Source: Hyalangium gracile
Lineage (GTDB): Bacteria > Myxococcota > Myxococcia > Myxococcales > Myxococcaceae
Direction: 5' to 3'
Assembly (NCBI RefSeq): GCF_020103725.1
Contig: NZ_JAHXBG010000019.1
Coordinates: 1 to 64,000 of the forward strand
Length of the DNA stretch: 64,000 nucleotides
How positions within the stretch are numbered: the stretch's first letter is position 1; each line of letters starts with the position of its first letter. This document shows positions 1-64,000 of the stretch, piece by piece. The position numbers and the translations under genes are program-made. The notes below the pieces were generated by a model. It did no database searches. It saw only the letters and a program-made list of their open reading frames with translations, and was not told where the DNA came from.

Positions 1-48
1 AGTCGATCCCCTTGTTACCTACCTCCTACGTTACCCTACAGCTTATTT

Positions 49-73
49 CGACAGGCTCACAAGCAGACCAGTT
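49..73. repeat. Degenerate copy of a 25-bp intergenic inverted-repeat element
   Basis: The right half (ACAAGCAGACCAGTT) and the following GGAA-containing flank match the element at 20037-20061, but the left arm has decayed. It lies about 70 bp past the stop of the MORN-like gene. The rest of positions 1-141 shows no gene. Confidence 0.55.
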
Positions 74-141
74 CGGCGGGAATGAACCGGGAGGGTGGGC
101 TGGCCGGTCCTGCGGGGCTCATCCAACCAGGGCAGAAGCCC

Positions 142-870
142 TCAACCCATTCCATCCTCGGGCTCTGGCATGCGGAGCAGCCGTTCCCGGATGTCCTTTC
201 GCAGCCATACGTTCCGCAGCGCGCCGTGCATGGGGCGCTCGCGTCGGTCGTCCTGGCGGCGAGCCGGTGGCAGCGCGGGCCGCGTCCGGCGTGCGCGGAG
301 GTACTCCGCCCGGGAGACCTGTTCGTCATCGATGAAGTACCGCGGGTATCCCTTCTCCAGCCTGGGCCCGTTCCACCGTCTGAAGACACCGGCACGCTTC
401 CCGAGAAGGAAGTGATTCTCCTCGTAGGGAAGCAGCGGGTGACCCCATCGCTCGACACCGTGCAACAGGTTGTCCCGATGCTCGCGGAGCTCGGTAATCC
501 CCCCGCAGCTGACCCACAGGTCGACTCCCGTGCCGCGCACGAAGCGCGTCCGGAGAAGCTCGCGCCCGGACTCATCGAACTGCCGGGCCAGGCCGTGCAT
601 CCGTCCACGCACCCAGGGCACCTGCCACGCCACCGTCCCGTCGTCGTGGCGAGACACCTCGAGGCCGTGCGCTCGCCCCTTGTCGTCGAAGTACCGCTCC
701 GAGAGCACGTTGCCCTCGGGAGACCAGGCGATGTGCGCCGAGCCCTCGTCATGGATGAGCTGGCCCCAGACGGAGGCGGCATTCCTCCCGAACTCCTCGT
801 AGCGAGCCGTTCGAGGAACGCCCTCCGGCCAGACCAGCTCCTTGCCAGGCGCGAGCGCGCGCCGCTTCAC
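142..870 (-). CDS. MORN-variant repeat protein (YwqK-like), coupled to purL
   Basis: A 242-residue soluble protein with no signal peptide. The middle carries degenerate MORN-variant repeats, seen as alternating aromatic/Gly/His-Gly patterns such as [13 protein letters not shown] and [16 protein letters not shown]. Such repeats occur in YwqK-type proteins, which databases often label antitoxin-like; the actual function is unknown. The longest open frame begins at 909, but I chose GTG at 870 because it overlaps the purL stop in a GTGA arrangement, which implies translational coupling. There is no toxin gene next to it, so an antitoxin role is not supported here. It could simply be a protein-interaction scaffold. 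Confidence 0.7.
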
Positions 871-3800
871 TTCAGCGCGACCCGGGCGTTGCGGAACAGC
901 CGCATCCACGGGCCGTCCTCACCCCACTCGCTCGGACGCCACGAGTGCTGCACGGTCCGGTGCACCCGCTCCGGGTGAGGCATCATCACCGTGAAGCGCC
1001 CGTCCTTCGTCGTCAGGCCGCAGATGCCGAAGGGCGAGCCGTTCGGGTTGGCCGGGTAGCTCTCCGTCACCTGGCCGTGGTTGTTCACGAAGCGAGCCGT
1101 GACCAGCCCCAGGCCGTTCACCCGCTCCGCCTCCTCCTGGCTCGGGAACTCCGCGCGCCCCTCGCCGTGCGAGACGGCGATCAGCATCCGGCTGCCCGCC
1201 ATGCCCTGGAAGAAGATCGACGGGCTCTCCGCCACCTCCACCATGGACAGCCGGGCCTCGAACTGCTCCGAGGCGTTGCGCAGGAAGCGCGGGAAGTGCT
1301 CCGCGCCCGGGATGATGTCCTTGAGCTGCGCCATCATCTGGCAGCCATTGCAGATGCCGAGGCCGAAGGTGTCCGGGCGCGCGAAGAAGGCCGCGAACTC
1401 ATCCCTCGCCCGCGTGTTGAAGAGGATGGACTTCGCCCAGCCTCCGCCCGCGCCCAGTACGTCTCCGTACGAGAAGCCACCGCAGGCCACCAGGCCCGCG
1501 AAGTCCTTCAGCGACACGCGCCCGGAGAGCAGATCGCTCATGTGCACGTCCACCGCCGTGAAGCCCGCCCTGGAGAACGCCGCCGCCGCCTCCAGCTGGC
1601 TGTTCACGCCCTGCTCGCGCAGCACCACCACCCGAGGCTTCGCGCCCCGGGCGATGAAGGGCGCCGCCACGTCCTCCTTCGGGTCGAAGGTGAGCCGCGG
1701 AGACAGGCCCGGGTCTCCCGCGTCGCACTTCGCGGCGTACTCCTGCTCCGCGCAGGTCGGGTTGTCCCGCAGCTTCTGCATCTCGTAGCTGACGCGAGAC
1801 CAGTACTGGCGCAGCGCCATCGTGGGCACCTCGAGCAGCGTCTGCTCCCCGTGGCGCAGGCGCACCTCCAGCTCCGTCCGAGGCCGCCCCAGCTCGTGAG
1901 CCGCCGAGCCCAGCCCGTGCCGCGCCAGCACCTCGCGCACGCGCCCCAGGTCCGCCGCGCGCACCTGCAGCACCGCCCCCAGCTCCTCGTTGAAGAGGGC
2001 CGCCAGGGCGTCCTTCCCCAGTCCGCCCAGGTCCAAGTCCAGGCCACAGTGGCCAGCGAAGGCCATCTCGCACAGCGTCGCCAGCAGGCCGCCGTCCGAG
2101 CGGTCGTGGTACGCCAGCACCACGCCCGCCGCGTTCAGCTCCTGCATCGCCGCGAAGAAGCCCCGCAGCACCGCCGGGTCCTCCACGTCCGGGCACTCCG
2201 GCCCCACCTGCTCGTAGACCTGCGCCAGCACCGAGCCACCCAGACGCTGCCGGCCCTTCGCCAGGTCCACGAACAGCAGCCGCGTGTCCCCGGACAGCTC
2301 GCGGAGCTGCGGCGTCAGCGACTGGCGCACGTCGAGCACCGGCGCGAACGCCGAGACGATGAGCGACAGCGGCGCCGTCACCGCCTTGCGTCCGCCCTGC
2401 TCCTCCCACACCGTGCGCATGGACATGGAGTCCTTGCCCACCGGGATGGTGAGCCCCAGCGCCGGGCACAGCTCCATGCCCACCGCGTGCACCGCCGCGT
2501 AGAGGTTGGCGTCCTCGCCCGGGCTGCCCGCTGCCGCCATCCAGTTGGCCGACAGCTTCACGTCCGACAGCTTGCCGATCCGCGCCGCCGCGATGTTCGT
2601 CACCGCCTCGCCCACCGCCATCCGCGCCGAGGCCGCCGCGTCGATGAGCGCCAGCGGCGTGCGCTCGCCCATGGCCATGGCCTCGCCCGTGTCGCTGGTG
2701 ATGGTCGTCAGCGTCACCGAGCAGTCCGCCACCGGCACCTGCCACGGGCCCACCATCTGGTCCCGGCTCGTCTGCCCAGACACCGTCCGGTCCCCGATGG
2801 TGATGAGGAAGGACTTGTCCGCCACCGTCGGGTGCCCCAGCACCCGAGCCACCATGTCTCCCAGCTCCGCCCCGTCCAGCTTCAGCGGGCCGTGCGTGAG
2901 CGGGCGGGACTTCACGTCCCGGTGCATGCGCGGCGGCTTGCCGAACAGCACGTCCATCGGCAGATCGATGGGCGCGTTGCCCAGGCTCTTGTCCCCCAGC
3001 TTCAGTACCTGCTCGGCGGTGGCCTCGCCCAGCACCGCGTAGGGCGCGCGCTCCCGCTGGCACAGCGCCCCGAAGCGCTCCAGGTCCTCCGGTGCCACCG
3101 CGAGCACGTAGCGCTCCTGCGCCTCGTTGCACCAGATTTCCACCGGGGACATGCCCGGCTCGGCGTTGGGGATGGCTCGCAGCTCGAAGGAGCCGCCCAG
3201 CCCGTTGTCGTGCACCAGCTCCGGCACCGCGTTGGAGAGACCGCCCGCGCCCACGTCATGGATCGACCGGATGGGGTTGCGCTCGCCCATGGCCCAGCAG
3301 CGGTCGATGACCTCCTGACAGCGCCGCTGCATCTCCGCGTTGTCCCGCTGCACCGAGGCGAAGTCCAGGTCCGCCGCGCTCGAGCCCTGCGCCAGCGAGG
3401 AGGCCGCGCCTCCGCCCAGCCCGATGAGCATCGCCGGCCCGCCCAGCACGATGATCTTGTCCCCCGGTTGCAGCTTGCCCTTCTGCACGTGCGCGGCGCG
3501 GACGTTGCCCAGGCCACCAGCGATCATGATGGGCTTGTGGTAGCCGCGCACCTCCACCCCGTCGGGCGTGGACACCTGCGCCTCGAAGCTGCGGAAGTAA
3601 CCGCACAGGTTGGGTCGACCGAACTCGTTGTTGTACGCCGCCCCGCCGATGGGGGCCTCCAGCATGATGTCCAGCGCGGAGACGATGCGCTCGGGCTTGC
3701 CGTACACCCGCTCCCAGGGCCGCTCGTAGCCGGGGATGCGCAGGTGGGAGACGGAGAAGCCCGTGAGCCCCGCCTTCGGCTTCGCGCCCCGTCCGGTGGC

Positions 3801-4775
3801 GCCCTCGTCGCGAATCTCGCCGCCCGCGCCCGTCGCCGCGCCCGGGTACGGAGAGATGGCCGTCGGGTGGTTGTGCGTCTCCACCTTCATCAAGATGTGC
3901 GTGGGCTCGCGGGTGGAGCGCCACTCGCCGCTCTCCGGGTCCGGGAAGAAGCGCTCGGCCTCGAAGCCCTGGATGACCGCCGCGTTGTCTTTGTACGCCG
4001 AGAGCACGCCCTCGCTATGCACCGCGTGGGTGTTCTTGATGGCCTGGAACAGCGAGCGCTCACGCTGCGCGCCGTCCACCGTCCAGCTGGCGTTGAAGAT
4101 CTTGTGCCGGCAGTGCTCGCTGTTGGCCTGCGCGAACATCATCAGCTCGACGTCCGTGGGGTTGCGCTCGAGCTCACCGAAGCGCGCGACCAGGTAGTCG
4201 ATCTCGTCCTCGGCCAGCGCCAGCCCCAGCTCGCGGTTGGCCGCCGCCAGCGCCGCCTTGCCTCCGCCCAGCACGTCCACCGTGGAGAGCGGCCGGGGCG
4301 GGTGCTCGGCGAAGAGGACCTGCGCCTCGTCCATGCGCCCCACCACCACCTGCGTCATCCGGTCGTGCAGCACCGGCGCCACCAGGTCCAGGTGCTCGGG
4401 GAGGAGCTTGCCGCCGTCCTTGTTCCCGACGAAGTAGACGACGCCGCGCTCCATCCGCTTGATGCGGGTGAGGCCGCAGTTGTGCGCGATGTCCGTCGCC
4501 TTGGTGGACCAGGGAGACTGGGTGCCGGGGCGGGGCATGACCACGAGCCGGCTGCCCACCCACGCGCCCTCGGTCATCCGAGGGCCGTAGTCGAGCAGCT
4601 GGAAGAGGATCGCCTTCTCGCTGTCCGAGAGAGGCTCCCAGGGCTCGATGAAGTGCATGAACTCCCCGTACAGGGAGCCGACCTCGGGCACCCGCTCGCG
4701 GCAGAGCGCGAGCAGCTTGTCGTGGCGGAACTGCGAGAGAGCGGGGCCACCCCGCACCGTGAGCATGCTGGTCAT
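867..4775 (-). CDS. purL: Phosphoribosylformylglycinamidine synthase (large single-chain PurL)
   Basis: Catalyses the ATP- and glutamine-dependent conversion of FGAR to FGAM in de novo purine synthesis, in the cytoplasm. At about 1302 residues it is the long proteobacterial type (Escherichia coli PurL is about 1295), with an N-terminal PurS-like part, a duplicated AIRS-type synthase core (VETHNHPTA motif, glycine-rich stretches) and a C-terminal class I glutaminase. The glutaminase nucleophile is in GICNGCQMM, and HGEGRAEF and MPHPERV complete that domain. I placed the start at ATG 4775 ([17 protein letters not shown]), which aligns with the family N-terminus; ATG 4766 is an alternative, and the upstream extension to 4859 is unlikely. 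The stop overlaps the start of the MORN-like gene. Confidence 0.97.
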
Positions 4776-4934
4776 GGAAAAGGCCTGAGAAATCCGAAGA
4801 ACAGCCGAGTCGTGCTTATCACTGAGCCTACCCGGTCGGTCCTGAAGATTTTCAGCCAAGTCGCCTGCCTCACGAACGGCCGGGCTGGCCCTCCGCCAGG
4901 ACCTGCCAGGTCGTCACTCTCCGAGGCAGCGAAA

Positions 4935-7900
4935 TCAGGCGGCGCGGTCCTCCTTCTTGGCCTCCCTGGCCTCCACGACAGGCGTCACGGGCGCCACGTC
5001 CGGCCTGGGCTCCGCCTTCCTGCGGAAGAAGCCCACCCGCTCCATGCCCGCGAACACCACCGGCACCACCAGCAGCGTGAGGAACGTGGAGGTGATGACG
5101 CCGCCAATCACCGAGATGGCCATCGGCGCGCGGAACTCCGCGCCCAGCCCCTGCCCCACCGCCGTGGGCACCATGCCGATCGCCATCGCCGCGCTCGTCA
5201 TGAGGATGGGCCGCAGCCGGCGCGGGCCTGCCTTCAGCAGCGCCTCGTCCACGCTGTCTCCCGCCCGCAGGTGCTGCAGCGCGCCGTCCACCAGCAGGAT
5301 GGCGTTCTTCGTCACCAGGCCCATCAGCAGGATGACGCCAATCATCGCGCCCAGCGACAGGTGGTGGCCCGTCACCACCAGGCCCAGCAGCGCGCCCACC
5401 AGCGCCAGCGGCAGCGACACCATGATGGTGAACGGGTGCTTGAGCGACTCGAACTGGCTGGCCAGCACCATGTAGATGAAGACGAACGCCAGCAGGAACG
5501 CCGAGCCGAACGCCGCGTTCTGCTCGTCCAGGTTCTTCATCTCACCGTCGTAGATGATCGAGTACCCCGCCTGCGGCGGCGTCTCCGCCACCTTCGCCTT
5601 CAGCTGCCGCGCGATGTCTCCCAGCGCCGCGCCCTTGCCCAGCTGCGCGTAGACGGCGATCTGCCGCTCTCGGTTCTCGTGCTCGATGACGCTCGGGCCG
5701 TCCTTCAGGTCCACCTCCGCCACGTCCGTCACCGGCCGCAGCCCGCGCGGCGTGAACACCTCCAGCTGCCGCACCTTCTCCGGCGTGGCTCGATCCTTCT
5801 CCGCCAGCCGCACGCGGATGTCCGTCTCGTCCGTGCCCTCACGCAGCTTCGCCGCCACGTCGCCGCCAATCGCCAGCCGCAGCTGCATCGCCAGCGTCGC
5901 CGCGCTCAGGTCCACGTCCGTCGAGCGCGCCCGGTCGATCTGGATCTGCAGCTCGGGCTTGGGTGGGTTGGACTCCACCCGGATGTCCGCCGTGCCGGGG
6001 ATGCTCCGCAGGATGCCCGCCACCCGCTCCGCCTCCGCGTTGACGCGCGACAGCTCCGGCCCGGTGACGCGCACCATGATGGGGTACCAGTCGCCCAGGC
6101 CCTCGATGGTCGGCGGATCGCTCAGGTTCACCTGCGTGGCCACGAGCGCCGGGTTCAGCAGCGCGCGCGCCTCCTCCTTGATGACCTGGATGCCCCGCTG
6201 GCGCTCCGTCTTCGGCTTCGTCAGCACGCGCAGGCGCGCCTTGTTCACGTCGCCGTTGAGCCCCACGATGCTGTAGATGTCCACCACCTCGGGGATGCCC
6301 TTCACCAGCGTCTCGGCCTGGGCGGTGCGCGCCTCCGTCTCCGCCAGGCTCGCCGAGTCCGGCAGCTGCAGGTCCACCATGAACTGCGAGCGGTCCTCCT
6401 TCGGGATGAACTCCGCTCCCAGCCGGCTGGCGGCGGCGAACGAGCCCACCATCACCAGCAGCGTGATGCCCACCGTCGCCCACTTGTGAGCCAGCACCCA
6501 GCGCAGGATGTGCTCATAGACGCGCTCGGTGCCGTCCAGCACGCCGCGCAGGGCCCGGGCCACCGCGCCCTCCTGATGCACCTCGCCCGGCTTGCGCGCC
6601 TTGGCCAGCCGCGCCGACAGCATCGGGTCCAGCGTGAAGGAGATGAACAGCGAGACGAGCACCGCCACCGAGATGGTGACGCCGAACTGCCGGAAGAACT
6701 GCCCCACGATGCCCGGCATGAACGCCACCGGGATGAACACCGCCACCAGCGAGAGCGTCGTCGCCAGCACCGCCAGGCCCACGTCCTTGGTGCCGTTGGC
6801 CGCCGCGGACATCGGGTCCTCGCCCTTCTCCAGCCGGTGGGTGATGGCCTCGCGCACCACCACCGCGTCGTCGATGAGCAGACCGATGGCCAGCGACAGC
6901 GCCAGCAGCGTCATCTGGTTCAGCGTGTAGCCCAGCAGGTACATCACGAAGAAGGTGCCCACCACCGACGTGGGCAGCGCCAGCGACGAGATGAACGTGC
7001 CGCGCGCGTCCAGCAGGAACATTAGGATGATGAGCACCGCCATCGCGCCACCGAAGATGAGGGCGATCCACACCTCCTTCGCGTTCTCGCGGATGAGCTC
7101 CGACTGGTCGATGAGCAGCGTCGCCTTGAAGCCGTTGCCCAGCGTGAGCCCCAGCTGCTCCAGCCGCTTCTTCACCAGGTCGCTCACCTTCACCGTGTTG
7201 GAGCCCGGCTGCTTCACCACCTCCAGGATGACCGCGTCGTTGCTGTTCAGCCGCGCCGTGGTGCGGCGCTCCGTCACCCCGTCCGTCACCGTGGCGATCT
7301 CGTCCAGCCGCACCTGCGCGCCCGTGCGGCTCTTCGCCACCGGCATGGCCCGCAGCTCCTCCACGCTCCGGAACTGCCCCAGCGCGCGCACCGTCAGCTC
7401 GTTGGGCCCCAGCTGCAGCCGGCCCGCCGGCAGGTTCAGGTTCTCCATCCCGATGCGCTGGGCGATCTCCACCGGCGCCACTCCCACCGCCCGCGCCTTG
7501 TCCAGGTCGATGTCCACCTGGACTTCCCGCACGTCACCGCCCGTGACGCGCACCTCGGCGGCGCCCTCCAGCTGCGCCAGCGCCGGCTTGATGCGGTCGT
7601 CGATGAGCTTGCGCAGCGCCTGCGAGGACAGCTCCGCGGACACCGCGTAGGTGAGGATGGGCGAGGCCGAGAGGTCCACGCGGCTGACCACCGGCGCGTC
7701 CGCGTCGTCGGGCAGCTTGTTGGCCACGTTGGCCACCTTGTCGCGCACCTCCTGCACCGCGGCGTCCAGCTCCGTGGACAGGGTGAACTGCACCGTCACC
7801 GTGCCCAGGTTCTCCCGACTCCACGAGTGGATCTTCTCCACGCCGCTGATGCCGGCCACCGCGTCCTCGATGGGCTTGATGACCTGGGTTTCAATCTCCC

Positions 7901-8069
7901 CAGGCCCCGCCCCCCGGTACACGGTGTTGACGATGACGAAGGGGAAGGAGACGTCCGGGTACAGGTCCGTGCCCAGGCGGTTGAGCCCCATCGCCCCCAT
8001 GACGATGAGGCACACGGACATCATGGCCGTGAACACGGGCCGGCGGATGGAGACGTCACTCAGGAGCAT
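4935..8069 (-). CDS. RND-family efflux transporter, inner-membrane permease (HAE1/AcrB type)
   Basis: A 1044-residue proton-driven pump of the AcrB/MexB length. It begins [17 protein letters not shown], the usual RND N-terminus with the first membrane helix, followed by a large periplasmic porter domain, helices 2-6, a second periplasmic domain and helices 8-12. The proton-relay aspartate pair is visible in helix 4 as [13 protein letters not shown], and [14 protein letters not shown] marks the matching second-half helix. It is the last gene of a tetR-adaptor-pump operon, 42 bp after the adaptor stop. No outer-membrane factor (TolC-like) gene is nearby, so it probably recruits one encoded elsewhere. 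The substrate cannot be told from sequence; drugs, detergents or secondary metabolites are the family norm. Confidence 0.95.
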
Positions 8070-8111
8070 GAGAGGCTCGCGGAGGCTGCGAGGGAGAAGA
8101 GAGAGGCGGCC

Positions 8112-9215
8112 CTACTTCACGGAGACCCGGGTCCCGTCCTGCAGGCCCGTGCCGGGGTAGTCGATGACCTTGTCCAGCGCCGTGGCGGCCTTCACCACCA
8201 CCTCGCGGGCGCGGCGCTCGATGACCTGCACGTCCACCCGGCGCGCCTCGCCGGTGGGCGACACCACGTAGACGTGGTCCCCGTTCGTCGACGAGAGCGC
8301 CGAGGCCGGCAGCACCTGCATGTCCTGCTGCTCGCCCATGGCCAGCACCGCCCGCGCCAGCGTGTGGGCCACGAAGCGGCCGTCCGCGTTGGGCACGGCG
8401 ATCTCCACCGGGATGCGCCGGGTGGCCGGGTCCGCCGAGGGCAGGATAACGCTCACCGTCGCCGCGTCCGAGGAGGCCCTGCCGCCGATGGCCTCCACGC
8501 GCACCTTGCTGCCCGGCTTGAGCCCCTCCCGCGACGCCTGCGCCACCGTCGTCTTGAGGAGGAGCGTGTCCAGCGTCTCCAGCGTGAAGAGCGGCACGCC
8601 CGGCGCCACCGTGGCGCCCGTCTGCTGGGGCGCGTCGATGATGGTGCCCGCGAACGGCGCCTTCAGCTCGTGGCGGCGGCGGGCGGCCTTCGCCTGCGCC
8701 AGCTGCGCCTGGGCGGCCAGCAGCTGCGCCTTCGCCTGCTGCGCGGTGGTGGCGGCCGTGCGGTTCTGCAGGTCTGACACGCTGCCCTCCGCCTGCAGCT
8801 TCTCGTTGCGCTGGGCCACGTCCGCGGCCATGCCAGCACCGGCCTCGGCGGCGGCCACCGCGGCCTCCGCCTGCGCCACCTGCGCGTCGGAAATCTCGAC
8901 GTTGAGCGCCGCCAGCACCTGCCCCTTCTTCACCACCTGCCCCTTCTTCACCAGCACCGTCTCCAGCCGGCCGCCCACCTCGAAGCCCACCTGGAGCGCC
9001 TGCGCCGGGTAGAGCGTGCCCGTCACCTCCTCGCTCGGCGTGGCCTGCGTGGTGCGCGACTCGGTGAGGCGCACCACCGGCACCGGCGCGGTGGAGGCGG
9101 CCGGCGTGGCCGAGGCTGCCGCCGCCTTCTCACAGGCGGACAGCGAGAGCGACGCGATCACCACCCCGGTGGCGGCGAGAGCGCGAGCGACGGACGGTGT
9201 CCGGGTGGGCTTCAT
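8112..9215 (-). CDS. RND efflux periplasmic adaptor (HlyD/AcrA family lipoprotein)
   Basis: A 367-residue membrane fusion protein that would bridge the pump and an outer-membrane channel. The signal peptide ends in SLSLSAC, so Cys28 is likely lipidated. A lipoyl half-domain follows (GFEVGGRLETVLVKKGQVV), then an Ala/Gln-rich alpha-helical hairpin (about residues 95-170), the second lipoyl half (LKAPFAGTIID) and beta-barrel and membrane-proximal domains. The open frame continues upstream, but ATG 9215 overlaps the tetR stop (ATGA) and has a GAGG ribosome-binding site, so that start is firm. Co-transcription with the regulator means the repressor probably controls its own operon. Confidence 0.95.
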   Translation of the reverse strand: MKPTRTPSVARALAATGVVIASLSLSACEKAAAASATPAASTAPVPVVRLTESRTTQATPSEEVTGTLYPAQALQVGFEVGGRLETVLVKKGQVVKKGQVLAALNVEISDAQVAQAEAAVAAAEAGAGMAADVAQRNEKLQAEGSVSDLQNRTAATTAQQAKAQLLAAQAQLAQAKAARRRHELKAPFAGTIIDAPQQTGATVAPGVPLFTLETLDTLLLKTTVAQASREGLKPGSKVRVEAIGGRASSDAATVSVILPSADPATRRIPVEIAVPNADGRFVAHTLARAVLAMGEQQDMQVLPASALSSTNGDHVYVVSPTGEARRVDVQVIERRAREVVVKAATALDKVIDYPGTGLQDGTRVSVK

Positions 9216-9967
9216 GGTGTCCTCGGTGTCTTGCGAGTGTGCGCCCGGGCCGTGCCCAGGCGCGGAGAAGTACGAGAAGAGACGGCACGCGGAGCGCTCA
9301 CCGGCGCGGGGACAGGCTCCCGGCGCATCTTGCCCTCGCGGAAGATCTGCTGGAGATCGCGCGCCCAGCCCGCCAGGTCCGGCTTGTCCCGCAGTTGGCT
9401 CATCCGCTGCACCAGCAGCGCATACGTGCCGACGATGACGGTGCCGAACAGCGTCGGGTTCACATCCAGGTGGCAGGCGCTCGAGCCCTGCAGCCGGCGG
9501 ACCTCCCCGGCGACGCGCTCCACCTCGCGGTCCACCATCACCGAGAACAGGGACTCGAAGTCCGTGCCCTGGCTGCCGCGCTGCAACACCTGCATCACGT
9601 CGCGGTACTCCCACATCACCTCGAGCGTGCGCAGGTCCAGCTCCACCTCCAGCTCGACGAACGTCGCGTAGCGCTCGGAGCGCTCGGCGAGGTCCCTCGC
9701 GTCCGGGTGGCCGTGCTCGGCGAAGAAGCGATGCATGCGCTCCATGCGCTCGCGCGACAGCCCGTCGAGCTGCTGCCGCACCTGCTCCATCACCTCGCCG
9801 AACAGCGCCTCCTTGGAGGCGAAGTGCAGGTAGAAGGCGCCCTTGGACAGGCCGCACGCGGCGGTGATGTCCTCGATGCGCGCCCCACGCAGCCCCTTCT
9901 TCACGAACTCCGCTCGCGCGGCGGCGATGAGATCGGTTCGGGCGTTTGGATCCGCGGGGCGCGCCAT
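9212..9967 (-). CDS. TetR-family transcriptional repressor of the efflux operon
   Basis: A 251-residue regulator. Residues about 10-60 form a classic TetR helix-turn-helix (LIAAARAEFVKKGLRGARIEDITAACGLSKGAFYLHFASKEALF), and the rest is an all-helical ligand-binding domain typical of AcrR-like repressors. It is the first gene of the operon with the adaptor and the RND pump and shares a 4-bp ATGA overlap with the adaptor. Binding of a pump substrate would be expected to release it from DNA. Two inverted repeats lie just upstream (9993-10044) and are candidate operators. The tail after about residue 215 is Arg/Pro/Ser-rich and probably disordered. Confidence 0.93.
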   Translation of the reverse strand: MARPADPNARTDLIAAARAEFVKKGLRGARIEDITAACGLSKGAFYLHFASKEALFGEVMEQVRQQLDGLSRERMERMHRFFAEHGHPDARDLAERSERYATFVELEVELDLRTLEVMWEYRDVMQVLQRGSQGTDFESLFSVMVDREVERVAGEVRRLQGSSACHLDVNPTLFGTVIVGTYALLVQRMSQLRDKPDLAGWARDLQQIFREGKMRREPVPAPVSAPRAVSSRTSPRLGTARAHTRKTPRTP

Positions 9968-9992
9968 GGCGGGCTGATGACTAACCCGCCGG

Positions 9993-10044
9993 TCAGAAAC
10001 CGCCCAGGAATTTCTGAATCACGGGTCAGTGACCCACGGGTCAG
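9993..10044 (-). promoter_or_regulatory. Candidate TetR operator region upstream of the efflux operon
   Basis: Two symmetric elements lie 26-77 bp before the tetR start. The nearer is TCAGAAA and TTTCTGA separated by 11 bp (9993-10017). The farther is a perfect 13-bp palindrome, GGGTCAGTGACCC (10023-10035), embedded in a direct repeat of ACGGGTCAG (10021-10029 and 10036-10044, 15 bp apart). Operators of self-regulating TetR proteins usually sit here. Which repeat is bound is not decidable by eye. Confidence 0.5.
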
Positions 10045-10090
10045 CCTTATCGAACAGTGAAGCCGGCCCGCATCCAGCGTGCAACCCCGC

Positions 10091-10129
10091 GAAAAGAAAA
10101 GGGGCGGCCCCTCCGGAGAGGAGCCGCCC
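10091..10129 (-). terminator. Rho-independent terminator after the metalloprotease gene
   Basis: Read on the minus strand, a GC-rich stem (GGGCGGCTCC pairing with GGGGCCGCCC) is followed directly by TTTTCTTTTC. It starts about 28 bp after the protease stop and separates that gene from the efflux operon. Confidence 0.8.
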
Positions 10130-10157
10130 ACAGGGCGTCACGGTGGACGCGCGGAGA

Positions 10158-10973
10158 CTACGGGTAGAGGGCGGCGGCGCCCGACTTGTCGGAGTTGGTC
10201 AGCGACAGGTCGCCGTTGTTGGAGCCGTTGCACTGGGGGTAGTGCATCACGGAGCCGGAGTCATACGGCGTCAGGCCGCGCCACTGGGCGTCCTCGTAGC
10301 AGCCGGTGCTGGAGACACGGGTGTGCTCGTGGCGGAAGCCCAGGGTGTGACCCAGCTCGTGGCGCAGCACGCCCGTCAGCGTCCAGGGCGAGATGTTGCC
10401 GAACGAGCTGCCCGCGATGAGGACGTTGCGGCTGCGGCGGCTGGAGTTGGGGAAGAAGGCGCGCGCCAGGTACTGGCTGGTGTTCACCGGGTTCACGTCG
10501 AACACGACGTTGCCGTTGCGCGAGGTGCAGTTGCTGTCCTGCGAGCTGACGTGGATGAAGTCCACCTTGCCCGCGGCCTCCCAGGCGCCGGCGGCGCTCG
10601 CCATGGCGCTGACCACCTTGCTGTAGTTGCTGCCGAAGGTGGTGCTCACGCAGTAGGTGATGTTGAGCGCGGCGCTGCCCTGCCATTTGATGTCCTGACC
10701 GCCGCTGTAATAGACGGCCAGCCCGCCCGCGTGGCTGCCCACCTCACCCTTGAGGCTCTGCTCGAAGTACTCGCGCAGCTCGGCCTCGGTGGCCAGCGGG
10801 ATGTCGTTGTCGACGATGAAGACTCCGTCCTCCCACGGCTCCTGGTAGACGCTGGCCCGGAACTCCTCCCAGCTCAGCTGCTTCTCGGGCTCCTGGGGAG
10901 CCGCCTCGGGACCACACGCGGTGCCCAGCAGCGCGGCACCGGCCAGCAGAGCAACGGAACGGAACTTGATCAT
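10158..10973 (-). CDS. Secreted zinc metalloprotease lipoprotein (M57-like, metzincin fold)
   Basis: A 271-residue exported peptidase. The signal peptide ends in a lipobox, LLGTAC, with Cys20 the likely lipidated residue. The zinc motif HELGHTLGFRHEH (residues 205-217) fits HExxHxxGxxH, and a Met-turn follows (SVMHYP, 241-246), which together place it in the metzincin group; it resembles the bacterial HEIGH/M57-type peptidases seen in myxobacteria. The start was set at ATG 10973 because GAGGAGA precedes it at good spacing; the upstream 25 codons of open frame are not needed. It stands alone with its own terminator. It probably acts at the cell surface or outside; the substrate is unknown. Confidence 0.88.
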   Translation of the reverse strand: MIKFRSVALLAGAALLGTACGPEAAPQEPEKQLSWEEFRASVYQEPWEDGVFIVDNDIPLATEAELREYFEQSLKGEVGSHAGGLAVYYSGGQDIKWQGSAALNITYCVSTTFGSNYSKVVSAMASAAGAWEAAGKVDFIHVSSQDSNCTSRNGNVVFDVNPVNTSQYLARAFFPNSSRRSRNVLIAGSSFGNISPWTLTGVLRHELGHTLGFRHEHTRVSSTGCYEDAQWRGLTPYDSGSVMHYPQCNGSNNGDLSLTNSDKSGAAALYP

Positions 10974-11117
10974 CAGAGTCTCCTCGCGACCGTGGGGGAT
11001 GACTGCAAGCGGTCTCGGGGGTGACCCTGGCTGGCCGGAAACGACCACAGAGATAATTTCCGGGCCATTCCGGAAATGTAGGATTCGTCCTATATCCCCA
11101 GGAGCGAGAGCGCTGCC

Positions 11118-11807
11118 TCAGTCCGGCTTCCGGGGGTTCTCCAGGGCCGCGCAGAGGGGACAGGTGGCGGCGAGGTGGGGCGTGTCGCGACGGTGTACGT
11201 CCAGCAGGGCGCGAGAGACTTCGGCCAGCTCGCGGCGCACCTCGCGGCGGGCGCCCTTCACCCGGGCGATGCGCATGTCGTCGTAGCGGGTCGTCTGGTG
11301 GCGCAGCCAGGCGATGACGGCGGCCTCGGCGCGGCGCTCCAGGGGGATGCGCTCGGTGCGGGCCACGGTGCCGCTGCCCACGGGGGCCGACTGGCTCGTC
11401 ACCACCACGGCCAGCCGCTTCGCCTGGGCGGTGAAGGCGGGCGCGAAGGAGAGGAAGCGCAGCACGGCGTTGGCGAAGTCCACCTCGTACTCGGCCTGCT
11501 CGCGCTCGCGGCGGGCCTGGTCCGAGGCGCGGCGCCTGGCGTAGGCGGGGGTGGCGCGCTCGGCCTCGAGCTCGGCGCGGGCGGCGGTGATGTGGGCCTC
11601 GGGGGCCCAGACGCCCCGGGAGAACGTCTTGCGGCCCTTCTTCTCCACTACCGTCCAGGTGGGGCCGGCGGCCTTCACGCGGCGGGTGAGCCCGGCATCG
11701 CCAGGGGGCAGCAGCGTCCAGCCGGGGGGCGGGGTGAGGAGGGTGCCATCCGGCGCGCGCACGCGGCGCGGATCCGAGGTGGGGGCGACAGTCAGGGAGT
11801 CAGGCAT
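11118..11807 (-). CDS. DUF2293-domain protein
   Basis: A 229-residue cytoplasmic protein. The central to C-terminal part carries the DUF2293 signature: AVLRFLSFAP, then GSGTVARTERIPLERRAEAAVIAWLRHQTTRYD, where the conserved RHxxTxYD core is clear. This domain of unknown function is common in Actinobacteria and myxobacteria. The last 20 residues contain a CPLC pair that may bind metal. A central Arg/Glu/Ala-rich segment (about residues 80-110) is probably a coiled coil. The start was set at ATG 11807 (MPDSLTV) rather than 11828. It is divergent from rnz. The function is unknown. Confidence 0.75.
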   Translation of the reverse strand: MPDSLTVAPTSDPRRVRAPDGTLLTPPPGWTLLPPGDAGLTRRVKAAGPTWTVVEKKGRKTFSRGVWAPEAHITAARAELEAERATPAYARRRASDQARREREQAEYEVDFANAVLRFLSFAPAFTAQAKRLAVVVTSQSAPVGSGTVARTERIPLERRAEAAVIAWLRHQTTRYDDMRIARVKGARREVRRELAEVSRALLDVHRRDTPHLAATCPLCAALENPRKPD

Positions 11808-11971
11808 GGGACAGGAGCGCGGCTCCATAGCGCACCTGAAGTCAGTCGGGGAAGCACGGGGGCGTGTGGACCTGATAAATGGCCGCCACGCACCCGCCCG
11901 CGTACCCTCTGGCTGTTCGAGGGCCCGGGCGCAGGAAGCGGGAGGTCCTCTTCTTCGTGGGAAGCGCCGGC

Positions 11972-12895
11972 ATGTCCCTCCTCAGGCTCACCTTCCTCGG
12001 CACCTCGGCCGCACAGCCCACCCTGCACCGCAACCTGTCCGGACTGGCGGTGAAGGTGGACACGGACCTGCTCCTCTTCGACTGCGGCGAGGGCAGCCAG
12101 CGGCAGATGGTGCGCTTCGGCACCGGCTTCACGGTGGACGCGGTGTTCTTCACGCACTTCCACGCGGACCACTACCTGGGAATCATCGGCTTCCTGCGCA
12201 CGCTGGGGATGATGGGGCGCGAGCAGCCCATGCACATGTACGGCCCGCCCACCGCCAGGCGCGTGCTGCACCAGGCGGTGCACCTGGGCGTGGAGGCGCT
12301 GGCCTTCCCGGTGGAGCTGCACGAGCTGAAGGACGGCGACAGCGTGCGGCGCAATGGCTACACGGTGCACGCGGTGGGCGTGGACCACCGCATCAACGCG
12401 CTGGGCTACGTGCTGGCGGAGGATGACCGGCCGGGGCGCTTCAACGTGGAGAAGGCGAAGGCGCTGGGCGTTCCGTCGGGCCCGGACTTCGGCCGGCTGC
12501 AGCGGGGCGAGGCGGTGACGCTGGCCGACGGCACCACGGTGCGGCCCGAGGACGTGCTGGGCGCCGCGCGCGGCGGGCGGCGCCTGGTCATCTCCGGAGA
12601 CACGCGGCCGTGCGCCTCGCTCACTCGGGCGGCGAAGGACGCGGACCTGCTCATCCACGAGTCCACCTTCAGCGATGACGAGCAGGCGCGGGCCGTGGAG
12701 ACGCGGCACTCGACGGCGCGCGAGGCGGCGCGGGTGGCGCGCGAGGCGGGCGCCCGGCGCCTCATCCTCACGCACCTGTCCAGCCGGCACGACACCGACC
12801 CCTCGAAGCTGCTCGCGCAGGCGCGCGAGGAGTACAAGGGGCCGGTGGAGGTGGCCCATGACGGGCTCACCTTGGAGCTGCCGCTGCGCGACTGA
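11972..12895 (+). CDS. rnz: Ribonuclease Z (tRNA 3'-processing endonuclease)
   Basis: A 307-residue member of the metallo-beta-lactamase fold that cuts tRNA precursors 3' of the discriminator base. The first zinc site is HFHADH (residues 62-67). Further ligands are visible at VDHRINALGY, in SGDTRP and near the C-terminus in THLSSRH. The length matches bacterial short-form RNase Z, and an exosite insertion is present (about residues 140-180). The frame is open upstream, but ATG 11972 starts directly at the conserved MSLLRLTFLGTSAAQPT sequence. It is monocistronic and convergent with the next gene, 6 bp away. Confidence 0.95.
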   Translation: MSLLRLTFLGTSAAQPTLHRNLSGLAVKVDTDLLLFDCGEGSQRQMVRFGTGFTVDAVFFTHFHADHYLGIIGFLRTLGMMGREQPMHMYGPPTARRVLHQAVHLGVEALAFPVELHELKDGDSVRRNGYTVHAVGVDHRINALGYVLAEDDRPGRFNVEKAKALGVPSGPDFGRLQRGEAVTLADGTTVRPEDVLGAARGGRRLVISGDTRPCASLTRAAKDADLLIHESTFSDDEQARAVETRHSTAREAARVAREAGARRLILTHLSSRHDTDPSKLLAQAREEYKGPVEVAHDGLTLELPLRD

Positions 12896-12901
12896 GCGCG
12901 G

Positions 12902-13411
12902 CTACTGCACGTTCTTGGCGGCCTCGGCCTCCAGGGCCTTGGCGGCCTCGGGGTCCGCCTTCTGGAGGAGCTTCCACTCCATGGCGTAGTCGCGGGTGGT
13001 GGCGTTGGAGCCGGACATCTGCGCGCCCTCGCCGGTGTTGGTGTCGTGGGCGCCCTGGGACTCGACACGCGCCTGCTTGATGAACTCCACCGAGCACTGG
13101 CCGGGGCCCTTCTCGACGCCGCGCACCAGGTAGCGCGCGTAGGAGGTGCCCAGCGAGGAGGGCGCGCCCTGCATCTGGAAGTCCGTGGCCATCTCGAAGC
13201 CGCCCTTGGCCTCCATGACGGAGTAGCCCTCCTCGGTGAGGACCTCCTTGGCCTTGGGCCACACCTCGGCCAGCGGCTGGCGGTAGACGTGGGTGCCCGC
13301 CTTGTCGTGGAGGTACGTCTCCCGGCGGTTGGCGGCGCAGCCGGTGGAGAGGGCGAGAGCAGCCACCAGCAGCAGCGTGGTGGACGCGAGCGGGGACTTG
13401 GGCAGCGTCAT
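12902..13411 (-). CDS. Small lipoprotein of unknown function
   Basis: A 169-residue exported protein. The signal peptide ends in ALSTGC, a good lipobox, so it is likely anchored to a membrane. The mature part begins AANRRETYLHDKAGTHVYRQP and contains patterns such as EVWPKAKEVLTEEGY that recall small lipoproteins with an NlpB/BamC-like or 'outer membrane protein assembly' half-domain, but this is only a resemblance. The C-terminus is a charged helix (KADPEAAKALEAEAAKN). The start was set at ATG 13411 rather than 13453 because it gives a standard signal peptide. It lies downstream of the alpha/beta hydrolase in the same direction, 58 bp away. Confidence 0.75.
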   Translation of the reverse strand: MTLPKSPLASTTLLLVAALALSTGCAANRRETYLHDKAGTHVYRQPLAEVWPKAKEVLTEEGYSVMEAKGGFEMATDFQMQGAPSSLGTSYARYLVRGVEKGPGQCSVEFIKQARVESQGAHDTNTGEGAQMSGSNATTRDYAMEWKLLQKADPEAAKALEAEAAKNVQ

Positions 13412-13469
13412 GGCGTGTGTTGCTCCGGGTTGAGAGGGAAGCCCCCTGTTCAACCATGCGCCCCCTCAC

Positions 13470-14399
13470 CTAGCCAAGAGGCGCGGAGTCCGTGGGCTCC
13501 TCGTGACGGGTACGCGGGGCGGTGTGCCCGAGAAATTCCAGCAACAGTGCCGACACCTGCTCCGGTGCTTCCAGGGGAGCGAAGTGGCCCACGCCCGACA
13601 GGTAGCGCACGTAGGGAGGCTGCTCGAACCAGGGCTCCAAGTCATAGGTGAGCTCGCGCCGCAGGGCGACGTCCTCCTCGGCCCAGATGAGCAGGAAGGG
13701 GGCGCGGATGCGCGGGTAGCCCCGCATCTTGCGCATCCCCCAGGGCGTCACCGAGCGTCGGATTGCCTGGCGGTAGTAGTCGATTGCCGCGCGCGCGGCC
13801 TCGGGCCTGGAGAAGTTCTCGGCGTAGGGCCTCAGACGCTCGTCGGAGACACGCGACGGGTTGACGAGGGCGCGGCGGATGAGGCGCGGGACGTTGGCCC
13901 CGCCCTGCCGGGAGAGCGCGCGCTCCGGCAGCCAGGGGAGCTGGAAGAAGAACATGTACCAGGAGCGCGCGAGCTGGGCCGGGTTCCAGATGCGCCGGGC
14001 CATCACCGCCGGGTGGGGAGCGTTGACGACGACCAGCCGATCCACCACCTCGGGGTGATGGGCGGCCAGGTGGTAGGCGATGGCGCCGCCCCAGTCGTGC
14101 CCCACGATGTGGACGGGCCGGCCGGGCTGGAGGTGTCGGGCGAGCTGGTAGATGTCCGCCGCCAGCGTGTCCGTGTCATAGCCGTAGCGGGGCTTGTCCG
14201 TGCCGCCGTAGCCGCGCAGGTCCGGCGCCACGGCGCGGAAGCCCGCGGCGCCGAGCACCGGGAGCACCTCGCGCCAGCTCTCGGACAGCTCCGGGAAGCC
14301 GTGCAGGAGGAGGACGAGCGGCCCATCGGCGGGCCCGGCCTCGAGGGCCTGCATGCGCAGGGACGGCAGGGGAATGGACAGGGAGGCGAGTGGAACCAT
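13470..14399 (-). CDS. Alpha/beta hydrolase, epoxide hydrolase-like
   Basis: A 309-residue soluble hydrolase. The oxyanion motif HGFPE (33-37), the family marker DLRGYGGTDKP (60-70) and the nucleophile elbow GHDWGG (100-105, Asp102) match the soluble epoxide hydrolase and haloacetate dehalogenase branch, which uses aspartate instead of serine. The acid residue is likely in LIWAEEDVAL, and the catalytic histidine in VGHFAPLEAPE near the C-terminus. The open frame extends upstream to 14498, but ATG 14399 gives the normal family start. The physiological substrate is unknown. A divergent promoter region shared with the rhomboid gene lies at 14400-14525. Confidence 0.88.
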   Translation of the reverse strand: MVPLASLSIPLPSLRMQALEAGPADGPLVLLLHGFPELSESWREVLPVLGAAGFRAVAPDLRGYGGTDKPRYGYDTDTLAADIYQLARHLQPGRPVHIVGHDWGGAIAYHLAAHHPEVVDRLVVVNAPHPAVMARRIWNPAQLARSWYMFFFQLPWLPERALSRQGGANVPRLIRRALVNPSRVSDERLRPYAENFSRPEAARAAIDYYRQAIRRSVTPWGMRKMRGYPRIRAPFLLIWAEEDVALRRELTYDLEPWFEQPPYVRYLSGVGHFAPLEAPEQVSALLLEFLGHTAPRTRHEEPTDSAPLG

Positions 14400-14525
14400 G
14401 GCCGTGGACGCTAACCCTGGCGGGCCCGGCGGGCAGGGCTGGAATGACGGGACGTCATGCGCCGCACAGGCGAAGTGCTGACGGCTGACGGCCGACACGC
14501 TTCGTGTTCATGATGGACGTCAGCC

Positions 14526-15299
14526 ATGTTTCCCATCAGTGACGACAATCCGACGCTGCGCACCCCGGTGATGACGTACCTGCTGCTGGGGATCATCGCC
14601 TTCGTGTGGTTCTTCGTGCAGAAGGCGGGGCTGGACAGCGTCGCGATGGCCGCCAGCGTGTGCAACTGGGGCATGGTGCCGGGCGAGCTGACGGGCCGGG
14701 CGCAGCTGGGGTTCGCGGTGCCGCTGAGCCGGGACCTGGCGTGCATCATCGACGCCGAGCCCACCAACATCCTCACGCCGCTCACCTCCATGTTCCTGCA
14801 CGGCGGGTGGGGCCACATCCTGGGCAACTGCCTGTTCTTCTGGGTGTTCGGCAACAACGTCGAGGACAGCATGGGGCGGCTGCGCTTCGTCATCTTCTAT
14901 CTGCTCTGCGGGCTCATCGCGGCCGGGGCGCACGTGGCCATCGACCCCGCGTCTCCGGTGCCAACGGTGGGCGCGTCGGGGGCCATCTCGGGAGTGCTGG
15001 GGGCGTACCTGGTGCTCTACCCGCGCGTGAGGGTGAACCTGCTGGTGCCCATCTTCTTCATCCTGCGCATCTTCCAGGTGCCGGCGTGGCTGGTGCTCAT
15101 CTACTGGTTCGGCCTGCAGCTGCTCAGCGGTCTGCCTCAGCTCTCGCCGATCCGGCCGGATGCCTCGGGCGGCGTCGCGGTGTGGGCACACATCGGTGGC
15201 TTCGTGGCGGGCGTGGTGCTCATCAAGCTGTTCGAGAATCGGAACTACACCGCGCAGCGCACCACGTGGCGACACCGGCTGCACCCGGACCATCCTTGA
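14526..15299 (+). CDS. Rhomboid-family intramembrane serine protease
   Basis: A 257-residue polytopic membrane protein with about six or seven helices. The catalytic serine is Ser151 in GASGAISG, and the partner histidine is His222 in AHIGGFVAG, both inside predicted helices. The accessory HGGWGHILGN motif (92-100) and the FGNNVED loop also match the family. These enzymes cut transmembrane segments of substrate proteins. The N-terminal region has a long extramembrane loop (about residues 38-85) with several cysteines. It is a single gene divergent from the hydrolase. The substrates are unknown. Confidence 0.93.
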   Translation: MFPISDDNPTLRTPVMTYLLLGIIAFVWFFVQKAGLDSVAMAASVCNWGMVPGELTGRAQLGFAVPLSRDLACIIDAEPTNILTPLTSMFLHGGWGHILGNCLFFWVFGNNVEDSMGRLRFVIFYLLCGLIAAGAHVAIDPASPVPTVGASGAISGVLGAYLVLYPRVRVNLLVPIFFILRIFQVPAWLVLIYWFGLQLLSGLPQLSPIRPDASGGVAVWAHIGGFVAGVVLIKLFENRNYTAQRTTWRHRLHPDHP

Positions 15300-15417
15300 C
15301 ATGAAGGCAGGCCCCCCAGACGTCCAATGCCTATCACGCTGAACCCTGCCGAGATGAGGAGTGGATGGGTTGGCGATAGAATGGCCTTCCTGCTGTCTCG
15401 ACAGCCTGGAGGGCCAC

Positions 15418-16467
15418 ATGGAATATGTGCTGGAAGGATACGGCTATGCGCGGGCGAGGTCCGTCCGCAGCCTGCTCGCGCGGCGGCGAGACGAGCATGG
15501 CCGCCCTGTCGGTCAGGTGGACGACCTCCTCGTGAGCATGTTCGAGCGTGACCATGGGGTCTCCGATGAACAACTCGCCGAGATATTGAAACCTCTCTTG
15601 CGGAGAGACCGGCTGCCTTCGTTCCAGCGTCCTCCCGAGCTGATCTCAACCCTTCAATCGCGCGGCGCTCGTGGGCCGGGGAACAGCGTCATGTTGCGCG
15701 TCGCTTCCGCCACGAAGGCTGCCTTCGACATCCTCTCGCGAGTGTTGGCGCTGCACATCGTCGTCTGCTCGCTCGAAGAGGACGAGCGAGGTGACGAGCA
15801 CATGCTCCTGGGCATCCAGGCGCCGGAGCTCAGCGCGCATGTTCTCGTGGACGACCAGGTCTCCGCCGGAGCGCTGGTCGCTCTGCACGTCGGGCGTGAC
15901 CTGACCCACTGCCGGCTCGAGGTGCTGCCGCGGGTGTATCGCAAGGTCTGCCAGAACGGCACCATCGTCTTCTCGGAGTATTCTCCCGCCCAACAGATCA
16001 ACCCGATCCTGTTCCTGGACTCCGAGGCGCTGGAGCCTCTCATCCGTGAGCTCGATCGGACGATCCGTGCGTGCTTCGATCCGAAGGGTTTCCAGCTGGC
16101 CGTCAAACAGTTCCGCCGGAGCGCGAAGGAGCCCGTTCAAGGCAGCACCCTCCCGGAGTCGCTGCGCGCCAGCCTGGGCCCAACGCTGGAGCAAAGCGTG
16201 CGCACACGCTTTGTGCGGGCTGGAGACTTCACACGCTGGGGGCTCCTGAACGCCATCACCGCCGAGGCACGGACAGCCCCGAGCTCCCTCCTGCTGAGGC
16301 TGGAGCGGCTCGGCGGCTCACTCTCGGAGCTGTCGCCCGCGGTGGGCGTGCACCCGCTGCTCGAGTCATCCCTGGCGGACCTGATGAGAATGGGCTGGAT
16401 CAAGGCAGGCACGGGCCATCCCATGAATCCTCCGCTGCGCCGCTCGAAAAAAACCTCCGCGGCCTGA
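15418..16467 (+). CDS. Protein of unknown function (weak DUF932-like features)
   Basis: A 349-residue soluble protein with no signal peptide. The start at ATG 15418 is supported by GGAGGG four bases upstream; the longer frame from 15361 lacks this. I do not recognise a family with confidence. The segment RVYRKVCQNGTIV, followed later by WGLLNAITAEA, is reminiscent of DUF932 'phage/plasmid-related' proteins, but the match is only by eye. The C-terminus is Lys/Arg-rich. Base composition is lower in GC than neighbouring genes, as often seen in accessory genes. No mobile element is visible on either side; the preceding 118 bp hold nothing recognisable. Confidence 0.6.
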   Translation: MEYVLEGYGYARARSVRSLLARRRDEHGRPVGQVDDLLVSMFERDHGVSDEQLAEILKPLLRRDRLPSFQRPPELISTLQSRGARGPGNSVMLRVASATKAAFDILSRVLALHIVVCSLEEDERGDEHMLLGIQAPELSAHVLVDDQVSAGALVALHVGRDLTHCRLEVLPRVYRKVCQNGTIVFSEYSPAQQINPILFLDSEALEPLIRELDRTIRACFDPKGFQLAVKQFRRSAKEPVQGSTLPESLRASLGPTLEQSVRTRFVRAGDFTRWGLLNAITAEARTAPSSLLLRLERLGGSLSELSPAVGVHPLLESSLADLMRMGWIKAGTGHPMNPPLRRSKKTSAA

Positions 16468-16560
16468 ACCTCGTGGCAGCACCGTAGCCAGCACCGCTCG
16501 GGTGAGCCAGAGTGCGCGCCCTCGCCCCGACGTCCGGGGCGCCCTCTGGCAGGTGACTCG

Positions 16561-18249
16561 ATGCTACGTGTCCGCAGTGCCCTCTCGGCGGTGATCCTCC
16601 TGGCGTTCGTGGCGGGCTGTGCCCGGCGCGCGCCCGATCCGACTTCCTCCGATTCCTCCACCACGGTGTATGTGGCGCACCGGGTGCGGACGCTCGATGC
16701 CTCCCGCCCGCTCGCCGAGGCGATCGCCGTGCGGGGAGGCAAGGTGCTCGCGACGGGGAGCCGCGACGAGGTGCTCGCCGCCGCCGGCAGTGACGCGCGG
16801 GTGGTGGACCTCGGGGACGCGACGCTCGTCCCCGGCCTCGTGGATGGCCATGGCCACCTCTCCGGGCTGGGCCGCGCGCTCTCCGCCGTCACGCTCACCG
16901 GAGCCACCTCCCGCCAGGAGGCGCTCGAGCGCCTGAAGGCCGCGCGCCCCTCCGCCTTCCAGGGAGACTGGCTCATCGGCCAGGGGTGGGACCAGAACGA
17001 CTGGCCGGAGAAGGCGTTCCCCACCCGCGCGGAGCTGGATGCGCACTGGCCCTCCACCCCCGTGGCCCTGTCGCGCATCGACGGCCACGCGATGTGGGTG
17101 AACGGCGAGGCCCTGCGCCGCGCGCGCATCACCCGGGACACCCCGGATCCGCGAGGCGGGCGCATCCTCCGAGGCCCCGACGGAGAGGCCACCGGAGTGC
17201 TCATCGACAACGCGATGGGGCTCATCGACGCGGTCATGCCCCCCGCCACCCACGAGCAGTTCGAGGCCCAGCTCTCCGAGGCGCTCGCCACCTGCGCCAA
17301 AGGAGGGATGACGGGCGTGCACGACGCGGGCATGGACCTGCGCACCTTCCAGCTCCTCAAACGCTGGGACGCCGAGGGCCGCCTCCCGCTGCGCGTCTAC
17401 GCGATGGCGGACGGCATGGGCTCCGAGCGGGAGAAGTACCTGGAGCTGGGGCCCTTCCAGGGCAACAAGCTGACGATGCGCGCCGTGAAGCTCATGATGG
17501 ACGGGGCGCTCGGCAGCCGGGGCGCGGCGCTCCATGCTCCTTATAGTGACGAGCCCGCCCAGCGCGGCCTGGTGCTCCTCAACGCCGAGGAGTACGAGGC
17601 CCGGGTGCGGGCCTTCATCGCCCGAGGCTTCCAGGTGGCCACGCACGCCATCGGCGACCGGGCCAACACGCTGGTGCTGGACACGCTGCTGCGCGTGGCA
17701 GGGCCCGAGGGCGTGCGCTCCGGGCGGCACCGCGTGGAGCACGCGCAGGTGATGCGGCTGGAGGACATTCAGCGGATGGGCGCCAACGGCTTCATCGCCA
17801 GCGTGCAGCCCACCCACGCCACCAGCGACATGCCCTGGGCGGAGGTGCGCGTGGGGCCCGAGCGCGTCCTCGGCGCCTATGCGTGGCAGCGCCTCAAGGC
17901 CGCGGGGGCTCCGCTGGCGCTCGGCAGCGACTTCCCGGTGGAGCGGCCGGACATGCTCGCCGGGCTCTACGCGGCGCGCACCCGGCAGGACGCGGCCGGC
18001 CAGCCGCCGGGCGGGTGGTTCCCGGACCAGCGCCTCAGCGGAGAGGAGGCGCTCGAGGGCTTCACCGCGGGCAACGCCTACGCCTCCTTCGCGGAGAAGG
18101 AGCGCGGCCGGCTCGTGCCCGGCATGGACGCGGACTTCGTCGTGCTCTCGGTGGATCCGGTGGAGGCGGAGCCCACCGCGCTGCTCACGGCCCGGGTGCT
18201 CCTCACCGTGGTGGCCGGCAGCGAGGCCTACCGCGAGTCCACGCGCTGA
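16561..18249 (+). CDS. Amidohydrolase-3 family lipoprotein (YtcJ-like)
   Basis: A 562-residue exported metal-dependent hydrolase. The lipobox AFVAGC puts a lipidated cysteine at position 20. The mature part shows the composite amidohydrolase fold: an N-terminal beta-sandwich strand set (AIAVRGGKVLATGSRDEV), the first metal motif DGHGHLSG where HxH is expected, a mid-protein THAIGDRAN motif, VEHAQV, and a C-terminal GSDFPVERPDM. The last part (LVPGMDADFVVLS) is typical of the family. Cytosolic YtcJ-like relatives are annotated as putative amidohydrolases of unknown substrate. Export as a lipoprotein is less common but occurs in myxobacteria. It appears monocistronic. Confidence 0.88.
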   Translation: MLRVRSALSAVILLAFVAGCARRAPDPTSSDSSTTVYVAHRVRTLDASRPLAEAIAVRGGKVLATGSRDEVLAAAGSDARVVDLGDATLVPGLVDGHGHLSGLGRALSAVTLTGATSRQEALERLKAARPSAFQGDWLIGQGWDQNDWPEKAFPTRAELDAHWPSTPVALSRIDGHAMWVNGEALRRARITRDTPDPRGGRILRGPDGEATGVLIDNAMGLIDAVMPPATHEQFEAQLSEALATCAKGGMTGVHDAGMDLRTFQLLKRWDAEGRLPLRVYAMADGMGSEREKYLELGPFQGNKLTMRAVKLMMDGALGSRGAALHAPYSDEPAQRGLVLLNAEEYEARVRAFIARGFQVATHAIGDRANTLVLDTLLRVAGPEGVRSGRHRVEHAQVMRLEDIQRMGANGFIASVQPTHATSDMPWAEVRVGPERVLGAYAWQRLKAAGAPLALGSDFPVERPDMLAGLYAARTRQDAAGQPPGGWFPDQRLSGEEALEGFTAGNAYASFAEKERGRLVPGMDADFVVLSVDPVEAEPTALLTARVLLTVVAGSEAYRESTR

Positions 18250-18352
18250 GCCGGCCCTCGGCCGTTCTGTCCGCTGTGCTGCGTTGTCGCACGGAGCCAC
18301 TCCCGCGAGCGGCTCCCCATGAACAGCGTGCCCCCGCTAGCAAGGGGATGGC

Positions 18353-20023
18353 ATGCACATGCGCGCGCTGTGGGGATGGCTGGTCTGTCTGATCCTCGTC
18401 GCTTGTGGGGAGACCCAGCGGGAGACGGTCCCGCCCCCCACGCCTCCTCCGGAGCTCGTGGAGCCTACGAGTCCGCCTCCCTCCTCGGAGACGGACACTC
18501 CCGATGCGGAGACTTCGGACTCGGGCTCGTCTGAGACAGACACTCCGGAGGAAGGCACTCCGGACTCGGGACTGGCGTCCTGGCCCCCCGAGGGCAGCGT
18601 CACCTGTGGCTCGGTCCTCGCCTGCCGTGCGTCGCTCGTAGTGAACGGCGTCTGCGCGCAGATGGAAGCGCCCAAGGGAACGAGCTGCTCGGTGTCTCCC
18701 ACCCTGCCCTCCGGCACTTGCGAGTTCGGAGGGTGCATCCTTGCCAATCCCCCGCGGCCGAACTGGACCTGGTCCCCGGATCGGAACATCTGGAAGGTTG
18801 CCAGCCGGTTGTCGGACTCGAGCCTGCTGCTCGCGGCCATCTCGTCGCCGTACGATCCCGCGCCGACGCTGCCCGATCAGGCGCCCACCGGCGAGTTCAT
18901 CTCCGAGTGCCGGCTCACCCGCTTCGACCCGTCTCGACCGGACCACGAGACCGTGCTCCACACAGGGGGCCCCTGCCACCCGTGGGTGCTCCACCGCCGT
19001 CATGCGGTGGGCGATTTCTGGTCTCGCGAGCAGGACAAGCAGATGTGGGCCCTGCTGGACCTGGAGGGCGGCACACCGCCGCGCTACTTCGATCTGAATG
19101 CCCTGCTCCAGGCACAGCTGGCCGCCGAGAACGTGACGCCGGCGACGGAGAGGCCGCACTGGGTCCAGGGCGCTCCTGGTCAGCTGCTCCTGGTGTGGCC
19201 GCTGCAAGGCGGCAAGGTGTGGGTCGGCAGCCTGAGACTGCCGGAGCTCACGTTCGGCTGGACACACCAGGTGGCGGGAGCGCTACGCGGCTCGCCCATC
19301 GCGGACGAGCTCGGGCGGCTGTACGTCGAGGTGGAGCCTGGGAATGTCGTGTCCCTGTCCGCGGAAGGCGCGGAGCGGTGGACCCAGCGGGGAGCCGGCC
19401 AGCCGGTGGCCGTCTTCCGGGACACGCTCTTCCTCGACGATGGCACCGTGCTCTCCACCGCCGACGGCGGCAGGAAGTACGCATTGCCCTCGAGCCCGGC
19501 GTCCCTCCTCCAGAATCAGGTCTCCGTCCTCCTGAGTGAGTCCCATGCCGCGGTGATTGCGCCCTGCCCCACGCGGCCCTGCTCGGAGGTGAAGCTGCTG
19601 CGACGGGCCACCGGCGAGCTGCTGGCCGAGGCGCAGGTGCCCTACCTTCATTACCGTCCCAGTCCCGAAGACGTCATGGGCCACCTGACGTCCGATGGCT
19701 CGGTGATCGTCATCCAGCGTGTCCACTACCCGGCCCTGATGACGAGCCCCTTCGATCCGGTTCCGGCAGTGCGCTGGTCCCTGCTGCGTGAGGGCCAGCC
19801 GCTGCAGTTCCAGCAGGAGCTGCTGCTCCCCGAGGGAGAGAACCTGGAGAGCACCCTGCTCCACAACGGACAGTGGCTGGCCGTCGAGCGCGACTCGGGC
19901 CGCGGCATCTACCACACGCCCGGAGCGGACCTCATTGGAGTGACCACCCCAGGCCTGCGCCCGCCCGAGCACGGGTGGCTCGCGCCTCGAGGCAACGCCG
20001 CGGGCGGCTCCGCCCCCGAGTGA
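18353..20023 (+). CDS. Large lipoprotein, Cys-rich linker plus probable beta-propeller
   Basis: A 556-residue exported protein of unknown function. The signal peptide ends in LILVAC, with Cys18 lipidated. A Pro/Thr/Ser/Asp/Glu-rich linker (about residues 25-80) is followed by a short Cys-rich module (CGSVLAC ... VNGVCAQ ... TSCSV ... GTCEFGGC, about 85-130) that resembles disulfide-bonded spacers in myxobacterial surface proteins. The remaining 420 residues show recurring aromatic-rich strands (for example RNIWKVAS, LYVEVEPGNVVSLSAEGAERW) suggesting a PQQ-like beta-propeller. ATG 18353 and ATG 18359 are both possible starts. The repeat element at 20037 lies 14 bp after the stop. Confidence 0.75.
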   Translation: MHMRALWGWLVCLILVACGETQRETVPPPTPPPELVEPTSPPPSSETDTPDAETSDSGSSETDTPEEGTPDSGLASWPPEGSVTCGSVLACRASLVVNGVCAQMEAPKGTSCSVSPTLPSGTCEFGGCILANPPRPNWTWSPDRNIWKVASRLSDSSLLLAAISSPYDPAPTLPDQAPTGEFISECRLTRFDPSRPDHETVLHTGGPCHPWVLHRRHAVGDFWSREQDKQMWALLDLEGGTPPRYFDLNALLQAQLAAENVTPATERPHWVQGAPGQLLLVWPLQGGKVWVGSLRLPELTFGWTHQVAGALRGSPIADELGRLYVEVEPGNVVSLSAEGAERWTQRGAGQPVAVFRDTLFLDDGTVLSTADGGRKYALPSSPASLLQNQVSVLLSESHAAVIAPCPTRPCSEVKLLRRATGELLAEAQVPYLHYRPSPEDVMGHLTSDGSVIVIQRVHYPALMTSPFDPVPAVRWSLLREGQPLQFQQELLLPEGENLESTLLHNGQWLAVERDSGRGIYHTPGADLIGVTTPGLRPPEHGWLAPRGNAAGGSAPE

Positions 20024-20036
20024 CGGACACCGCGCC

Positions 20037-20061
20037 AACTGGTCCGACAAGCAGACCAGTT
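20037..20061. repeat. 25-bp intergenic inverted-repeat element, best copy
   Basis: Perfect 8-bp arms, AACTGGTC and GACCAGTT, flank a 9-bp centre (CGACAAGCA). Related copies are at 49-73 and 60714-60738. It sits just after a stop codon, so a terminator or RNA-processing role is possible, but there is no T-tract. Confidence 0.65.
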
Positions 20062-20124
20062 CGGCCGGAACGCCGGCGGGGTGCTCTCGGATGGGGCAAG
20101 ATGGCCACACTCCCCTGAGCGCCC

Positions 20125-21030
20125 ATGAACCTCAACGACTGGAAGCAGGCGGGAAAGACCTTCCTCTTCGAGGGGCACCGCATCTTCTACCGCGACGAGG
20201 GCGCGGGGGACGTGCTGCTGTGCCTGCATGGCTTTCCCACCTCCTCGTGGGACTGGTCCCGCCTGTGGCCCGAGCTGACGCCACGCTTCCGCGTGATTGC
20301 CCCTGACCTGCTCGGCTATGGGTTCTCGGACAAGCCGTCGAAGCACGTGTACTCCATCCTAGAACAGGCCACGCTCACCGAGCGGCTGCTGGAGTCCCTT
20401 GGAGTCACGCGCGTGCACGTGCTCTCTCATGACTTCGGCGTGTCCGTCGTCCAGGAGCTGCTCGCGCGGCAGCTGGAGCACGAACAGGCAGGGCGGCAGG
20501 GGCTGGAGCTGCGCTCCTCGTGCTTCCTCAATGGCGGCCTCTTCCCAGAGGTGTATCAGCCCCGGTTGATCCAGCGGCTGCTGGCGGGCCCGGTGGGGCC
20601 GCTCGTCGCGAGGCTCGTCAATCAGCGCTCCTTCGAGCGAAGCTTCAACGCCATCTTCGGCGAGAAAACCCGGCCCTCGAAGCAGGCGCTGGCCGAGTTC
20701 TGGGAGGCCATCACGTACAACGATGGTTCGCGCATCTCCCACCGGCTCATCAGCTTCATGGCGGATCGGCGCCGCCACCAGAAGCGCTGGACCGGCGCGC
20801 TCCAGCGCACCCGCGTTCCGCTGCGAATGGTGAACGGAGCGGCGGACCCGGTCTCGGGCGCGCACATGGCGGCGCGCTACCGCGAACTCGTCCCCCATCC
20901 GGACATCGTCTCGCTGGAGGGGCTCGGGCACTACCCGATGGTGGAGGACCCACAGGCCGTGCTGAAGGCCCTGCTGGACTTCGTCGAGCGTGCCAGAATT
21001 CGCCTCAATCCAGGGCGTCGACCAGCGTGA
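20125..21030 (+). CDS. Alpha/beta hydrolase, haloalkane dehalogenase/epoxide hydrolase-like
   Basis: A 301-residue soluble hydrolase. The oxyanion motif HGFPTSSWDW (35-44), the DLLGYGFSDKP marker (61-71) and the nucleophile elbow SHDFGVSV (101-108, Asp103) again place it in the aspartate-nucleophile branch. The acid is probably in VNGAADPVSG and the histidine in LGHYPMVEDP. It begins with a near-family N-terminus at ATG 20125. The 3' end overlaps the stop of the convergent HEPN-like gene by 26 bp, so the last eight or so codons are shared on opposite strands. Substrate unknown. It appears unrelated in function to the convergent conflict operon. Confidence 0.88.
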   Translation: MNLNDWKQAGKTFLFEGHRIFYRDEGAGDVLLCLHGFPTSSWDWSRLWPELTPRFRVIAPDLLGYGFSDKPSKHVYSILEQATLTERLLESLGVTRVHVLSHDFGVSVVQELLARQLEHEQAGRQGLELRSSCFLNGGLFPEVYQPRLIQRLLAGPVGPLVARLVNQRSFERSFNAIFGEKTRPSKQALAEFWEAITYNDGSRISHRLISFMADRRRHQKRWTGALQRTRVPLRMVNGAADPVSGAHMAARYRELVPHPDIVSLEGLGHYPMVEDPQAVLKALLDFVERARIRLNPGRRPA

Positions 21031-24000
21031 GGACCCAGTCCAGCATCTGCTGAAATCGCGGGTCATGCCTCCGTACTGTCGAGTGGACAATCTCACTCCG
21101 GAAGTCCCAGAACTTCTGGAACGCCTCATGCTCCTCCGCCGAGAGCTGTCCATTGTCGACGAGGATCCGCTCAACGAGCGGAAGCGGACCTGCGACTCCC
21201 ACCTGTCGACCTGCTTCCAAAATCAGGTCCTCCATCAGCTTCGCAGCCTCCAACAGCCTCGGGACATCATCCAGGTCTGGGGAGTGGAGTTCGAGCAGCC
21301 GCGTGTGGAACGGCTTCCAGAACTCCTCGTTCGTCGAAACGGAGGGCTCTAGCTGGCGGAGTTGCTCAAGCAACCTGCTGCTTAGATTCCAGCGACCCGC
21401 ATCCTTCCTAGTAATGGATGCGCCAGGCTTGCCGCTGCGTTGTTCCCACAATGCGCGCGCGAGCTGCCGACGCTGCTGGAGGTCGATCAACGGCAACACA
21501 CTCTTGGCTGCGTTCAGCGCAGCCCACTGCTCAAAGGAAGAGAGTTTCCCTAGGATCCCTTCGAGCACGATGTAGAAGCATTCGGGCTCGGGCTGGAACT
21601 GCAGTATGGCCAGAGCGACGAGCCGATCTCCTGGAGTTCCCAGGGCGAACCGCGCCTTGATCTCCGCAGGCACGAAGCGGGTTCGCCTCACTAGAGTACC
21701 AAGCTCGAAGACGAGGAGGTCCAAGGCCTGCGTCCTCTTTGGACTAGACTGCTGTGTCTCTCTCAGCTCCTCATACTTCCGAGCGTACCGCCCGAGTGCT
21801 TGCATCTCCTCGTATGCGGTCCGAAACGGTTCGAATAGCAGGTAGTTCAGACGCTCCTTGCACCCTCCCTGCCCGTCCGCGCGCTCGATTCGCGGGTTGG
21901 CATCGAAAAAGGCAAGCAACCTGGATAGTGCTTCTGCCACGGCCCGACGTTCGTCATCTCTCCAATGCGACAGCGGTTGACTCAGCGCTACCAACAACAG
22001 CAAGAGCGGCCGTGTCTCGAATCGCTCCGCCTCGGCCTGTTCCACCATCAACGCGTCAATCACCGCCTTCGATGTGGCCAATCCGGGTTGAAGCTGGAAC
22101 AGGACATAGGCCACTACACGCATCGCTACGTGGTCCTGCGATACCACCAAGCGATGGACAAAGTCAGGCCGGGCGATGGGGAGCGCGGGCCTCAGATTCT
22201 CCCTCAAATCCTGGGCAACGAAGTCCGAGGCACTAGGAGATTGCGAACGGAGGTAGACGACCGCCGTCTCCCGCACAGACGCCACTACGAACCGGAACTC
22301 CAGCTCCGCGTTGGTGATACCGATCTTGGCGACCAACCAGCGCTCAAACTCTTCAGTTGCTCCGAGTAACGCATGTGCTGCTCGCGCGAGGAGCAACTCC
22401 ACTTCTCGGGGGGCCCAGAGATCAACGTTCCCGAGTTCCCGGCCCAAGGCCCCCAGAGCCGGACTCAAGGCATAGGCCACTACCAGGGGACGGAGAAGCT
22501 CCACGACACGCACAACCCCATCTTCGTCACGCTGGAGACCACAAAGCCGAACGAAGTCATAGGCAAGCCACTGCGCTTGTTGAGGCATCGCGGCCTGAAG
22601 GGTCCTCAAGGCCCCTGCAACGTCCTGTTTCCACACATGATCCGGGGCCTCCGCTGCCTCGTGGAGTTCTCGGAGGTAGTCCCCCAAGGACAGCGTATGC
22701 CCGCCAGGGAGCACTACCGAGAGCATCAGCTCCAACATGGCTTTGGCGAAAGCTGCCTCGTTGGTGGGACGCTTGCTGCGCGGCGGTATGGACGCGAGCA
22801 TCACCGCGCGCTCGGCCATCTGCATTGCATCGTTCTGGCTACGAACCGTGGAATCCAGGAACCGGGCCTGCCTCGTAGTCAGCACCTCCGGCAACCGGGG
22901 CAGGAGCTGCGCCGCCGCTCCCCCCGCCCATGCCAGTGGGATCTGCCTCACGCCCGCATGTCGCTCCTGCTCGATGCGCGACGTGTCGAGCCGTGCATCC
23001 CCCATGATGATGCTGGCGCTGATGCGCTGGGACACGTTGTCAGGAAGCGATGTTCTATAAATATGGCCGTGGGGAAAGCCGCCACGCTCTCCCTCGCGCC
23101 TGATGTGGGCCAAGTTGTCCTCAAGAGGAACACCCAGGAAGGTAAGCTGCGCCGCATAGGCTCGGGCGACCACGTAGGCAGTACCCCGAGACCCATCCGT
23201 AACGAGCCGGTGCCCATGCAAGGCCAGTGCCCGCCCCAGGCTGTAGGCGGTCCACATCTCCACATCTCGAAGCTCGGAGCGGGCTGTCCCCAGGACCTGG
23301 ACCCAGAGACCACTCGGAGACCAGGTGCCAGGAACCTGGGGTGGCTCGCGAAGGAGCTCGGCCACAATGGCCTCGTGGATCACCTTTGAAGGGGTGAGGT
23401 GCTCGCCGAGCACCAGCATCGCACTGATGGTCTCCATGATCGCCTGCGCAGCTCTATCCGTAGCTTCCTCCTCCATCGGCCAGTCATTCCCGAAGAGTGC
23501 GGATGCAGCGAGCGCAGCTTCGATGGAGCCCGCTGCACAGCGAGTCTTCAACCACAGCTCGCCGTTCTGGCTCCGCTCCTCCATACGGTGCATATCCTCG
23601 ATGAAACCTGGGCCATATGGAGCCGCTTCACCTACTCGCTGGTTCAGGATTCTCCTCGCGGCTCCCAGGCTCTCTTCGATGGCTCGCGTGACATCTGGCG
23701 CCTCGCCATCATCCCGAGGCGAGATGAGTCTCCAGATAGCTTCGACTGCCGCCACCGCAGCGCCGACGACATTGCGAAGTCCAAAGCGACGCAGTCCCTG
23801 GAGGGCCTTCTCCATCGTGGCCCAGTCCGGGTTTCCCCCGGAGCTGAGCGCCCAACTGGCGAGATAAGCCTTCAGCTCTTCGCGCTGCTCTTCGATAAGC
23901 CGGTTCGCCTGATCCCCAGGCTCCTCCAGCGCGCGCCGCCCGAGACGGAAGCGCTTTCCCGTCACCGTCCGGAGTTCCACCGACTCCTGGGTGATGGGCA

Positions 24001-24811
24001 GAGCCCGGGACTCACCGGGCTCGAACGAGAGCAGGTGTCGGGTTCCCTCGGCCTCCACTTCCAGTAGTAGCGGGTTCGTCCCCGGCACATCCAGGCGTAC
24101 GGCCCCTGGCAGCTCGCCGCCGTGCACGGAGAGGGTCCGCTCGTCCAATCGGAGGTACACCGGAATGTGCGGAAGCTGCTTGGGCAGCAGGCCCGGCAGC
24201 CACTCTGGAAGCCCTCCCCTGGGCTCGAGGGCCAGCTCCAGCCTCCCGGAGACAATGAGGTGCGACTGAGCGGAGACGCGCCGCGCGGCATCGGTCGCGA
24301 TGATGCGAGGTGGCAGCTGAGCCAGCAGCTGCAGCGCCCAGGCAGCGACCCCCTCGCGTCCTGGCGTTGACAGCGTCTGGCTGACCTCCGCCAGCAGCCG
24401 CTGGATCTCCTCGTCGACCTCCGCCGACGGCGGAGGCAGAGACAGGTAGAGGAGCCGCTCCTCGAGCTGGACGGCCCTCGGCGCCGATTGATGGAACCGC
24501 TGCAGCTCGCTCCAGGCCCGGGCGAGCAGTGACCCTTGCTGGAACAGCTCGGCCCGGAGCACCCGCGCCAACTCGGGAACGAGCACGAGCCCCGCCATGC
24601 TGCGCACCTGGACGAGCGGGCTGAACCAGAGGGCTGCCTCCGCGGCCGCATCCACGTCCGGCAGCGCCTGGAGCCGCATCCAGCGGAGCAGTTCCGGCTC
24701 GATGCGTGAGGCCAGTGACAGGCAGCGCGCAAGCTTCACCGCGCCAGGCGCTCTCAGCTCGAAGCTCCTGAGCATCCCCTCAGGTGACGGCGCAAGGTCC
24801 TCCTCGATCAC
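21005..24811 (-). CDS. Large effector of the MoxR-vWA system with C-terminal HEPN-like domain
   Basis: A 1268-residue cytoplasmic protein, last gene of the operon. The first 290 or so residues are helical then beta-rich (AVKLARCLSLASRIEPELL, later VYLRLDERTLSVHGG) and look like the tail region that in SAV_2336-type proteins follows the vWA domain. Residues about 290-1170 are almost entirely alpha-helical, HEAT-like, with no family I recognise. The C-terminal 90 residues look like a HEPN domain: a helix with R-S-E-I-V-H (1238-1243, nucleotides 21083-21100), the R-x4-H catalytic motif of HEPN RNases. The start is GTG 24811, overlapping the upstream stop as GTGA; a longer frame from 24877 is possible. 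GC content drops visibly after about residue 290. The RNase role is inferred. Confidence 0.75.
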   Translation of the reverse strand: MIEEDLAPSPEGMLRSFELRAPGAVKLARCLSLASRIEPELLRWMRLQALPDVDAAAEAALWFSPLVQVRSMAGLVLVPELARVLRAELFQQGSLLARAWSELQRFHQSAPRAVQLEERLLYLSLPPPSAEVDEEIQRLLAEVSQTLSTPGREGVAAWALQLLAQLPPRIIATDAARRVSAQSHLIVSGRLELALEPRGGLPEWLPGLLPKQLPHIPVYLRLDERTLSVHGGELPGAVRLDVPGTNPLLLEVEAEGTRHLLSFEPGESRALPITQESVELRTVTGKRFRLGRRALEEPGDQANRLIEEQREELKAYLASWALSSGGNPDWATMEKALQGLRRFGLRNVVGAAVAAVEAIWRLISPRDDGEAPDVTRAIEESLGAARRILNQRVGEAAPYGPGFIEDMHRMEERSQNGELWLKTRCAAGSIEAALAASALFGNDWPMEEEATDRAAQAIMETISAMLVLGEHLTPSKVIHEAIVAELLREPPQVPGTWSPSGLWVQVLGTARSELRDVEMWTAYSLGRALALHGHRLVTDGSRGTAYVVARAYAAQLTFLGVPLEDNLAHIRREGERGGFPHGHIYRTSLPDNVSQRISASIIMGDARLDTSRIEQERHAGVRQIPLAWAGGAAAQLLPRLPEVLTTRQARFLDSTVRSQNDAMQMAERAVMLASIPPRSKRPTNEAAFAKAMLELMLSVVLPGGHTLSLGDYLRELHEAAEAPDHVWKQDVAGALRTLQAAMPQQAQWLAYDFVRLCGLQRDEDGVVRVVELLRPLVVAYALSPALGALGRELGNVDLWAPREVELLLARAAHALLGATEEFERWLVAKIGITNAELEFRFVVASVRETAVVYLRSQSPSASDFVAQDLRENLRPALPIARPDFVHRLVVSQDHVAMRVVAYVLFQLQPGLATSKAVIDALMVEQAEAERFETRPLLLLLVALSQPLSHWRDDERRAVAEALSRLLAFFDANPRIERADGQGGCKERLNYLLFEPFRTAYEEMQALGRYARKYEELRETQQSSPKRTQALDLLVFELGTLVRRTRFVPAEIKARFALGTPGDRLVALAILQFQPEPECFYIVLEGILGKLSSFEQWAALNAAKSVLPLIDLQQRRQLARALWEQRSGKPGASITRKDAGRWNLSSRLLEQLRQLEPSVSTNEEFWKPFHTRLLELHSPDLDDVPRLLEAAKLMEDLILEAGRQVGVAGPLPLVERILVDNGQLSAEEHEAFQKFWDFRSEIVHSTVRRHDPRFQQMLDWVLTLVDALD

Positions 24812-25785
24812 CGGAACCTCCGCCTCGTGCGCCCGGAAGTCGAGAGGACCCTCCCCACCGTGGTGCAGCGATCCCACTGCACGATACGAACGAGCCGAGT
24901 GAGCTCACGCGGCCACCACGAGCGGGGATAGGGCACGAAGGCCACAAGCGGATAGCCGGCCACGCTCCATTTCCGCGCGAGCGCCAGCCATTCCTCCAGA
25001 CTCGCACTGGTCGTCGAGTATGAGGGTCCTCCCAAGCCCAGATCCGTCAGCAGCAGCAGCGGCGTACCCGGGGGAGGAAGAACGAACGCTCTCCCCCTGA
25101 GAGGCCGTCGTCCCGGCAGACCAACGAAGGGCGTGCTCGCCACCCCTTCCGAGCCGATCACCCGACGCAGCTGGGCGACCAGCTCCCGCTGATCCCTTGC
25201 GAAGGGCTGCATGCCCTCTCCCTTGTCCAGCAGCACGTGCACGCCTCGGCTCAAGGTGGGCTGCTCCTGGAGGGGGAAGCGCGGCGCCGACTCCCCCCGA
25301 GCGAGCACCTGGATCAGCACTTCGACATCGGGAGGTCCTTCTCCACTGGAGGTCCTCAGAGCCGCAGTGAGCAGATGACGGCTTGTCGCCGGCGCGAACA
25401 GCGGCTCCAGCGGCAGGTCTCCGATGGAGGGGGAAGGAGGCGCCATCGGTTCCACGCCCTTGAGCCACACCGGTGTGCGGAGCGGTGCATCCCCCAAGGG
25501 TTCGAGCGTCGTCACGGAATCGAACCGTGGCTCCATTTGCGGAAGAGGCACGTCCAGAGGAGTCTTGTCCTCGGGCACCGCCTCTGGGACGGACCCCTCG
25601 CTCAAGAGCACGGGCTCGGCCAGGGGCGGCTCGGGAGCAACGGGCGGCTCCGACACTTGGGGCCACTCGAAGCCGAGCAGAGCGGCCACCTCACGCAACA
25701 CGTCCGGATCCGACGTTGCCAGAGTGCGTGTCGCGTGGACGAGATCCCCCAGGCCGATGGCGTTCATGCGCATGGCTCCGCTCAC
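24808..25785 (-). CDS. Degenerate vWA-like adaptor (SAV_2336-like) of the MoxR system
   Basis: A 325-residue cytoplasmic protein. The N-terminus is a short helical domain (IGLGDLVHATRTLATSDPDVLREVAALLGF), then a Pro/Glu-rich linker (about 45-130), then an alpha/beta domain resembling a von Willebrand factor A fold: GVHVLLDKGEGMQPF (181-195) and LLLLTDLGLGG (243-253). In a true MIDAS site the first motif is DxSxS; here it is DKGEG, so metal-dependent binding is probably lost or altered. In MoxR-vWA conflict systems this component links the AAA+ ATPase to the effector. The start is GTG 25785, three bases after the MoxR stop; ATG 25773 is an alternative. Its stop overlaps the effector start. Confidence 0.72.
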   Translation of the reverse strand: MSGAMRMNAIGLGDLVHATRTLATSDPDVLREVAALLGFEWPQVSEPPVAPEPPLAEPVLLSEGSVPEAVPEDKTPLDVPLPQMEPRFDSVTTLEPLGDAPLRTPVWLKGVEPMAPPSPSIGDLPLEPLFAPATSRHLLTAALRTSSGEGPPDVEVLIQVLARGESAPRFPLQEQPTLSRGVHVLLDKGEGMQPFARDQRELVAQLRRVIGSEGVASTPFVGLPGRRPLRGRAFVLPPPGTPLLLLTDLGLGGPSYSTTSASLEEWLALARKWSVAGYPLVAFVPYPRSWWPRELTRLVRIVQWDRCTTVGRVLSTSGRTRRRFR

Positions 25786-25788
25786 GGA

Positions 25789-26742
25789 CTAGGACTTCAG
25801 CAGGGTGACCTGGAACAGCTGCTCCAGCAACTCCTCGCTCACCGAGTCGTCGCTCTGGAGCCGGCGAAAGGCCGTCACTGTGTCCAGGAACTCGGGAGTG
25901 CTGGGGGGGCGTCGCCCCTTGCCCACGGCCTCCTTGGCGAGAGCCCCCACCTTATCGGCGACGCGCTCATAGAGCGCCATGTCCTTCTCGCCGTCCCCGA
26001 AGTGCGCCACCGCGATGCGCCGCAGCCGCTCCTTGTCAGGCATGGGCAGTTCCAGCACCACACAGCGCCGGAGGAAGGCCGCCGGAAGCTCACGCTCGTC
26101 ATTGGACGTCAGGACTACGAAAGGTGCCTGGGCCGCGAGGATCGGAGGCCGCTCGCCCACGGTGAACTGGAGCGAGCCCAGCGGTACCAACAGGTCATTG
26201 GGCACATCCGGATCCGCCTTGTCGATCTCGTCGATCAACACCACGGCGCGCTCCGCGTGGCGCTTCTGATTGACCACCGCGTTGGGCTCTTGGGCCTCGG
26301 CCACATTGACGTCCGGAGGAGTACCGCGCCGGGCCGCGCTCTCGCGGTTGAACGCCCACCACAGGACGCCGGGCTTCACGTAGTGGAACTCCTCCTTTGC
26401 ATCTCCCGCCTGGGCGTCACTCAGCCGCTTCACGGCATCGAAGACCCAGAGCAGATCCCGCGCCTGCGTACGGGAGGAGACGACATCCTCGTAGTAGCGC
26501 CATCCCATCACCCGGGCGACCCAGGGCGCCAGTGACGACTTTCCCGAGCCTGGAGCGCCGCGCAGCAGCAGCGGGCGACCGGTCGCCATCGCCACGTTCA
26601 CTGCGAGCACGATCTGCTCGGTGAACTCGTAGACCTCGCCGTCGCGACGATCTCCGAGGCGCCCGCGCCCCTCTCTCGCTGGGACCATGGGCACGACCGG
26701 ATTCATGGGGTCGAAGAGCTTCTTGTAGTTCGACACAGTCAT
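25789..26742 (-). CDS. MoxR-type AAA+ ATPase
   Basis: A 317-residue cytoplasmic ATPase. Walker A is GAPGSGKSS (62-70), Walker B VVLIDEIDKAD (167-177), sensor 1 is in LTSNDERELP (211-220) and an arginine-rich FLRRCVVLELP follows. The insert between Walker A and B is longer than in the CoxD-like MoxR at 56981-57823, containing a Trp/Phe-rich segment (VKPGVLWWAFNRES). MoxR proteins act as hexameric chaperone-like switches, usually with a vWA partner, as here. It is gene three of five, with 3-bp gaps on either side. A GAGG site lies eight bases before the ATG. It is likely the nucleotide-dependent control element of the system. Confidence 0.92.
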   Translation of the reverse strand: MTVSNYKKLFDPMNPVVPMVPAREGRGRLGDRRDGEVYEFTEQIVLAVNVAMATGRPLLLRGAPGSGKSSLAPWVARVMGWRYYEDVVSSRTQARDLLWVFDAVKRLSDAQAGDAKEEFHYVKPGVLWWAFNRESAARRGTPPDVNVAEAQEPNAVVNQKRHAERAVVLIDEIDKADPDVPNDLLVPLGSLQFTVGERPPILAAQAPFVVLTSNDERELPAAFLRRCVVLELPMPDKERLRRIAVAHFGDGEKDMALYERVADKVGALAKEAVGKGRRPPSTPEFLDTVTAFRRLQSDDSVSEELLEQLFQVTLLKS

Positions 26743-26745
26743 GGC

Positions 26746-28575
26746 TCAGCCTCTGAAAGATGCCTGCTGCCTGCCAATCAACCCCTCAGCAGTCTTGTGG
26801 AGCTTGTGCGCCTCTTGTTCCTGCTTCGGATCCAGCCGGGGCAGGAGCACATCCACGGGCGCGGGCGGATCTCCCGTGCCGGTGAAGAGCAGAAACGTGA
26901 GGGTGCGGAAGTGTTTCTGGAGGCGCTGGAGGATCTCGCGGGACAGCACGGGAGTCGAGATCAACACCACGACCGCCGTCTTGAAGGTCTCCTCCAGTTC
27001 CACCAGCACTCCATCGACGTCCGCATCGGTCTCGACTTCGAGGAGAACCTTCAGGCATTGGTAGATCTGGCGCTGAATTTCCTCGAAGGACCCCTCATAG
27101 AGTTTCGAAAGCGGGATGAGATCCCAGTGTGGAGCATTACTGGGGTTCGCCCTGCGCGCATACATGCGCCCGGTGAAGTCCAGGTGCACGGCGTTGAGCC
27201 CCACGGCCCGCTGCTCTGGGGCGCGCTGGGTCACCTCCGAGAGCATCTGCCCCGCCTGAGCCGGAACCCATCGAAACGGAGTGACCAGACCCAGCAGCTC
27301 GAGCGCCTTGTCGCTGAGCAAGGGCAGCAACGGGGCCAACGCCCGGAACGCCTCCTTGAGACTGGCGAGCGAGACCTCCTGGGGCTGGAGCAGCTTTTCG
27401 GCGAGCGCACGGCGCACCGCCTCCAGCTGAGCGGGAGGTGCCTGCCCCAGCGTCTGGAGCGCCTGGCAAAGAAGCTCCGGCTTGTCGATGCGCTCCAGGA
27501 TCTTCATCACCTTGTCGAGGATGGACTCCGGCGCGATTGGGAGGACCGGTGCCGCATTCCGAGAAGTGCGCGGCATAGAGTCGTTCCACACCTCGGGCTC
27601 GGCCACGAAGCGTGTATAGCCAGCGTTCTGGTTCCTCTGCGCTATCCGTGTGTGGACCTGGAAGGTAACCTTGTCGGAGCCCACCTTGAGACGGGCGACT
27701 CGGTACCCGAAATCCATGAGGTTCTCTCGGCCAAAAAGTGACAGGCCTGGCAGATAACAACGACTTCCGGCCCCTCCCTCCCTCACCGACTGCGGTCCCT
27801 CGCTCGAACTCCCGAACAGGTGCAACACGAAGCGGTCAGGTGGGTAGATGGACTCCTTGTAGACGCGCTGTGCGCGCTCGCTCAAGCTCGACTGCGAATG
27901 GTGGGTGATCAGCAGCGTGAGGTCCTGCTTCTTGAGCCAGGCCGGCAGGTCGGGATTGCACACCGCATTGAGCTGCCGGAGGTCCACCTCCATCTCGAAG
28001 GGCTGCTCCTCCCAGAGATGGAGGAAGCTGGAGTTGAGCCCTACCAGCCCCAACCGCACCCCGTCCTTCTCCAGGTGTGCCGAGCAGTCGCCCGGTAACA
28101 ATCCCTCGGTGCATGACAACTTTCGAGACTGCTCGCTGTTCGTGAGCCATGACTGGTAGGAACCGAATGCCTCCGTGACCTTCTTCCGGATGGGACTCGC
28201 AGCTTGGCGCCAGAAGAGGTCCGAGATCTTGGGAGACTTCGGCCACATCTCCAGGAGCACCATGTCCGAGTCCTCTTCGCTGGGAAGCTGGACGTCGTGG
28301 TTGCCGGGGACCGTCAGCAATTTCGGGTCATGAGAGCCCAGTTCCTTGAGACGGTTCCAAAGCTTCTGCACGAAGCCCTCGACCCGCTGGAACTGCTCGG
28401 GCGTACCGGAGTCGGTGAGATCCCCGCTGATGACAACCAGATCGAACGGGCCTGCAAGTTCGTGAGCCTTCTCAAGATCCTGCAGGAAGAGCGCTTGCTC
28501 CTGCGCAGCGTACGGCTCACGCTCCAGATTCCCCAGGTGCAGGTCCGACAGGTGGAGCAGGCCGAAGGTGGTCAA
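26746..28575 (-). CDS. Metallophosphoesterase paralogue with lost GHxH motif and C-terminal extension
   Basis: A 609-residue protein. The first 300 residues are a calcineurin-like phosphoesterase: DLHLG (11-15), GDLTDSG (51-57), GNHD (91-94) and THHSQ (224-228). The last motif, GHxH, which supplies metal ligands, is replaced by GSSS (255-258), whereas the neighbouring paralogue keeps it (HGHMH). This copy may therefore be catalytically weak or a ligand sensor. Residues about 300-609 are a helical segment followed by an alpha/beta-looking domain (TAVVVLISTPVLSREILQRL, FLLFTGTGD) that I do not recognise. The start is TTG 28575, overlapping the upstream stop as TTGA and preceded by GGGAG; the in-frame ATG far upstream would add unrelated sequence. 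Confidence 0.82.
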   Translation of the reverse strand: MTTFGLLHLSDLHLGNLEREPYAAQEQALFLQDLEKAHELAGPFDLVVISGDLTDSGTPEQFQRVEGFVQKLWNRLKELGSHDPKLLTVPGNHDVQLPSEEDSDMVLLEMWPKSPKISDLFWRQAASPIRKKVTEAFGSYQSWLTNSEQSRKLSCTEGLLPGDCSAHLEKDGVRLGLVGLNSSFLHLWEEQPFEMEVDLRQLNAVCNPDLPAWLKKQDLTLLITHHSQSSLSERAQRVYKESIYPPDRFVLHLFGSSSEGPQSVREGGAGSRCYLPGLSLFGRENLMDFGYRVARLKVGSDKVTFQVHTRIAQRNQNAGYTRFVAEPEVWNDSMPRTSRNAAPVLPIAPESILDKVMKILERIDKPELLCQALQTLGQAPPAQLEAVRRALAEKLLQPQEVSLASLKEAFRALAPLLPLLSDKALELLGLVTPFRWVPAQAGQMLSEVTQRAPEQRAVGLNAVHLDFTGRMYARRANPSNAPHWDLIPLSKLYEGSFEEIQRQIYQCLKVLLEVETDADVDGVLVELEETFKTAVVVLISTPVLSREILQRLQKHFRTLTFLLFTGTGDPPAPVDVLLPRLDPKQEQEAHKLHKTAEGLIGRQQASFRG

Positions 28576-29645
28576 GGAGCTCCCACCTCGAACGCCTCGG
28601 AGAAGGACCCGTCGGTTTCGAGATCGTACCGGCTCGTATCCGGCACCATGCGCCGATGGCCCGCATTCACATTGAGTTCGAGGCTCCGAGGCCAGACGGT
28701 GAGCTTGCCCTTCGTGCCGTCCACGTCGATCCGGATGACGCTGTAGCCGTGGAGGCGCTGGACCTGCTTGCCCTGCGGGCTCATCCACTCCTCCAACCCG
28801 AAGAGCGAGGCGCCACACAGCTTGCGCCGGGGCTGGGCCCCTCCCTCACGGGAGAAGACCGCCGTGGATTCATGCATGTGCCCGTGCAGGTGAGCCATGA
28901 AGCTTCCAGGCCGGTCGATGAACTCGCGGAACTCCTTCCTGGACGCCGGGCTGAGCCATGACTCGGGGTGATGCGTCAGCAGCAGCGACACCTGGTGACG
29001 CCCCAGCCACTGCGGTGGATCCCCATCGCAGACAGCGTTGAGCTGCCGGACATCCACGTGCAGCTCGCCGTCGAAGTTCCGACCGCTCAGCTGGAGGAAC
29101 GAGGAGTTCAGCCCTACCACCCCGAGGCTCACCCCATTCCGGTTCACCGTGGCCGAGAAGTCCCCAGGCAGCAGCCCCTGTTTGACCGCGAGCGTCCCCT
29201 TGGCGAACCGAGCCTGGGCCCACTCCGTGAACGGTTCGAACGCTCGAGCCACCGTCTTCCGGTACTCACCCTTCGGCTCGCTCCAGAAGGCCTGCTGGAT
29301 CTCCTCGTCCTTCTGCCAGAGGGTCAGCGCCTTCACGACCGCCGAGGTCGACTTCGGGCGCTGCAGATCGTGATTGCCCGGCACGAACAACAGCTCGGGG
29401 TTGGAGCCCAGCTCCGCGAACCGCTCCCAGAGCTTCGTCAGCGTCTGCTCCAGCGCCTGAAACTCCGCCTCCGTGCCGCGCTGGGTCAGGTCCCCGGTGA
29501 ACAGCACCAGGTCCCACGGTCCCGTCCGCGCGTGGAGCTCCTTGAGGTCCTTCTCGAACTCGGCCCTCACCTGGGGCCAGAGGATCTGCTGCCCGCCCTG
29601 CCCCTGATGGAAGTCGGTCAGGTGGAGGATGCGAAGAGTAGCCAT
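28572..29645 (-). CDS. Metallophosphoesterase (calcineurin-like), intact
   Basis: A 357-residue dinuclear-metal phosphoesterase. All five family motifs are present: DFH (11-13), GDLTQRG (51-57), GNHDLQ (90-95), THHPE (224-228) and HGHMH (254-258). Family members hydrolyse phosphomonoesters, phosphodiesters including cyclic nucleotides, or nucleic acids; which applies here is unknown. The two-gene duplication with the next gene is obvious (shared LLPGDxSA, VGLNSSFL, VDxRQLNAVC and REGGA segments). It is the first gene of the five-gene operon, 31 bp after the PEGA membrane protein, with a GAGG site before ATG 29645. A signalling-nucleotide role would fit a conflict system, but this is inference. 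Confidence 0.9.
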   Translation of the reverse strand: MATLRILHLTDFHQGQGGQQILWPQVRAEFEKDLKELHARTGPWDLVLFTGDLTQRGTEAEFQALEQTLTKLWERFAELGSNPELLFVPGNHDLQRPKSTSAVVKALTLWQKDEEIQQAFWSEPKGEYRKTVARAFEPFTEWAQARFAKGTLAVKQGLLPGDFSATVNRNGVSLGVVGLNSSFLQLSGRNFDGELHVDVRQLNAVCDGDPPQWLGRHQVSLLLTHHPESWLSPASRKEFREFIDRPGSFMAHLHGHMHESTAVFSREGGAQPRRKLCGASLFGLEEWMSPQGKQVQRLHGYSVIRIDVDGTKGKLTVWPRSLELNVNAGHRRMVPDTSRYDLETDGSFSEAFEVGAP

Positions 29646-29676
29646 ACGTCGCCTCGGTTGAACCGCCCGACGTAGC

Positions 29677-30438
29677 TCACTTCGCGCCGGGCTTCTTCTC
29701 GATCTTCTTCAGCCGCGCGTACAGCTTGACCATCGTGTTCGTACGGCAGAACGTGATCTTCTGCGCGCGCTCGTAGCCCTTGCGCGTCACCTCGACCTTG
29801 ATGGGCTTGCCCGGCAGGCAGTCCAGCGTCAGCGACACGGGCGTGTTCCCCTGGTCGTTGCCATCCACCCGCACCGACACGTTCGCGGGCTCGGACTCCA
29901 CCACCAGGATGGCCGCCCCGTCGAAGGAGGTGCTCTGCTCGGTGATTACCTCCGCCGGGTCCTTCGATGGCGCCGGCGTCTCCAGCGTCGGCGCGATCGT
30001 CCTGTACGTCGTCGGAAGGATGCCCGACGTATCCGGCGCGTCCGGCAACTGGAACGAACCATTGAGCTCCGGCAGCACGAACAGCACCGCCGCCATCAGC
30101 CCGAACCCTGCCGCGCCCAGCTTCAGCGCCGCGGCCACCTTCCACGGCCCGCCCTCCGTCGAAGGCAGGAACGTCCCCACCTTCTCCTGCGGCGGCGCCT
30201 GGTGCACCGACACCGTCCCGGACGAGCCCGTCCGAGTCGCCGTGCCCGCCCCAGGCTGGGCTCCGCCCTGCCCCGGCTGCGCTCCGCCCTGCCCCGGGCC
30301 CTGGAGGTTGGAGAATCGAGACTGGACGTGCTCGACCTCCTGGGAGCGCCCCATGAGGGCGTCCTTCATCTCATCCGGCTGGTGCCCACCCTCTTCGGGA
30401 GGAGGCCAGCTCGGCTTGGGTTGCTGTGGGTTGCTCAC
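29677..30438 (-). CDS. Single-pass membrane protein with PEGA domain
   Basis: A 253-residue protein. The N-terminal 95 residues are cytoplasmic-looking, Pro/Gly/Gln-rich with short GGAQPG repeats, and probably disordered. One membrane helix follows (about 101-122), then a linker rich in Thr/Pro and a C-terminal PEGA domain (LVVESEPANVSVRVDGNDQG ... GYERAQKITFC), a small beta-fold common in myxobacterial envelope and kinase proteins. It starts at GTG 30438 with a strong GGGGAGGAG site. It lies 24 bp downstream of the PilB-like ATPase and 31 bp upstream of the metallophosphoesterases, so it may belong to either group or connect them. Function unknown. Confidence 0.82.
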   Translation of the reverse strand: MSNPQQPKPSWPPPEEGGHQPDEMKDALMGRSQEVEHVQSRFSNLQGPGQGGAQPGQGGAQPGAGTATRTGSSGTVSVHQAPPQEKVGTFLPSTEGGPWKVAAALKLGAAGFGLMAAVLFVLPELNGSFQLPDAPDTSGILPTTYRTIAPTLETPAPSKDPAEVITEQSTSFDGAAILVVESEPANVSVRVDGNDQGNTPVSLTLDCLPGKPIKVEVTRKGYERAQKITFCRTNTMVKLYARLKKIEKKPGAK

Positions 30439-30462
30439 GTTTCTCCTCCCCGCCCCTCAGGC

Positions 30463-31989
30463 TCAGCCACCGACCACCCGGAACACTTCGCGCAGCGTCG
30501 TCGCCCCGGCCCTCGCGCGCTCCACGCCCGCCTCCAACAGCGTCACCATGCCTTCCTTCCGCGCGATCTCCTGCAGCTGCGGCGTGGGCATCTTGGCGTT
30601 GATGCCATCCCGGATGGCCGGGCTGACGACCAGCATCTCGTAGATGGCGGTGCGCCCCAGGTACCCGCTGCCACCGCAGCGCTGGCAGCCCACCGGTGAG
30701 TAGAAGTTCCCCGTGGCCAGGCCCGCCGCGTCCAGCCGGACCGCCTCCTCCGGGCTGATGGGCGACGGCGTCCGGCAGTGCGGACACAGCGCGCGCACCA
30801 GGCGCTGCGAGATGGTGGCCACCGTGGCGGACGCCAGCAGGAAGGGCTCCACTCCCATCTCGATGAGCCGGTTGAACACGCCCGACGCCGAGTTCGCGTG
30901 GATGGTGGTGAGGATGAGGTGGCCGCTCAGGCCCGCCTGGATGGCCGTGCGCCCCGTCTCCGGATCGCGAATCTCGCCCACCATGATGACGTTCGGGTCC
31001 TGCCGCAGCACCGAGCGCAGGCCCTGGGCGAAGGTGAAGCCCTGCTCGGCGTTGACCTGCGTCTGCGCGAACAGCGGCACGTCGAACTCGACCGGATCCT
31101 CGATGGTGGCGATGCGCGTGAGCGCGCCGCGCGACTCCTTGATGTAGCCCAGCGAGGCGTACAGCGATGTCGTCTTGCCGCTGCCCGTGGCGCCGGCCAC
31201 GAAGATGACGCCCTGGGGCAGCTGGAGGATCTGCTGGTACTTCTCATGCAGCGCGCTGGGGAAGCCGAGCGCGCTGAGCTGCGGCAGCTGCACGCCCGTG
31301 CGAGCGATACGCAGCGCCACGGCCTCGCCGTGGTTGGTGGGCAGCACCGAGACGCGGATGTCCGCGGGCCCCTCCGGCGTCGAGAGGGGGAAGTGTCCGT
31401 CCTGCGGCTTGTCCAGCTTGTAGAGCGTCAGCTTGGACAGCACCTTGATGCGGTTGATGAGGCGCGGGTGGTGCTCGCGCGGGAAGGTGAGCACCTCCTC
31501 CAGCACGCCGTGGACGCGGAACGCGATGCGCGTGCCCGACTCCAGCGGGTGGATGTGCACGTCGCTGGCGCCCAGCCGGATGGCCCCATCCATCAGCGTC
31601 TCCATGAAGACGATGATGTCCGGATCCGGCGTGTTGGCGACGGTGCGCAGGTACTGGCCCAGCTCCACCAGCATCTCGCGCACGACGATGGCCACGTCCT
31701 CGTTGACCACCTCCAGCGGCGAGAGCACGGGGCGCTTGGCCAGCGGCGGCGGCGCGCGGCGCGCGATCGAGGTGACGAGGCTGGACCCCACGCCCAGCAC
31801 CAGCGCCAGACCGGCGCTGAGCAGCACCAGGGGCGAGGCCGCCGTCTGCAGGTAGGGAACCACCGCCTTCAGCGCGCCCTCCACCCCCTGGGTGGAGTGC
31901 CGGTAGATGAAGGAACCGACGCCCACCACGAGGACCACTCCAGCGAGGGTCCACAAGCCGCGGGTCGCCTTGCTCATCAGCGCAGTCAT
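30463..31989 (-). CDS. PilB/GspE-like secretion ATPase with N-terminal membrane anchor
   Basis: A 508-residue type II secretion/type IV pilus superfamily ATPase. Walker A is GATGSGKT (266-273), the Asp and His boxes are present (IEDPVEF, LTTIHANSA), Walker B is GEIRD (338-342), and a zinc tetracysteine (CPHC 402-405, CQRC 435-438) matches GspE/PilB. The N-terminus is unusual: instead of the normal soluble GspE N1 domain it has two membrane helices (about 11-28 and 50-73). No secretin, platform or pilin genes are nearby, so it is an orphan. It is co-directional with the kinase and PEGA genes. ATG 31977 is an alternative start. It may power assembly of something encoded elsewhere. Confidence 0.9.
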   Translation of the reverse strand: MTALMSKATRGLWTLAGVVLVVGVGSFIYRHSTQGVEGALKAVVPYLQTAASPLVLLSAGLALVLGVGSSLVTSIARRAPPPLAKRPVLSPLEVVNEDVAIVVREMLVELGQYLRTVANTPDPDIIVFMETLMDGAIRLGASDVHIHPLESGTRIAFRVHGVLEEVLTFPREHHPRLINRIKVLSKLTLYKLDKPQDGHFPLSTPEGPADIRVSVLPTNHGEAVALRIARTGVQLPQLSALGFPSALHEKYQQILQLPQGVIFVAGATGSGKTTSLYASLGYIKESRGALTRIATIEDPVEFDVPLFAQTQVNAEQGFTFAQGLRSVLRQDPNVIMVGEIRDPETGRTAIQAGLSGHLILTTIHANSASGVFNRLIEMGVEPFLLASATVATISQRLVRALCPHCRTPSPISPEEAVRLDAAGLATGNFYSPVGCQRCGGSGYLGRTAIYEMLVVSPAIRDGINAKMPTPQLQEIARKEGMVTLLEAGVERARAGATTLREVFRVVGG

Positions 31990-32064
31990 GGGATGGAGCA
32001 GACCCTACCACCCAGGTGACTGCCGTTCCACTCGGGGACGACCAGTCAGGCAGACGTCGCCGCC

Positions 32065-34203
32065 CTATTCGAGCTGCTCTCGCACGACGGTGGTCCTACC
32101 TGGCTCCACCACCACCTTCACCGCCTTGATGGCGCCCAGCTCGCTGTTCACCAGCCGCAGCGTGTAGCTGCCCTCGTACACCTCGCGGGGCGCCAGCGGC
32201 GTGGTGCCCAGCTTCCGCTCGCCGATGTACACGTCCGCCCAGGGCCTGGCGTCCGCGGCGATCTTCCCCTTGCGGAACTCGATGGCGCTGCGGGTCTTCC
32301 CCTTGGCATCCACGTTCACCGAGGTCGTCTGGCGCAGGTCCAGCTCGGCGTTGACGAAGGTGAGCGCCACCTTGCCCGCCGGCAGCTTCACCGTGGTCGG
32401 CGTGCGCCCCAGCTTCTTGCCTCCGTAGAAGACATCCGCGGGCGGAGTGCTGGAGATCTCCACCTCGCCCGTCACGCCGTCCTTCCTGCCCTTCTTCGCG
32501 CGCGGATCCGAGGCCACCTCCGGCGTCGGCTCGAGCGCTGGCGCCGGCACGGCCTTGAGCGCGAGCTTCACCGGGACGGTCACCCCGGGCTCCACCTTCA
32601 CCGTGGCCGCCTCGTCCAGGTGGCCCGCGAGGCTCACGCGGATGAGGTGCTCCACCCCGGAGGCCACCTCCGGCAGCGTCAGCGGCGTGGTGCCCTCCTG
32701 GAGCTTCCCATCGAGCACCACCGCGGCCCCCGGCGGCTCGGTGACGAGCGAGATCGTCCCGGGCCGGGCCTGCTCGGGCGGCAGCAGCACGGAGACGGTC
32801 TTGCTCGCCGCCTGCCGGGTGAGCTTGACCGTCACCTCGCGGGCCTCGCGGCCCTCCTTCTGGACGCGCACGCGGATGTCCTGCTCGAGCGCCAGCATCC
32901 GCAGCGTGCCCGGCGTCTTCACCTTCGACTCCAGGCCATCCACCACCAGCGTGGCGCCCGGCGGATCGCTCTCCACCGTCAGCTCCCCCTCCACGGGGAC
33001 CGGCGGCTCCGAGGGCCGGGCGAGCATGAAGCCGAGCCCCACCAGCGCCACCAGCGCCAGCGCCCCCACGCCCGCCATCACCTTCTTGTTGCGGCCGCTG
33101 GGACGGCGCACCGCCTCCACCACATCCGAGCCCTGAGGGTCTCCTTCCCGCCGGGCGTTCGGGTCCGTGAAGCCGGACACCTGCGAGTTGCCGGTGCCGG
33201 TGCGGTGGCCCTGCTCGATGATGTCGACGAGCTGCTCGGGCCGGGCCGTGGGCAGCTCGCGCAGCAGCGCCTGGTAGGCGGCGTGCTCCTCGGCGAACAG
33301 CTCCAGCATGAAGCGCGAGACGTGGACGCTGGTGGGCGGCTCGGGCGTGCTGGCCAGGTACTTCTCCAGCGCCAGCTGCATCTCCTGGGCGCTGGCGTAG
33401 CGCTTGCGCCGGTCCTTCTGCAGCGCCTTCTCCAGAATCTCGTCCAGCGCCGGGGGCACGTCCGGGCGCAGCTCGGAGGCGGGGCGGACCTCGCCCTCGA
33501 GGATGTCCTGCATGATGGCCAGCTCGTTGTCGCGCTTGAAGAGCCGGCGGCCGACGAGGATCTCGTACAGCACGATGCCCAGCGCGAACACGTCGCTGCG
33601 GGCATCCAGCGGCACCGAGCGGATCTGCTCGGGGGACATGTAGCTGTACTTGCCCTTGAGCTTGCCGCCCTCCGTCTTGGTGCTGTGGGACTCGGCCTTG
33701 GCGATGCCGAAGTCCACCACCTTCACGCCGCCCTCGTAGGTGACGAGGATGTTGGAGGGGGACACGTCCCGGTGGACGATGTTCAGCGGGTTGCCCGCGT
33801 TGTCCTTGCGGGTATGCGCGTAGTGAAGCCCCTCGCACGCTCCGGCGACCAGCCGCGCGGCGATGGCCGGAGGCAGGGCCACCTGGGCGCGCTTGCCCTT
33901 GCGCAGGATGGCCAGAAGGTCATGCCCCGCGATGAACTCCATCGCGATGTAGAAAGAGGACTGCTCCTGCCCCAAGTCATAGATCTGCACCACGTTGGGG
34001 TGGTTGAGCGTGGCCGCCAGCCGCGCCTCGTCCAGGAACATCTGGACGAACTCCTTCTCGGTGGAGTGCTGGTCGAGGATCCGCTTGACGACCACGAGCT
34101 TCTCGAATCCCTGAAGCCCGAGCTGCTTGGCGAGCCAGATCTCCGCCATTCCGCCCACGGCGAGGCGCTTGAGCAGGAGGTACTTTCCGAACTGCTGGGT
34201 CAT
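32065..34203 (-). CDS. Transmembrane Ser/Thr protein kinase with PEGA repeats
   Basis: A 712-residue eukaryotic-like kinase. The catalytic domain occupies about residues 1-280, with a glycine loop LAVGGMAEIW, an ATP-binding lysine in VVKRI, catalytic HRDVSPSNIL and DFGIAK. A juxtamembrane linker follows, then one membrane helix (about 385-405), and a periplasmic part with about four PEGA repeats (for example VESDPPGATLVVDG, VTEPPGAAVVLDG, ISSTPPADVFYGG). The start is ATG 34203 (MTQQFGKYLLL); the frame is open a little further upstream. It heads an eight-gene co-directional run ending in the HEPN-like gene and could link an envelope signal to it, but the 75-bp gap before the ATPase gene leaves room for a separate transcript. 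Confidence 0.93.
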   Translation of the reverse strand: MTQQFGKYLLLKRLAVGGMAEIWLAKQLGLQGFEKLVVVKRILDQHSTEKEFVQMFLDEARLAATLNHPNVVQIYDLGQEQSSFYIAMEFIAGHDLLAILRKGKRAQVALPPAIAARLVAGACEGLHYAHTRKDNAGNPLNIVHRDVSPSNILVTYEGGVKVVDFGIAKAESHSTKTEGGKLKGKYSYMSPEQIRSVPLDARSDVFALGIVLYEILVGRRLFKRDNELAIMQDILEGEVRPASELRPDVPPALDEILEKALQKDRRKRYASAQEMQLALEKYLASTPEPPTSVHVSRFMLELFAEEHAAYQALLRELPTARPEQLVDIIEQGHRTGTGNSQVSGFTDPNARREGDPQGSDVVEAVRRPSGRNKKVMAGVGALALVALVGLGFMLARPSEPPVPVEGELTVESDPPGATLVVDGLESKVKTPGTLRMLALEQDIRVRVQKEGREAREVTVKLTRQAASKTVSVLLPPEQARPGTISLVTEPPGAAVVLDGKLQEGTTPLTLPEVASGVEHLIRVSLAGHLDEAATVKVEPGVTVPVKLALKAVPAPALEPTPEVASDPRAKKGRKDGVTGEVEISSTPPADVFYGGKKLGRTPTTVKLPAGKVALTFVNAELDLRQTTSVNVDAKGKTRSAIEFRKGKIAADARPWADVYIGERKLGTTPLAPREVYEGSYTLRLVNSELGAIKAVKVVVEPGRTTVVREQLE

Positions 34204-34316
34204 GTCGGACGCCACTGTATCGGAAGAGGGCTCCCCGAGCACAATCCGACCCAGGGAGGCGCGCCAGGGCCCGACTGCGGTAGGTTGGGCCCATCCGCCC
34301 TACCCACGGTCCCCCC

Positions 34317-37300
34317 ATGGCCCCACTCCCCCGCGCCATCGCCCCCCGCGTGCGCCTGCTGCTGCCAGCGCTCCTGCTGGTCGCCGCCGCCTGTCAGCAG
34401 TCCGAGTCGACCCAGACCGCGCCCTCGCTCCCTGCCCTGACGAGCGCCCGCCAGGGGCTGCTGCGCGTGCCCATCGACAACGCGGGAGACATCTTCCTGG
34501 GGCAGACGACGCCCACCTTCAATGCCATCAACCTGCTCGATGGCCGAGGGTTGAACGCGCCGGACGGCATCGCCCTGGACACCAGCGTGAGCCCGCCGCG
34601 CGTCTACGTGGCGGACACCGCCAACAGCCGCGTGCTGGCCTGGGCGGACGCCAACGCCTTCGCCAACGGGGACCCGGCGGACAAGGTCATCGGGCAGATC
34701 GACCCCTACCGCGGGGCCTGCGGCGCCACGGGAGTGAACGCCACCTCGCTGTGCACCCCCAGGGCCGTGGAGGTGGACCCCTCGGGCAACCTCTACGTCG
34801 CGGACACGGGCCACAACCGCCTCCTGTTCTTCACCGCCCCCTTCACCACGGACCTGGTGGCGGACCGCGTCTATGGCCAGAGCGGCAACTTCCTCACGGG
34901 CAGCTGCAACCAGGGAAGCACGCCGAGCGCCACCACGCTCTGCACTCCGGCGGGGCTGTCGCTGGATGGCGCGGGCAACCTGTATGTCTCGGACCAGGGC
35001 AACCACCGGGTGCTGCGCTTCGACGCGCCGCTCACGGACGTGGCGGCGGACGCGGTGCTGGGACAGACGGGCATGGCGGGCAACCTGCCCAACATCGTGG
35101 ACGCGCGCGGCCTGTCCAACCCGTCGCGCCTGGCCATCGACCGCAGCGTCACGCCCAACCGCATCTATGTGGCGGACACGGACAACCACCGGGTGCTGGG
35201 CTGGAGCAGCGCCACCGCCTTCACCAACGGGGCCCCGGCCGACCGCATCCTCGGCCAGCCGGACGCGGCCTCCAGCGGGTGCAACACGGGCGGCATCGGC
35301 CCCGGCACGCTGTGCTTCCCGCGCGGCCTGACGGTGGACGGCGCGGGCAACCTCTTCGTGGCGGACACCAACAACAACCGGGTGCTCGTGTTCGACGCGC
35401 CCTTCGCCAGCGACAAGCTGGCGGACAAGGTGTGGGGGCAGCCCTCCTTCACGGGCTCCACGTGCAACAACGGCGGCGTCGAGGCCCACACGCTGTGCAG
35501 CCCCTGGGGCGTGGCGCTGGACTCCACGGGCGGACTCCTCGTGGCGGACACCAACAACAGCCGGGTGCTCTACTTCGAGGGGGGCCGCTCCGGCGACACC
35601 ATCGCGGATGACGGGTTCGGCCAGGGCAACCCCACGGACACCACGTGCAACACCGGCGGCATCTCCGCGTGGACGCTGTGCAGCCCGCGCGGCGTGACGG
35701 TGGACGCGGCCGGCAACGTCTTCGTGGCCGACACCGGCAACTCGCGCGTGCTGGCGTACACGACCGCCACCGGGGACACGATGGCGGACGTGGTGTTCGG
35801 CCAGGCGAACATGACGGTGGCCACGTGCAACGCCACCGGCCTCAACAGCTCCTCGCTCTGCAACCCGGGCTCGGTGGCGGTGGACGGCGCGGGCAACGTC
35901 TGGGTGGGGGACGAGGGCAACTCTCGCGTGCTGGGCTACCAGACGCCGCTCACCACCAACACCGTGGCCGACAAGCTGGTGGGCAAGTCGAGCTTCACCT
36001 CCAGCACCTCCGCGTGCTCCGCCGCCTCGGCCTCGTGCCTCGTCACCTCCGCGCCCTCGGTGGCGGTGGATGTCGCCAACAACCTCTATGTCGCGGACAC
36101 CTCCGGCAACCGGGTGCTGGGCTTCAACGCGCCCTTCGCCACCGGCAACGACTCCACCGCCGATCGCGTCCTCGGCCAGACGGACTTCGCCAACACCGCG
36201 CGCAACTCCATCGACACCCAGGGCCTCAACGGGCCGGCGGGCCTCCACGTGGACCGCTCCTCCTCGCCCAACCGGCTCTACGTGGCGGACACCGCCAACA
36301 GCCGCGTGCTGGTGTGGAGCTCGGTGGCCTTCACCAACGGCCAGGCCGCCGCCCGCGTCTTCGGCCAGACCGACTTCGCCCGAGGCGTGTGCAACGGCGC
36401 CGGGCTGGGCGCCTCGAGCCTGTGCACCCCCGCGGACGTGACGACGGACGCGGCTGGCAACCTCTACGTCTCCGACACCAACGCCCGCGTGCTGGAGTAC
36501 GACGCGCCCTTCGCCACCGGCGGAGACACCGTGGCGGACCGCGTCTTCGGGCAGACGGCCTTCACCGGCAACACCTGCAACAGCGGCGGCGCCTCCGCAC
36601 TCACCCTGTGCGGCCCGAGGGGCCTCACGGTGAACTCCACCGGCAACGTGTACGTGGTGGACGGCGGCAACCACCGGCTGCTGCGCTACACCACGCCGCT
36701 GAGCACGGACCTCGTGGCGGACGCGGTGCTCGGGCAGATCGGCTTCCGCTACACCGGCGCCAACCTGGTGGACGGCACGGGCTTGTACAACCCCTACGCC
36801 GTGGCGATCGACGTGTCGGTGACGCCCAATCGGCTCTACGTGGCGGACTACTCGAACAGCCGCGTGCTCGCCTGGGCGGACGTGACGGCCTTCCAGACGG
36901 GCTCGCCCGCGGACCTGGTCCTGGGCCAGCCGGACCTGCTGACCTCCGGCTGCAACAGCCAGGGCATCTCCGCCTCCAGCCTCTGCCTGCCCACCGCCGT
37001 CTCCGTGGACGCGCAGGGCCGCGTCTACGTGGCGGACACCTCCAACAACCGCCTGCTGCTCTACAACCCGCCCTTCACCACCGACACCGTGGCGGACAAG
37101 GTGCTCGGCCAGGCGGACTTCACCCCCCGCACGTGCAATCGCGGCCTCTCCGCCCCGAGCGCCGCCACGCTGTGCGCTCCCTACGGCGCGGTGATGAGCC
37201 CGGCGCAGGAGCTCTTCGTCTCCGACCACGACAACAACCGCGTCCTGGTCTACGTGGACCCCTGGACCACGGACGCGACGGCCGACGCCGTGTTCGGCCA

Positions 37301-40300
37301 GGCGGGCAGCTTCATCACGGCCACGTGCAACCGGGGTGGCCGCTCGGCCAGCTCGCTGTGCGGGCCTGGCCAGCTCACCCTGGACACCACCGTGTCCACC
37401 CTGCGGCTGTACGTGGCCGACAGCGACAACAACCGCGTCCTCGAGTACGACGCGCCCCGCTCCTCGGACGCCGTCGCGGACCTCGTGCTGGGCCAGTCGT
37501 CGATGAGCGCCTTCACGTGCGCCGCGGGGCAGACGGGCCTGTGCGGCCCCCAGAGCATCGCGGTGGACGAGACGGGCAACGTCTATGTCGCCGACCGGGA
37601 ATCGGACCGCATCGTCCAGTACACCACGCCGCGGACCACCGACACGAGCGCGGACCGCCTCTTCGGCCAGGCCTCGCCCACCGGGAACTCGTGCAACGCG
37701 GGTGGCCTGGGCCCCACCTCCCTGTGCACCCTGCGCGGCGTGGCGCTGGACGCGGTGGGCAACCTCTACGCGGCGGACACCACCAACAACCGCATCGTCG
37801 TCTACCTCGCGAACAACCGCCCCACCGCCACGCCGCTCACGCTGACGCCGTCGTCGCCGACCACGACGGACACCCTCGTCGGCACGTACACCTACCAGGA
37901 CGCGGACGGAGACGCGCAGAGCGGCACCGAGGTGCGCTGGTACAAGAACGGCACGGAGCAGCCGGCCTTCTTCGGGACGCTGACGGTGCCTCCCTCGGCG
38001 ACGACGCGGGAGGAGCAGTGGTACTTCACCGTCCGCGCTCGCGACGGACTGGAGCCCGGACGGCTGGAGACGTCGAACCCGGTGACCATCCGCAACACGG
38101 CGCCGGTGGCGGCCACCCCCACCATCTCGCCTGCTCCGCCCCGGACGAACGACACCCTGTCGGCCAGCTACGGCTACTCGGACGTGGACAGCGACACCGA
38201 GAGCGGCAGCGAGATCCGCTGGTTCCTGAACAACGTGGAGCAGGCCGCGCTGCTCAACCAGCTCACCGTGCCCGCCTCGGCCACGACGAAGGGCCAGGTC
38301 TGGTACTTCACCGTGCGCCCGGGCGACGGCACGAGCCTGGGTACCAGCGTCACGTCCCCGGTGGTGACGATCGCCAACACCGCGCCCTCGGCGAGCAGCG
38401 TGCAGATAACGCCCGCCTCGCCGAGCTCCAGCTCCAGCCTGAGCGTCTCGTACACCTACGCGGACCCGGACGGCGACACGGAGCTGGGCTCGGAGATCCG
38501 GTGGTACCGCAACGGCGCGCTCCAGGCGTCCCTGAATGACCTGCGCACGGTGCCCGGGCCGCTCACGCTCAATGATCAGTGGTACTACACGCTGCGGCCC
38601 AAGGACGGCGCGGACCTGGGGACGGTGGTGACGTCCACCACGGTGGTGGTGGGCAGCTCCGCCCCCACGGTGACCAACGTCCGGGTGACGCCGGGCCCGC
38701 CGCGCACCGCGGACGACCTGGTGGCGAGCTACACGTACTCGGACCCGGACAACCAGCCAGAGACCGGCAGCCAGATCCGCTGGTTCAAGAACAGCATGGA
38801 GCAGACGGCCTATGCCAACCTCAAGACGGTGCCGGCCAGCGCCACCACCAAGGGCGACGTCTGGTACTTCACCGTCCGGCCCTGCGACAACACGCCCGTG
38901 TGCGGCGTGCTCCAGACCGCGCCCACGGTGACGGTGGCCAACACCGCCCCGTCCGTGGCTTCGCCCACCATCACCCCCGCCTCGCCCAAAGTCACCGACG
39001 CCCTCAGCGTCAGCTACACCTACTCCGACGCGGACAACGACGCGGAGAACGGCAGCGAGATCCGCTGGTTCAAGAACGGCGTGGAGCAGACGGCGCTGGC
39101 GGGCATGCGCACATTGACGGCGGGCACCGCGGCCAAGGGGCAGAACTGGTCCTATAGCGTCCGTCCGAGGGACGGCGCGGACTTCGGCACCCTGGTCAGC
39201 TCCACCACGGTGACGATCGGCAACAGCGCGCCTGGAGCCAGCCAGGCCGTCGTCGGCCCGGCCAATGCGCGCGTCACGGACACGCTGACCTCCACGTACC
39301 GGTACACGGATCCGGATGGGGATCCACAGTCCGGCTCCGTCCTGAGGTGGCTCAAGAACAACGTGGAGGACAGCTCGCTGCGCAACTCGCCCACGGTGCC
39401 GCCCTCCAAGCTGGCCAAGGGGCAGAGCTGGCGGTTCAGCGTCACGCCCTCGGATGGCACGGCGAGCGGCAGCACGGTCAACTCCAACTCGCTGGTCATC
39501 CAGAACTCGCCGCCCGTGGTGACCAACCTGACCATCAGCCCCGCCACGCCCAACGCGGGCGACGCGCTGACGGCCTCGTATGTCTACGCGGACGCGGACA
39601 CGGACGCGCAGGCCGGCAGCGAGCTGCGCTGGTTCAAGAACGGCGTGGAGCAGACGGCGCTCTTCGGAGCCAGCTCGGTGCCCGCGGGCGTCACCGCCAA
39701 GGGCGAGCGCTGGTACTTCACCGTCACTCCCCGGGACGGCTCGGTCTTCGGCACGCCGCAGTCCTCGGCCGAGGTCTCCATCGCCAACAGCGCGCCGCTG
39801 GCGAGCAGCCTCTCCATCCAGCCGGCCCAGCCGGGGACGGAGGACAACCTGGTGGCCACGTACACGTACCTCGACGCCGACGGAGACGTCGAGTCCGGCA
39901 CCGAGGTCCGCTGGTTCCGCAACGGCGTGGAGGTGCCCGGGCACTTCGGGCTGAAGACCCTGCCGGCCAGCGCCACCACCAAGGGGGAGAGCTGGTACGT
40001 CACGGTGAAGGCGAAGGACGGCACGGACTTCGGCCAGCTGGCCACCAGCGCGCCCGTGCTCATCCTCAACACGCCGCCCCGAGCGACCAACGTGAACCTC
40101 TCGCCGCTGTCTCCCAAGGCGACGGATCCGCTGGTGGCCAGCTACACGTACTCGGACGCGGACGATGACGCCCAGCAGGGCACCGAGCTGCGCTGGTACC
40201 GCAACGACACGGAGGTGGCCTCCCTCTTCAACCAGCCCACCGTCCCGGCTGGCACCGCCAAGGCCGGAGAGACGTGGTACTTCACGGTGAAGCCCAAGGA

Positions 40301-43300
40301 CGGAGTGGCCTTCGGCACGCTGGTGACCTCCACCTCGGTCATCGTGGGCAGCTCCGCGCCGGTGGCCACCGCCCTGCAGATCACCCCGTTCGCGCCCACC
40401 ACGCAGGACGTGCTGCGCGCCAACTACCTCTATAGCGATCCGGACGGCGAGCCGGAGTCCGGCAGCGAGCTGGAGTGGTCCCGCGATGGGAAGCCCGTGG
40501 CGACCCTGAACGGCAGCCAGACGGTGCCGCCCGGCACAGCGCGCAAGGGAGAGTCCTGGAGCTTCAGCGTGCGCCCCAAGGACGGCGTCTTCTTTGGAGC
40601 GAAGCAGACCTCCTCGCCGGTGGTGATCGGCAACACGCCGCCGTCCGCGGCCAGCGCCACCGTCAGCCCGGCGCAGCCGCGCACGGATGACGCGCTCTCG
40701 GCCAGCTTCACGTATGCGGACGCGGATGGAGACCGGCAGTCCGGCTCGGAGATCCGCTGGTACCGCAATGGCCTCGAGCAGCCCTCGCTGCTGGATCAGC
40801 CCGTGGTTCCGGCCTCGGCCACCCGCAAGCGCGAGGTCTGGTACTACCGCGTGCGCCCCAAGGACGGCACCGACTACGGCACCGCCGAGGTGTCGAGCCC
40901 CGTCTTCATCGAGAACTCTCCACCGGTGGCCAACGCCGGCCCGGACCAGACCATCCCTCCCACGTCCCGCGTGGTGCGGGTGACGCTGGACGGCACGGGC
41001 TCTCAGGACGTGGACGGAGACGTGCTCGACTACACCTGGTCCGAGGGGAACACGGTCCTCAGCCGGGGCGGTCGCGTCACCGTCGACCTGCCCGTCGGCG
41101 CGCACACCCTCACGCTCACCGTGGGCGATGGCGAGGGCTCGTCCACCGACGAGGTGCTCATCGACATCCCGGATCCGAAGCCCACCGCCACGCCGCCCGC
41201 GGACCGCACCCTGCCTCCTGGGCGGGTGTCGCTCGTCGGCACCGCGACGGATCCGCTGGGCCGCACTCCGGGCTTCCAGTGGACCCAGGTGGACGGCCCA
41301 CCGGTGGAGCTGCGTGACGCGGACAAGGCCACGGCCTGGTTCCTGGGCACTCGCGCTGGCGCGTACACCTTCGAGCTCGTCGCCGTCTCCGACAGCACTC
41401 CGAGCGATCCGGTGCGGACCACGGTGACCATTCGCAACCTGCCACCATGGGCCTCGGTGCCGACGCGGCACGTGGTGGAGGCGGGCACGGAGCTGACGCT
41501 GGATGGCTCCGGCAGCGACGATCCGAACGGAGACACGCTCACCTGGCGCTGGACGGTGGAGCTGGGCGAGACCACCTCCACGCTGGCGGACTCGGACCAG
41601 CCGACGGCTCGGCTCACGCCCACGTCCGACGGGCGCTACGGCATCGCCCTGGTGGTCAACGACGGCGAGACGGACAGTATGCCGACCTTCACGGAGGTGA
41701 TCGCCATCAGCCCCGCGGTCACCGCCCACGCGCCCGTCGCCCATGCCGGAGCGGACGGCGTCGGCGAGCTGGGCAAGCCCGTGAGCCTCGAGGGCCGTGG
41801 CAGCTATGACGTGGACGGCGATGCGCTGACGTACACCTGGCGGCGCATCTCGGGGCCCTCGGACGCTCCGGTGCCGGCCAACTCGGCCACGCCGACGTTC
41901 CGGGCCACGGGGGCAGGCACCGTGGTCATGGGCCTGACCGTGAGCGACGGGAAGGTCACCAGCCCCGAGGACACCGTCTCCTTCGAGATCGACGATCCGG
42001 CGGTGAACCGCCGCCCCATCTCCCGAGCCGGCTCGGATCGCTCCGTGGTGGTCGGCACGAACGTCCAGCTCGATGGCACGCGCAGCACGGACCCGGACGG
42101 CGACGTGCTCACGTACGAGTGGGCCCAGCTCTCCGGCCCCCGTGTGGAGCTCGATGACGCGCACGCGTCCCGCCCCACCTTCACGCCGACGCGAACGGGC
42201 TTCGTCCGGTTCGGGCTCATCGTGTCGGACGGCAAGAGCCGCTCCGCGCCCTCCAGCGTGCTCGTGCAGGTGACGAACGAGGGCAACCGTCCGCCGGTGG
42301 CCAGCGCCGGACCGGATCAGCAGGTGACCATCGGAGGAGTGGTGGCGCTGGATGGCTCGGCGTCCTCGGATCCGGACGGGAACACGCTGCGGTACGTCTG
42401 GGAGCAGGTCTGGGGCAGCCCGGTGGTGCTGGCGAGCCCCGGCGAGCACCCGACGTTCAAGCCGCCCGGGCAGGGCCGCTACCGCTTCCGCCTCACCGTC
42501 TGGGATGGAGAGACGCCCAGCGCGAGCGACGAGGTGGACGTGGTCGTGAGCACCCACGGCGCGGACAACAAGGCTCCGGTGGCCGTCACGGAGAACTATC
42601 TGGAGGTCGCGTTGGGAGAGAAGGTGCAGCTGAACGGGGCCGCGAGCCACGATCTGGATCCGCTCGACAGGCTCACGTACGAGTGGACGGTGTCGGGCTT
42701 CCCCACCGGCAGCGAGCCCGCGCTGGAGAACGCGGCCACCGCGACGCCGTCCTTCACGCCCACGGTGGCGGGCGCATACACGGCGCGGCTGCGCGTCTCG
42801 GATGGAGACCTGACCAGCGCGCCGTCCTACGTGACGGTGCTGGTCCGCTCTGACTCCAAGGGAGGCCTGGGCTGTGGAGCCGGCGGTGGTGCTCCCCTGC
42901 CGCTGGCGGCGCTGCTGCTCCTGCTCGTCCGAGGAGCGCGGCGCGGAGCCGTGCTCACCCGAGGCGCACGCATGTTTGCCGCGCGAGGCCTGGCGGTGCT
43001 TCTCGCGCTGGGCGTGGCCTGGGCTCCCATGCGAGCAGGAGCCGAGGTCGCGACGACGGCAACCAAGCCTCGGAAGAAGAAGGTCCCCACCGCTAAGTCG
43101 ACCACTGGGAAGTCACCCACCGGCAAGCCAGCATCAGGCAAGCTCGTCCCGGGCAAATCCGCCGCTGGCAAGAAGGGAAAGAAGAAGAAGCCCGCGCTGG
43201 ATGCTCCCGTCGAAGTGCCAGTGCCCCCTGTCGAGGAAGTGGGCCCCGAGCCCTCGCAACCGATGGAGGAGCCTCCCACGGTGACGCCGGAGGCCGCGGT

Positions 43301-44129
43301 GACGCCCGAGGCCGCCGCCGCGCCTCCCGCCCAGGAGACGACGACGCCCCCGACCGAGGGGCCGCCCAACCCGTACCTGGAGGAGGCGCGCCAGCTCTAC
43401 CTGGGCTTCCAGTTCGAGGGCATCATCCCCAAGCTGGAGTTCGCGCTCGCGGTGAAGGGAGTGACGGAGGCCCAGCGGATCGAGATCTACCAGCTGATGG
43501 CGCTGACCCACTCCGCCTTCGACGACGCGGTCAAGGCGGAGGAGGCCTTCCTGCACATCCTGGAGCTGAAGCCGGACTACGCGCTGACGGGTGGAGCCTC
43601 GCCGAAGATCCGCTCGTACTTCGCGAACGCGCAGAAGACGTACCGCGCGCGCCTGGCGGTGAAGCTCCAGCACGCCCCGCCCAAGCCCAGCATGCTGGGC
43701 GAGACGACGACGGTGGACGTGGCGGTGGTGGTGGGCGAGGACCGCGTCACGGCGATGACGCTGCACTACCGGCCTCGGGGAAAGAGCGGCTACTCGCAAT
43801 TGTCGATGGCGCGGGGCGAGCATGGCGCCTTCTCCGGCAACGTGCCCAACGCCTTCCCGGGCCCGGCGGGCAAGCGGACCATCGAGTACTTCGTCCGGGC
43901 GCGTGACGCGAGTGGCGCTCTGCTGGCCTCGGTGGGCTCGGAGGAGACGCCGCTGGAGCTGACGATGGAGACGGTGGAGGTGGCGACCTCTCAGCCGCTG
44001 TACAAGAACTGGGTGTTCTGGACGGCCGTGGGAGTGGGAGCCGCCGCGGCGGCCGTGGCCACGCCGGTGCTGCTCAACCGGAGCGCCGAGGTACGGCCCG
44101 GGACGCTCGGAATGGAGCCACTCAAGTGA
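34317..44129 (+). CDS. Giant surface lipoprotein: NHL, Ig-like and PKD-like repeats, fused in frame to a second exported protein
   Basis: A 3270-residue open frame. The signal peptide ends in LLVAAAC, with Cys26 lipidated. Then come 18 NHL-type beta-propeller repeats, 11 Ig-like repeats, about 7 PKD-like repeats, and a glycine-cysteine MYXO-CTERM-like anchor (GLGCGAGGG, Cys2853) followed by a Leu-rich helix and Arg cluster. Normally such a protein would stop here. Instead the frame continues without a stop into a second signal-like helix at Met2886 and a further 385-residue protein. Either this is a true fusion, or a stop was lost: CGA at 42960-42962 would be TGA with one C-to-T change. Its role is probably adhesion or cell-surface binding. 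Confidence 0.85.
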   Translation: MAPLPRAIAPRVRLLLPALLLVAAACQQSESTQTAPSLPALTSARQGLLRVPIDNAGDIFLGQTTPTFNAINLLDGRGLNAPDGIALDTSVSPPRVYVADTANSRVLAWADANAFANGDPADKVIGQIDPYRGACGATGVNATSLCTPRAVEVDPSGNLYVADTGHNRLLFFTAPFTTDLVADRVYGQSGNFLTGSCNQGSTPSATTLCTPAGLSLDGAGNLYVSDQGNHRVLRFDAPLTDVAADAVLGQTGMAGNLPNIVDARGLSNPSRLAIDRSVTPNRIYVADTDNHRVLGWSSATAFTNGAPADRILGQPDAASSGCNTGGIGPGTLCFPRGLTVDGAGNLFVADTNNNRVLVFDAPFASDKLADKVWGQPSFTGSTCNNGGVEAHTLCSPWGVALDSTGGLLVADTNNSRVLYFEGGRSGDTIADDGFGQGNPTDTTCNTGGISAWTLCSPRGVTVDAAGNVFVADTGNSRVLAYTTATGDTMADVVFGQANMTVATCNATGLNSSSLCNPGSVAVDGAGNVWVGDEGNSRVLGYQTPLTTNTVADKLVGKSSFTSSTSACSAASASCLVTSAPSVAVDVANNLYVADTSGNRVLGFNAPFATGNDSTADRVLGQTDFANTARNSIDTQGLNGPAGLHVDRSSSPNRLYVADTANSRVLVWSSVAFTNGQAAARVFGQTDFARGVCNGAGLGASSLCTPADVTTDAAGNLYVSDTNARVLEYDAPFATGGDTVADRVFGQTAFTGNTCNSGGASALTLCGPRGLTVNSTGNVYVVDGGNHRLLRYTTPLSTDLVADAVLGQIGFRYTGANLVDGTGLYNPYAVAIDVSVTPNRLYVADYSNSRVLAWADVTAFQTGSPADLVLGQPDLLTSGCNSQGISASSLCLPTAVSVDAQGRVYVADTSNNRLLLYNPPFTTDTVADKVLGQADFTPRTCNRGLSAPSAATLCAPYGAVMSPAQELFVSDHDNNRVLVYVDPWTTDATADAVFGQAGSFITATCNRGGRSASSLCGPGQLTLDTTVSTLRLYVADSDNNRVLEYDAPRSSDAVADLVLGQSSMSAFTCAAGQTGLCGPQSIAVDETGNVYVADRESDRIVQYTTPRTTDTSADRLFGQASPTGNSCNAGGLGPTSLCTLRGVALDAVGNLYAADTTNNRIVVYLANNRPTATPLTLTPSSPTTTDTLVGTYTYQDADGDAQSGTEVRWYKNGTEQPAFFGTLTVPPSATTREEQWYFTVRARDGLEPGRLETSNPVTIRNTAPVAATPTISPAPPRTNDTLSASYGYSDVDSDTESGSEIRWFLNNVEQAALLNQLTVPASATTKGQVWYFTVRPGDGTSLGTSVTSPVVTIANTAPSASSVQITPASPSSSSSLSVSYTYADPDGDTELGSEIRWYRNGALQASLNDLRTVPGPLTLNDQWYYTLRPKDGADLGTVVTSTTVVVGSSAPTVTNVRVTPGPPRTADDLVASYTYSDPDNQPETGSQIRWFKNSMEQTAYANLKTVPASATTKGDVWYFTVRPCDNTPVCGVLQTAPTVTVANTAPSVASPTITPASPKVTDALSVSYTYSDADNDAENGSEIRWFKNGVEQTALAGMRTLTAGTAAKGQNWSYSVRPRDGADFGTLVSSTTVTIGNSAPGASQAVVGPANARVTDTLTSTYRYTDPDGDPQSGSVLRWLKNNVEDSSLRNSPTVPPSKLAKGQSWRFSVTPSDGTASGSTVNSNSLVIQNSPPVVTNLTISPATPNAGDALTASYVYADADTDAQAGSELRWFKNGVEQTALFGASSVPAGVTAKGERWYFTVTPRDGSVFGTPQSSAEVSIANSAPLASSLSIQPAQPGTEDNLVATYTYLDADGDVESGTEVRWFRNGVEVPGHFGLKTLPASATTKGESWYVTVKAKDGTDFGQLATSAPVLILNTPPRATNVNLSPLSPKATDPLVASYTYSDADDDAQQGTELRWYRNDTEVASLFNQPTVPAGTAKAGETWYFTVKPKDGVAFGTLVTSTSVIVGSSAPVATALQITPFAPTTQDVLRANYLYSDPDGEPESGSELEWSRDGKPVATLNGSQTVPPGTARKGESWSFSVRPKDGVFFGAKQTSSPVVIGNTPPSAASATVSPAQPRTDDALSASFTYADADGDRQSGSEIRWYRNGLEQPSLLDQPVVPASATRKREVWYYRVRPKDGTDYGTAEVSSPVFIENSPPVANAGPDQTIPPTSRVVRVTLDGTGSQDVDGDVLDYTWSEGNTVLSRGGRVTVDLPVGAHTLTLTVGDGEGSSTDEVLIDIPDPKPTATPPADRTLPPGRVSLVGTATDPLGRTPGFQWTQVDGPPVELRDADKATAWFLGTRAGAYTFELVAVSDSTPSDPVRTTVTIRNLPPWASVPTRHVVEAGTELTLDGSGSDDPNGDTLTWRWTVELGETTSTLADSDQPTARLTPTSDGRYGIALVVNDGETDSMPTFTEVIAISPAVTAHAPVAHAGADGVGELGKPVSLEGRGSYDVDGDALTYTWRRISGPSDAPVPANSATPTFRATGAGTVVMGLTVSDGKVTSPEDTVSFEIDDPAVNRRPISRAGSDRSVVVGTNVQLDGTRSTDPDGDVLTYEWAQLSGPRVELDDAHASRPTFTPTRTGFVRFGLIVSDGKSRSAPSSVLVQVTNEGNRPPVASAGPDQQVTIGGVVALDGSASSDPDGNTLRYVWEQVWGSPVVLASPGEHPTFKPPGQGRYRFRLTVWDGETPSASDEVDVVVSTHGADNKAPVAVTENYLEVALGEKVQLNGAASHDLDPLDRLTYEWTVSGFPTGSEPALENAATATPSFTPTVAGAYTARLRVSDGDLTSAPSYVTVLVRSDSKGGLGCGAGGGAPLPLAALLLLLVRGARRGAVLTRGARMFAARGLAVLLALGVAWAPMRAGAEVATTATKPRKKKVPTAKSTTGKSPTGKPASGKLVPGKSAAGKKGKKKKPALDAPVEVPVPPVEEVGPEPSQPMEEPPTVTPEAAVTPEAAAAPPAQETTTPPTEGPPNPYLEEARQLYLGFQFEGIIPKLEFALAVKGVTEAQRIEIYQLMALTHSAFDDAVKAEEAFLHILELKPDYALTGGASPKIRSYFANAQKTYRARLAVKLQHAPPKPSMLGETTTVDVAVVVGEDRVTAMTLHYRPRGKSGYSQLSMARGEHGAFSGNVPNAFPGPAGKRTIEYFVRARDASGALLASVGSEETPLELTMETVEVATSQPLYKNWVFWTAVGVGAAAAAVATPVLLNRSAEVRPGTLGMEPLK
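34545..37815 (+). repeat. Eighteen NHL-type repeats within the giant protein
   Basis: Each unit contains a variant of YVADTxNxRVL followed by an aromatic residue, about 60 residues apart, usually with a CNxGG...LC pair before it. NHL repeats build beta-propellers, so this would be several propellers in a row, likely stabilised by disulfides. Confidence 0.88.
37818..40920 (+). repeat. Eleven Ig-like repeats of about 95 residues
   Basis: Each unit has a pattern such as TNDTLSASYGYSDVD, then GSEIRWFxN, VPASATTKG, WYFTVRP and a closing VxIxNxAP linker. Neighbouring units are highly similar, which suggests recent expansion by unequal recombination. Confidence 0.85.
40921..42850 (+). repeat. About seven PKD-like repeats
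   Basis: Units begin PPVANAGPDQ or similar and contain VxLDGxGSxDxDGDxLxYxW, the PKD/REJ-like signature, about 85-100 residues each. They form a stalk before the C-terminal anchor. Confidence 0.82.
42858..42950 (+). other. MYXO-CTERM-like sorting signal inside the giant frame
   Basis: A glycine-rich motif with one cysteine (GGLGCGAGGGAP), then a Leu/Ala membrane helix (LPLAALLLLLV) and Arg-rich tail (RGARRGA). This is the tripartite layout recognised by myxobacterial sorting systems. Here it is internal, not terminal. Confidence 0.7.
42972..44129 (+). other. Downstream exported protein, same frame as the giant lipoprotein
   Basis: From ATG 42972 (Met2886 of the long frame) the sequence reads as a self-contained 385-residue exported protein: a signal-like helix MFAARGLAVLLALGVAWAP, a Lys/Gly/Ser/Thr/Pro-rich disordered region, an Ala/Pro/Glu linker, a TPR-like helical part (YLEEARQLYLGFQFEG), a beta-rich domain and a C-terminal membrane helix (WVFWTAVGVGAAAAAVATPVLL). 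GAGG at 42961-42964 gives a ribosome-binding site seven bases before the ATG. So it may be translated alone, as part of the fusion, or both. The next gene overlaps its stop by 4 bp. Confidence 0.55.
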
Positions 44130-44515
44130 GACGCGCCGCGCGGAGGAGCCAGATAGGACTGGCCTTGGGACTGCTGCTGCTGCTGGGAGCGTGCGGCAAA
44201 GGCGCGGTGTTCCTCACCATCGAGGCCGAGGGCCCCGAAGGGACACTGCGCATCCCGGACGATGTGGACCGGGTGGCGGTGCGGGTGACGAACGTGGAGG
44301 GCACGGCGGTCCTGCTCGAGAAGGAGTACGCCCTCACCGGAGACAATCGCTTCCCGCTGACGCTGGGGCTGGAGCCCGGCCCCGAGACGGGCGAGCTGAT
44401 CCGCGTGGAGGTGACCGCCTTCAAGGGCGAGGAGACGGTGGGCGATGCCGCGGCGGTGGTGTCCATCACACGGCAGCAGGAGGCCGCCGTGACGCTGCGG
44501 ATCATGAAGACCTGA
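44126..44515 (+). CDS. Small lipoprotein coupled to the giant surface-protein gene
   Basis: A 129-residue exported protein with a lipobox LLLGAC (Cys about 23). The mature part looks like one beta-sandwich domain (FLTIEAEGPEGTLRIPDDVDRVAVRVTN). The start is GTG 44126, which overlaps the stop of the upstream giant frame as GTGA, so the two are translationally coupled. Function unknown; the coupling suggests a partner of the surface protein or of its fused C-terminal part. Confidence 0.82.
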   Translation: MRRAARRSQIGLALGLLLLLGACGKGAVFLTIEAEGPEGTLRIPDDVDRVAVRVTNVEGTAVLLEKEYALTGDNRFPLTLGLEPGPETGELIRVEVTAFKGEETVGDAAAVVSITRQQEAAVTLRIMKT

Positions 44516-44578
44516 GGCGGGCGCTGCCGCTCAGCCCCCAGCTCCAACATATAGGAGGCACCGCCCCTCCGGGCCGGA

Positions 44579-45142
44579 CTAGACCTCCTCGAACCTTGTG
44601 CCTGTGGCTCCCATGCCCTCCAAGGCGTCCTTGATCTCCCCTGAGACGATCAGCGGGCCCGTCCACCCCTCGCATCGGAACACCTGTGCGCTTCCCACCT
44701 TGGCCTTGTCGATGCGCATGTCACGCACGGAGGCATACTGCCCGACCTTGTGAGGCACTCCGTCCTCGTGCGTCCAGAGTTCGATCCGGGACGCCTTCTC
44801 GTCGATACAGCGGATGAGGCGTGTGGCTACGAGGATGAGGTACTGATCCGGTTGGCCCACCACGTCCACGGGGATCAGTTGCACCTCGTCCGGGGCCAAC
44901 TCCGCGAACATGGACGCGACCCGGACATGGACCACCGGGATCATGATTCCCGCCTCTGTGAAGTCCAGCGGCGTGCCCGCGATCTCGACGGAAATTCTCA
45001 AGCGGTCCGTGATGTGGACGGGCGTTCCGAGCCTGAACTGCCCGTCATCCACCTGTCGACCCTGACTGTCTGTCGGCGTGTCGAGGTCCCAACGGTGCAG
45101 GACCTTCAGATCGTCAGCGAGTCTGAAGAAACGCTTGCTCAT
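44579..45142 (-). CDS. Immunity protein, Imm11/DUF1629-like
   Basis: A 187-residue soluble protein, 9 bp downstream of the toxin gene. The overall pattern (short N-terminal strands, central VDVVGQPDQYLILVATRLIRCID, ending in ALEGMGATGTRFEEV) matches the Imm11 (DUF1629) immunity family common in myxobacteria, whose C-terminus typically reads 'ALE..G.TG.RF'. It has no signal peptide, so it would neutralise toxin delivered into the cytoplasm. The identity of the family is by eye; the position next to a toxin supports it. Confidence 0.8.
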   Translation of the reverse strand: MSKRFFRLADDLKVLHRWDLDTPTDSQGRQVDDGQFRLGTPVHITDRLRISVEIAGTPLDFTEAGIMIPVVHVRVASMFAELAPDEVQLIPVDVVGQPDQYLILVATRLIRCIDEKASRIELWTHEDGVPHKVGQYASVRDMRIDKAKVGSAQVFRCEGWTGPLIVSGEIKDALEGMGATGTRFEEV

Positions 45143-45151
45143 GGACTCCGT

Positions 45152-46516
45152 TTATCGCGGCTTGGATCGGGTGACGAGTTGGTTGAGTTCTGTTCCCGGC
45201 GTGGCGATCTGCCTGGCCAGTTTCCGGAGTCGGGCCGTCAACGCCTCACGGCACAGCGCGACGCTGCGACATGTCACTGTTGCATCGGCAAGTTCATCCA
45301 AGATGATCTGGTGATACCGCTCGGGGTGCGGTCCGTAATGGCCGGGGAGAGGCATCTTGTTCGCCGGATCATCCATCGACATTCCCGCCTTGGCGAAGAT
45401 GCGGCGGAATCGCGGCGTCCACGGGCCCCCGCGCGCTGTGGACTTGTCGTTGCAGACGGTGGCGATGTGGTGCGTCTCTATGCAAGGGCCCGTGCCGCCA
45501 TTGCCACTGGCCCCCATCATCATCGCGGTGGCGGCCACCGTCACGCTCACCCCCTCCTTCGTCAGCGCGATCTCCTCCACCGCCCCCAGTGCGGGCAGAG
45601 AGATACCTGCTTGCCCCTCGGCCTGCATGGCCACCTGCGCCGAGCCGGGCAGCGTCGGTACCTTCGCCGCGAACAGTTGCGCCGTCGAGCCAATGGCCGC
45701 CACCAGCAGCATGGCGAACGCGCGCGCGGCCTCTCGCCCGAGAATCCTACCGAAGCGCTCGCCTGCCTCGCGGATCTCCTCGAAGGTGGTGGCGGCCTTT
45801 ACCGTCTCCGTCAACTCGGCCCAGCCCGCCACGAGACGGCGGAGCGTGTCGTAGCCCACATACAGCAGCATCCCGACGCCCAGCACCGCCACCAACCCCG
45901 GCGCCGCGGGATTGAGGAGCATGATCAGCAGCATGGAACCCAACGTCCACAGGGCCGCGCTGATGAGCGCTCGGAATTCCACCATCTCTCCGAGTGCCTG
46001 TTTCATCTCGTCCAGCACGGGGCTCTTGCTCATGGCCAGCGCCCAGACGTAGCGGCCATGCATGTCCAGGTAGCGCCCACCCACCAGCGCGCCCCCAAGA
46101 CAGTCTCCGTAGAAGTTGTAGGCGCTCCGGCACCACAACCGGTAGCGTTCCGCCAGCGCCAGTTCCTCTTTCGTCAGCGTGCCTTCCCAGGGCTCGCCGG
46201 GCCCTGCCGGCACCAGCTTCTGCTCGCTGCCCAGCCAGAGATAGTCGCCGGACTGCGGGTCCATCTGAAACGCCTTCTCCGCTGTCTGGCGTGGCGAGCC
46301 TGTCAGCCGCACCTCATGCGCAAGGCGCCTGACGGCCTGCTGGAACTCCTCTTCCTCCAGCTCCACTGGTTGCAGGTCAGCCGTGCGGGGAACATGGACG
46401 ATGGCTTTGCCCTGACGGGTGCCCTCCACGAGTGGGACCCGAGGGACGCTGGCGCACCCCACGAGCAACACGAGGAACAGCGCTTCGGCCTTCCAGAGAA
46501 CGCTCCACGGCAGCAT
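45152..46516 (-). CDS. SitA-like lipoprotein toxin with AHH-type nuclease domain
   Basis: A 454-residue polymorphic toxin. The N-terminus is a signal peptide with lipobox LLVGC (Cys21), and two hydrophobic segments lie mid-protein (about 185-222 and 262-285), as in SitA-type toxins that Myxococcus passes between sibling cells by outer-membrane exchange. The C-terminal domain (about 340-454) resembles the AHH nuclease family: ETHHIATVCND (347-357) with the paired histidines, then GHYGPHPERYH (392-402). It is predicted to cut DNA or RNA in the recipient. The immunity gene follows at once. The transfer route is inferred from the lipoprotein architecture; TraA-type genes are not in this window. 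Confidence 0.85.
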   Translation of the reverse strand: MLPWSVLWKAEALFLVLLVGCASVPRVPLVEGTRQGKAIVHVPRTADLQPVELEEEEFQQAVRRLAHEVRLTGSPRQTAEKAFQMDPQSGDYLWLGSEQKLVPAGPGEPWEGTLTKEELALAERYRLWCRSAYNFYGDCLGGALVGGRYLDMHGRYVWALAMSKSPVLDEMKQALGEMVEFRALISAALWTLGSMLLIMLLNPAAPGLVAVLGVGMLLYVGYDTLRRLVAGWAELTETVKAATTFEEIREAGERFGRILGREAARAFAMLLVAAIGSTAQLFAAKVPTLPGSAQVAMQAEGQAGISLPALGAVEEIALTKEGVSVTVAATAMMMGASGNGGTGPCIETHHIATVCNDKSTARGGPWTPRFRRIFAKAGMSMDDPANKMPLPGHYGPHPERYHQIILDELADATVTCRSVALCREALTARLRKLARQIATPGTELNQLVTRSKPR

Positions 46517-46534
46517 GCGTCACCCCTTCTTGCC

Positions 46535-48538
46535 TCAGCCCTCCAGCTCCAACGTGTAGGTGAGCGACTGGATGCGGCGAGTGACTTCATCGCTGACCGT
46601 CTTGCGCTCCTTGGCCAGCTGCTCCAGCTCCAGGCTGATGGCATCCAGCCGGTTCTCCTGCTCGCTCAGCTTCGACACGAAGCGCTCGGCCAGCTCCCGC
46701 TGCGAGGCCCCGCTCTTCAACGACTCGATGTTCGACCGGATGCGCTCCTGGTCCTTGAAGAGCTGCGCCCGCTCCTCCGTCAGCCGCTGCTCCTCGTACC
46801 CCAGCGCCCCCACCCGCTCCTTCAGGGCGATGACCTCCTTCAGCGCGTCTCCAATGCGCTCGTCGATGTAGCGCTGCTTCAGGAAGAAGAAGACCTCCTC
46901 CGTCTGGATGTTGCCGAAGGAGTACTGCACCACCGAGCGCGTGCGCTCCGTCACCGGGAACTCCCGGCTCTCCCCCGCCGCCAGCTCCAGCTTGAAGCGC
47001 AGGAAGCCTTCCGTCGTCTCCGCCGGCTCCGGCGTCTCCCGCAGCTCCCGCTCCGAGCGCGGGTGCTCCAGGAAGAGCGTCGCCGGCCGCTTCCCCTTGT
47101 TGCGCACCACGTACTTCGTGCGCACCAGGAAGTAGTGCTGCACCACCAGCACCCCGCGGCTCAGCACGGACTTGAACACCGGCCCGTTCTCCGTCGCCTC
47201 CTCCACCGACACCGTGCAGCTCAGCTCCACCGCGTACGGCACGAAGCGCGTGTCGTCCGGCTTCATCGTGTCGAGCATCGCCTCGCCCACGTACGTGTCC
47301 GCCTCCATCACCGTCACCGGCCCGCCCTCCAGCGTCAGCCCCGTGGTGTTCTTCAGCTCGATGCACGCCATCGGGTTCTTCTCGCGCGTGGCCCGGTTGT
47401 AGAGCAGCACCCGCCGGCCCTCGAACGGCCGCTGGAGGATGGGCACCAGCGCGCTCTGGTTGCGGTGCACCGTCACCGGGTGATCCACCCGGTACTCGAA
47501 CAGGTCCCCCACCTCCTTCGTCAGCGTCTTCACCGCCACGCTCTTCTCCGCCAGCTCGTGCATCCCGCCCCCTCCCCTCAGCCGCCCGGCGCCCGTCACG
47601 CCATGCCTCTTCGGCAAGGCGGCGTAGGCCGGCGCGGCCCCTCCCGTCGAGGGCGCTCCCTCCTCCTCGTCGTACTCCAGCTCCTTCCGGGACTCCCCGA
47701 AGGACTCCTCGGGGATGACGGGAGCGGCGGCCGCCTCCGTCTTCACCTCGACGATGGGGCGCCGCATGTACCGGGGGTTGTACAAGTCGTGCACGAAGGA
47801 CACCGGCAGCCCGGCGATCAGCGCCAGGTCCACGTCCACCCAGTCCTCGTCCCCCGTGTTGTCCACCAGCGCCCAGCCCTGCAACAGCGGCGGCCTCTGC
47901 TCCTCCAGGAGGATGCGGTAGCTCGTCTTCCACACCGGCGCCTCCAGCACGTAGCTGACGAAGAGCTCCCGCTCGCCCTCGCCCGCGGTGAGGATGGACA
48001 TCCGCTTGCTGTCCTTCTTGTACGAGGACAGCACCGTGGCCAGGTAGAACTCCAGGTCCTTGCGCACCGCCTCGTCCAGGAACTCCAGCTCGGCGAGCTC
48101 CAGCACGTCGAAGGTGCGCAGCGACGCGCCCACCAGCAGCGACAGGAAGGGCCGCACCACGGACGCCTCGCCCTCCACCACCGGCAGCGACTCCAGCCCG
48201 ACGATGACGCCCTCCACGCTCTCCTTGCCGCCCACGCGCACCCGCACCCGCGCGCCCTTGATCTGCCCCAGGAGCGCCGTGAGGCTGCCGGACTCGGGGA
48301 TGCGGATGGTGGCCTCCTGCAGCAGCTGCTCCAGCGGCTTCGTCGAGTCGTAGCTCACCGCCGACACCGAGCCCCCGGACAAGTCCAGCACCGTCATCGA
48401 CTTGAGCACGTCGTTCATGTCGCGAGCCTTGAAGTCCAGGCTCAGCGCCTCGCTGCCCGTCACCTTCCCCTTGCGCTCGAAGTAGCCAACCCCGTGCTTG
48501 TAGAGGACGACACGGCGGATGGGCAGGACGGCGGACAT
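46535..48538 (-). CDS. DUF4139-domain protein (mucoidy inhibitor MuiA-like)
   Basis: A 667-residue protein with no signal peptide. The middle (about 200-530) is the DUF4139 beta-rich region (VLEAPVWKTSYRILLEE, WALVDNTGDEDWVDVDLALIAG), the part shared with MuiA-like proteins. The last 110 residues are a coiled coil (EERAQLFKDQERIRSNIES and onward). A Gly/Pro-rich loop around residue 320 is probably disordered. ATG 48538 is preceded by GGAGGA at good spacing; the open frame runs four codons further. It lies 18 bp upstream of the SitA-like toxin in the same direction. Function unknown. Confidence 0.88.
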   Translation of the reverse strand: MSAVLPIRRVVLYKHGVGYFERKGKVTGSEALSLDFKARDMNDVLKSMTVLDLSGGSVSAVSYDSTKPLEQLLQEATIRIPESGSLTALLGQIKGARVRVRVGGKESVEGVIVGLESLPVVEGEASVVRPFLSLLVGASLRTFDVLELAELEFLDEAVRKDLEFYLATVLSSYKKDSKRMSILTAGEGERELFVSYVLEAPVWKTSYRILLEEQRPPLLQGWALVDNTGDEDWVDVDLALIAGLPVSFVHDLYNPRYMRRPIVEVKTEAAAAPVIPEESFGESRKELEYDEEEGAPSTGGAAPAYAALPKRHGVTGAGRLRGGGGMHELAEKSVAVKTLTKEVGDLFEYRVDHPVTVHRNQSALVPILQRPFEGRRVLLYNRATREKNPMACIELKNTTGLTLEGGPVTVMEADTYVGEAMLDTMKPDDTRFVPYAVELSCTVSVEEATENGPVFKSVLSRGVLVVQHYFLVRTKYVVRNKGKRPATLFLEHPRSERELRETPEPAETTEGFLRFKLELAAGESREFPVTERTRSVVQYSFGNIQTEEVFFFLKQRYIDERIGDALKEVIALKERVGALGYEEQRLTEERAQLFKDQERIRSNIESLKSGASQRELAERFVSKLSEQENRLDAISLELEQLAKERKTVSDEVTRRIQSLTYTLELEG

Positions 48539-48605
48539 GGCTTCCTCCAAAGATCGAGGTTTTCGGCGGGGCTCGGTGTATCAAGTCCCCCGGAGGGGAG
48601 ACAGC

Positions 48606-49331
48606 ATGCAACCCGTGGAGAAGAAGAAGACCTCGCCGTGGGTCTATGTCGGCATCGGCTGCGGCATCCTGCTGCTGCTGGGCGTGGGCGGCGTGGTGGC
48701 CGCCGTCCTGGTCGGCGCCAAGATGTTCAAGGGCTTCCAGGAGGAGATGACCAACCCCGTCACGCGCACGGAGAAGGTGAAGAAGACCCTGGGCGCCCCC
48801 ACCCTGCCCGAGGGCTACCACGCCGTCATGGCGCTCAGCGTGCCCGCCGTCATCGACACGGCCATCCTCAGCACCCGCACGCCCGACGCGCCCGCCCAGG
48901 CCGACGCGAAGCCCGAGCGCGTCTTCATCTACCTGTTCGTCAAGGCCGCCTCGATGAACGACACCGAGGAGCTGCGCGCGTACCTCGAGGGCCGCTCGGA
49001 TGACGCCTCCGTGCTCGCCCGCAACAACATCGACATCCGCACCAGCGAGATCATCGGCCGCGGCGCCATCCCCCTCGAGGGCCGCCGGGTGCTCTACCTC
49101 TCCCAGCGCGGAGAGTTGGAGAGCGACAACGGCCAGAGCCAGGGGCCCGGCCTCAACGCCATCACCCTCATCGAGTGCCCCGGCGAGTCCCTGCTCCGCA
49201 TGGGCCTCTGGATCACACCCGACCCCTCGCCGGAGACGCCCATCGAGCAACTCGACGTGAAGGGCACTCCGGCGGACCCGGAGGCGGTGCGCGCCTTCAT
49301 GTCCCACTTCAACCCGTGTCAGGAGAATTGA
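48606..49331 (+). CDS. Single-pass membrane protein of unknown function
   Basis: A 241-residue protein. One membrane helix (about 14-37, VYVGIGCGILLLLGVGGVVAAVLVG) follows a short basic N-terminus, so the rest faces the periplasm. The folded part (VMALSVPAVIDTAILSTR ... VFIYLFVKAASMNDTEELRAYL) does not match a family I recognise. The start at ATG 48606 has a GGAGGGGAG site; earlier ATGs lack one. It is the first of three co-directional genes (48606-50910) with spacings of 2 bp each. Confidence 0.78.
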   Translation: MQPVEKKKTSPWVYVGIGCGILLLLGVGGVVAAVLVGAKMFKGFQEEMTNPVTRTEKVKKTLGAPTLPEGYHAVMALSVPAVIDTAILSTRTPDAPAQADAKPERVFIYLFVKAASMNDTEELRAYLEGRSDDASVLARNNIDIRTSEIIGRGAIPLEGRRVLYLSQRGELESDNGQSQGPGLNAITLIECPGESLLRMGLWITPDPSPETPIEQLDVKGTPADPEAVRAFMSHFNPCQEN

Positions 49332-49333
49332 AG

Positions 49334-50557
49334 ATGCACTCGCGGAAGAAAGTCTTCTCTCTCGTTGGCTCCCTGGCGCTCGCGCTCCTGGCGAGCTGCG
49401 CCACCACGTCGCAACAGCCCCCCGCTGGAGACCCCGTGCCTCCTCCCGAGCAGCCTCCCGCCTCCGGGACCGGCTCCGTGCAGCAGCCCGAGCAGCCCTC
49501 GGAGCCCAATGGCACTCCCATCCACTCGTGGGATGACGTTCGCGTGGGAGACCGGCTGGTGTACGCCTTCTCCGCCAACCGCGCTCCGAGCCGGGGCGTC
49601 GGCGAGACGGGCGCCGTGGCCGGCCGGCTCACGCTGGAAGTCATGGCGGTGGATCAGGGGCCCTACGCCGTCCTGAAGCTCACCTTCACCGACGAGGCCG
49701 GAAAGCCCCTGGCGAGCCCTCGGCTGTCGAAGGAGCTGATCCTGCCCATCAAGACGTTCGCCCCGCTGCGCAAGCCCCGCATGCTGCCCCATGAGGGCAC
49801 CTCGAGCGTCGAGCAGCTCTCGGCCGCGGGCCAGAACTGGGAGGCCGTCCGCTACATCCAGGACAACCGGCCCGCGGATGGCCCGCTGGAGGAGCGCCTC
49901 TATGCCGTGAAGCCCGGGCCGCTCTACATCACCCACGGGCTGCTGAGCGCCAGCACCACGCTCTCCGGCTTCGGCGCGCGCGGCGGCCAGCAGCTCACGC
50001 TCGTGGAGGCCCGGCGCGGCCCGGAGGGCGGCGGCAAGGGCACGCCTCCGTTGATGAGGCACCCGCTGGGCCCGGGCGCCTGGTACGACATCCGCACGGA
50101 CCTGCGGAGCGACACGCGGGAGCGCATCTGCTTCTCCGCCGAGCTCGGCTTCATCCTGCGCGGCCAGAGCACCGTGAAGGGCACGCCCCACATGGCCCGC
50201 ATGGCCTGTGAGGGCATCGCGGAGACCGAGGTCGTGCCGCTCGAGGAGGCGCTGCTCACGCTCATCGCGGAGAGCCTCTCCCCCCACCTGCCCAAGGGCG
50301 AGCCCACCTCGCGCGCGCCTCACGTCTTCGCCGACAAGCGCATGAAGATCCCCGCCCTCACCTTCGATGTGACGCAGGGGCACGGCGGCGCGGGCAAGGG
50401 AAGCTACGTGGTGTACGCCGAGAACCCGTGGGACGAGGCCCTCGTCGGGCTGCCGCTCGAGGCCCGCTTCCGTCCTCTCGCCGATGCCTCGGGTGATCCG
50501 GAGGCCGCCGCGGTGCTGGTCGACTGGGGCGTCATCGCCGGAAGCGAGTACCCCTGA
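49334..50557 (+). CDS. Lipoprotein of unknown function
   Basis: A 407-residue exported protein with lipobox LLASC (about Cys22), a Pro/Gln/Ser-rich linker (about 25-60) and a mature domain of about 340 residues rich in beta strands and without a recognisable family motif. AGGAG precedes ATG 49334. It is two bases after the membrane protein stop and two bases before the next gene, so the three genes form an operon. A periplasmic or outer-membrane role with the first gene is plausible. Confidence 0.8.
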   Translation: MHSRKKVFSLVGSLALALLASCATTSQQPPAGDPVPPPEQPPASGTGSVQQPEQPSEPNGTPIHSWDDVRVGDRLVYAFSANRAPSRGVGETGAVAGRLTLEVMAVDQGPYAVLKLTFTDEAGKPLASPRLSKELILPIKTFAPLRKPRMLPHEGTSSVEQLSAAGQNWEAVRYIQDNRPADGPLEERLYAVKPGPLYITHGLLSASTTLSGFGARGGQQLTLVEARRGPEGGGKGTPPLMRHPLGPGAWYDIRTDLRSDTRERICFSAELGFILRGQSTVKGTPHMARMACEGIAETEVVPLEEALLTLIAESLSPHLPKGEPTSRAPHVFADKRMKIPALTFDVTQGHGGAGKGSYVVYAENPWDEALVGLPLEARFRPLADASGDPEAAAVLVDWGVIAGSEYP

Positions 50558-50559
50558 CC

Positions 50560-50910
50560 ATGACACCCGCCCTCTACATCGTCACCATCGAGGTGTCCCC
50601 CAGCTCCGAGGCCGCGTGGAACGAGTGGCACGAGAAGGTCCACATCCCCGACCTCATGCGCCAGCCGGGCTTCCTCGCGTGCCGCAAGTGGCGTGACACC
50701 ACCAACGCCGAGGACGGCTGGCCGCGCTACGTGTGCCACTACGAGCTGACGAGCCTCGAGGCGGTGGAGCGCTACATCGCCAGCGACGCGGCCAAGCGCC
50801 TCCGCGCCGAGTCGGAGTCGAAGTTCGGCTACGTCACCCGCCACCGGCGTCAGGTGTACACCGAGGCGGCGCGCTTCGAGGTGGACCTGGAGCCCGAGTC
50901 CATCGAGTGA
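50560..50910 (+). CDS. DUF4286-family protein
   Basis: A 116-residue small cytoplasmic protein. The whole length fits the DUF4286 ferredoxin-like (dimeric alpha/beta barrel) family: LYIVTIEVSPSSEAAWNEWHEKVHIPDLMRQPGFLACRKWR, then YVCHYELTSLEAVERYIAS. Some relatives bind heme or aromatic ligands, but for this one function is unknown. It ends the three-gene operon; a strong hairpin at 50915-50939 lies just past its stop. Confidence 0.85.
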   Translation: MTPALYIVTIEVSPSSEAAWNEWHEKVHIPDLMRQPGFLACRKWRDTTNAEDGWPRYVCHYELTSLEAVERYIASDAAKRLRAESESKFGYVTRHRRQVYTEAARFEVDLEPESIE

Positions 50911-50914
50911 CCGC

Positions 50915-50939
50915 GGGCCTCTCCCGAGCGGAGAGGCCC
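50915..50939. terminator. Hairpin between convergent genes
   Basis: A perfect 10-bp stem (GGGCCTCTCC and GGAGAGGCCC) with a 5-base loop. It lies between the DUF4286 and ohr stops and could end both transcripts. There is no T-tract, so intrinsic termination is likely but not certain. Confidence 0.7.
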
Positions 50940-50950
50940 CACGGCACCGC

Positions 50951-51385
50951 TCAGCCCTCGACGGAGAGCTTCACGTCGATGTTGCCGCGCGTGGCCTTCG
51001 AGTAGGGGCACACCTCGTGGGCGGTGTGCATGAGCTGCTGGGCCTCCTCCTTGGACAGGCCCGGCAGCTTGCCCTTCAGCTCCACCGCCAGCCCGAAGCC
51101 CCCGTCCGGCGTCTTGCCGATGGTGACGGCCGCGGTGATGCTCGCGTCCTTCACGTTCTTGCCCGCCTTGCCGGCCACCAGCCGCAGCGCGCTCTCGAAG
51201 CACGCGGAGTAGCCCGCGGCGAAGAGCTGCTCGGGGTTGGTCACCGCGCCTCCGGCGCCGCCCAGCTCCTTGGGCATCGCCAGCGGCATGTCCACTACGC
51301 CGTCCGAAGAGCGGACGCGGCCGTTGCGGCCTCCCTGGGCGGTGGCGGTGGCGGTGTACAGCGGAGAGATGGTGACAGGAGCCAT
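50951..51385 (-). CDS. ohr: Organic hydroperoxide resistance protein (OsmC/Ohr family)
   Basis: A 144-residue cytoplasmic peroxidase that reduces fatty-acid and organic hydroperoxides with dihydrolipoamide-type thiols. The two redox cysteines are Cys62 in YSACFESAL and Cys126 in EVCPYSKATRGNIDV, and Arg20 sits in the GGRNGR motif; this is the Ohr rather than OsmC pattern. ATG 51385 has a GAGGAAA site eight bases upstream; an in-frame extension to 51481 is not needed. No OhrR regulator is adjacent. Confidence 0.95.
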   Translation of the reverse strand: MAPVTISPLYTATATAQGGRNGRVRSSDGVVDMPLAMPKELGGAGGAVTNPEQLFAAGYSACFESALRLVAGKAGKNVKDASITAAVTIGKTPDGGFGLAVELKGKLPGLSKEEAQQLMHTAHEVCPYSKATRGNIDVKLSVEG

Positions 51386-51488
51386 GGGGATTTCCTCGTT
51401 CACTTCGGGTGGTGTGCCGACGGCACAGGCGCCCCCGAAGTAGTGAGCATCCCCACCGGTTGCAACGGAATCCGTGCGCAAGCGTCGC

Positions 51489-53303
51489 TCAGAACCCCGG
51501 AGGCCGCTCCCCCGCGACGCCGCTGGCGCGCTCCAGGGCCATGCCCACCCGCCCCAGGGTGCCCTCCTCGAAGAGCCGCCCGATGAGCGTCACCCCGTGA
51601 GGCACGCGGCGCCTGGGAGAGAACGTCGGCGGCGGACGCGCCGGATCCGGCACCCAGTCGCTCCGAGCCCGCTCCACCTCCACGAAGCCCGTGCGCAGCG
51701 TCAGCGACGGGTGGCCCGTGAAGTTCGTGATGGTGAGCGCATCGTCGCTCAGCGACGGCACCAGCAGCACGTCCACCTCGCCCATCACCCGCGCCATCTC
51801 CTGCATCACCCGGCGCCGCATCCGGTCCGCCTGCACCAGCTCCACCGCTGACAGGAAGCGCGCCTGGCGCAGCAGGTTCGGCCACGCGTCGGGCACCTGC
51901 ATGGCCAGCGTGTCCATCTGCCGGCTCAGCATCAGCTCCTCGAAGGACGCCGCCGCCTCGGCGAAGAGGATGGCGTAGAGGCTCACGTAGGGCCAGTCGG
52001 GCAGGCTCGTCTCCACGGGCGTCAGCCCCAGCCGCTTCAGCGTCTCGAGCGCGGCGCGATCCACCTCGTTCGCCGGGCTCTTCTCCATCCACGCCGGCAG
52101 GTAGCCCACGCGCAGCCCCTTCACCCCGGCGGTGGCGTCGAAGTCGAGCTTGCTCGGCACGCTCGACACATCTCCCGCGTCGGCCCCGGAGATGGCCGCC
52201 AGCACCAGCAGCGCGTCCTCCACGCCGCGCGTCATCGGCCCCAGCTTGTCCAGCGTCCAGCTCAGCGTCATCGCCCCCGTGCGCGCCACGCGGCCGTAGG
52301 TGGGCCGCAGCCCGGTGACGCCGCAGCGCATGGACGGAGAGATGATGCTGCCCCCCGTCTCGCTGCCCAGCGAGAAGCCGACACAGGCCGCGGCCGTCGC
52401 GGCGCCCGAACCGGCGCTGCTGCCTGACGAGCCCTCCTCCAGCAGCCACGGGTTCTTCGTCTCCCCGCCGAACCAGACGTCATTGAGCGCCAGCGCGCCC
52501 AGGCTCAGCTTGGCCACCAGCACCGCCCCCGCGCGGTGCAGCCGGTCCACGACGAACGCGTCCGTGCTCGGGACGCGGTTTCGGAACGGCTCGGCCCCGT
52601 ACGTCGTGGGGATGCCCGCGGTGTCGACCAGATCCTTCGCGCCCCAGGGGATGCCGTGCAGCGGACCGCGATACCGGCCCGCGGCCAGCTCCGCGTCCGC
52701 GCGACGGGCCTGAGCCAGCGCCAGCTCCGGCGTCAGCGTGATGACGCACTTCAGCTTCGGATCGAAGCGCCGCAGCCGCTCCAGGTAGATGTTCGTGAGC
52801 CGCTCGGAGGACAGGGCGCGAGACTCGATCCACCGCGAGAGCGCCGTGACGGGGGCGAACGCGATGTCCTCGTCCCGGCTCGGGAGCGGACCGGCCGCCG
52901 CCTTGCTCCGCACGAAGCGGTCGCGCGCCGGGCCCACCGCCTGCCCGGGGAGCACGGGGTCCCACCTCGACGCGGGGGGAAGCGTCGGCTCCAGCGCCAC
53001 CTTCCGTGGCCCGGTGCGGCGCTCGTGGATGGGCGCCATGGAGCGGTTCCAGTTGCTCACGGCCTGGGCCCGCTCGGCCGGTGTGTACTGAACCTGCATG
53101 AGCTTCTCCGCCTCGGCGAAGGTGCTCACGCTCACCGCCTGGCCCACGGGGGGTGCAGTGCCAAACGCGGGCGGTGAACCCGCCGGTGCCGTCGTGGGAG
53201 CCCCACCATCGAAAGTTGCCGCCTCCACGGAAACTCCCGTGGTGAGCATCCCCGCGACTCCCACCGCGGTACCCGACAAGAACTCCCTGCGAGAGCGGCC
53301 CAT
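51489..53303 (-). CDS. Tat-exported amidase (amidase signature family)
   Basis: A 604-residue hydrolase with the Ser-cisSer-Lys triad of the amidase signature family: the lysine in WGAKDLVDT, the glycine/serine loop SSGSSAGSGAA and the nucleophile region GSETGGSI. It starts with a twin-arginine signal (SRREFLSG, then a hydrophobic stretch ending near VEAA), so it is exported folded. This separates it from GatA, which is cytoplasmic. The N-terminal 130 residues before the catalytic domain are Pro-rich and not assigned. The substrate is unknown; amide-containing metabolites or peptides are possible. Confidence 0.92.
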   Translation of the reverse strand: MGRSRREFLSGTAVGVAGMLTTGVSVEAATFDGGAPTTAPAGSPPAFGTAPPVGQAVSVSTFAEAEKLMQVQYTPAERAQAVSNWNRSMAPIHERRTGPRKVALEPTLPPASRWDPVLPGQAVGPARDRFVRSKAAAGPLPSRDEDIAFAPVTALSRWIESRALSSERLTNIYLERLRRFDPKLKCVITLTPELALAQARRADAELAAGRYRGPLHGIPWGAKDLVDTAGIPTTYGAEPFRNRVPSTDAFVVDRLHRAGAVLVAKLSLGALALNDVWFGGETKNPWLLEEGSSGSSAGSGAATAAACVGFSLGSETGGSIISPSMRCGVTGLRPTYGRVARTGAMTLSWTLDKLGPMTRGVEDALLVLAAISGADAGDVSSVPSKLDFDATAGVKGLRVGYLPAWMEKSPANEVDRAALETLKRLGLTPVETSLPDWPYVSLYAILFAEAAASFEELMLSRQMDTLAMQVPDAWPNLLRQARFLSAVELVQADRMRRRVMQEMARVMGEVDVLLVPSLSDDALTITNFTGHPSLTLRTGFVEVERARSDWVPDPARPPPTFSPRRRVPHGVTLIGRLFEEGTLGRVGMALERASGVAGERPPGF

Positions 53304-53449
53304 GAGGCTCCTTCCTGGAAGCGGACGCGCGCGAGTCTGCCACGTCTACGCACGTCACCGTCCACCAGGTGGCACGATCCAAGAAATCCTCTATGGCTCA
53401 ATGCAGGGTGGACTTGAATTCGGCAGTTGGCGACCCAAGATTGATTGCG

Positions 53450-53656
53450 ATGGAAGATCCCGAACAGTTGCTCACCGCGAGTGACGCGGCACGCATCCTG
53501 GGCCTCTCCCGAGACATGGTCCGCATCCTGGCGCACAAGGGCCGCCTGCGCGCCCTGCGCGCCGCCAACGGCTATCACCTCTTCCGTCGGGGTGATGTGG
53601 AGGAGCTCGCCCGTCTCCGCGCAGCCGAGAAGGCCTCGGGCGGAGTACATGCGTAG
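53450..53656 (+). CDS. Small excisionase/MerR-type helix-turn-helix protein
   Basis: A 68-residue DNA-binding protein. LLTASDAARILGLSRDMVRILAHKGRLRALRAANGYHLFRRGDVEELARL is the HTH_17/excisionase-like fold used by many small regulators. The start is ATG 53450 (MEDPEQ); the frame is open to 53369. It sits directly upstream of a histidine kinase gene, overlapping its longer alternative start, so it may be a regulator in the same operon. Despite the excisionase-like fold there is no integrase here. Confidence 0.78.
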   Translation: MEDPEQLLTASDAARILGLSRDMVRILAHKGRLRALRAANGYHLFRRGDVEELARLRAAEKASGGVHA

Positions 53657-53675
53657 AGCCTCGCTCGGAGCCCCG

Positions 53676-55247
53676 ATGACCGAAGAAAAGCCCGCCCCTG
53701 CCTCGCCGCGGCCAGCGCCCTCGGTGCACTCCTGGACCCAGGAGGAGCAGGCGCGGCTGATCATCGAGAGCGTTCGCGACTACGCCATCTTCATGCTCGA
53801 CGCGCGGGGCCACGTGGCCACCTGGAACCCCGGCGCCGAGGCTATCAAGGGCTATCGCGCGGAGGAGATCCTCGGCCAGTCCATCACCCGCTTCTACACC
53901 CCGGAGGATCTGGTCGCGGGCCGGCCCCAGCGGCTGCTGCGGGCCGCCGCGGAGGCCGGACATGTGGAGGACGTGGGCTGGCGCGTGCGCAAGGATGGCA
54001 CGCGCTTCTGGGCGGACGTGGTGCTCTCGGCGGTGCGCGATGCGTCCGGCCAGCTGCTGGGCTACTCGAAGGTCACCCGGGATTTGACCCAGCACCGCGC
54101 CACCCAGGAGCGGCTCCGCCAGAGCGAGGAGCGCTTCCGGCGCCTGGTGGAGGGCGTGCAGGACTACGCCATCTTCATGCTGGACCCGACCGGCCACGTC
54201 GTGACGTGGAACGCCGGCGCCGAGCGCATCAAGGGCTACCGCGCGGAGGAGATCCTCGGTCAGTCCCTCACCCGCTTCTTCATTCCGGAGGACGTCGCGT
54301 CCGGCAAGGGCGCGCGCGAGCTGGAGCTGGCGCTGCGCGAGGGCCGCTACGAGGAGGAGGGCTGGCGGATGCGCAAGGACGGCTCGCGCTTCTGGGCCAG
54401 CGTCATCCTCACCCCGCTGCGCGACACCTCGGGCCAGCACGTCGGCTTCACCAAGGTGACGAGAGACCTGACCGAGCGCAAGAAGATGGAGGAAGAGCGG
54501 CTGCGGCTGGCGCAGACGCAGGAGGCGCTGCGCCTGCGCGACGAGTTCCTGTCCATCGCGTCCCATGAGCTGCGCACGCCGCTCACCGCGCTCCAGCTCC
54601 AGCTCCACAGCCTGCGCGAGCTGCTCGTCTCCGCGGAGCAGAAGGTGCAGACCAAGCTCGACCGCGCCACCCGCAGCAGCGAGCGCCTGGTGGATCTCGT
54701 CGAGTCGCTGCTGGATGTCTCGCGCATCAGCACCGGGCGCTTCGAGATGAACCCCCAGCCCCTGGATCTCTCCGAGGTGGTGCACGAAGCCACCGAGCGC
54801 CTGAGGGAGTCCGCCACGCGAGCGGGCTGCGAGCTCACCGTCATCGCCGACGGCTCGGTGCCGGGCACGGGGGATCGCCTCCGGCTCGAGCAGGTGCTGA
54901 CCAACCTGCTGTCCAACGCCATCAAGTACGCGGCCCGCGCGCCCATCGAGGTGTCGCTCGTCCGCGAGGCCGAGACGGCCGTGCTCGAGGTGAGGGACAG
55001 GGGGCCCGGGATTCCCGAGGAGGCCCTGCCGCGCATCTTCGAGCGCTTCGAGCGCGCCGTGGAGATGCGGCACTACGGCGGACTGGGGCTGGGGCTCTAC
55101 GTCGTCCGAGAGATCGTCAAGGCGCACGATGGAATGGTCACCGTGCGCAACCTGCCTGGGGGGGGCGCCTGTTTCACCATCCGGCTGCCGCTCGTTCCTG
55201 GGGCCACGGCCCGGGAGGAGCCAGCCAAGCCTGGAGAGCTGCACTGA
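53676..55247 (+). CDS. Cytoplasmic PAS-PAS sensor histidine kinase
   Basis: A 523-residue kinase with two tandem PAS domains (about 24-140 and 150-267), a dimerisation helix with H-box FLSIASHELRTPLT (His297), and an HATPase domain with N-box NLLSNAIKYA, G1 DRGPGIP and G2 GLGLGLYVV. No membrane helix, so the signal is intracellular, perhaps redox or a bound ligand. The two PAS domains are near copies of each other (36 of 45 residues identical over their cores). The start may be ATG 53676 or ATG 53649; both have GGAG upstream. Two bases separate it from the response regulator gene. Confidence 0.92.
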   Translation: MTEEKPAPASPRPAPSVHSWTQEEQARLIIESVRDYAIFMLDARGHVATWNPGAEAIKGYRAEEILGQSITRFYTPEDLVAGRPQRLLRAAAEAGHVEDVGWRVRKDGTRFWADVVLSAVRDASGQLLGYSKVTRDLTQHRATQERLRQSEERFRRLVEGVQDYAIFMLDPTGHVVTWNAGAERIKGYRAEEILGQSLTRFFIPEDVASGKGARELELALREGRYEEEGWRMRKDGSRFWASVILTPLRDTSGQHVGFTKVTRDLTERKKMEEERLRLAQTQEALRLRDEFLSIASHELRTPLTALQLQLHSLRELLVSAEQKVQTKLDRATRSSERLVDLVESLLDVSRISTGRFEMNPQPLDLSEVVHEATERLRESATRAGCELTVIADGSVPGTGDRLRLEQVLTNLLSNAIKYAARAPIEVSLVREAETAVLEVRDRGPGIPEEALPRIFERFERAVEMRHYGGLGLGLYVVREIVKAHDGMVTVRNLPGGGACFTIRLPLVPGATAREEPAKPGELH

Positions 55248-55249
55248 AT

Positions 55250-55636
55250 ATGTCTTCCCACCGCGTCCTGGTCGTCGAAGACGATCTCGAGATCCGTGAG
55301 AGCGTCATGGAGATCCTCGAGGAGCACGGCTACGAGCCGGTCGGCGCCGAGAACGGGCTCGAGGCGCTGGACAGGCTGCGCGAGCCCGGCCCACCGCCCT
55401 GCCTCATCATGCTGGACCTCATGCTGCCCCGCATGGACGGCAAGGAGTTCCGCCAGGAGCAGCTGCGCCACCCGGAGCTGGCCCACATCCCCGTGGTGGT
55501 GGTCTCCGCCTTCCGGGACGCGACCCAGCTCGTCCAGGGCATGCACGTCGCGGAGGTCCTCAGGAAGCCCTTCAAGCCCGAGCAGCTCATCGACGTCGCG
55601 CGGCGCTACTGCCCGCCCGTCGCCCCGAGCGCCTGA
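55250..55636 (+). CDS. Single-domain response regulator
   Basis: A 128-residue receiver domain with acidic pair DD (11-12), the phospho-acceptor Asp56 in LIMLDLMLPRMDG and the conserved lysine in RKPFKPEQ. There is no output domain, so it would act through protein contacts. It is the partner of the preceding kinase by position. Confidence 0.93.
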   Translation: MSSHRVLVVEDDLEIRESVMEILEEHGYEPVGAENGLEALDRLREPGPPPCLIMLDLMLPRMDGKEFRQEQLRHPELAHIPVVVVSAFRDATQLVQGMHVAEVLRKPFKPEQLIDVARRYCPPVAPSA

Positions 55637-55682
55637 GGCCGTGTGGAAGTTGTTACACCTACATGGGGCAACTTGTGGAAAA

Positions 55683-55709
55683 CTCAGGTAGGACAAAAGC
55701 CTACCTGAG
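55683..55709. terminator. Hairpin after the response regulator gene
   Basis: A perfect 10-bp stem (CTCAGGTAGG and CCTACCTGAG) with a 7-base A-rich loop, about 46 bp past the stop. Probable terminator; the T-tract is absent. Confidence 0.6.
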
Positions 55710-55733
55710 CCCGTCCCCGAGGGGGGAGGGCCT

Positions 55734-55753
55734 CCCGCATCCTTATATGCGGG
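55734..55753 (-). terminator. Hairpin after the CoxE-like vWA gene
   Basis: A 7-bp stem (CCCGCAT and ATGCGGG) with a 6-base loop, 4-23 bp past the stop of the minus-strand vWA gene. It lies between convergent transcripts. Confidence 0.45.
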
Positions 55754-55756
55754 CCC

Positions 55757-56962
55757 TCAGCGCCGGACGGTGGTGCCCTTGGCGGTGCGGCCCTTGGTGA
55801 GGTGGGAGACGGCCTCCCCGAGCCCCTCCACGGTGAGGTGGAACATGGGGAAGATGCGGCCGATGGTGGCGATGGTGCTGCCCGGCCAGATGCGGGGCGC
55901 CTCGGGGTTGAGCCAGGCGCTGCGCTCGAAGTGCTGGGCCAGCTGCATCAGCCAGACGAGCCCCTCCAGCCCCTCCGGCGAGTAGTGCCCGTGGGCGTCC
56001 GCGCGGATGCCCAGCTCATAAGGCGCCATGTACGCGTCGCCGACGATGACGAGCTTGTGGTGCTTGCCCACCTGACCGATGAGCTCCGGCACGGTGGTGC
56101 CGCCGGTGAGCTGCGGCGTGGCGTAGAGCCGGCCGTAGACGCAGTTGTGGAAGTAGTAGGTGCGCAGCTCCTTGAAGTGCGTGGCGCGGCTGGCGACGCT
56201 GAAGAGGCGGCTGACGAGAGCGGCGTACGGATCCATGGAGCCGCCCACGTCCATGAGCAGCACCACGCGCGTGTTGGGGCGGCGCGGGGGCCGCACCACC
56301 ACCTCCAGCTCGCCGGCGTTGCGCGCGGTGGCGTTGATGCTCTCGTCGATGTCCAGCTCGTCGGCGGCGCCCTCGCGGGCGAAGGCGCGCAGCTTGCGCA
56401 GCGCCACCTCGAGCTGGCGGGTGTCCAGCACCACGTCGTCCCGGTAGCCCTGGTACTTGCGCTCGCCGGCCTGGAGGATGGCGGTGCCCTGCCGGCCGCC
56501 GGTGCCGCCCACGCGGAAGCCCTGCTGCCCGGCGCCACCGTTGCCGAACGGTGAGGTGCCGCCGGTGCCGATCCACCGGTTGCCGCCGTCATGGCGCTCG
56601 CGCTGCTCGCGCAGCCGCTCCTGGAAGAGGCGCTCCAGGGCCTCCTCGTCCAGCGAGTCGAGCAGCGCCTGCTCCTCGGGGGTGAGGTCCCTGCGCTCGC
56701 GCGCGTCACGCAGCCAGTCCATCAGCTCCTGGGTGAGCTGGAGGCCGGCGGACTCCACGCCCTTGAAGTGGGCGAGGAAGGCCTGGTCGAAGGCGTCCAG
56801 GTGCGTCTCGGAGTGCACGAGCAGGGCGCGCGCCACGTGGTAGAAGCCGTCCAGGCTGCTGTCGTGCAGGCCGGCGTGCAGGGCGCCCGCCAGCGCCAGC
56901 GCCTCCTGCGTGCCCACCGGCACCCCGCGCCGCCGCAGCTCGTAGAGGAAGGGCAGGAACAT
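55757..56962 (-). CDS. vWA-domain protein, CoxE-like
   Basis: A 401-residue cytoplasmic protein. The vWA domain is C-terminal, with an intact MIDAS start VLLMDVGGSMDPYAALVSRLFSVA and the aromatic YYFHNCVYGRLY that marks the CoxE-like branch. The N-terminal 200 residues are helical with a Gly-rich linker (FGNGGAGQQGFRVGGTGGRQG). It is 18 bp downstream of a MoxR ATPase; such MoxR-CoxE pairs act as ATP-driven chaperones for metal insertion or complex maturation. The intact metal site contrasts with the degenerate one at 24808-25785. Confidence 0.92.
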   Translation of the reverse strand: MFLPFLYELRRRGVPVGTQEALALAGALHAGLHDSSLDGFYHVARALLVHSETHLDAFDQAFLAHFKGVESAGLQLTQELMDWLRDARERRDLTPEEQALLDSLDEEALERLFQERLREQRERHDGGNRWIGTGGTSPFGNGGAGQQGFRVGGTGGRQGTAILQAGERKYQGYRDDVVLDTRQLEVALRKLRAFAREGAADELDIDESINATARNAGELEVVVRPPRRPNTRVVLLMDVGGSMDPYAALVSRLFSVASRATHFKELRTYYFHNCVYGRLYATPQLTGGTTVPELIGQVGKHHKLVIVGDAYMAPYELGIRADAHGHYSPEGLEGLVWLMQLAQHFERSAWLNPEAPRIWPGSTIATIGRIFPMFHLTVEGLGEAVSHLTKGRTAKGTTVRR

Positions 56963-56980
56963 GGCGCGTGCTCTCCTGGC

Positions 56981-57823
56981 TCAGGCCCGCGTCCGGCGGC
57001 CCTTGCCGAACGCCTCCGCCACGGCCATGAGGTCCTGCTCCTTCTTCAGCAGCGCGCCGAGGAAGGGCAGGTTCTCCTCCACCTTGAGGCTCTGGATGCC
57101 ACTGGCCTTGAGCACGGCGATCCAGTCGATGAGCTCGCTGGTGGAGGGGCGCTTGCGCAGCCGGGTGAAGCCGCGCAGCTCGTAGAAGATCTTCAGCGCC
57201 TGCTCGGTGAGGGCCTCGTCCAGGCCGGGGTGGTGCACGCCGACGATGCGGCGCATCAGGTCGGTGTCCGGGAAGTCGATGAAGTGGAAGACGCACCGGC
57301 GCAGGAAGGCGTCGGGCAGCTCCTTCTCGTTGTTGCTGGTGATGACGACGACGGGGCGCTGCGTGGCCACCACCTCCTCGTTCGTCTCGAGGATGCGGAA
57401 GCGCATCCGGTCCAGCTCGTGGAGCAGGTCATTGGGAAACTCGACGTCGGCCTTGTCCACCTCGTCGATGAGCAGCACCACGCGCTCGCGGGAGGAGAAG
57501 GCCTCGCCCAGCGGCCCCAGGCGGATGTAGCGACGGATGTCCTTCACGTCTCCGTCGCCGAAGCGCGAGTCATAGAGGCGCTGCACGGTGTCGTAGACGT
57601 AGAGGCCGTCCTGGGCGCGGGTGGTGCTCTTGACGTGCCAGGGGATGAGGCGCGTGCCCAGGGCCTCGGCGATGGCCTCGGCCAGCAGCGTCTTCCCGGT
57701 GCCGGGCTCGCCCTTGACGAGCAGGGGGCGCTGGAGCGTCAGCGCGCAGTTCACGGCGGCCTGGAGGCCCTCACTGGAGAGGTACTTCTCGGTTCCACGG
57801 AAGCGGGAGGAGGTGGGCGTCAT
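56981..57823 (-). CDS. MoxR-type AAA+ ATPase (CoxD-like)
   Basis: A 280-residue ATPase. Walker A is GEPGTGKT (38-45), Walker B VVLLIDEVDKAD and sensor 1 ITSNNEKELP. The length and motifs are those of MoxR proteins paired with CoxE-type vWA proteins, and that partner is the next gene. The start is ATG 57823, with AAAGGAGGGGG ten bases upstream; the frame extends to 57943. No carbon monoxide dehydrogenase or other client genes are visible nearby. Confidence 0.93.
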   Translation of the reverse strand: MTPTSSRFRGTEKYLSSEGLQAAVNCALTLQRPLLVKGEPGTGKTLLAEAIAEALGTRLIPWHVKSTTRAQDGLYVYDTVQRLYDSRFGDGDVKDIRRYIRLGPLGEAFSSRERVVLLIDEVDKADVEFPNDLLHELDRMRFRILETNEEVVATQRPVVVITSNNEKELPDAFLRRCVFHFIDFPDTDLMRRIVGVHHPGLDEALTEQALKIFYELRGFTRLRKRPSTSELIDWIAVLKASGIQSLKVEENLPFLGALLKKEQDLMAVAEAFGKGRRTRA

Positions 57824-57978
57824 GGTCTTACCCCCTCCTTTAACATTCTCGGCCTCGCGGCGCGCCTGGACTGCTCGCCTGGGAAGCCTCCGGCCGGAAG
57901 ACGACGGGCGCTGGGGCTCGCGAGCCTCGGCTCGCCATGCCACCAGCGCCCTGGGGTGCTGCTCGACCGCGGGGGTGG

Positions 57979-58533
57979 TTACCCGTCGCTGTCGGTGCCG
58001 TACAGGAACTCGCGGTCGCCATCGAGCTTGCGGCCGGAGAAGCTCAGCGTCGTGTTGCAGGTGGGCGAGCCGCCGCAGTCGGCGCCGGCGCAGGCGGAGC
58101 TCAGGGACAGGGTGCCCTTGAGCGTCTTGCCCAGCTCCTCGATGGTGTAGGTGGCCACCGTGGTGTGGGTCTCGGCGGTGCTGAGGATCAGCGTGCGCTG
58201 GCTGGTGAAGACGTACTCGCCGTCATCGTTCTTGCTGCCCCGGATGGCATCCCCGGAGATGGTGACGTTGCGAGCCTCACCCATGTCGTAGTTGATGGTG
58301 CCGGGCTCCAGGTACACATCCTCCTCGATGCCCTTCCAGATGACCCACTGCTTCTCGTCGACGATGTTGGTCGTCGTGTCGGGGTTCGGGGTGGTCGGCG
58401 CCACGCGATAGCAGGTGTTCGGAGCGACCTGCGGAGTGACGGCGACACGGTAGATGGAAGGCTGGCTGTTACCGCAGCCCAGGAGGCTGCTGGTGGCGAC
58501 TGCGACGGCGACTGCCCACTTCATGGAACGCAT
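57979..58533 (-). CDS. Small lipoprotein of unknown function
   Basis: A 184-residue exported protein with lipobox SSLLGC (Cys20 from ATG 58533; ATG 58524 is an alternative). The mature part looks like one beta-barrel or beta-sandwich domain with several cysteines near the end (CAGADCGGSPTCNTT), probably disulfide-linked. The upstream leader has a short palindrome (CTCTTT and AAAGAG, 58544-58559). Divergent from the EEP-family gene. Confidence 0.8.
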   Translation of the reverse strand: MRSMKWAVAVAVATSSLLGCGNSQPSIYRVAVTPQVAPNTCYRVAPTTPNPDTTTNIVDEKQWVIWKGIEEDVYLEPGTINYDMGEARNVTISGDAIRGSKNDDGEYVFTSQRTLILSTAETHTTVATYTIEELGKTLKGTLSLSSACAGADCGGSPTCNTTLSFSGRKLDGDREFLYGTDSDG

Positions 58534-58745
58534 CTGTGTTCTACTCTTTCTGAAAAGAGCGCGTGGCTGGCGCTCCCCCGCTTGCGGCCGGCCCGCTATC
58601 AGCGGGGAATCCCCCCGTGGCTTCTTGGCCCCGGTTGGGTTGCGCACCTATCAGGAGGCCTGGAGTCCAGGCAAGCACAGAGCCGCTTCTTCCCTGGTCG
58701 TAGCTGGGGCCGGAAGCGGGCGACGTTGGTAATGTCTGTCCAGGT

Positions 58746-59732
58746 ATGGCCGACACACCCTTGCGCATCGTGAGCTACAACGTCCGCTACTTCGGTCACG
58801 CGCTCCGCGGGCTGGCGAGCACCGTCGGGCCGAAGCGGCGGGTCTCGACGGCGATCTCCTCGCTGGATCCGTTGCCGGACATCGTCTGCCTGCAAGAGGT
58901 GGAGACGAGCTCGTTCCGCAGCTCCATCGCGCACCGCCCGAGCCACCCCGGCGAGACGCAGCTGCAGGCCTTCATGGGCCGCATGGAGGAAATCTTCGGA
59001 GCGCAGGGGCGGGAGATGCCCTACGACGCGTTCTACTTCCGGGCGCACCACTACAAGCTGGGGACGTTCTCGCTCTACACGACGGGCCTGGCCATGCTGG
59101 TGAACCGCAGGACGCTGCGCGTGGACCGGCACAACGTGGACTCGCCGGCGCAGATCACCTACCACCACGTGGAGCGGCTGAAGGACCGGAAGCAGAGCCG
59201 CATCTGCGCGCACATGCGGCTGCAGCGGGCGGACGATGGGCGAGCCTTCCACGTCTTCAACACGCACCTGAGCCTGCCGACGCCGTTCGCCAAGGAGTTC
59301 TGGGCGACGAAGGACAAGATGGGGTGCGGGGTGAACCAGCTGCACGAGGCGCGCAAGCTGGTGGGGCTCTTGACGGAGCACTCGCAGGGCGAGCCGTTCA
59401 TCGTGGGCGGAGACTTCAACTCGCCGCCGGCCTCGCCGGTGTTCCGCTACCTGTGCGAGGAGGCGCGCCTGACGTGCGCGCAGGCGGCGGTGGGGCAGAT
59501 CGATCCGCGAGCCATCCGGGGCTTTCCGACAGCGGGCTTCATGCACATGCGGATGCACCTGGACCACCTTTTCTCGGGCAGCGGGGTGCGGTGGCTGGAC
59601 ATGGAGGAGACGCGGCCCTTCGGGGACACCACGAGCCGCTTCCACGGGCTGTCGGACCACATGCCGCTCATTGCGCGCTTCACGCTGGAGGACGGAGTGC
59701 CGGCCTCGGCGCCGGGGACGGGGGCGGGCTGA
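58746..59732 (+). CDS. Endonuclease/exonuclease/phosphatase (EEP) family enzyme
   Basis: A 328-residue soluble phosphoesterase. The catalytic residues are at the expected places: Asn12 in SYNVRY, Glu51 in LQEVE, the NTHLSLP strand, GGDFNSPP and the final SDHMPLIARF. The fold is that of DNase I, AP endonucleases and sphingomyelinases; which substrate applies cannot be told. There is no signal peptide. It is a single gene with its own upstream region of about 210 bp shared with the divergent lipoprotein. Confidence 0.9.
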   Translation: MADTPLRIVSYNVRYFGHALRGLASTVGPKRRVSTAISSLDPLPDIVCLQEVETSSFRSSIAHRPSHPGETQLQAFMGRMEEIFGAQGREMPYDAFYFRAHHYKLGTFSLYTTGLAMLVNRRTLRVDRHNVDSPAQITYHHVERLKDRKQSRICAHMRLQRADDGRAFHVFNTHLSLPTPFAKEFWATKDKMGCGVNQLHEARKLVGLLTEHSQGEPFIVGGDFNSPPASPVFRYLCEEARLTCAQAAVGQIDPRAIRGFPTAGFMHMRMHLDHLFSGSGVRWLDMEETRPFGDTTSRFHGLSDHMPLIARFTLEDGVPASAPGTGAG

Positions 59733-59746
59733 GCGTCAGGCCGGGC

Positions 59747-60520
59747 TCAGGAGAGCTCCTTCTCGAGCTGCTCCCAGGCCTGGAGGAGCTCGCGCGTCTT
59801 GCGCTCGGCCAGTTCCTGGAACTCGGGGGCGAGGTGGGCGACCTTGTCCGGGTGGTACTGGGCCACGAGGGCGCGGAAGGCACGACGGGCCTCGTCCTTG
59901 GAGGTGCCGGGAGCGATGCCGAGCACCGTCCACGGATCCTTCTGGGCGGGCGGGGGCGGAGGCGGCTCGGGCTCGGGCTCGAAGTCCGGCTCGGCATGGG
60001 AATAGGCGCGGGTGCCTCGGGGCGGAGTGGCCTCGGAGACGGGCGGGCGGCGTGAGGCCTTGGGGACGCGTGAGCGGCGGGGGCCGCCCGGCTTGCGGGA
60101 GGGATCCGGCGGGGGGATGCGCGGGGAGAGCTGGCTGAGGGCTTCCTGGATGAACCAGAGCTCCTCGCGAGGAGTCTCGCGCTTGCGGATGATGGCGCGA
60201 GGCCGGCCGTTCTCGAGCAGGAGGTAGTTGCTGGCCGCGGCGTAGGCCTGCTCCTTGTCGCGAGGGTAGAGCCGGGCGCCGAGGTCGTTGAGGGGATCGC
60301 GCCACATGCCCTCGATGGAGCCCTCGTCGGCGACGATGACCTGGGTGACGGAGTGGCCGAAGCTGGCGTCGAGGGTGTCGAAGGGCTCGCGCTCCTCGGG
60401 GGGGCGCATGTTCTTGCCGTGGCGGACACCCTTCACGAGCAGCAGCCCGCGAGTCCCGTCCACGAGGGCGAAGAGCTTGTCGCGCACCTGGCTGTCGGAG
60501 AAGAAGAGGACGTGCACCAC
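59747..60520 (-). CDS. J-domain protein with C-terminal J domain
   Basis: A 257-residue cytoplasmic protein. The J domain is at the C-terminus (about 188-255): WTVLGIAPGTSKDEARRAFRALVAQYHPDKV, with the HPD motif needed to activate Hsp70. The N-terminal 130 residues (VHVLFFSDSQVRDKLFALVDG) form an unrecognised domain and the middle is Pro/Arg-rich. A J domain at the end, not the front, marks a specialised co-chaperone rather than DnaJ. It is convergent with the EEP gene. Confidence 0.9.
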   Translation of the reverse strand: MVHVLFFSDSQVRDKLFALVDGTRGLLLVKGVRHGKNMRPPEEREPFDTLDASFGHSVTQVIVADEGSIEGMWRDPLNDLGARLYPRDKEQAYAAASNYLLLENGRPRAIIRKRETPREELWFIQEALSQLSPRIPPPDPSRKPGGPRRSRVPKASRRPPVSEATPPRGTRAYSHAEPDFEPEPEPPPPPPAQKDPWTVLGIAPGTSKDEARRAFRALVAQYHPDKVAHLAPEFQELAERKTRELLQAWEQLEKELS

Positions 60521-60580
60521 GGCGGGCAGAGCCTACGCGCTCCGGCCCCGTGTTGTGCACCACCGACCGCGTCGACTGAC

Positions 60581-60715
60581 TCAAGGCGTTGGGGTCGACC
60601 GGATCGCTCTGGCCAGCGTCCAAAACCTCTTGCCCCAGTCTTCGCGGAGCTTCTTCCGTGTGATCGCGTAGCCTCCCTCTGCGCTAAGGCGCCCTGTGCG
60701 CGGACTGGTAGCGAA
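60581..60715 (-). pseudogene. Possible C-terminal gene fragment
   Basis: One minus-strand frame reads ITRKKLREDWGKRFWTLAR and then AIRSTPTP before a stop, with GC-rich third positions like a real coding end. No start or body is present. It may be the tail of a lost toxin or accessory gene. Confidence 0.35.
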
Positions 60716-60738
60716 CTGGTATGACAAGTAGACCAGTT
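60714..60738. repeat. 25-bp intergenic inverted-repeat element, third copy
   Basis: AACTGGT and ACCAGTT arms, same total length as the copy at 20037-20061, with a similar centre (GACAAGTAG). It lies between two gene remnants. Confidence 0.6.
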
Positions 60739-60774
60739 GGGACAGGATGCGCCCGGCAGGAGGAAAGTGGGGCC

Positions 60775-60943
60775 CTACCCTGGGCCCGTGGCCCGTGGCG
60801 GGCTACACCAAGCGCGGCGACACGCTGCTCGCCTATCGCTGGCTTGCGTGCTCGAACCCTGGCTCTTCCGCGAACCGAGAGGCAACATGGCCGGACTGCC
60901 TCGCGAGGACGTTCCCTGCTGGGAGCGCCGCTTCCTCGCTTGA
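60775..60943 (+). pseudogene. Frameshifted 3' remnant of a DUF3396 immunity gene
   Basis: The fragment is closely similar to the last 55 codons of the intact immunity gene at 61806-62717. The first part reads PWPVAGYTKRGDTLLAYR in one frame and the second LEPWLFREPRGNMAGLPRED in another; comparison shows a 4-base deletion (GAAC) at the junction. The stop is at 60941-60943. It lies just upstream of the toxin, so the locus has lost or exchanged an immunity gene before. Confidence 0.85.
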
Positions 60944-60975
60944 GCTATCCTCTTGCTCCCGCCCACGAGGTACCG

Positions 60976-61809
60976 ATGCGACGCTCCCGCCGTGACGCGT
61001 CTCCATGGCCCGCGGTGCTCGCCACCTGCGTGCTGCTCACGGCCTGCGTCACTCCGCACAGCGTGCCTCGCCAGTACGCCCAGGGCCTCGACTCGGGCTC
61101 CAACGGTTGCCGCGAGGCCCCCATCCTCTGCCTTCCTCAGCCCGGCGAGAAGATGGCCACCATCCCCCCTCTCGCTGGGACACAGGCCACCCTCCTCAGC
61201 ATCGCCGCCGCAGCCAAGGTCGTTCAGACCGCCATCGATGCCACCCTCGAGACGCGCATCCGCCAGGCCCTTAAGGAATGCGCCGACAAGGCCCGCGCGG
61301 ACGTCATGGACCGACACTTCCAGCGCAGCCCGACCCGCGAGGAGTGCCAGGAAGTGGTCGAGCACGACGCGCAAGGCCAGCCTGTCACCCGCGCCATGCT
61401 CCTGGGCCGCGAGCAGCACCAGGCGGCTCTTGAGTGTGCCGAACTGCGGCTGCGGCAGCTCAAGCCCGGTGGCTTCACCCTCTCTCCCCGCTACCGCTAC
61501 GACCCCTCCACGAACGAGACCCGGTTCATGTCTCCAGAGGAGGTGAAGTCCCTGCTCGATCAGGGCCGAGCCGCGGAATTACGCGGCACCATTGAGCCTG
61601 ACCTCGTCATCCACCTGCCAGGCCAGCCACTCCACGTCCAGCGCGTCTTCGACTTCAAATTCCCATGCGTCAACACGGACAAACCTTCTCGCTGGAGGGC
61701 GCATCCGAAGGGGCATCCTCATGAGGACATATCTCAGAAAGATCTTTATGAGCGTGCGCTAAAGGTCGTCCCCAAGCGGGTACAACCTCACATAGGCGTC
61801 ATTGAATGA
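60976..61809 (+). CDS. Lipoprotein toxin with PD-(D/E)XK-like nuclease motif
   Basis: A 277-residue exported protein. The signal peptide ends in LLTAC (Cys24). The middle is helical (about 65-165). The C-terminal part shows EPDLVI (207-212) and, 16 residues after the PD, FDFKF (225-229), together a PD-(D/E)XK arrangement, followed by a His/Lys-rich end. This fits a short SitA-like lipoprotein toxin with a restriction-nuclease-like domain. The start is ATG 60976 with GAGG five bases upstream; the frame is open to 60721. The stop overlaps the immunity gene start (ATGA). The nuclease assignment is by motif only. Confidence 0.75.
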   Translation: MRRSRRDASPWPAVLATCVLLTACVTPHSVPRQYAQGLDSGSNGCREAPILCLPQPGEKMATIPPLAGTQATLLSIAAAAKVVQTAIDATLETRIRQALKECADKARADVMDRHFQRSPTREECQEVVEHDAQGQPVTRAMLLGREQHQAALECAELRLRQLKPGGFTLSPRYRYDPSTNETRFMSPEEVKSLLDQGRAAELRGTIEPDLVIHLPGQPLHVQRVFDFKFPCVNTDKPSRWRAHPKGHPHEDISQKDLYERALKVVPKRVQPHIGVIE

Positions 61810-62717
61810 CCCAACATCCTCCACGCATCCGCATTCTGGCTGAGAATGGGTATGTCCTCGTCCGAGAAGGATTGAGCCTCACCTTCTACATGCAGTACCC
61901 GCACGAAGAGATAGCCGGGCAGGTGGAGCACACATTGAAAACCTACCTGAGCACCGTAGGGTCTGAATCGCTCGGCCTCTATGCGGATGATGAGGGTGAG
62001 TGGCAGGATCTCGATGCCGCAGGATGGGAGCTGATCTGGCGCCTGTTGCGTGAAGCCCCATCGGCCTCCGTAGAGCTTCAGGACGCCTCCAGACTCGAGT
62101 GCCGATACCGATTCGAGTACCTGGGCAAGCCTCGGAAGATTCCTCCCCTTTTTGACAAGGCCACCGCCGTCAGCGCCGTGAGTTTCTGGCTCCCCACCGA
62201 GTTCCTGGAGGCCCAAGGCCCTGAGCGCGTGCGCGAACTGGCGCTGAACCTGGCTGCTTCCTTGCCGTTCTGCTCGGGCCATGCCGGACTGTCCTTCAAT
62301 GGGGCGTTGGACATGGCTGGAGTCGACCAGCGTGTCGCCTCGTACTGTTTCCGCTACCCAGGCCTGGACATTCCCGACGTGAGTTGGCGCTCGTGGAATC
62401 TGGGCACTCGGGTCGCCGGCCCTTACTGGCTGACGTTCCTCGGGCAGCCTGTCCTCGGTGAGCTAGGCGGCGCTGATGGCTTGCGCTCCCACCTCCTCTC
62501 TCCTGGCACCACTGTCCAGGAACTGGGCGGTGACAGAGCCGTCATCACCCTGGGCGCGTGGCCCGAGGCGGGCGACACCGAGCGCGGCGACACCCTGCCC
62601 GCCTACCGCGAACTGGCTCGCGTGCTCGAACCCTGGCTCTTCCGCGAACCCAACGGATTGTTGGCCGGCCTGCCTCGCGAGGACGTTCCCCGCTGGGAGC
62701 GCCGCTTCCTCGACTGA
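61806..62717 (+). CDS. DUF3396-type immunity protein
   Basis: A 303-residue soluble protein that fits the DUF3396 family, which includes immunity proteins to contact-delivered toxins. Supporting segments are VSFWLPTEFLEAQGPERVRELALNLAASLPFCSGHAGLSFNG and the end GDTLPAYRELARVLEPWLFREP. It starts inside the toxin stop (ATGA), so toxin and antidote are made together. The family was first linked with type VI effectors, but it also appears in other toxin systems. Confidence 0.85.
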   Translation: MTQHPPRIRILAENGYVLVREGLSLTFYMQYPHEEIAGQVEHTLKTYLSTVGSESLGLYADDEGEWQDLDAAGWELIWRLLREAPSASVELQDASRLECRYRFEYLGKPRKIPPLFDKATAVSAVSFWLPTEFLEAQGPERVRELALNLAASLPFCSGHAGLSFNGALDMAGVDQRVASYCFRYPGLDIPDVSWRSWNLGTRVAGPYWLTFLGQPVLGELGGADGLRSHLLSPGTTVQELGGDRAVITLGAWPEAGDTERGDTLPAYRELARVLEPWLFREPNGLLAGLPREDVPRWERRFLD

Positions 62718-62791
62718 GCGCCGCGCCGCTCCAGCCGCCCACACGCCGCGCCGGACTTTCTGGTAGACTCAACGTCAGAGGTCCTATCGGA

Positions 62792-63679
62792 ATGTCCCTA
62801 CCCAGCACTGCCTGGCTCGCGTGCGCGTGCCTGCTGTGGGCGGCCGCCACGCCTGCCCAGCCCCGCGCGCCACGCGAGCGGAAGGAACGGCAGGCCTCCC
62901 TCCTGCGCGACCCCGCCGAGCCCGTGCCCCAGGTGCGAGTGGCCGCTGGCGTGCTCACCTCCCTGTCCTTCAATGCCCCGCTGGCGCGCGCCCAGGCGGA
63001 GGACCACGAGCGCTTCCACCGCCTGGACCTGGGCGAGCGCGCCCTCTACCTCAAGCCCGCCCTCGACCTGGCCGCCACCGAGCGCCTGGCCCTCCACCTC
63101 ACCTTCGTGGATGGCCGCAAGGCCGTGCTCCTCCTCATCTCCCACCCCACCGAGGTGGATGCACGGGTGGACTTCGTCCTCCCGGAGCGCTCCGCGGAAG
63201 CCTGCGAGCGCGAGCTGGCCTCCACGCTCGCCCGCTACGAGGCACGGAGTCGCGAGCTGGAGAAGATTCAGGGCCAGTGCGCGGAGACCGGCCCGGCCCT
63301 CCTGGCGCTGGCCGGAAGCTTCCAGCGCGAAATCCGACGGAAGATCCTACCCACCAGTGACAGTCCGGCCCTGCTCCGCTTCTCCAAGGGATGGGCGTAC
63401 CGTCTGCGCGGCTGGATGGTGCTGACCGGGCGCGTGACGAACACGGGCACTGCGCCCTGGATGCCCGTCCGAGCCCACCTCACGCCCGCCGAACCTGGCG
63501 TACAGGTGCGGGTGGTGTTCCCCACGAAGGCCGCTCTGCGTGCCGGAGCGGGGGCAGACATCGCCATCGAGGTGAAGGTCCCCGGTGAGCTCCTCGCTCC
63601 GAGCACACTGCATGACCTGACGCTGTGTGACGGCGCGCAGGAGCGCTGCCTGTCCGTTCCCGACCTGGAGCTCGAGTAG
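62792..63679 (+). CDS. DUF2381-family exported protein
   Basis: A 295-residue exported protein with a signal peptide (WLACACLLWAAATPAQP) and a beta-rich mature part (VRVAAGVLTSLSFNAPL, LTFVDGRKAVLLLIS). It fits DUF2381, a myxobacterial paralogous family often next to a Ser/Thr kinase gene, as here: the kinase starts one base after its stop. Function unknown; a role as sensor or partner of the kinase is likely by context. Confidence 0.88.
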   Translation: MSLPSTAWLACACLLWAAATPAQPRAPRERKERQASLLRDPAEPVPQVRVAAGVLTSLSFNAPLARAQAEDHERFHRLDLGERALYLKPALDLAATERLALHLTFVDGRKAVLLLISHPTEVDARVDFVLPERSAEACERELASTLARYEARSRELEKIQGQCAETGPALLALAGSFQREIRRKILPTSDSPALLRFSKGWAYRLRGWMVLTGRVTNTGTAPWMPVRAHLTPAEPGVQVRVVFPTKAALRAGAGADIAIEVKVPGELLAPSTLHDLTLCDGAQERCLSVPDLELE

Positions 63680-63680
63680 A

Positions 63681-64000
63681 ATGAGCGCGCAACCGGACCC
63701 CTCGAACCTCCCACCTGGCACGTCCATCCAGGCGTGGCGCGTGGTGGCGAAGCTCGGCCAGGGCTCCTACGGAGCCGTGTATCACGTCCAGTTGGAGGGG
63801 CAGGACTTCGCCTTGAAGATCGCCCACCACCGCGCGGGCAGCGCGGACACGGCGCGGACGGACGCCCGCATCCGCCGAGAGCTGGCCTGCCTGAGCCTGG
63901 TCAACCACCCTCACATCGTCCGGGTGTGGAGCCACGGACGTTGGTCGAATCCCCGCGAGGGCTTCTTCTTCCTCGTGGAGGACTACGTGGAGGGCTACAC
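63681..64000 (+). CDS. Ser/Thr protein kinase, partial (runs off the window)
   Basis: The first 106 residues of a eukaryotic-like kinase: a glycine loop LGQGSYGAVYHV, the ATP-binding lysine in FALKIAHH, and the hinge region FFFLVEDYVEGY. The rest lies beyond the window. It is paired with the DUF2381 gene. Confidence 0.92.
   Translation, partial: MSAQPDPSNLPPGTSIQAWRVVAKLGQGSYGAVYHVQLEGQDFALKIAHHRAGSADTARTDARIRRELACLSLVNHPHIVRVWSHGRWSNPREGFFFLVEDYVEGY

Follow-up and report, generated by a model that had tools for sequence, protein, structure and literature searches.

A single open reading frame in the window, that is, the whole 64,000-nucleotide stretch of Hyalangium gracile DNA analysed here, joins two predicted exported proteins across an internal sorting signal and a second signal peptide. 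With moderate confidence, the frame is proposed to encode a preprotein of 3270 residues from which two exported proteins mature, a myxosortase cutting after the first (protein A) and signal peptidase I before the second (protein B). The open frame is conserved in relatives, both signals are present in its sequence, the genome encodes the myxosortase MrtX, and the same architecture recurs in other gene pairs. The features of the region are the following.

34317-44129, plus strand: single open frame of 3270 codons, stop-free up to the terminal stop at 44127-44129
34317..34391, plus strand: signal peptide of protein A, lipoprotein type, MAPLPRAIAPRVRLLLPALLLVAAA before C (read from the sequence)
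34392..42854, plus strand: body of protein A, NHL repeats and then Ig/PKD-type repeats (Pfam)
42855..42944, plus strand: internal MYXO-CTERM-like sorting signal, SKGGLGCGAGGGAPLPLAALLLLLVRGARR (TIGR03382 score; Cys invariant in three orthologues)
42930..42989, plus strand: basic loop joining the two hydrophobic helices, RGARRGAVLTRGARMFAARG (sequence and three-genome alignment)
GTG 42951, CGA 42960-42962, GAGG 42961-42964 and ATG 42972, plus strand: landmarks within the loop
42990..43043, plus strand: second, internal signal-peptide-like helix, LAVLLALGVAWAPMRAGA before E (AxA in three orthologues; stand-alone homologues)
43044..44126, plus strand: protein B, with a K/P-rich linker, TPR-like helices and an Ig-like beta domain (AlphaFold2)
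about 44001-44081, plus strand: C-terminal hydrophobic segment of protein B
44126..44515, plus strand: downstream gene C, a small predicted lipoprotein, VRRAARRSQIGLALGLLLLLGAC before GK (read from the sequence)

Conservation of the fused frame and its surroundings

Among the 39 genomes searched, H. gracile included, a full-length match was found in two relatives. Hyalangium versicolor H56D21 (G006) carries a stop-free frame of 3278 codons with 84% identity, and the Myxococcaceae metagenome-assembled genome (MAG) Zod_Metabat.575 (G002) carries one of 3261 codons with 80% identity. A codon alignment of the three genomes contains neither a stop nor an indel between the Cys of the sorting signal and the AxA site of the second signal peptide. 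Amino acid identity is 0.80-0.82 across the last 85 columns of protein A ahead of the junction, and protein B shares 88% and 81% identity with its counterparts in the two relatives. Conservation is lowest in the loop, at an identity of 0.37-0.47 compared with 0.88-0.95 in the core of protein B. Four of the seven genus genomes (G001, G003, G004 and G005) have no match to protein B at an E value of 1e-8 or better, and the fusion with this TPR-type partner is confined to the three related genomes among those searched.

The open frame at the junction should be read with caution, since a neutral simulation gave a probability of 0.80-0.87 per lineage that the 19-codon loop contains no stop; taken alone, the absence of a stop from three genomes therefore carries little weight. 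The case is built instead on the conserved second signal peptide and on the recurrence of the architecture in unrelated gene pairs. Estimates of dN/dS, on segments of 18-26 codons, were too noisy for use. Among the loci examined, which covered the distant B homologues themselves, no relative had A and B as separate adjacent genes, and the direction of change, fusion or split, can be judged only indirectly.

Protein A corresponds to the first 2846 residues of the fused frame, and its Pfam matches are NHL repeats (2.3e-87, eleven stretches) and a K319L-like PKD family (1.1e-73). Its lipobox Cys codon lies at 34392-34394, and the lipobox, AAC before QQ, also occurs in H. versicolor and the MAG. 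Protein A carries this Cys at one end and the MYXO-CTERM Cys (42873-42875) at the other, both kept in the two relatives; judging from these two predicted lipid-type sites, the mature protein might be lipidated at both ends. Antisense to nearly all of protein A runs an open frame of 2816 codons (34200-42650, minus strand), probably a by-product of high GC content and repeats.

The neighbouring genes were also compared. The start of gene C overlaps the stop codon of the fused gene in the sequence GTGA, an arrangement shared by both relatives, in which the product of gene C is 80-81% identical over 102 amino acids. On the other side, a Ser/Thr kinase with PEGA domains (32065-34242, minus strand) divergently adjoins the fused gene; it is 90% identical to both relatives over the 299-318 residues compared and is a candidate regulator. 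The fused gene is also adjoined by the gene of a SitA5-type polymorphic toxin, a lipoprotein whose nuclease domain is of the AHH type (45152-46516, minus strand; NF050093, 300 bits; PF14412, 1.6e-19), together with an Imm11-type immunity gene that comes after it on this strand (44579-45142, minus strand; 1.5e-12).

The internal tag, the basic loop and the second signal peptide

The internal tag contains the motif GLGCG, whose Cys codon at 42873-42875 is invariant in the codon alignment of the three orthologues, followed by the helix LPLAALLLLLV and the Arg-rich tail RGARR, both read from the sequence. It shares the Cys signature, hydrophobic helix and Arg tail of ordinary MYXO-CTERM proteins (TIGR03901/TIGR03382), whereas its position differs: such tags are C-terminal, and this one lies 394 codons ahead of the stop. 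The window tag scored 16.2 bits against TIGR03382, above the cut-off of 15.85, and 12.7 bits against TIGR03901, below the cut-off of 20. The corresponding H. versicolor segment reached 19.9 with TIGR03901, only just below the cut-off, and 12.4 with TIGR03382, also below it, and no MYXO-CTERM model was among the matches listed for the MAG orthologue. Because the profile scores straddle the cut-offs, the assignment is based on the architecture (Cys, helix and Arg) together with a marginal score. The myxosortase MrtX (NF040593) was found above cut-off in all seven genus genomes, including that of H. gracile.

Between the tag helix and the second helix lies a loop of 20 residues, made up of the tail end of the MYXO-CTERM signal and the n-region of the second signal peptide. 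It contains 5-6 Arg and no acidic residue in all three orthologues. The second helix shows, as judged by eye, the features of a signal peptide: a basic n-region, a hydrophobic h-region and an AxA site, and its hydrophobic core is kept in all three genomes. The residues before the Glu at the end of the helix are AGA, ASA and AGA. Since the AxA is conserved, it is taken as a site for signal peptidase I, with a predicted cut after 43043.

The sequence details that the sequence-only reading had described hold: a frame (here 34317-44129) running past a MYXO-CTERM-like signal into a second protein, with that signal about 400 codons before the end (394 by count), and a second signal-like helix, which corresponds to a hydrophobic stretch at 42990-43046 that ends in AGA followed by E. 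Its remark that a C-to-T change at 42960 would give TGA is correct, CGA occupying 42960-42962. The polyprotein topology, which it had offered as an alternative, gains support from the charge of the loop (5-6 Arg, no acidic residue) and from the occurrence of the same junction elsewhere.

The second signal peptide is internal to the open frame, and the loop holds in-frame start candidates. The restart that the sequence-only reading had assigned to protein B, ATG 42972 with a GAGG site 7 bases ahead (42961-42964), is present in the window and fails as a conserved feature: the ATG is replaced by GTG in one relative and by AGG in the second, and in the three-genome alignment GAGG is absent at this position from both. 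Another in-frame start codon (GTG, ATG and GTG) lies within about one codon of 42951 in all three orthologues. A purine-rich stretch precedes it in one of them, and the MAG codon has no clear Shine-Dalgarno site by eye.

Protein B matched no Pfam family. Its AlphaFold2 model, built from only 3 sequences, has a mean pLDDT of 56.5, with block values of 56-87 across residues 111-310, and a PDB fold search with this model returned partial, mostly Ig-like matches at a query TM-score of about 0.2. At this low confidence, the model points to helical repeats together with a beta sandwich. Profile matches to protein B occur in 50 of the 96 genomes of the family, a count that includes the three close copies, and the frames of the distant homologues are mostly about 260-700 codons long. 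A clear N-terminal signal peptide was seen by eye in 27 of 31 distant homologue loci (L044 is doubtful); for these, a script chose whichever in-frame start gave the N-terminus of greatest hydrophobicity, which biases the count towards finding signals, and the script picked a wrong start in L058, L059 and L070. As 27 of the 31 N-termini show such a signal, the internal helix of the fused frame sits where stand-alone relatives of protein B carry their signal peptide.

Recurrence of the junction in other gene pairs

Internal tags were surveyed with TIGR03901 in the three fusion genomes, scoring 150 candidates per genome and measuring the distance from each tag to the stop. Among the 94 above-cut-off matches listed, 83 meet a stop no more than 60 residues from the match start, and 8 lie inside their frames, each running directly into a second signal peptide and a further protein (L081, L126, L135, L138, L145, L161, L165 and L170). 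The other three have longer tails that lack a second signal (L102, L133 and L172). Two more such junctions (L180 and L186) appear among the next 16 matches listed below the cut-off, a set from which the orthologue of the window fusion in H. versicolor (19.1 bits) was left out; the window's own copy and that of the MAG fall outside the matches listed.

The downstream partners at these junctions are unrelated to one another and include OmpA-type barrels as well as Kelch proteins with a second signal of the lipoprotein type. For instance, an OmpA-type copy (L194) matches PF00691 at 1e-21, and the downstream protein of L081 has TSP3 repeats (Pfam) and, by eye, an OmpA-like end. OmpA-type relatives occur in 90 of 96 family genomes. 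Fused junctions were present in 14 of the best 30 loci and in 78 of 80 further rows (exceptions L296 and L357), although these rows were chosen mostly for long frames, so that 78/80 is no population rate. Additional rows gave 15 of 18 (exceptions L371, L380 and L381), two of the 18 being deliberate stand-alone controls, and an extra row of the L081 type (L382) is fused too. Many of the counted junctions are orthologous and thus not independent. The OmpA-type fusions span 11 genera of the family and extend beyond it to three genera in two other families of the order (L364-L367, in G038, G034, G143 and G028). Stand-alone copies in the same protein family have their own start and a similar signal end, AxA before Q.

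An OmpA-type locus in G051 (L222) has an upstream frame that retains only the tail end of the MYXO-CTERM-like stretch (MAVPFPGRRRRALPARS); it may be a fusion that has split or a duplicate that has decayed.

Start codons were scanned in 92 of 94 OmpA-type junction sequences (the 80 rows and the 14 fused loci), the two omitted being those that are not fused. In 71 of the 92, the basic loop contains no ATG, GTG or TTG when it is taken to begin one codon ahead of the first Arg and to end where the uncharged stretch with the second helix begins. When the scan was extended as far as the residue that opens the 10-residue core of highest hydrophobicity, 41 of 92 were start-free, and none was when it reached the cleavage site. 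An internal start in the 71 start-free loops would give a signal peptide devoid of basic residues, which is possible, though unlikely. The two Kelch-type junctions of the MAG (L145, G002:C141, and L161, G002:C386) have loops free of start codons, and a third Kelch junction (L255, G043) has one in its loop. A seemingly stand-alone Kelch counterpart with a similar lipobox is found in G042 (L256).

Proposed maturation route, alternatives and known systems

In the proposed route, a single translation product, its membrane topology and both cuts are what we infer from the arrangement of signals. The N-terminal signal would start the export of protein A, and the internal MYXO-CTERM helix would act as a stop-transfer segment, running from outside to inside. 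With the Arg-rich loop remaining in the cytoplasm, the two helices would form a hairpin (out-in, then in-out) in which the second signal peptide restarts export from inside to outside. MrtX may then cut at the MYXO-CTERM Cys, leaving protein A lipid-anchored and displayed on the surface, and signal peptidase I may cut after AGA (43043), freeing protein B into the periplasm, where it is perhaps held by its own C-terminal hydrophobic segment.

The reading that the sequence-only analysis had put forward, a recent stop loss in A or a sequencing or assembly error that leaves the fused frame meaningless, is extremely improbable. It draws on the CGA at 42960, one transition away from TGA, and on the simulation, in which a neutral loop would often remain stop-free. 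The same fused frame nevertheless occurs in two relatives at 80-84% identity, and conserved fusion in relatives was the very observation that the sequence-only reading had set against stop loss; the architecture, moreover, recurs in unrelated gene pairs. An assembly error is refuted by the separate assembly of the two relatives, and a fresh stop loss was rejected on the lack of a stop at the junction in any of the three orthologues. An unlikely explanation is that protein B is made mainly by in-frame internal initiation in the loop, at GTG 42951 or ATG 42972, with A-B read-through as a by-product. The well-formed signal peptide of protein B, its stand-alone homologues, the GAGG 7 bases upstream of ATG 42972 and the start codons near 42951 in three orthologues would all fit such initiation, as would the presence of some start codon before the cleavage site in 92 of 92 parsed OmpA-type junctions, the hydrophobic stretch included. 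However, neither ATG 42972 nor its GAGG is conserved, the MAG by eye lacks a clear Shine-Dalgarno site ahead of its codon near 42951, and with no stop between A and B, ribosomes completing A should continue into B. In addition, the 71 OmpA-type junctions that are start-free in the loop, and the 41 that are start-free up to the hydrophobic core, would yield signal peptides that lack basic residues if translation began internally.

It is also unlikely that the product persists as a single chain, either uncut, with the helices forming a membrane hairpin that tethers B to A, or cut by myxosortase only. The charges do fit a hairpin topology, and the MYXO-CTERM match is marginal; on the other side stand the AxA site kept in three orthologues and the OmpA-type barrels, which would presumably have to leave the inner membrane before an outer-membrane barrel can form. 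A Myxococcus xanthus protein, MXAN_5598, is named, in the available part of PMC4158809, in the protein list of the section on mass spectrometry of outer-membrane vesicles, which likewise argues against a chain retained uncut or cut once.

An internal MYXO-CTERM is already published, as a rare case, in MXAN_5598. According to the available part of PMC11980579, the tag of this protein is internal, and its authors suggest a fusion of two genes and N-terminal processing. As in the fused gene described here, a large adhesin-like N-terminal part is followed by an internal MYXO-CTERM and a second envelope protein in frame; its second half differs, being an outer-membrane barrel with OmpA, unrelated to the TPR/Ig-like protein B (PMC11980579, available part). 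The OmpA-type family of the present survey would include MXAN_5598, matched through its published description and not by sequence. No description of a second signal peptide behind its tag was found in the available part of PMC11980579, and the terms 'second signal' and 'polyprotein' have 0 occurrences in the main text of that paper. The same source, as far as available, shows cleavage of MYXO-CTERM tags by MrtX, both in M. xanthus and in E. coli (PMC11980579).

Two further systems offer partial parallels. In the TraA/TraB pair of myxobacteria, a MYXO-CTERM surface protein is genetically coupled to an OmpA-type partner, as here, although TraA and TraB are two overlapping open reading frames and the present gene is one frame (PMC11980579, available part). 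In Haloferax volcanii, HVO_0405 is a naturally occurring two-gene fusion that is cleaved in vivo at an archaeosortase site near its middle, and this central sorting-signal cleavage site resembles that proposed for the fused gene (PMC7157517, available part). It belongs, however, to the archaeal PGF-CTERM/ArtA system, and the available part of that paper describes no second signal peptide behind the tag (PMC7157517). No bacterial polyprotein split by a sorting enzyme and a signal peptidase was found in the titles and abstracts searched, as far as these were available. Measured against the available parts of these sources, three things are new here: a partner of the TPR-like kind, a second signal peptide that recurs behind the tag, and a spread far beyond one atypical protein.

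Taken beyond the window, the preprotein reading leads to a broader proposal, for and against which the chances appear evenly balanced. Under this proposal, a modular junction, consisting of a MYXO-CTERM helix, an Arg loop and a second signal peptide of the signal peptidase I or lipoprotein type, would turn one chain into two separately localised envelope proteins in a fixed ratio, with myxosortase cutting on one side of the junction and a signal peptidase on the other. It would have arisen for at least three unrelated partners, namely OmpA-type barrels, Kelch lipoproteins and the TPR-type protein. Such a junction offers a clean in vivo test of Sec restart on an internal signal peptide behind a sorting-signal helix. 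If the proposal is true, annotating these frames as single proteins misleads, and the recurrent junction would couple the expression of a surface protein to that of its envelope partner and export the two as a pair.
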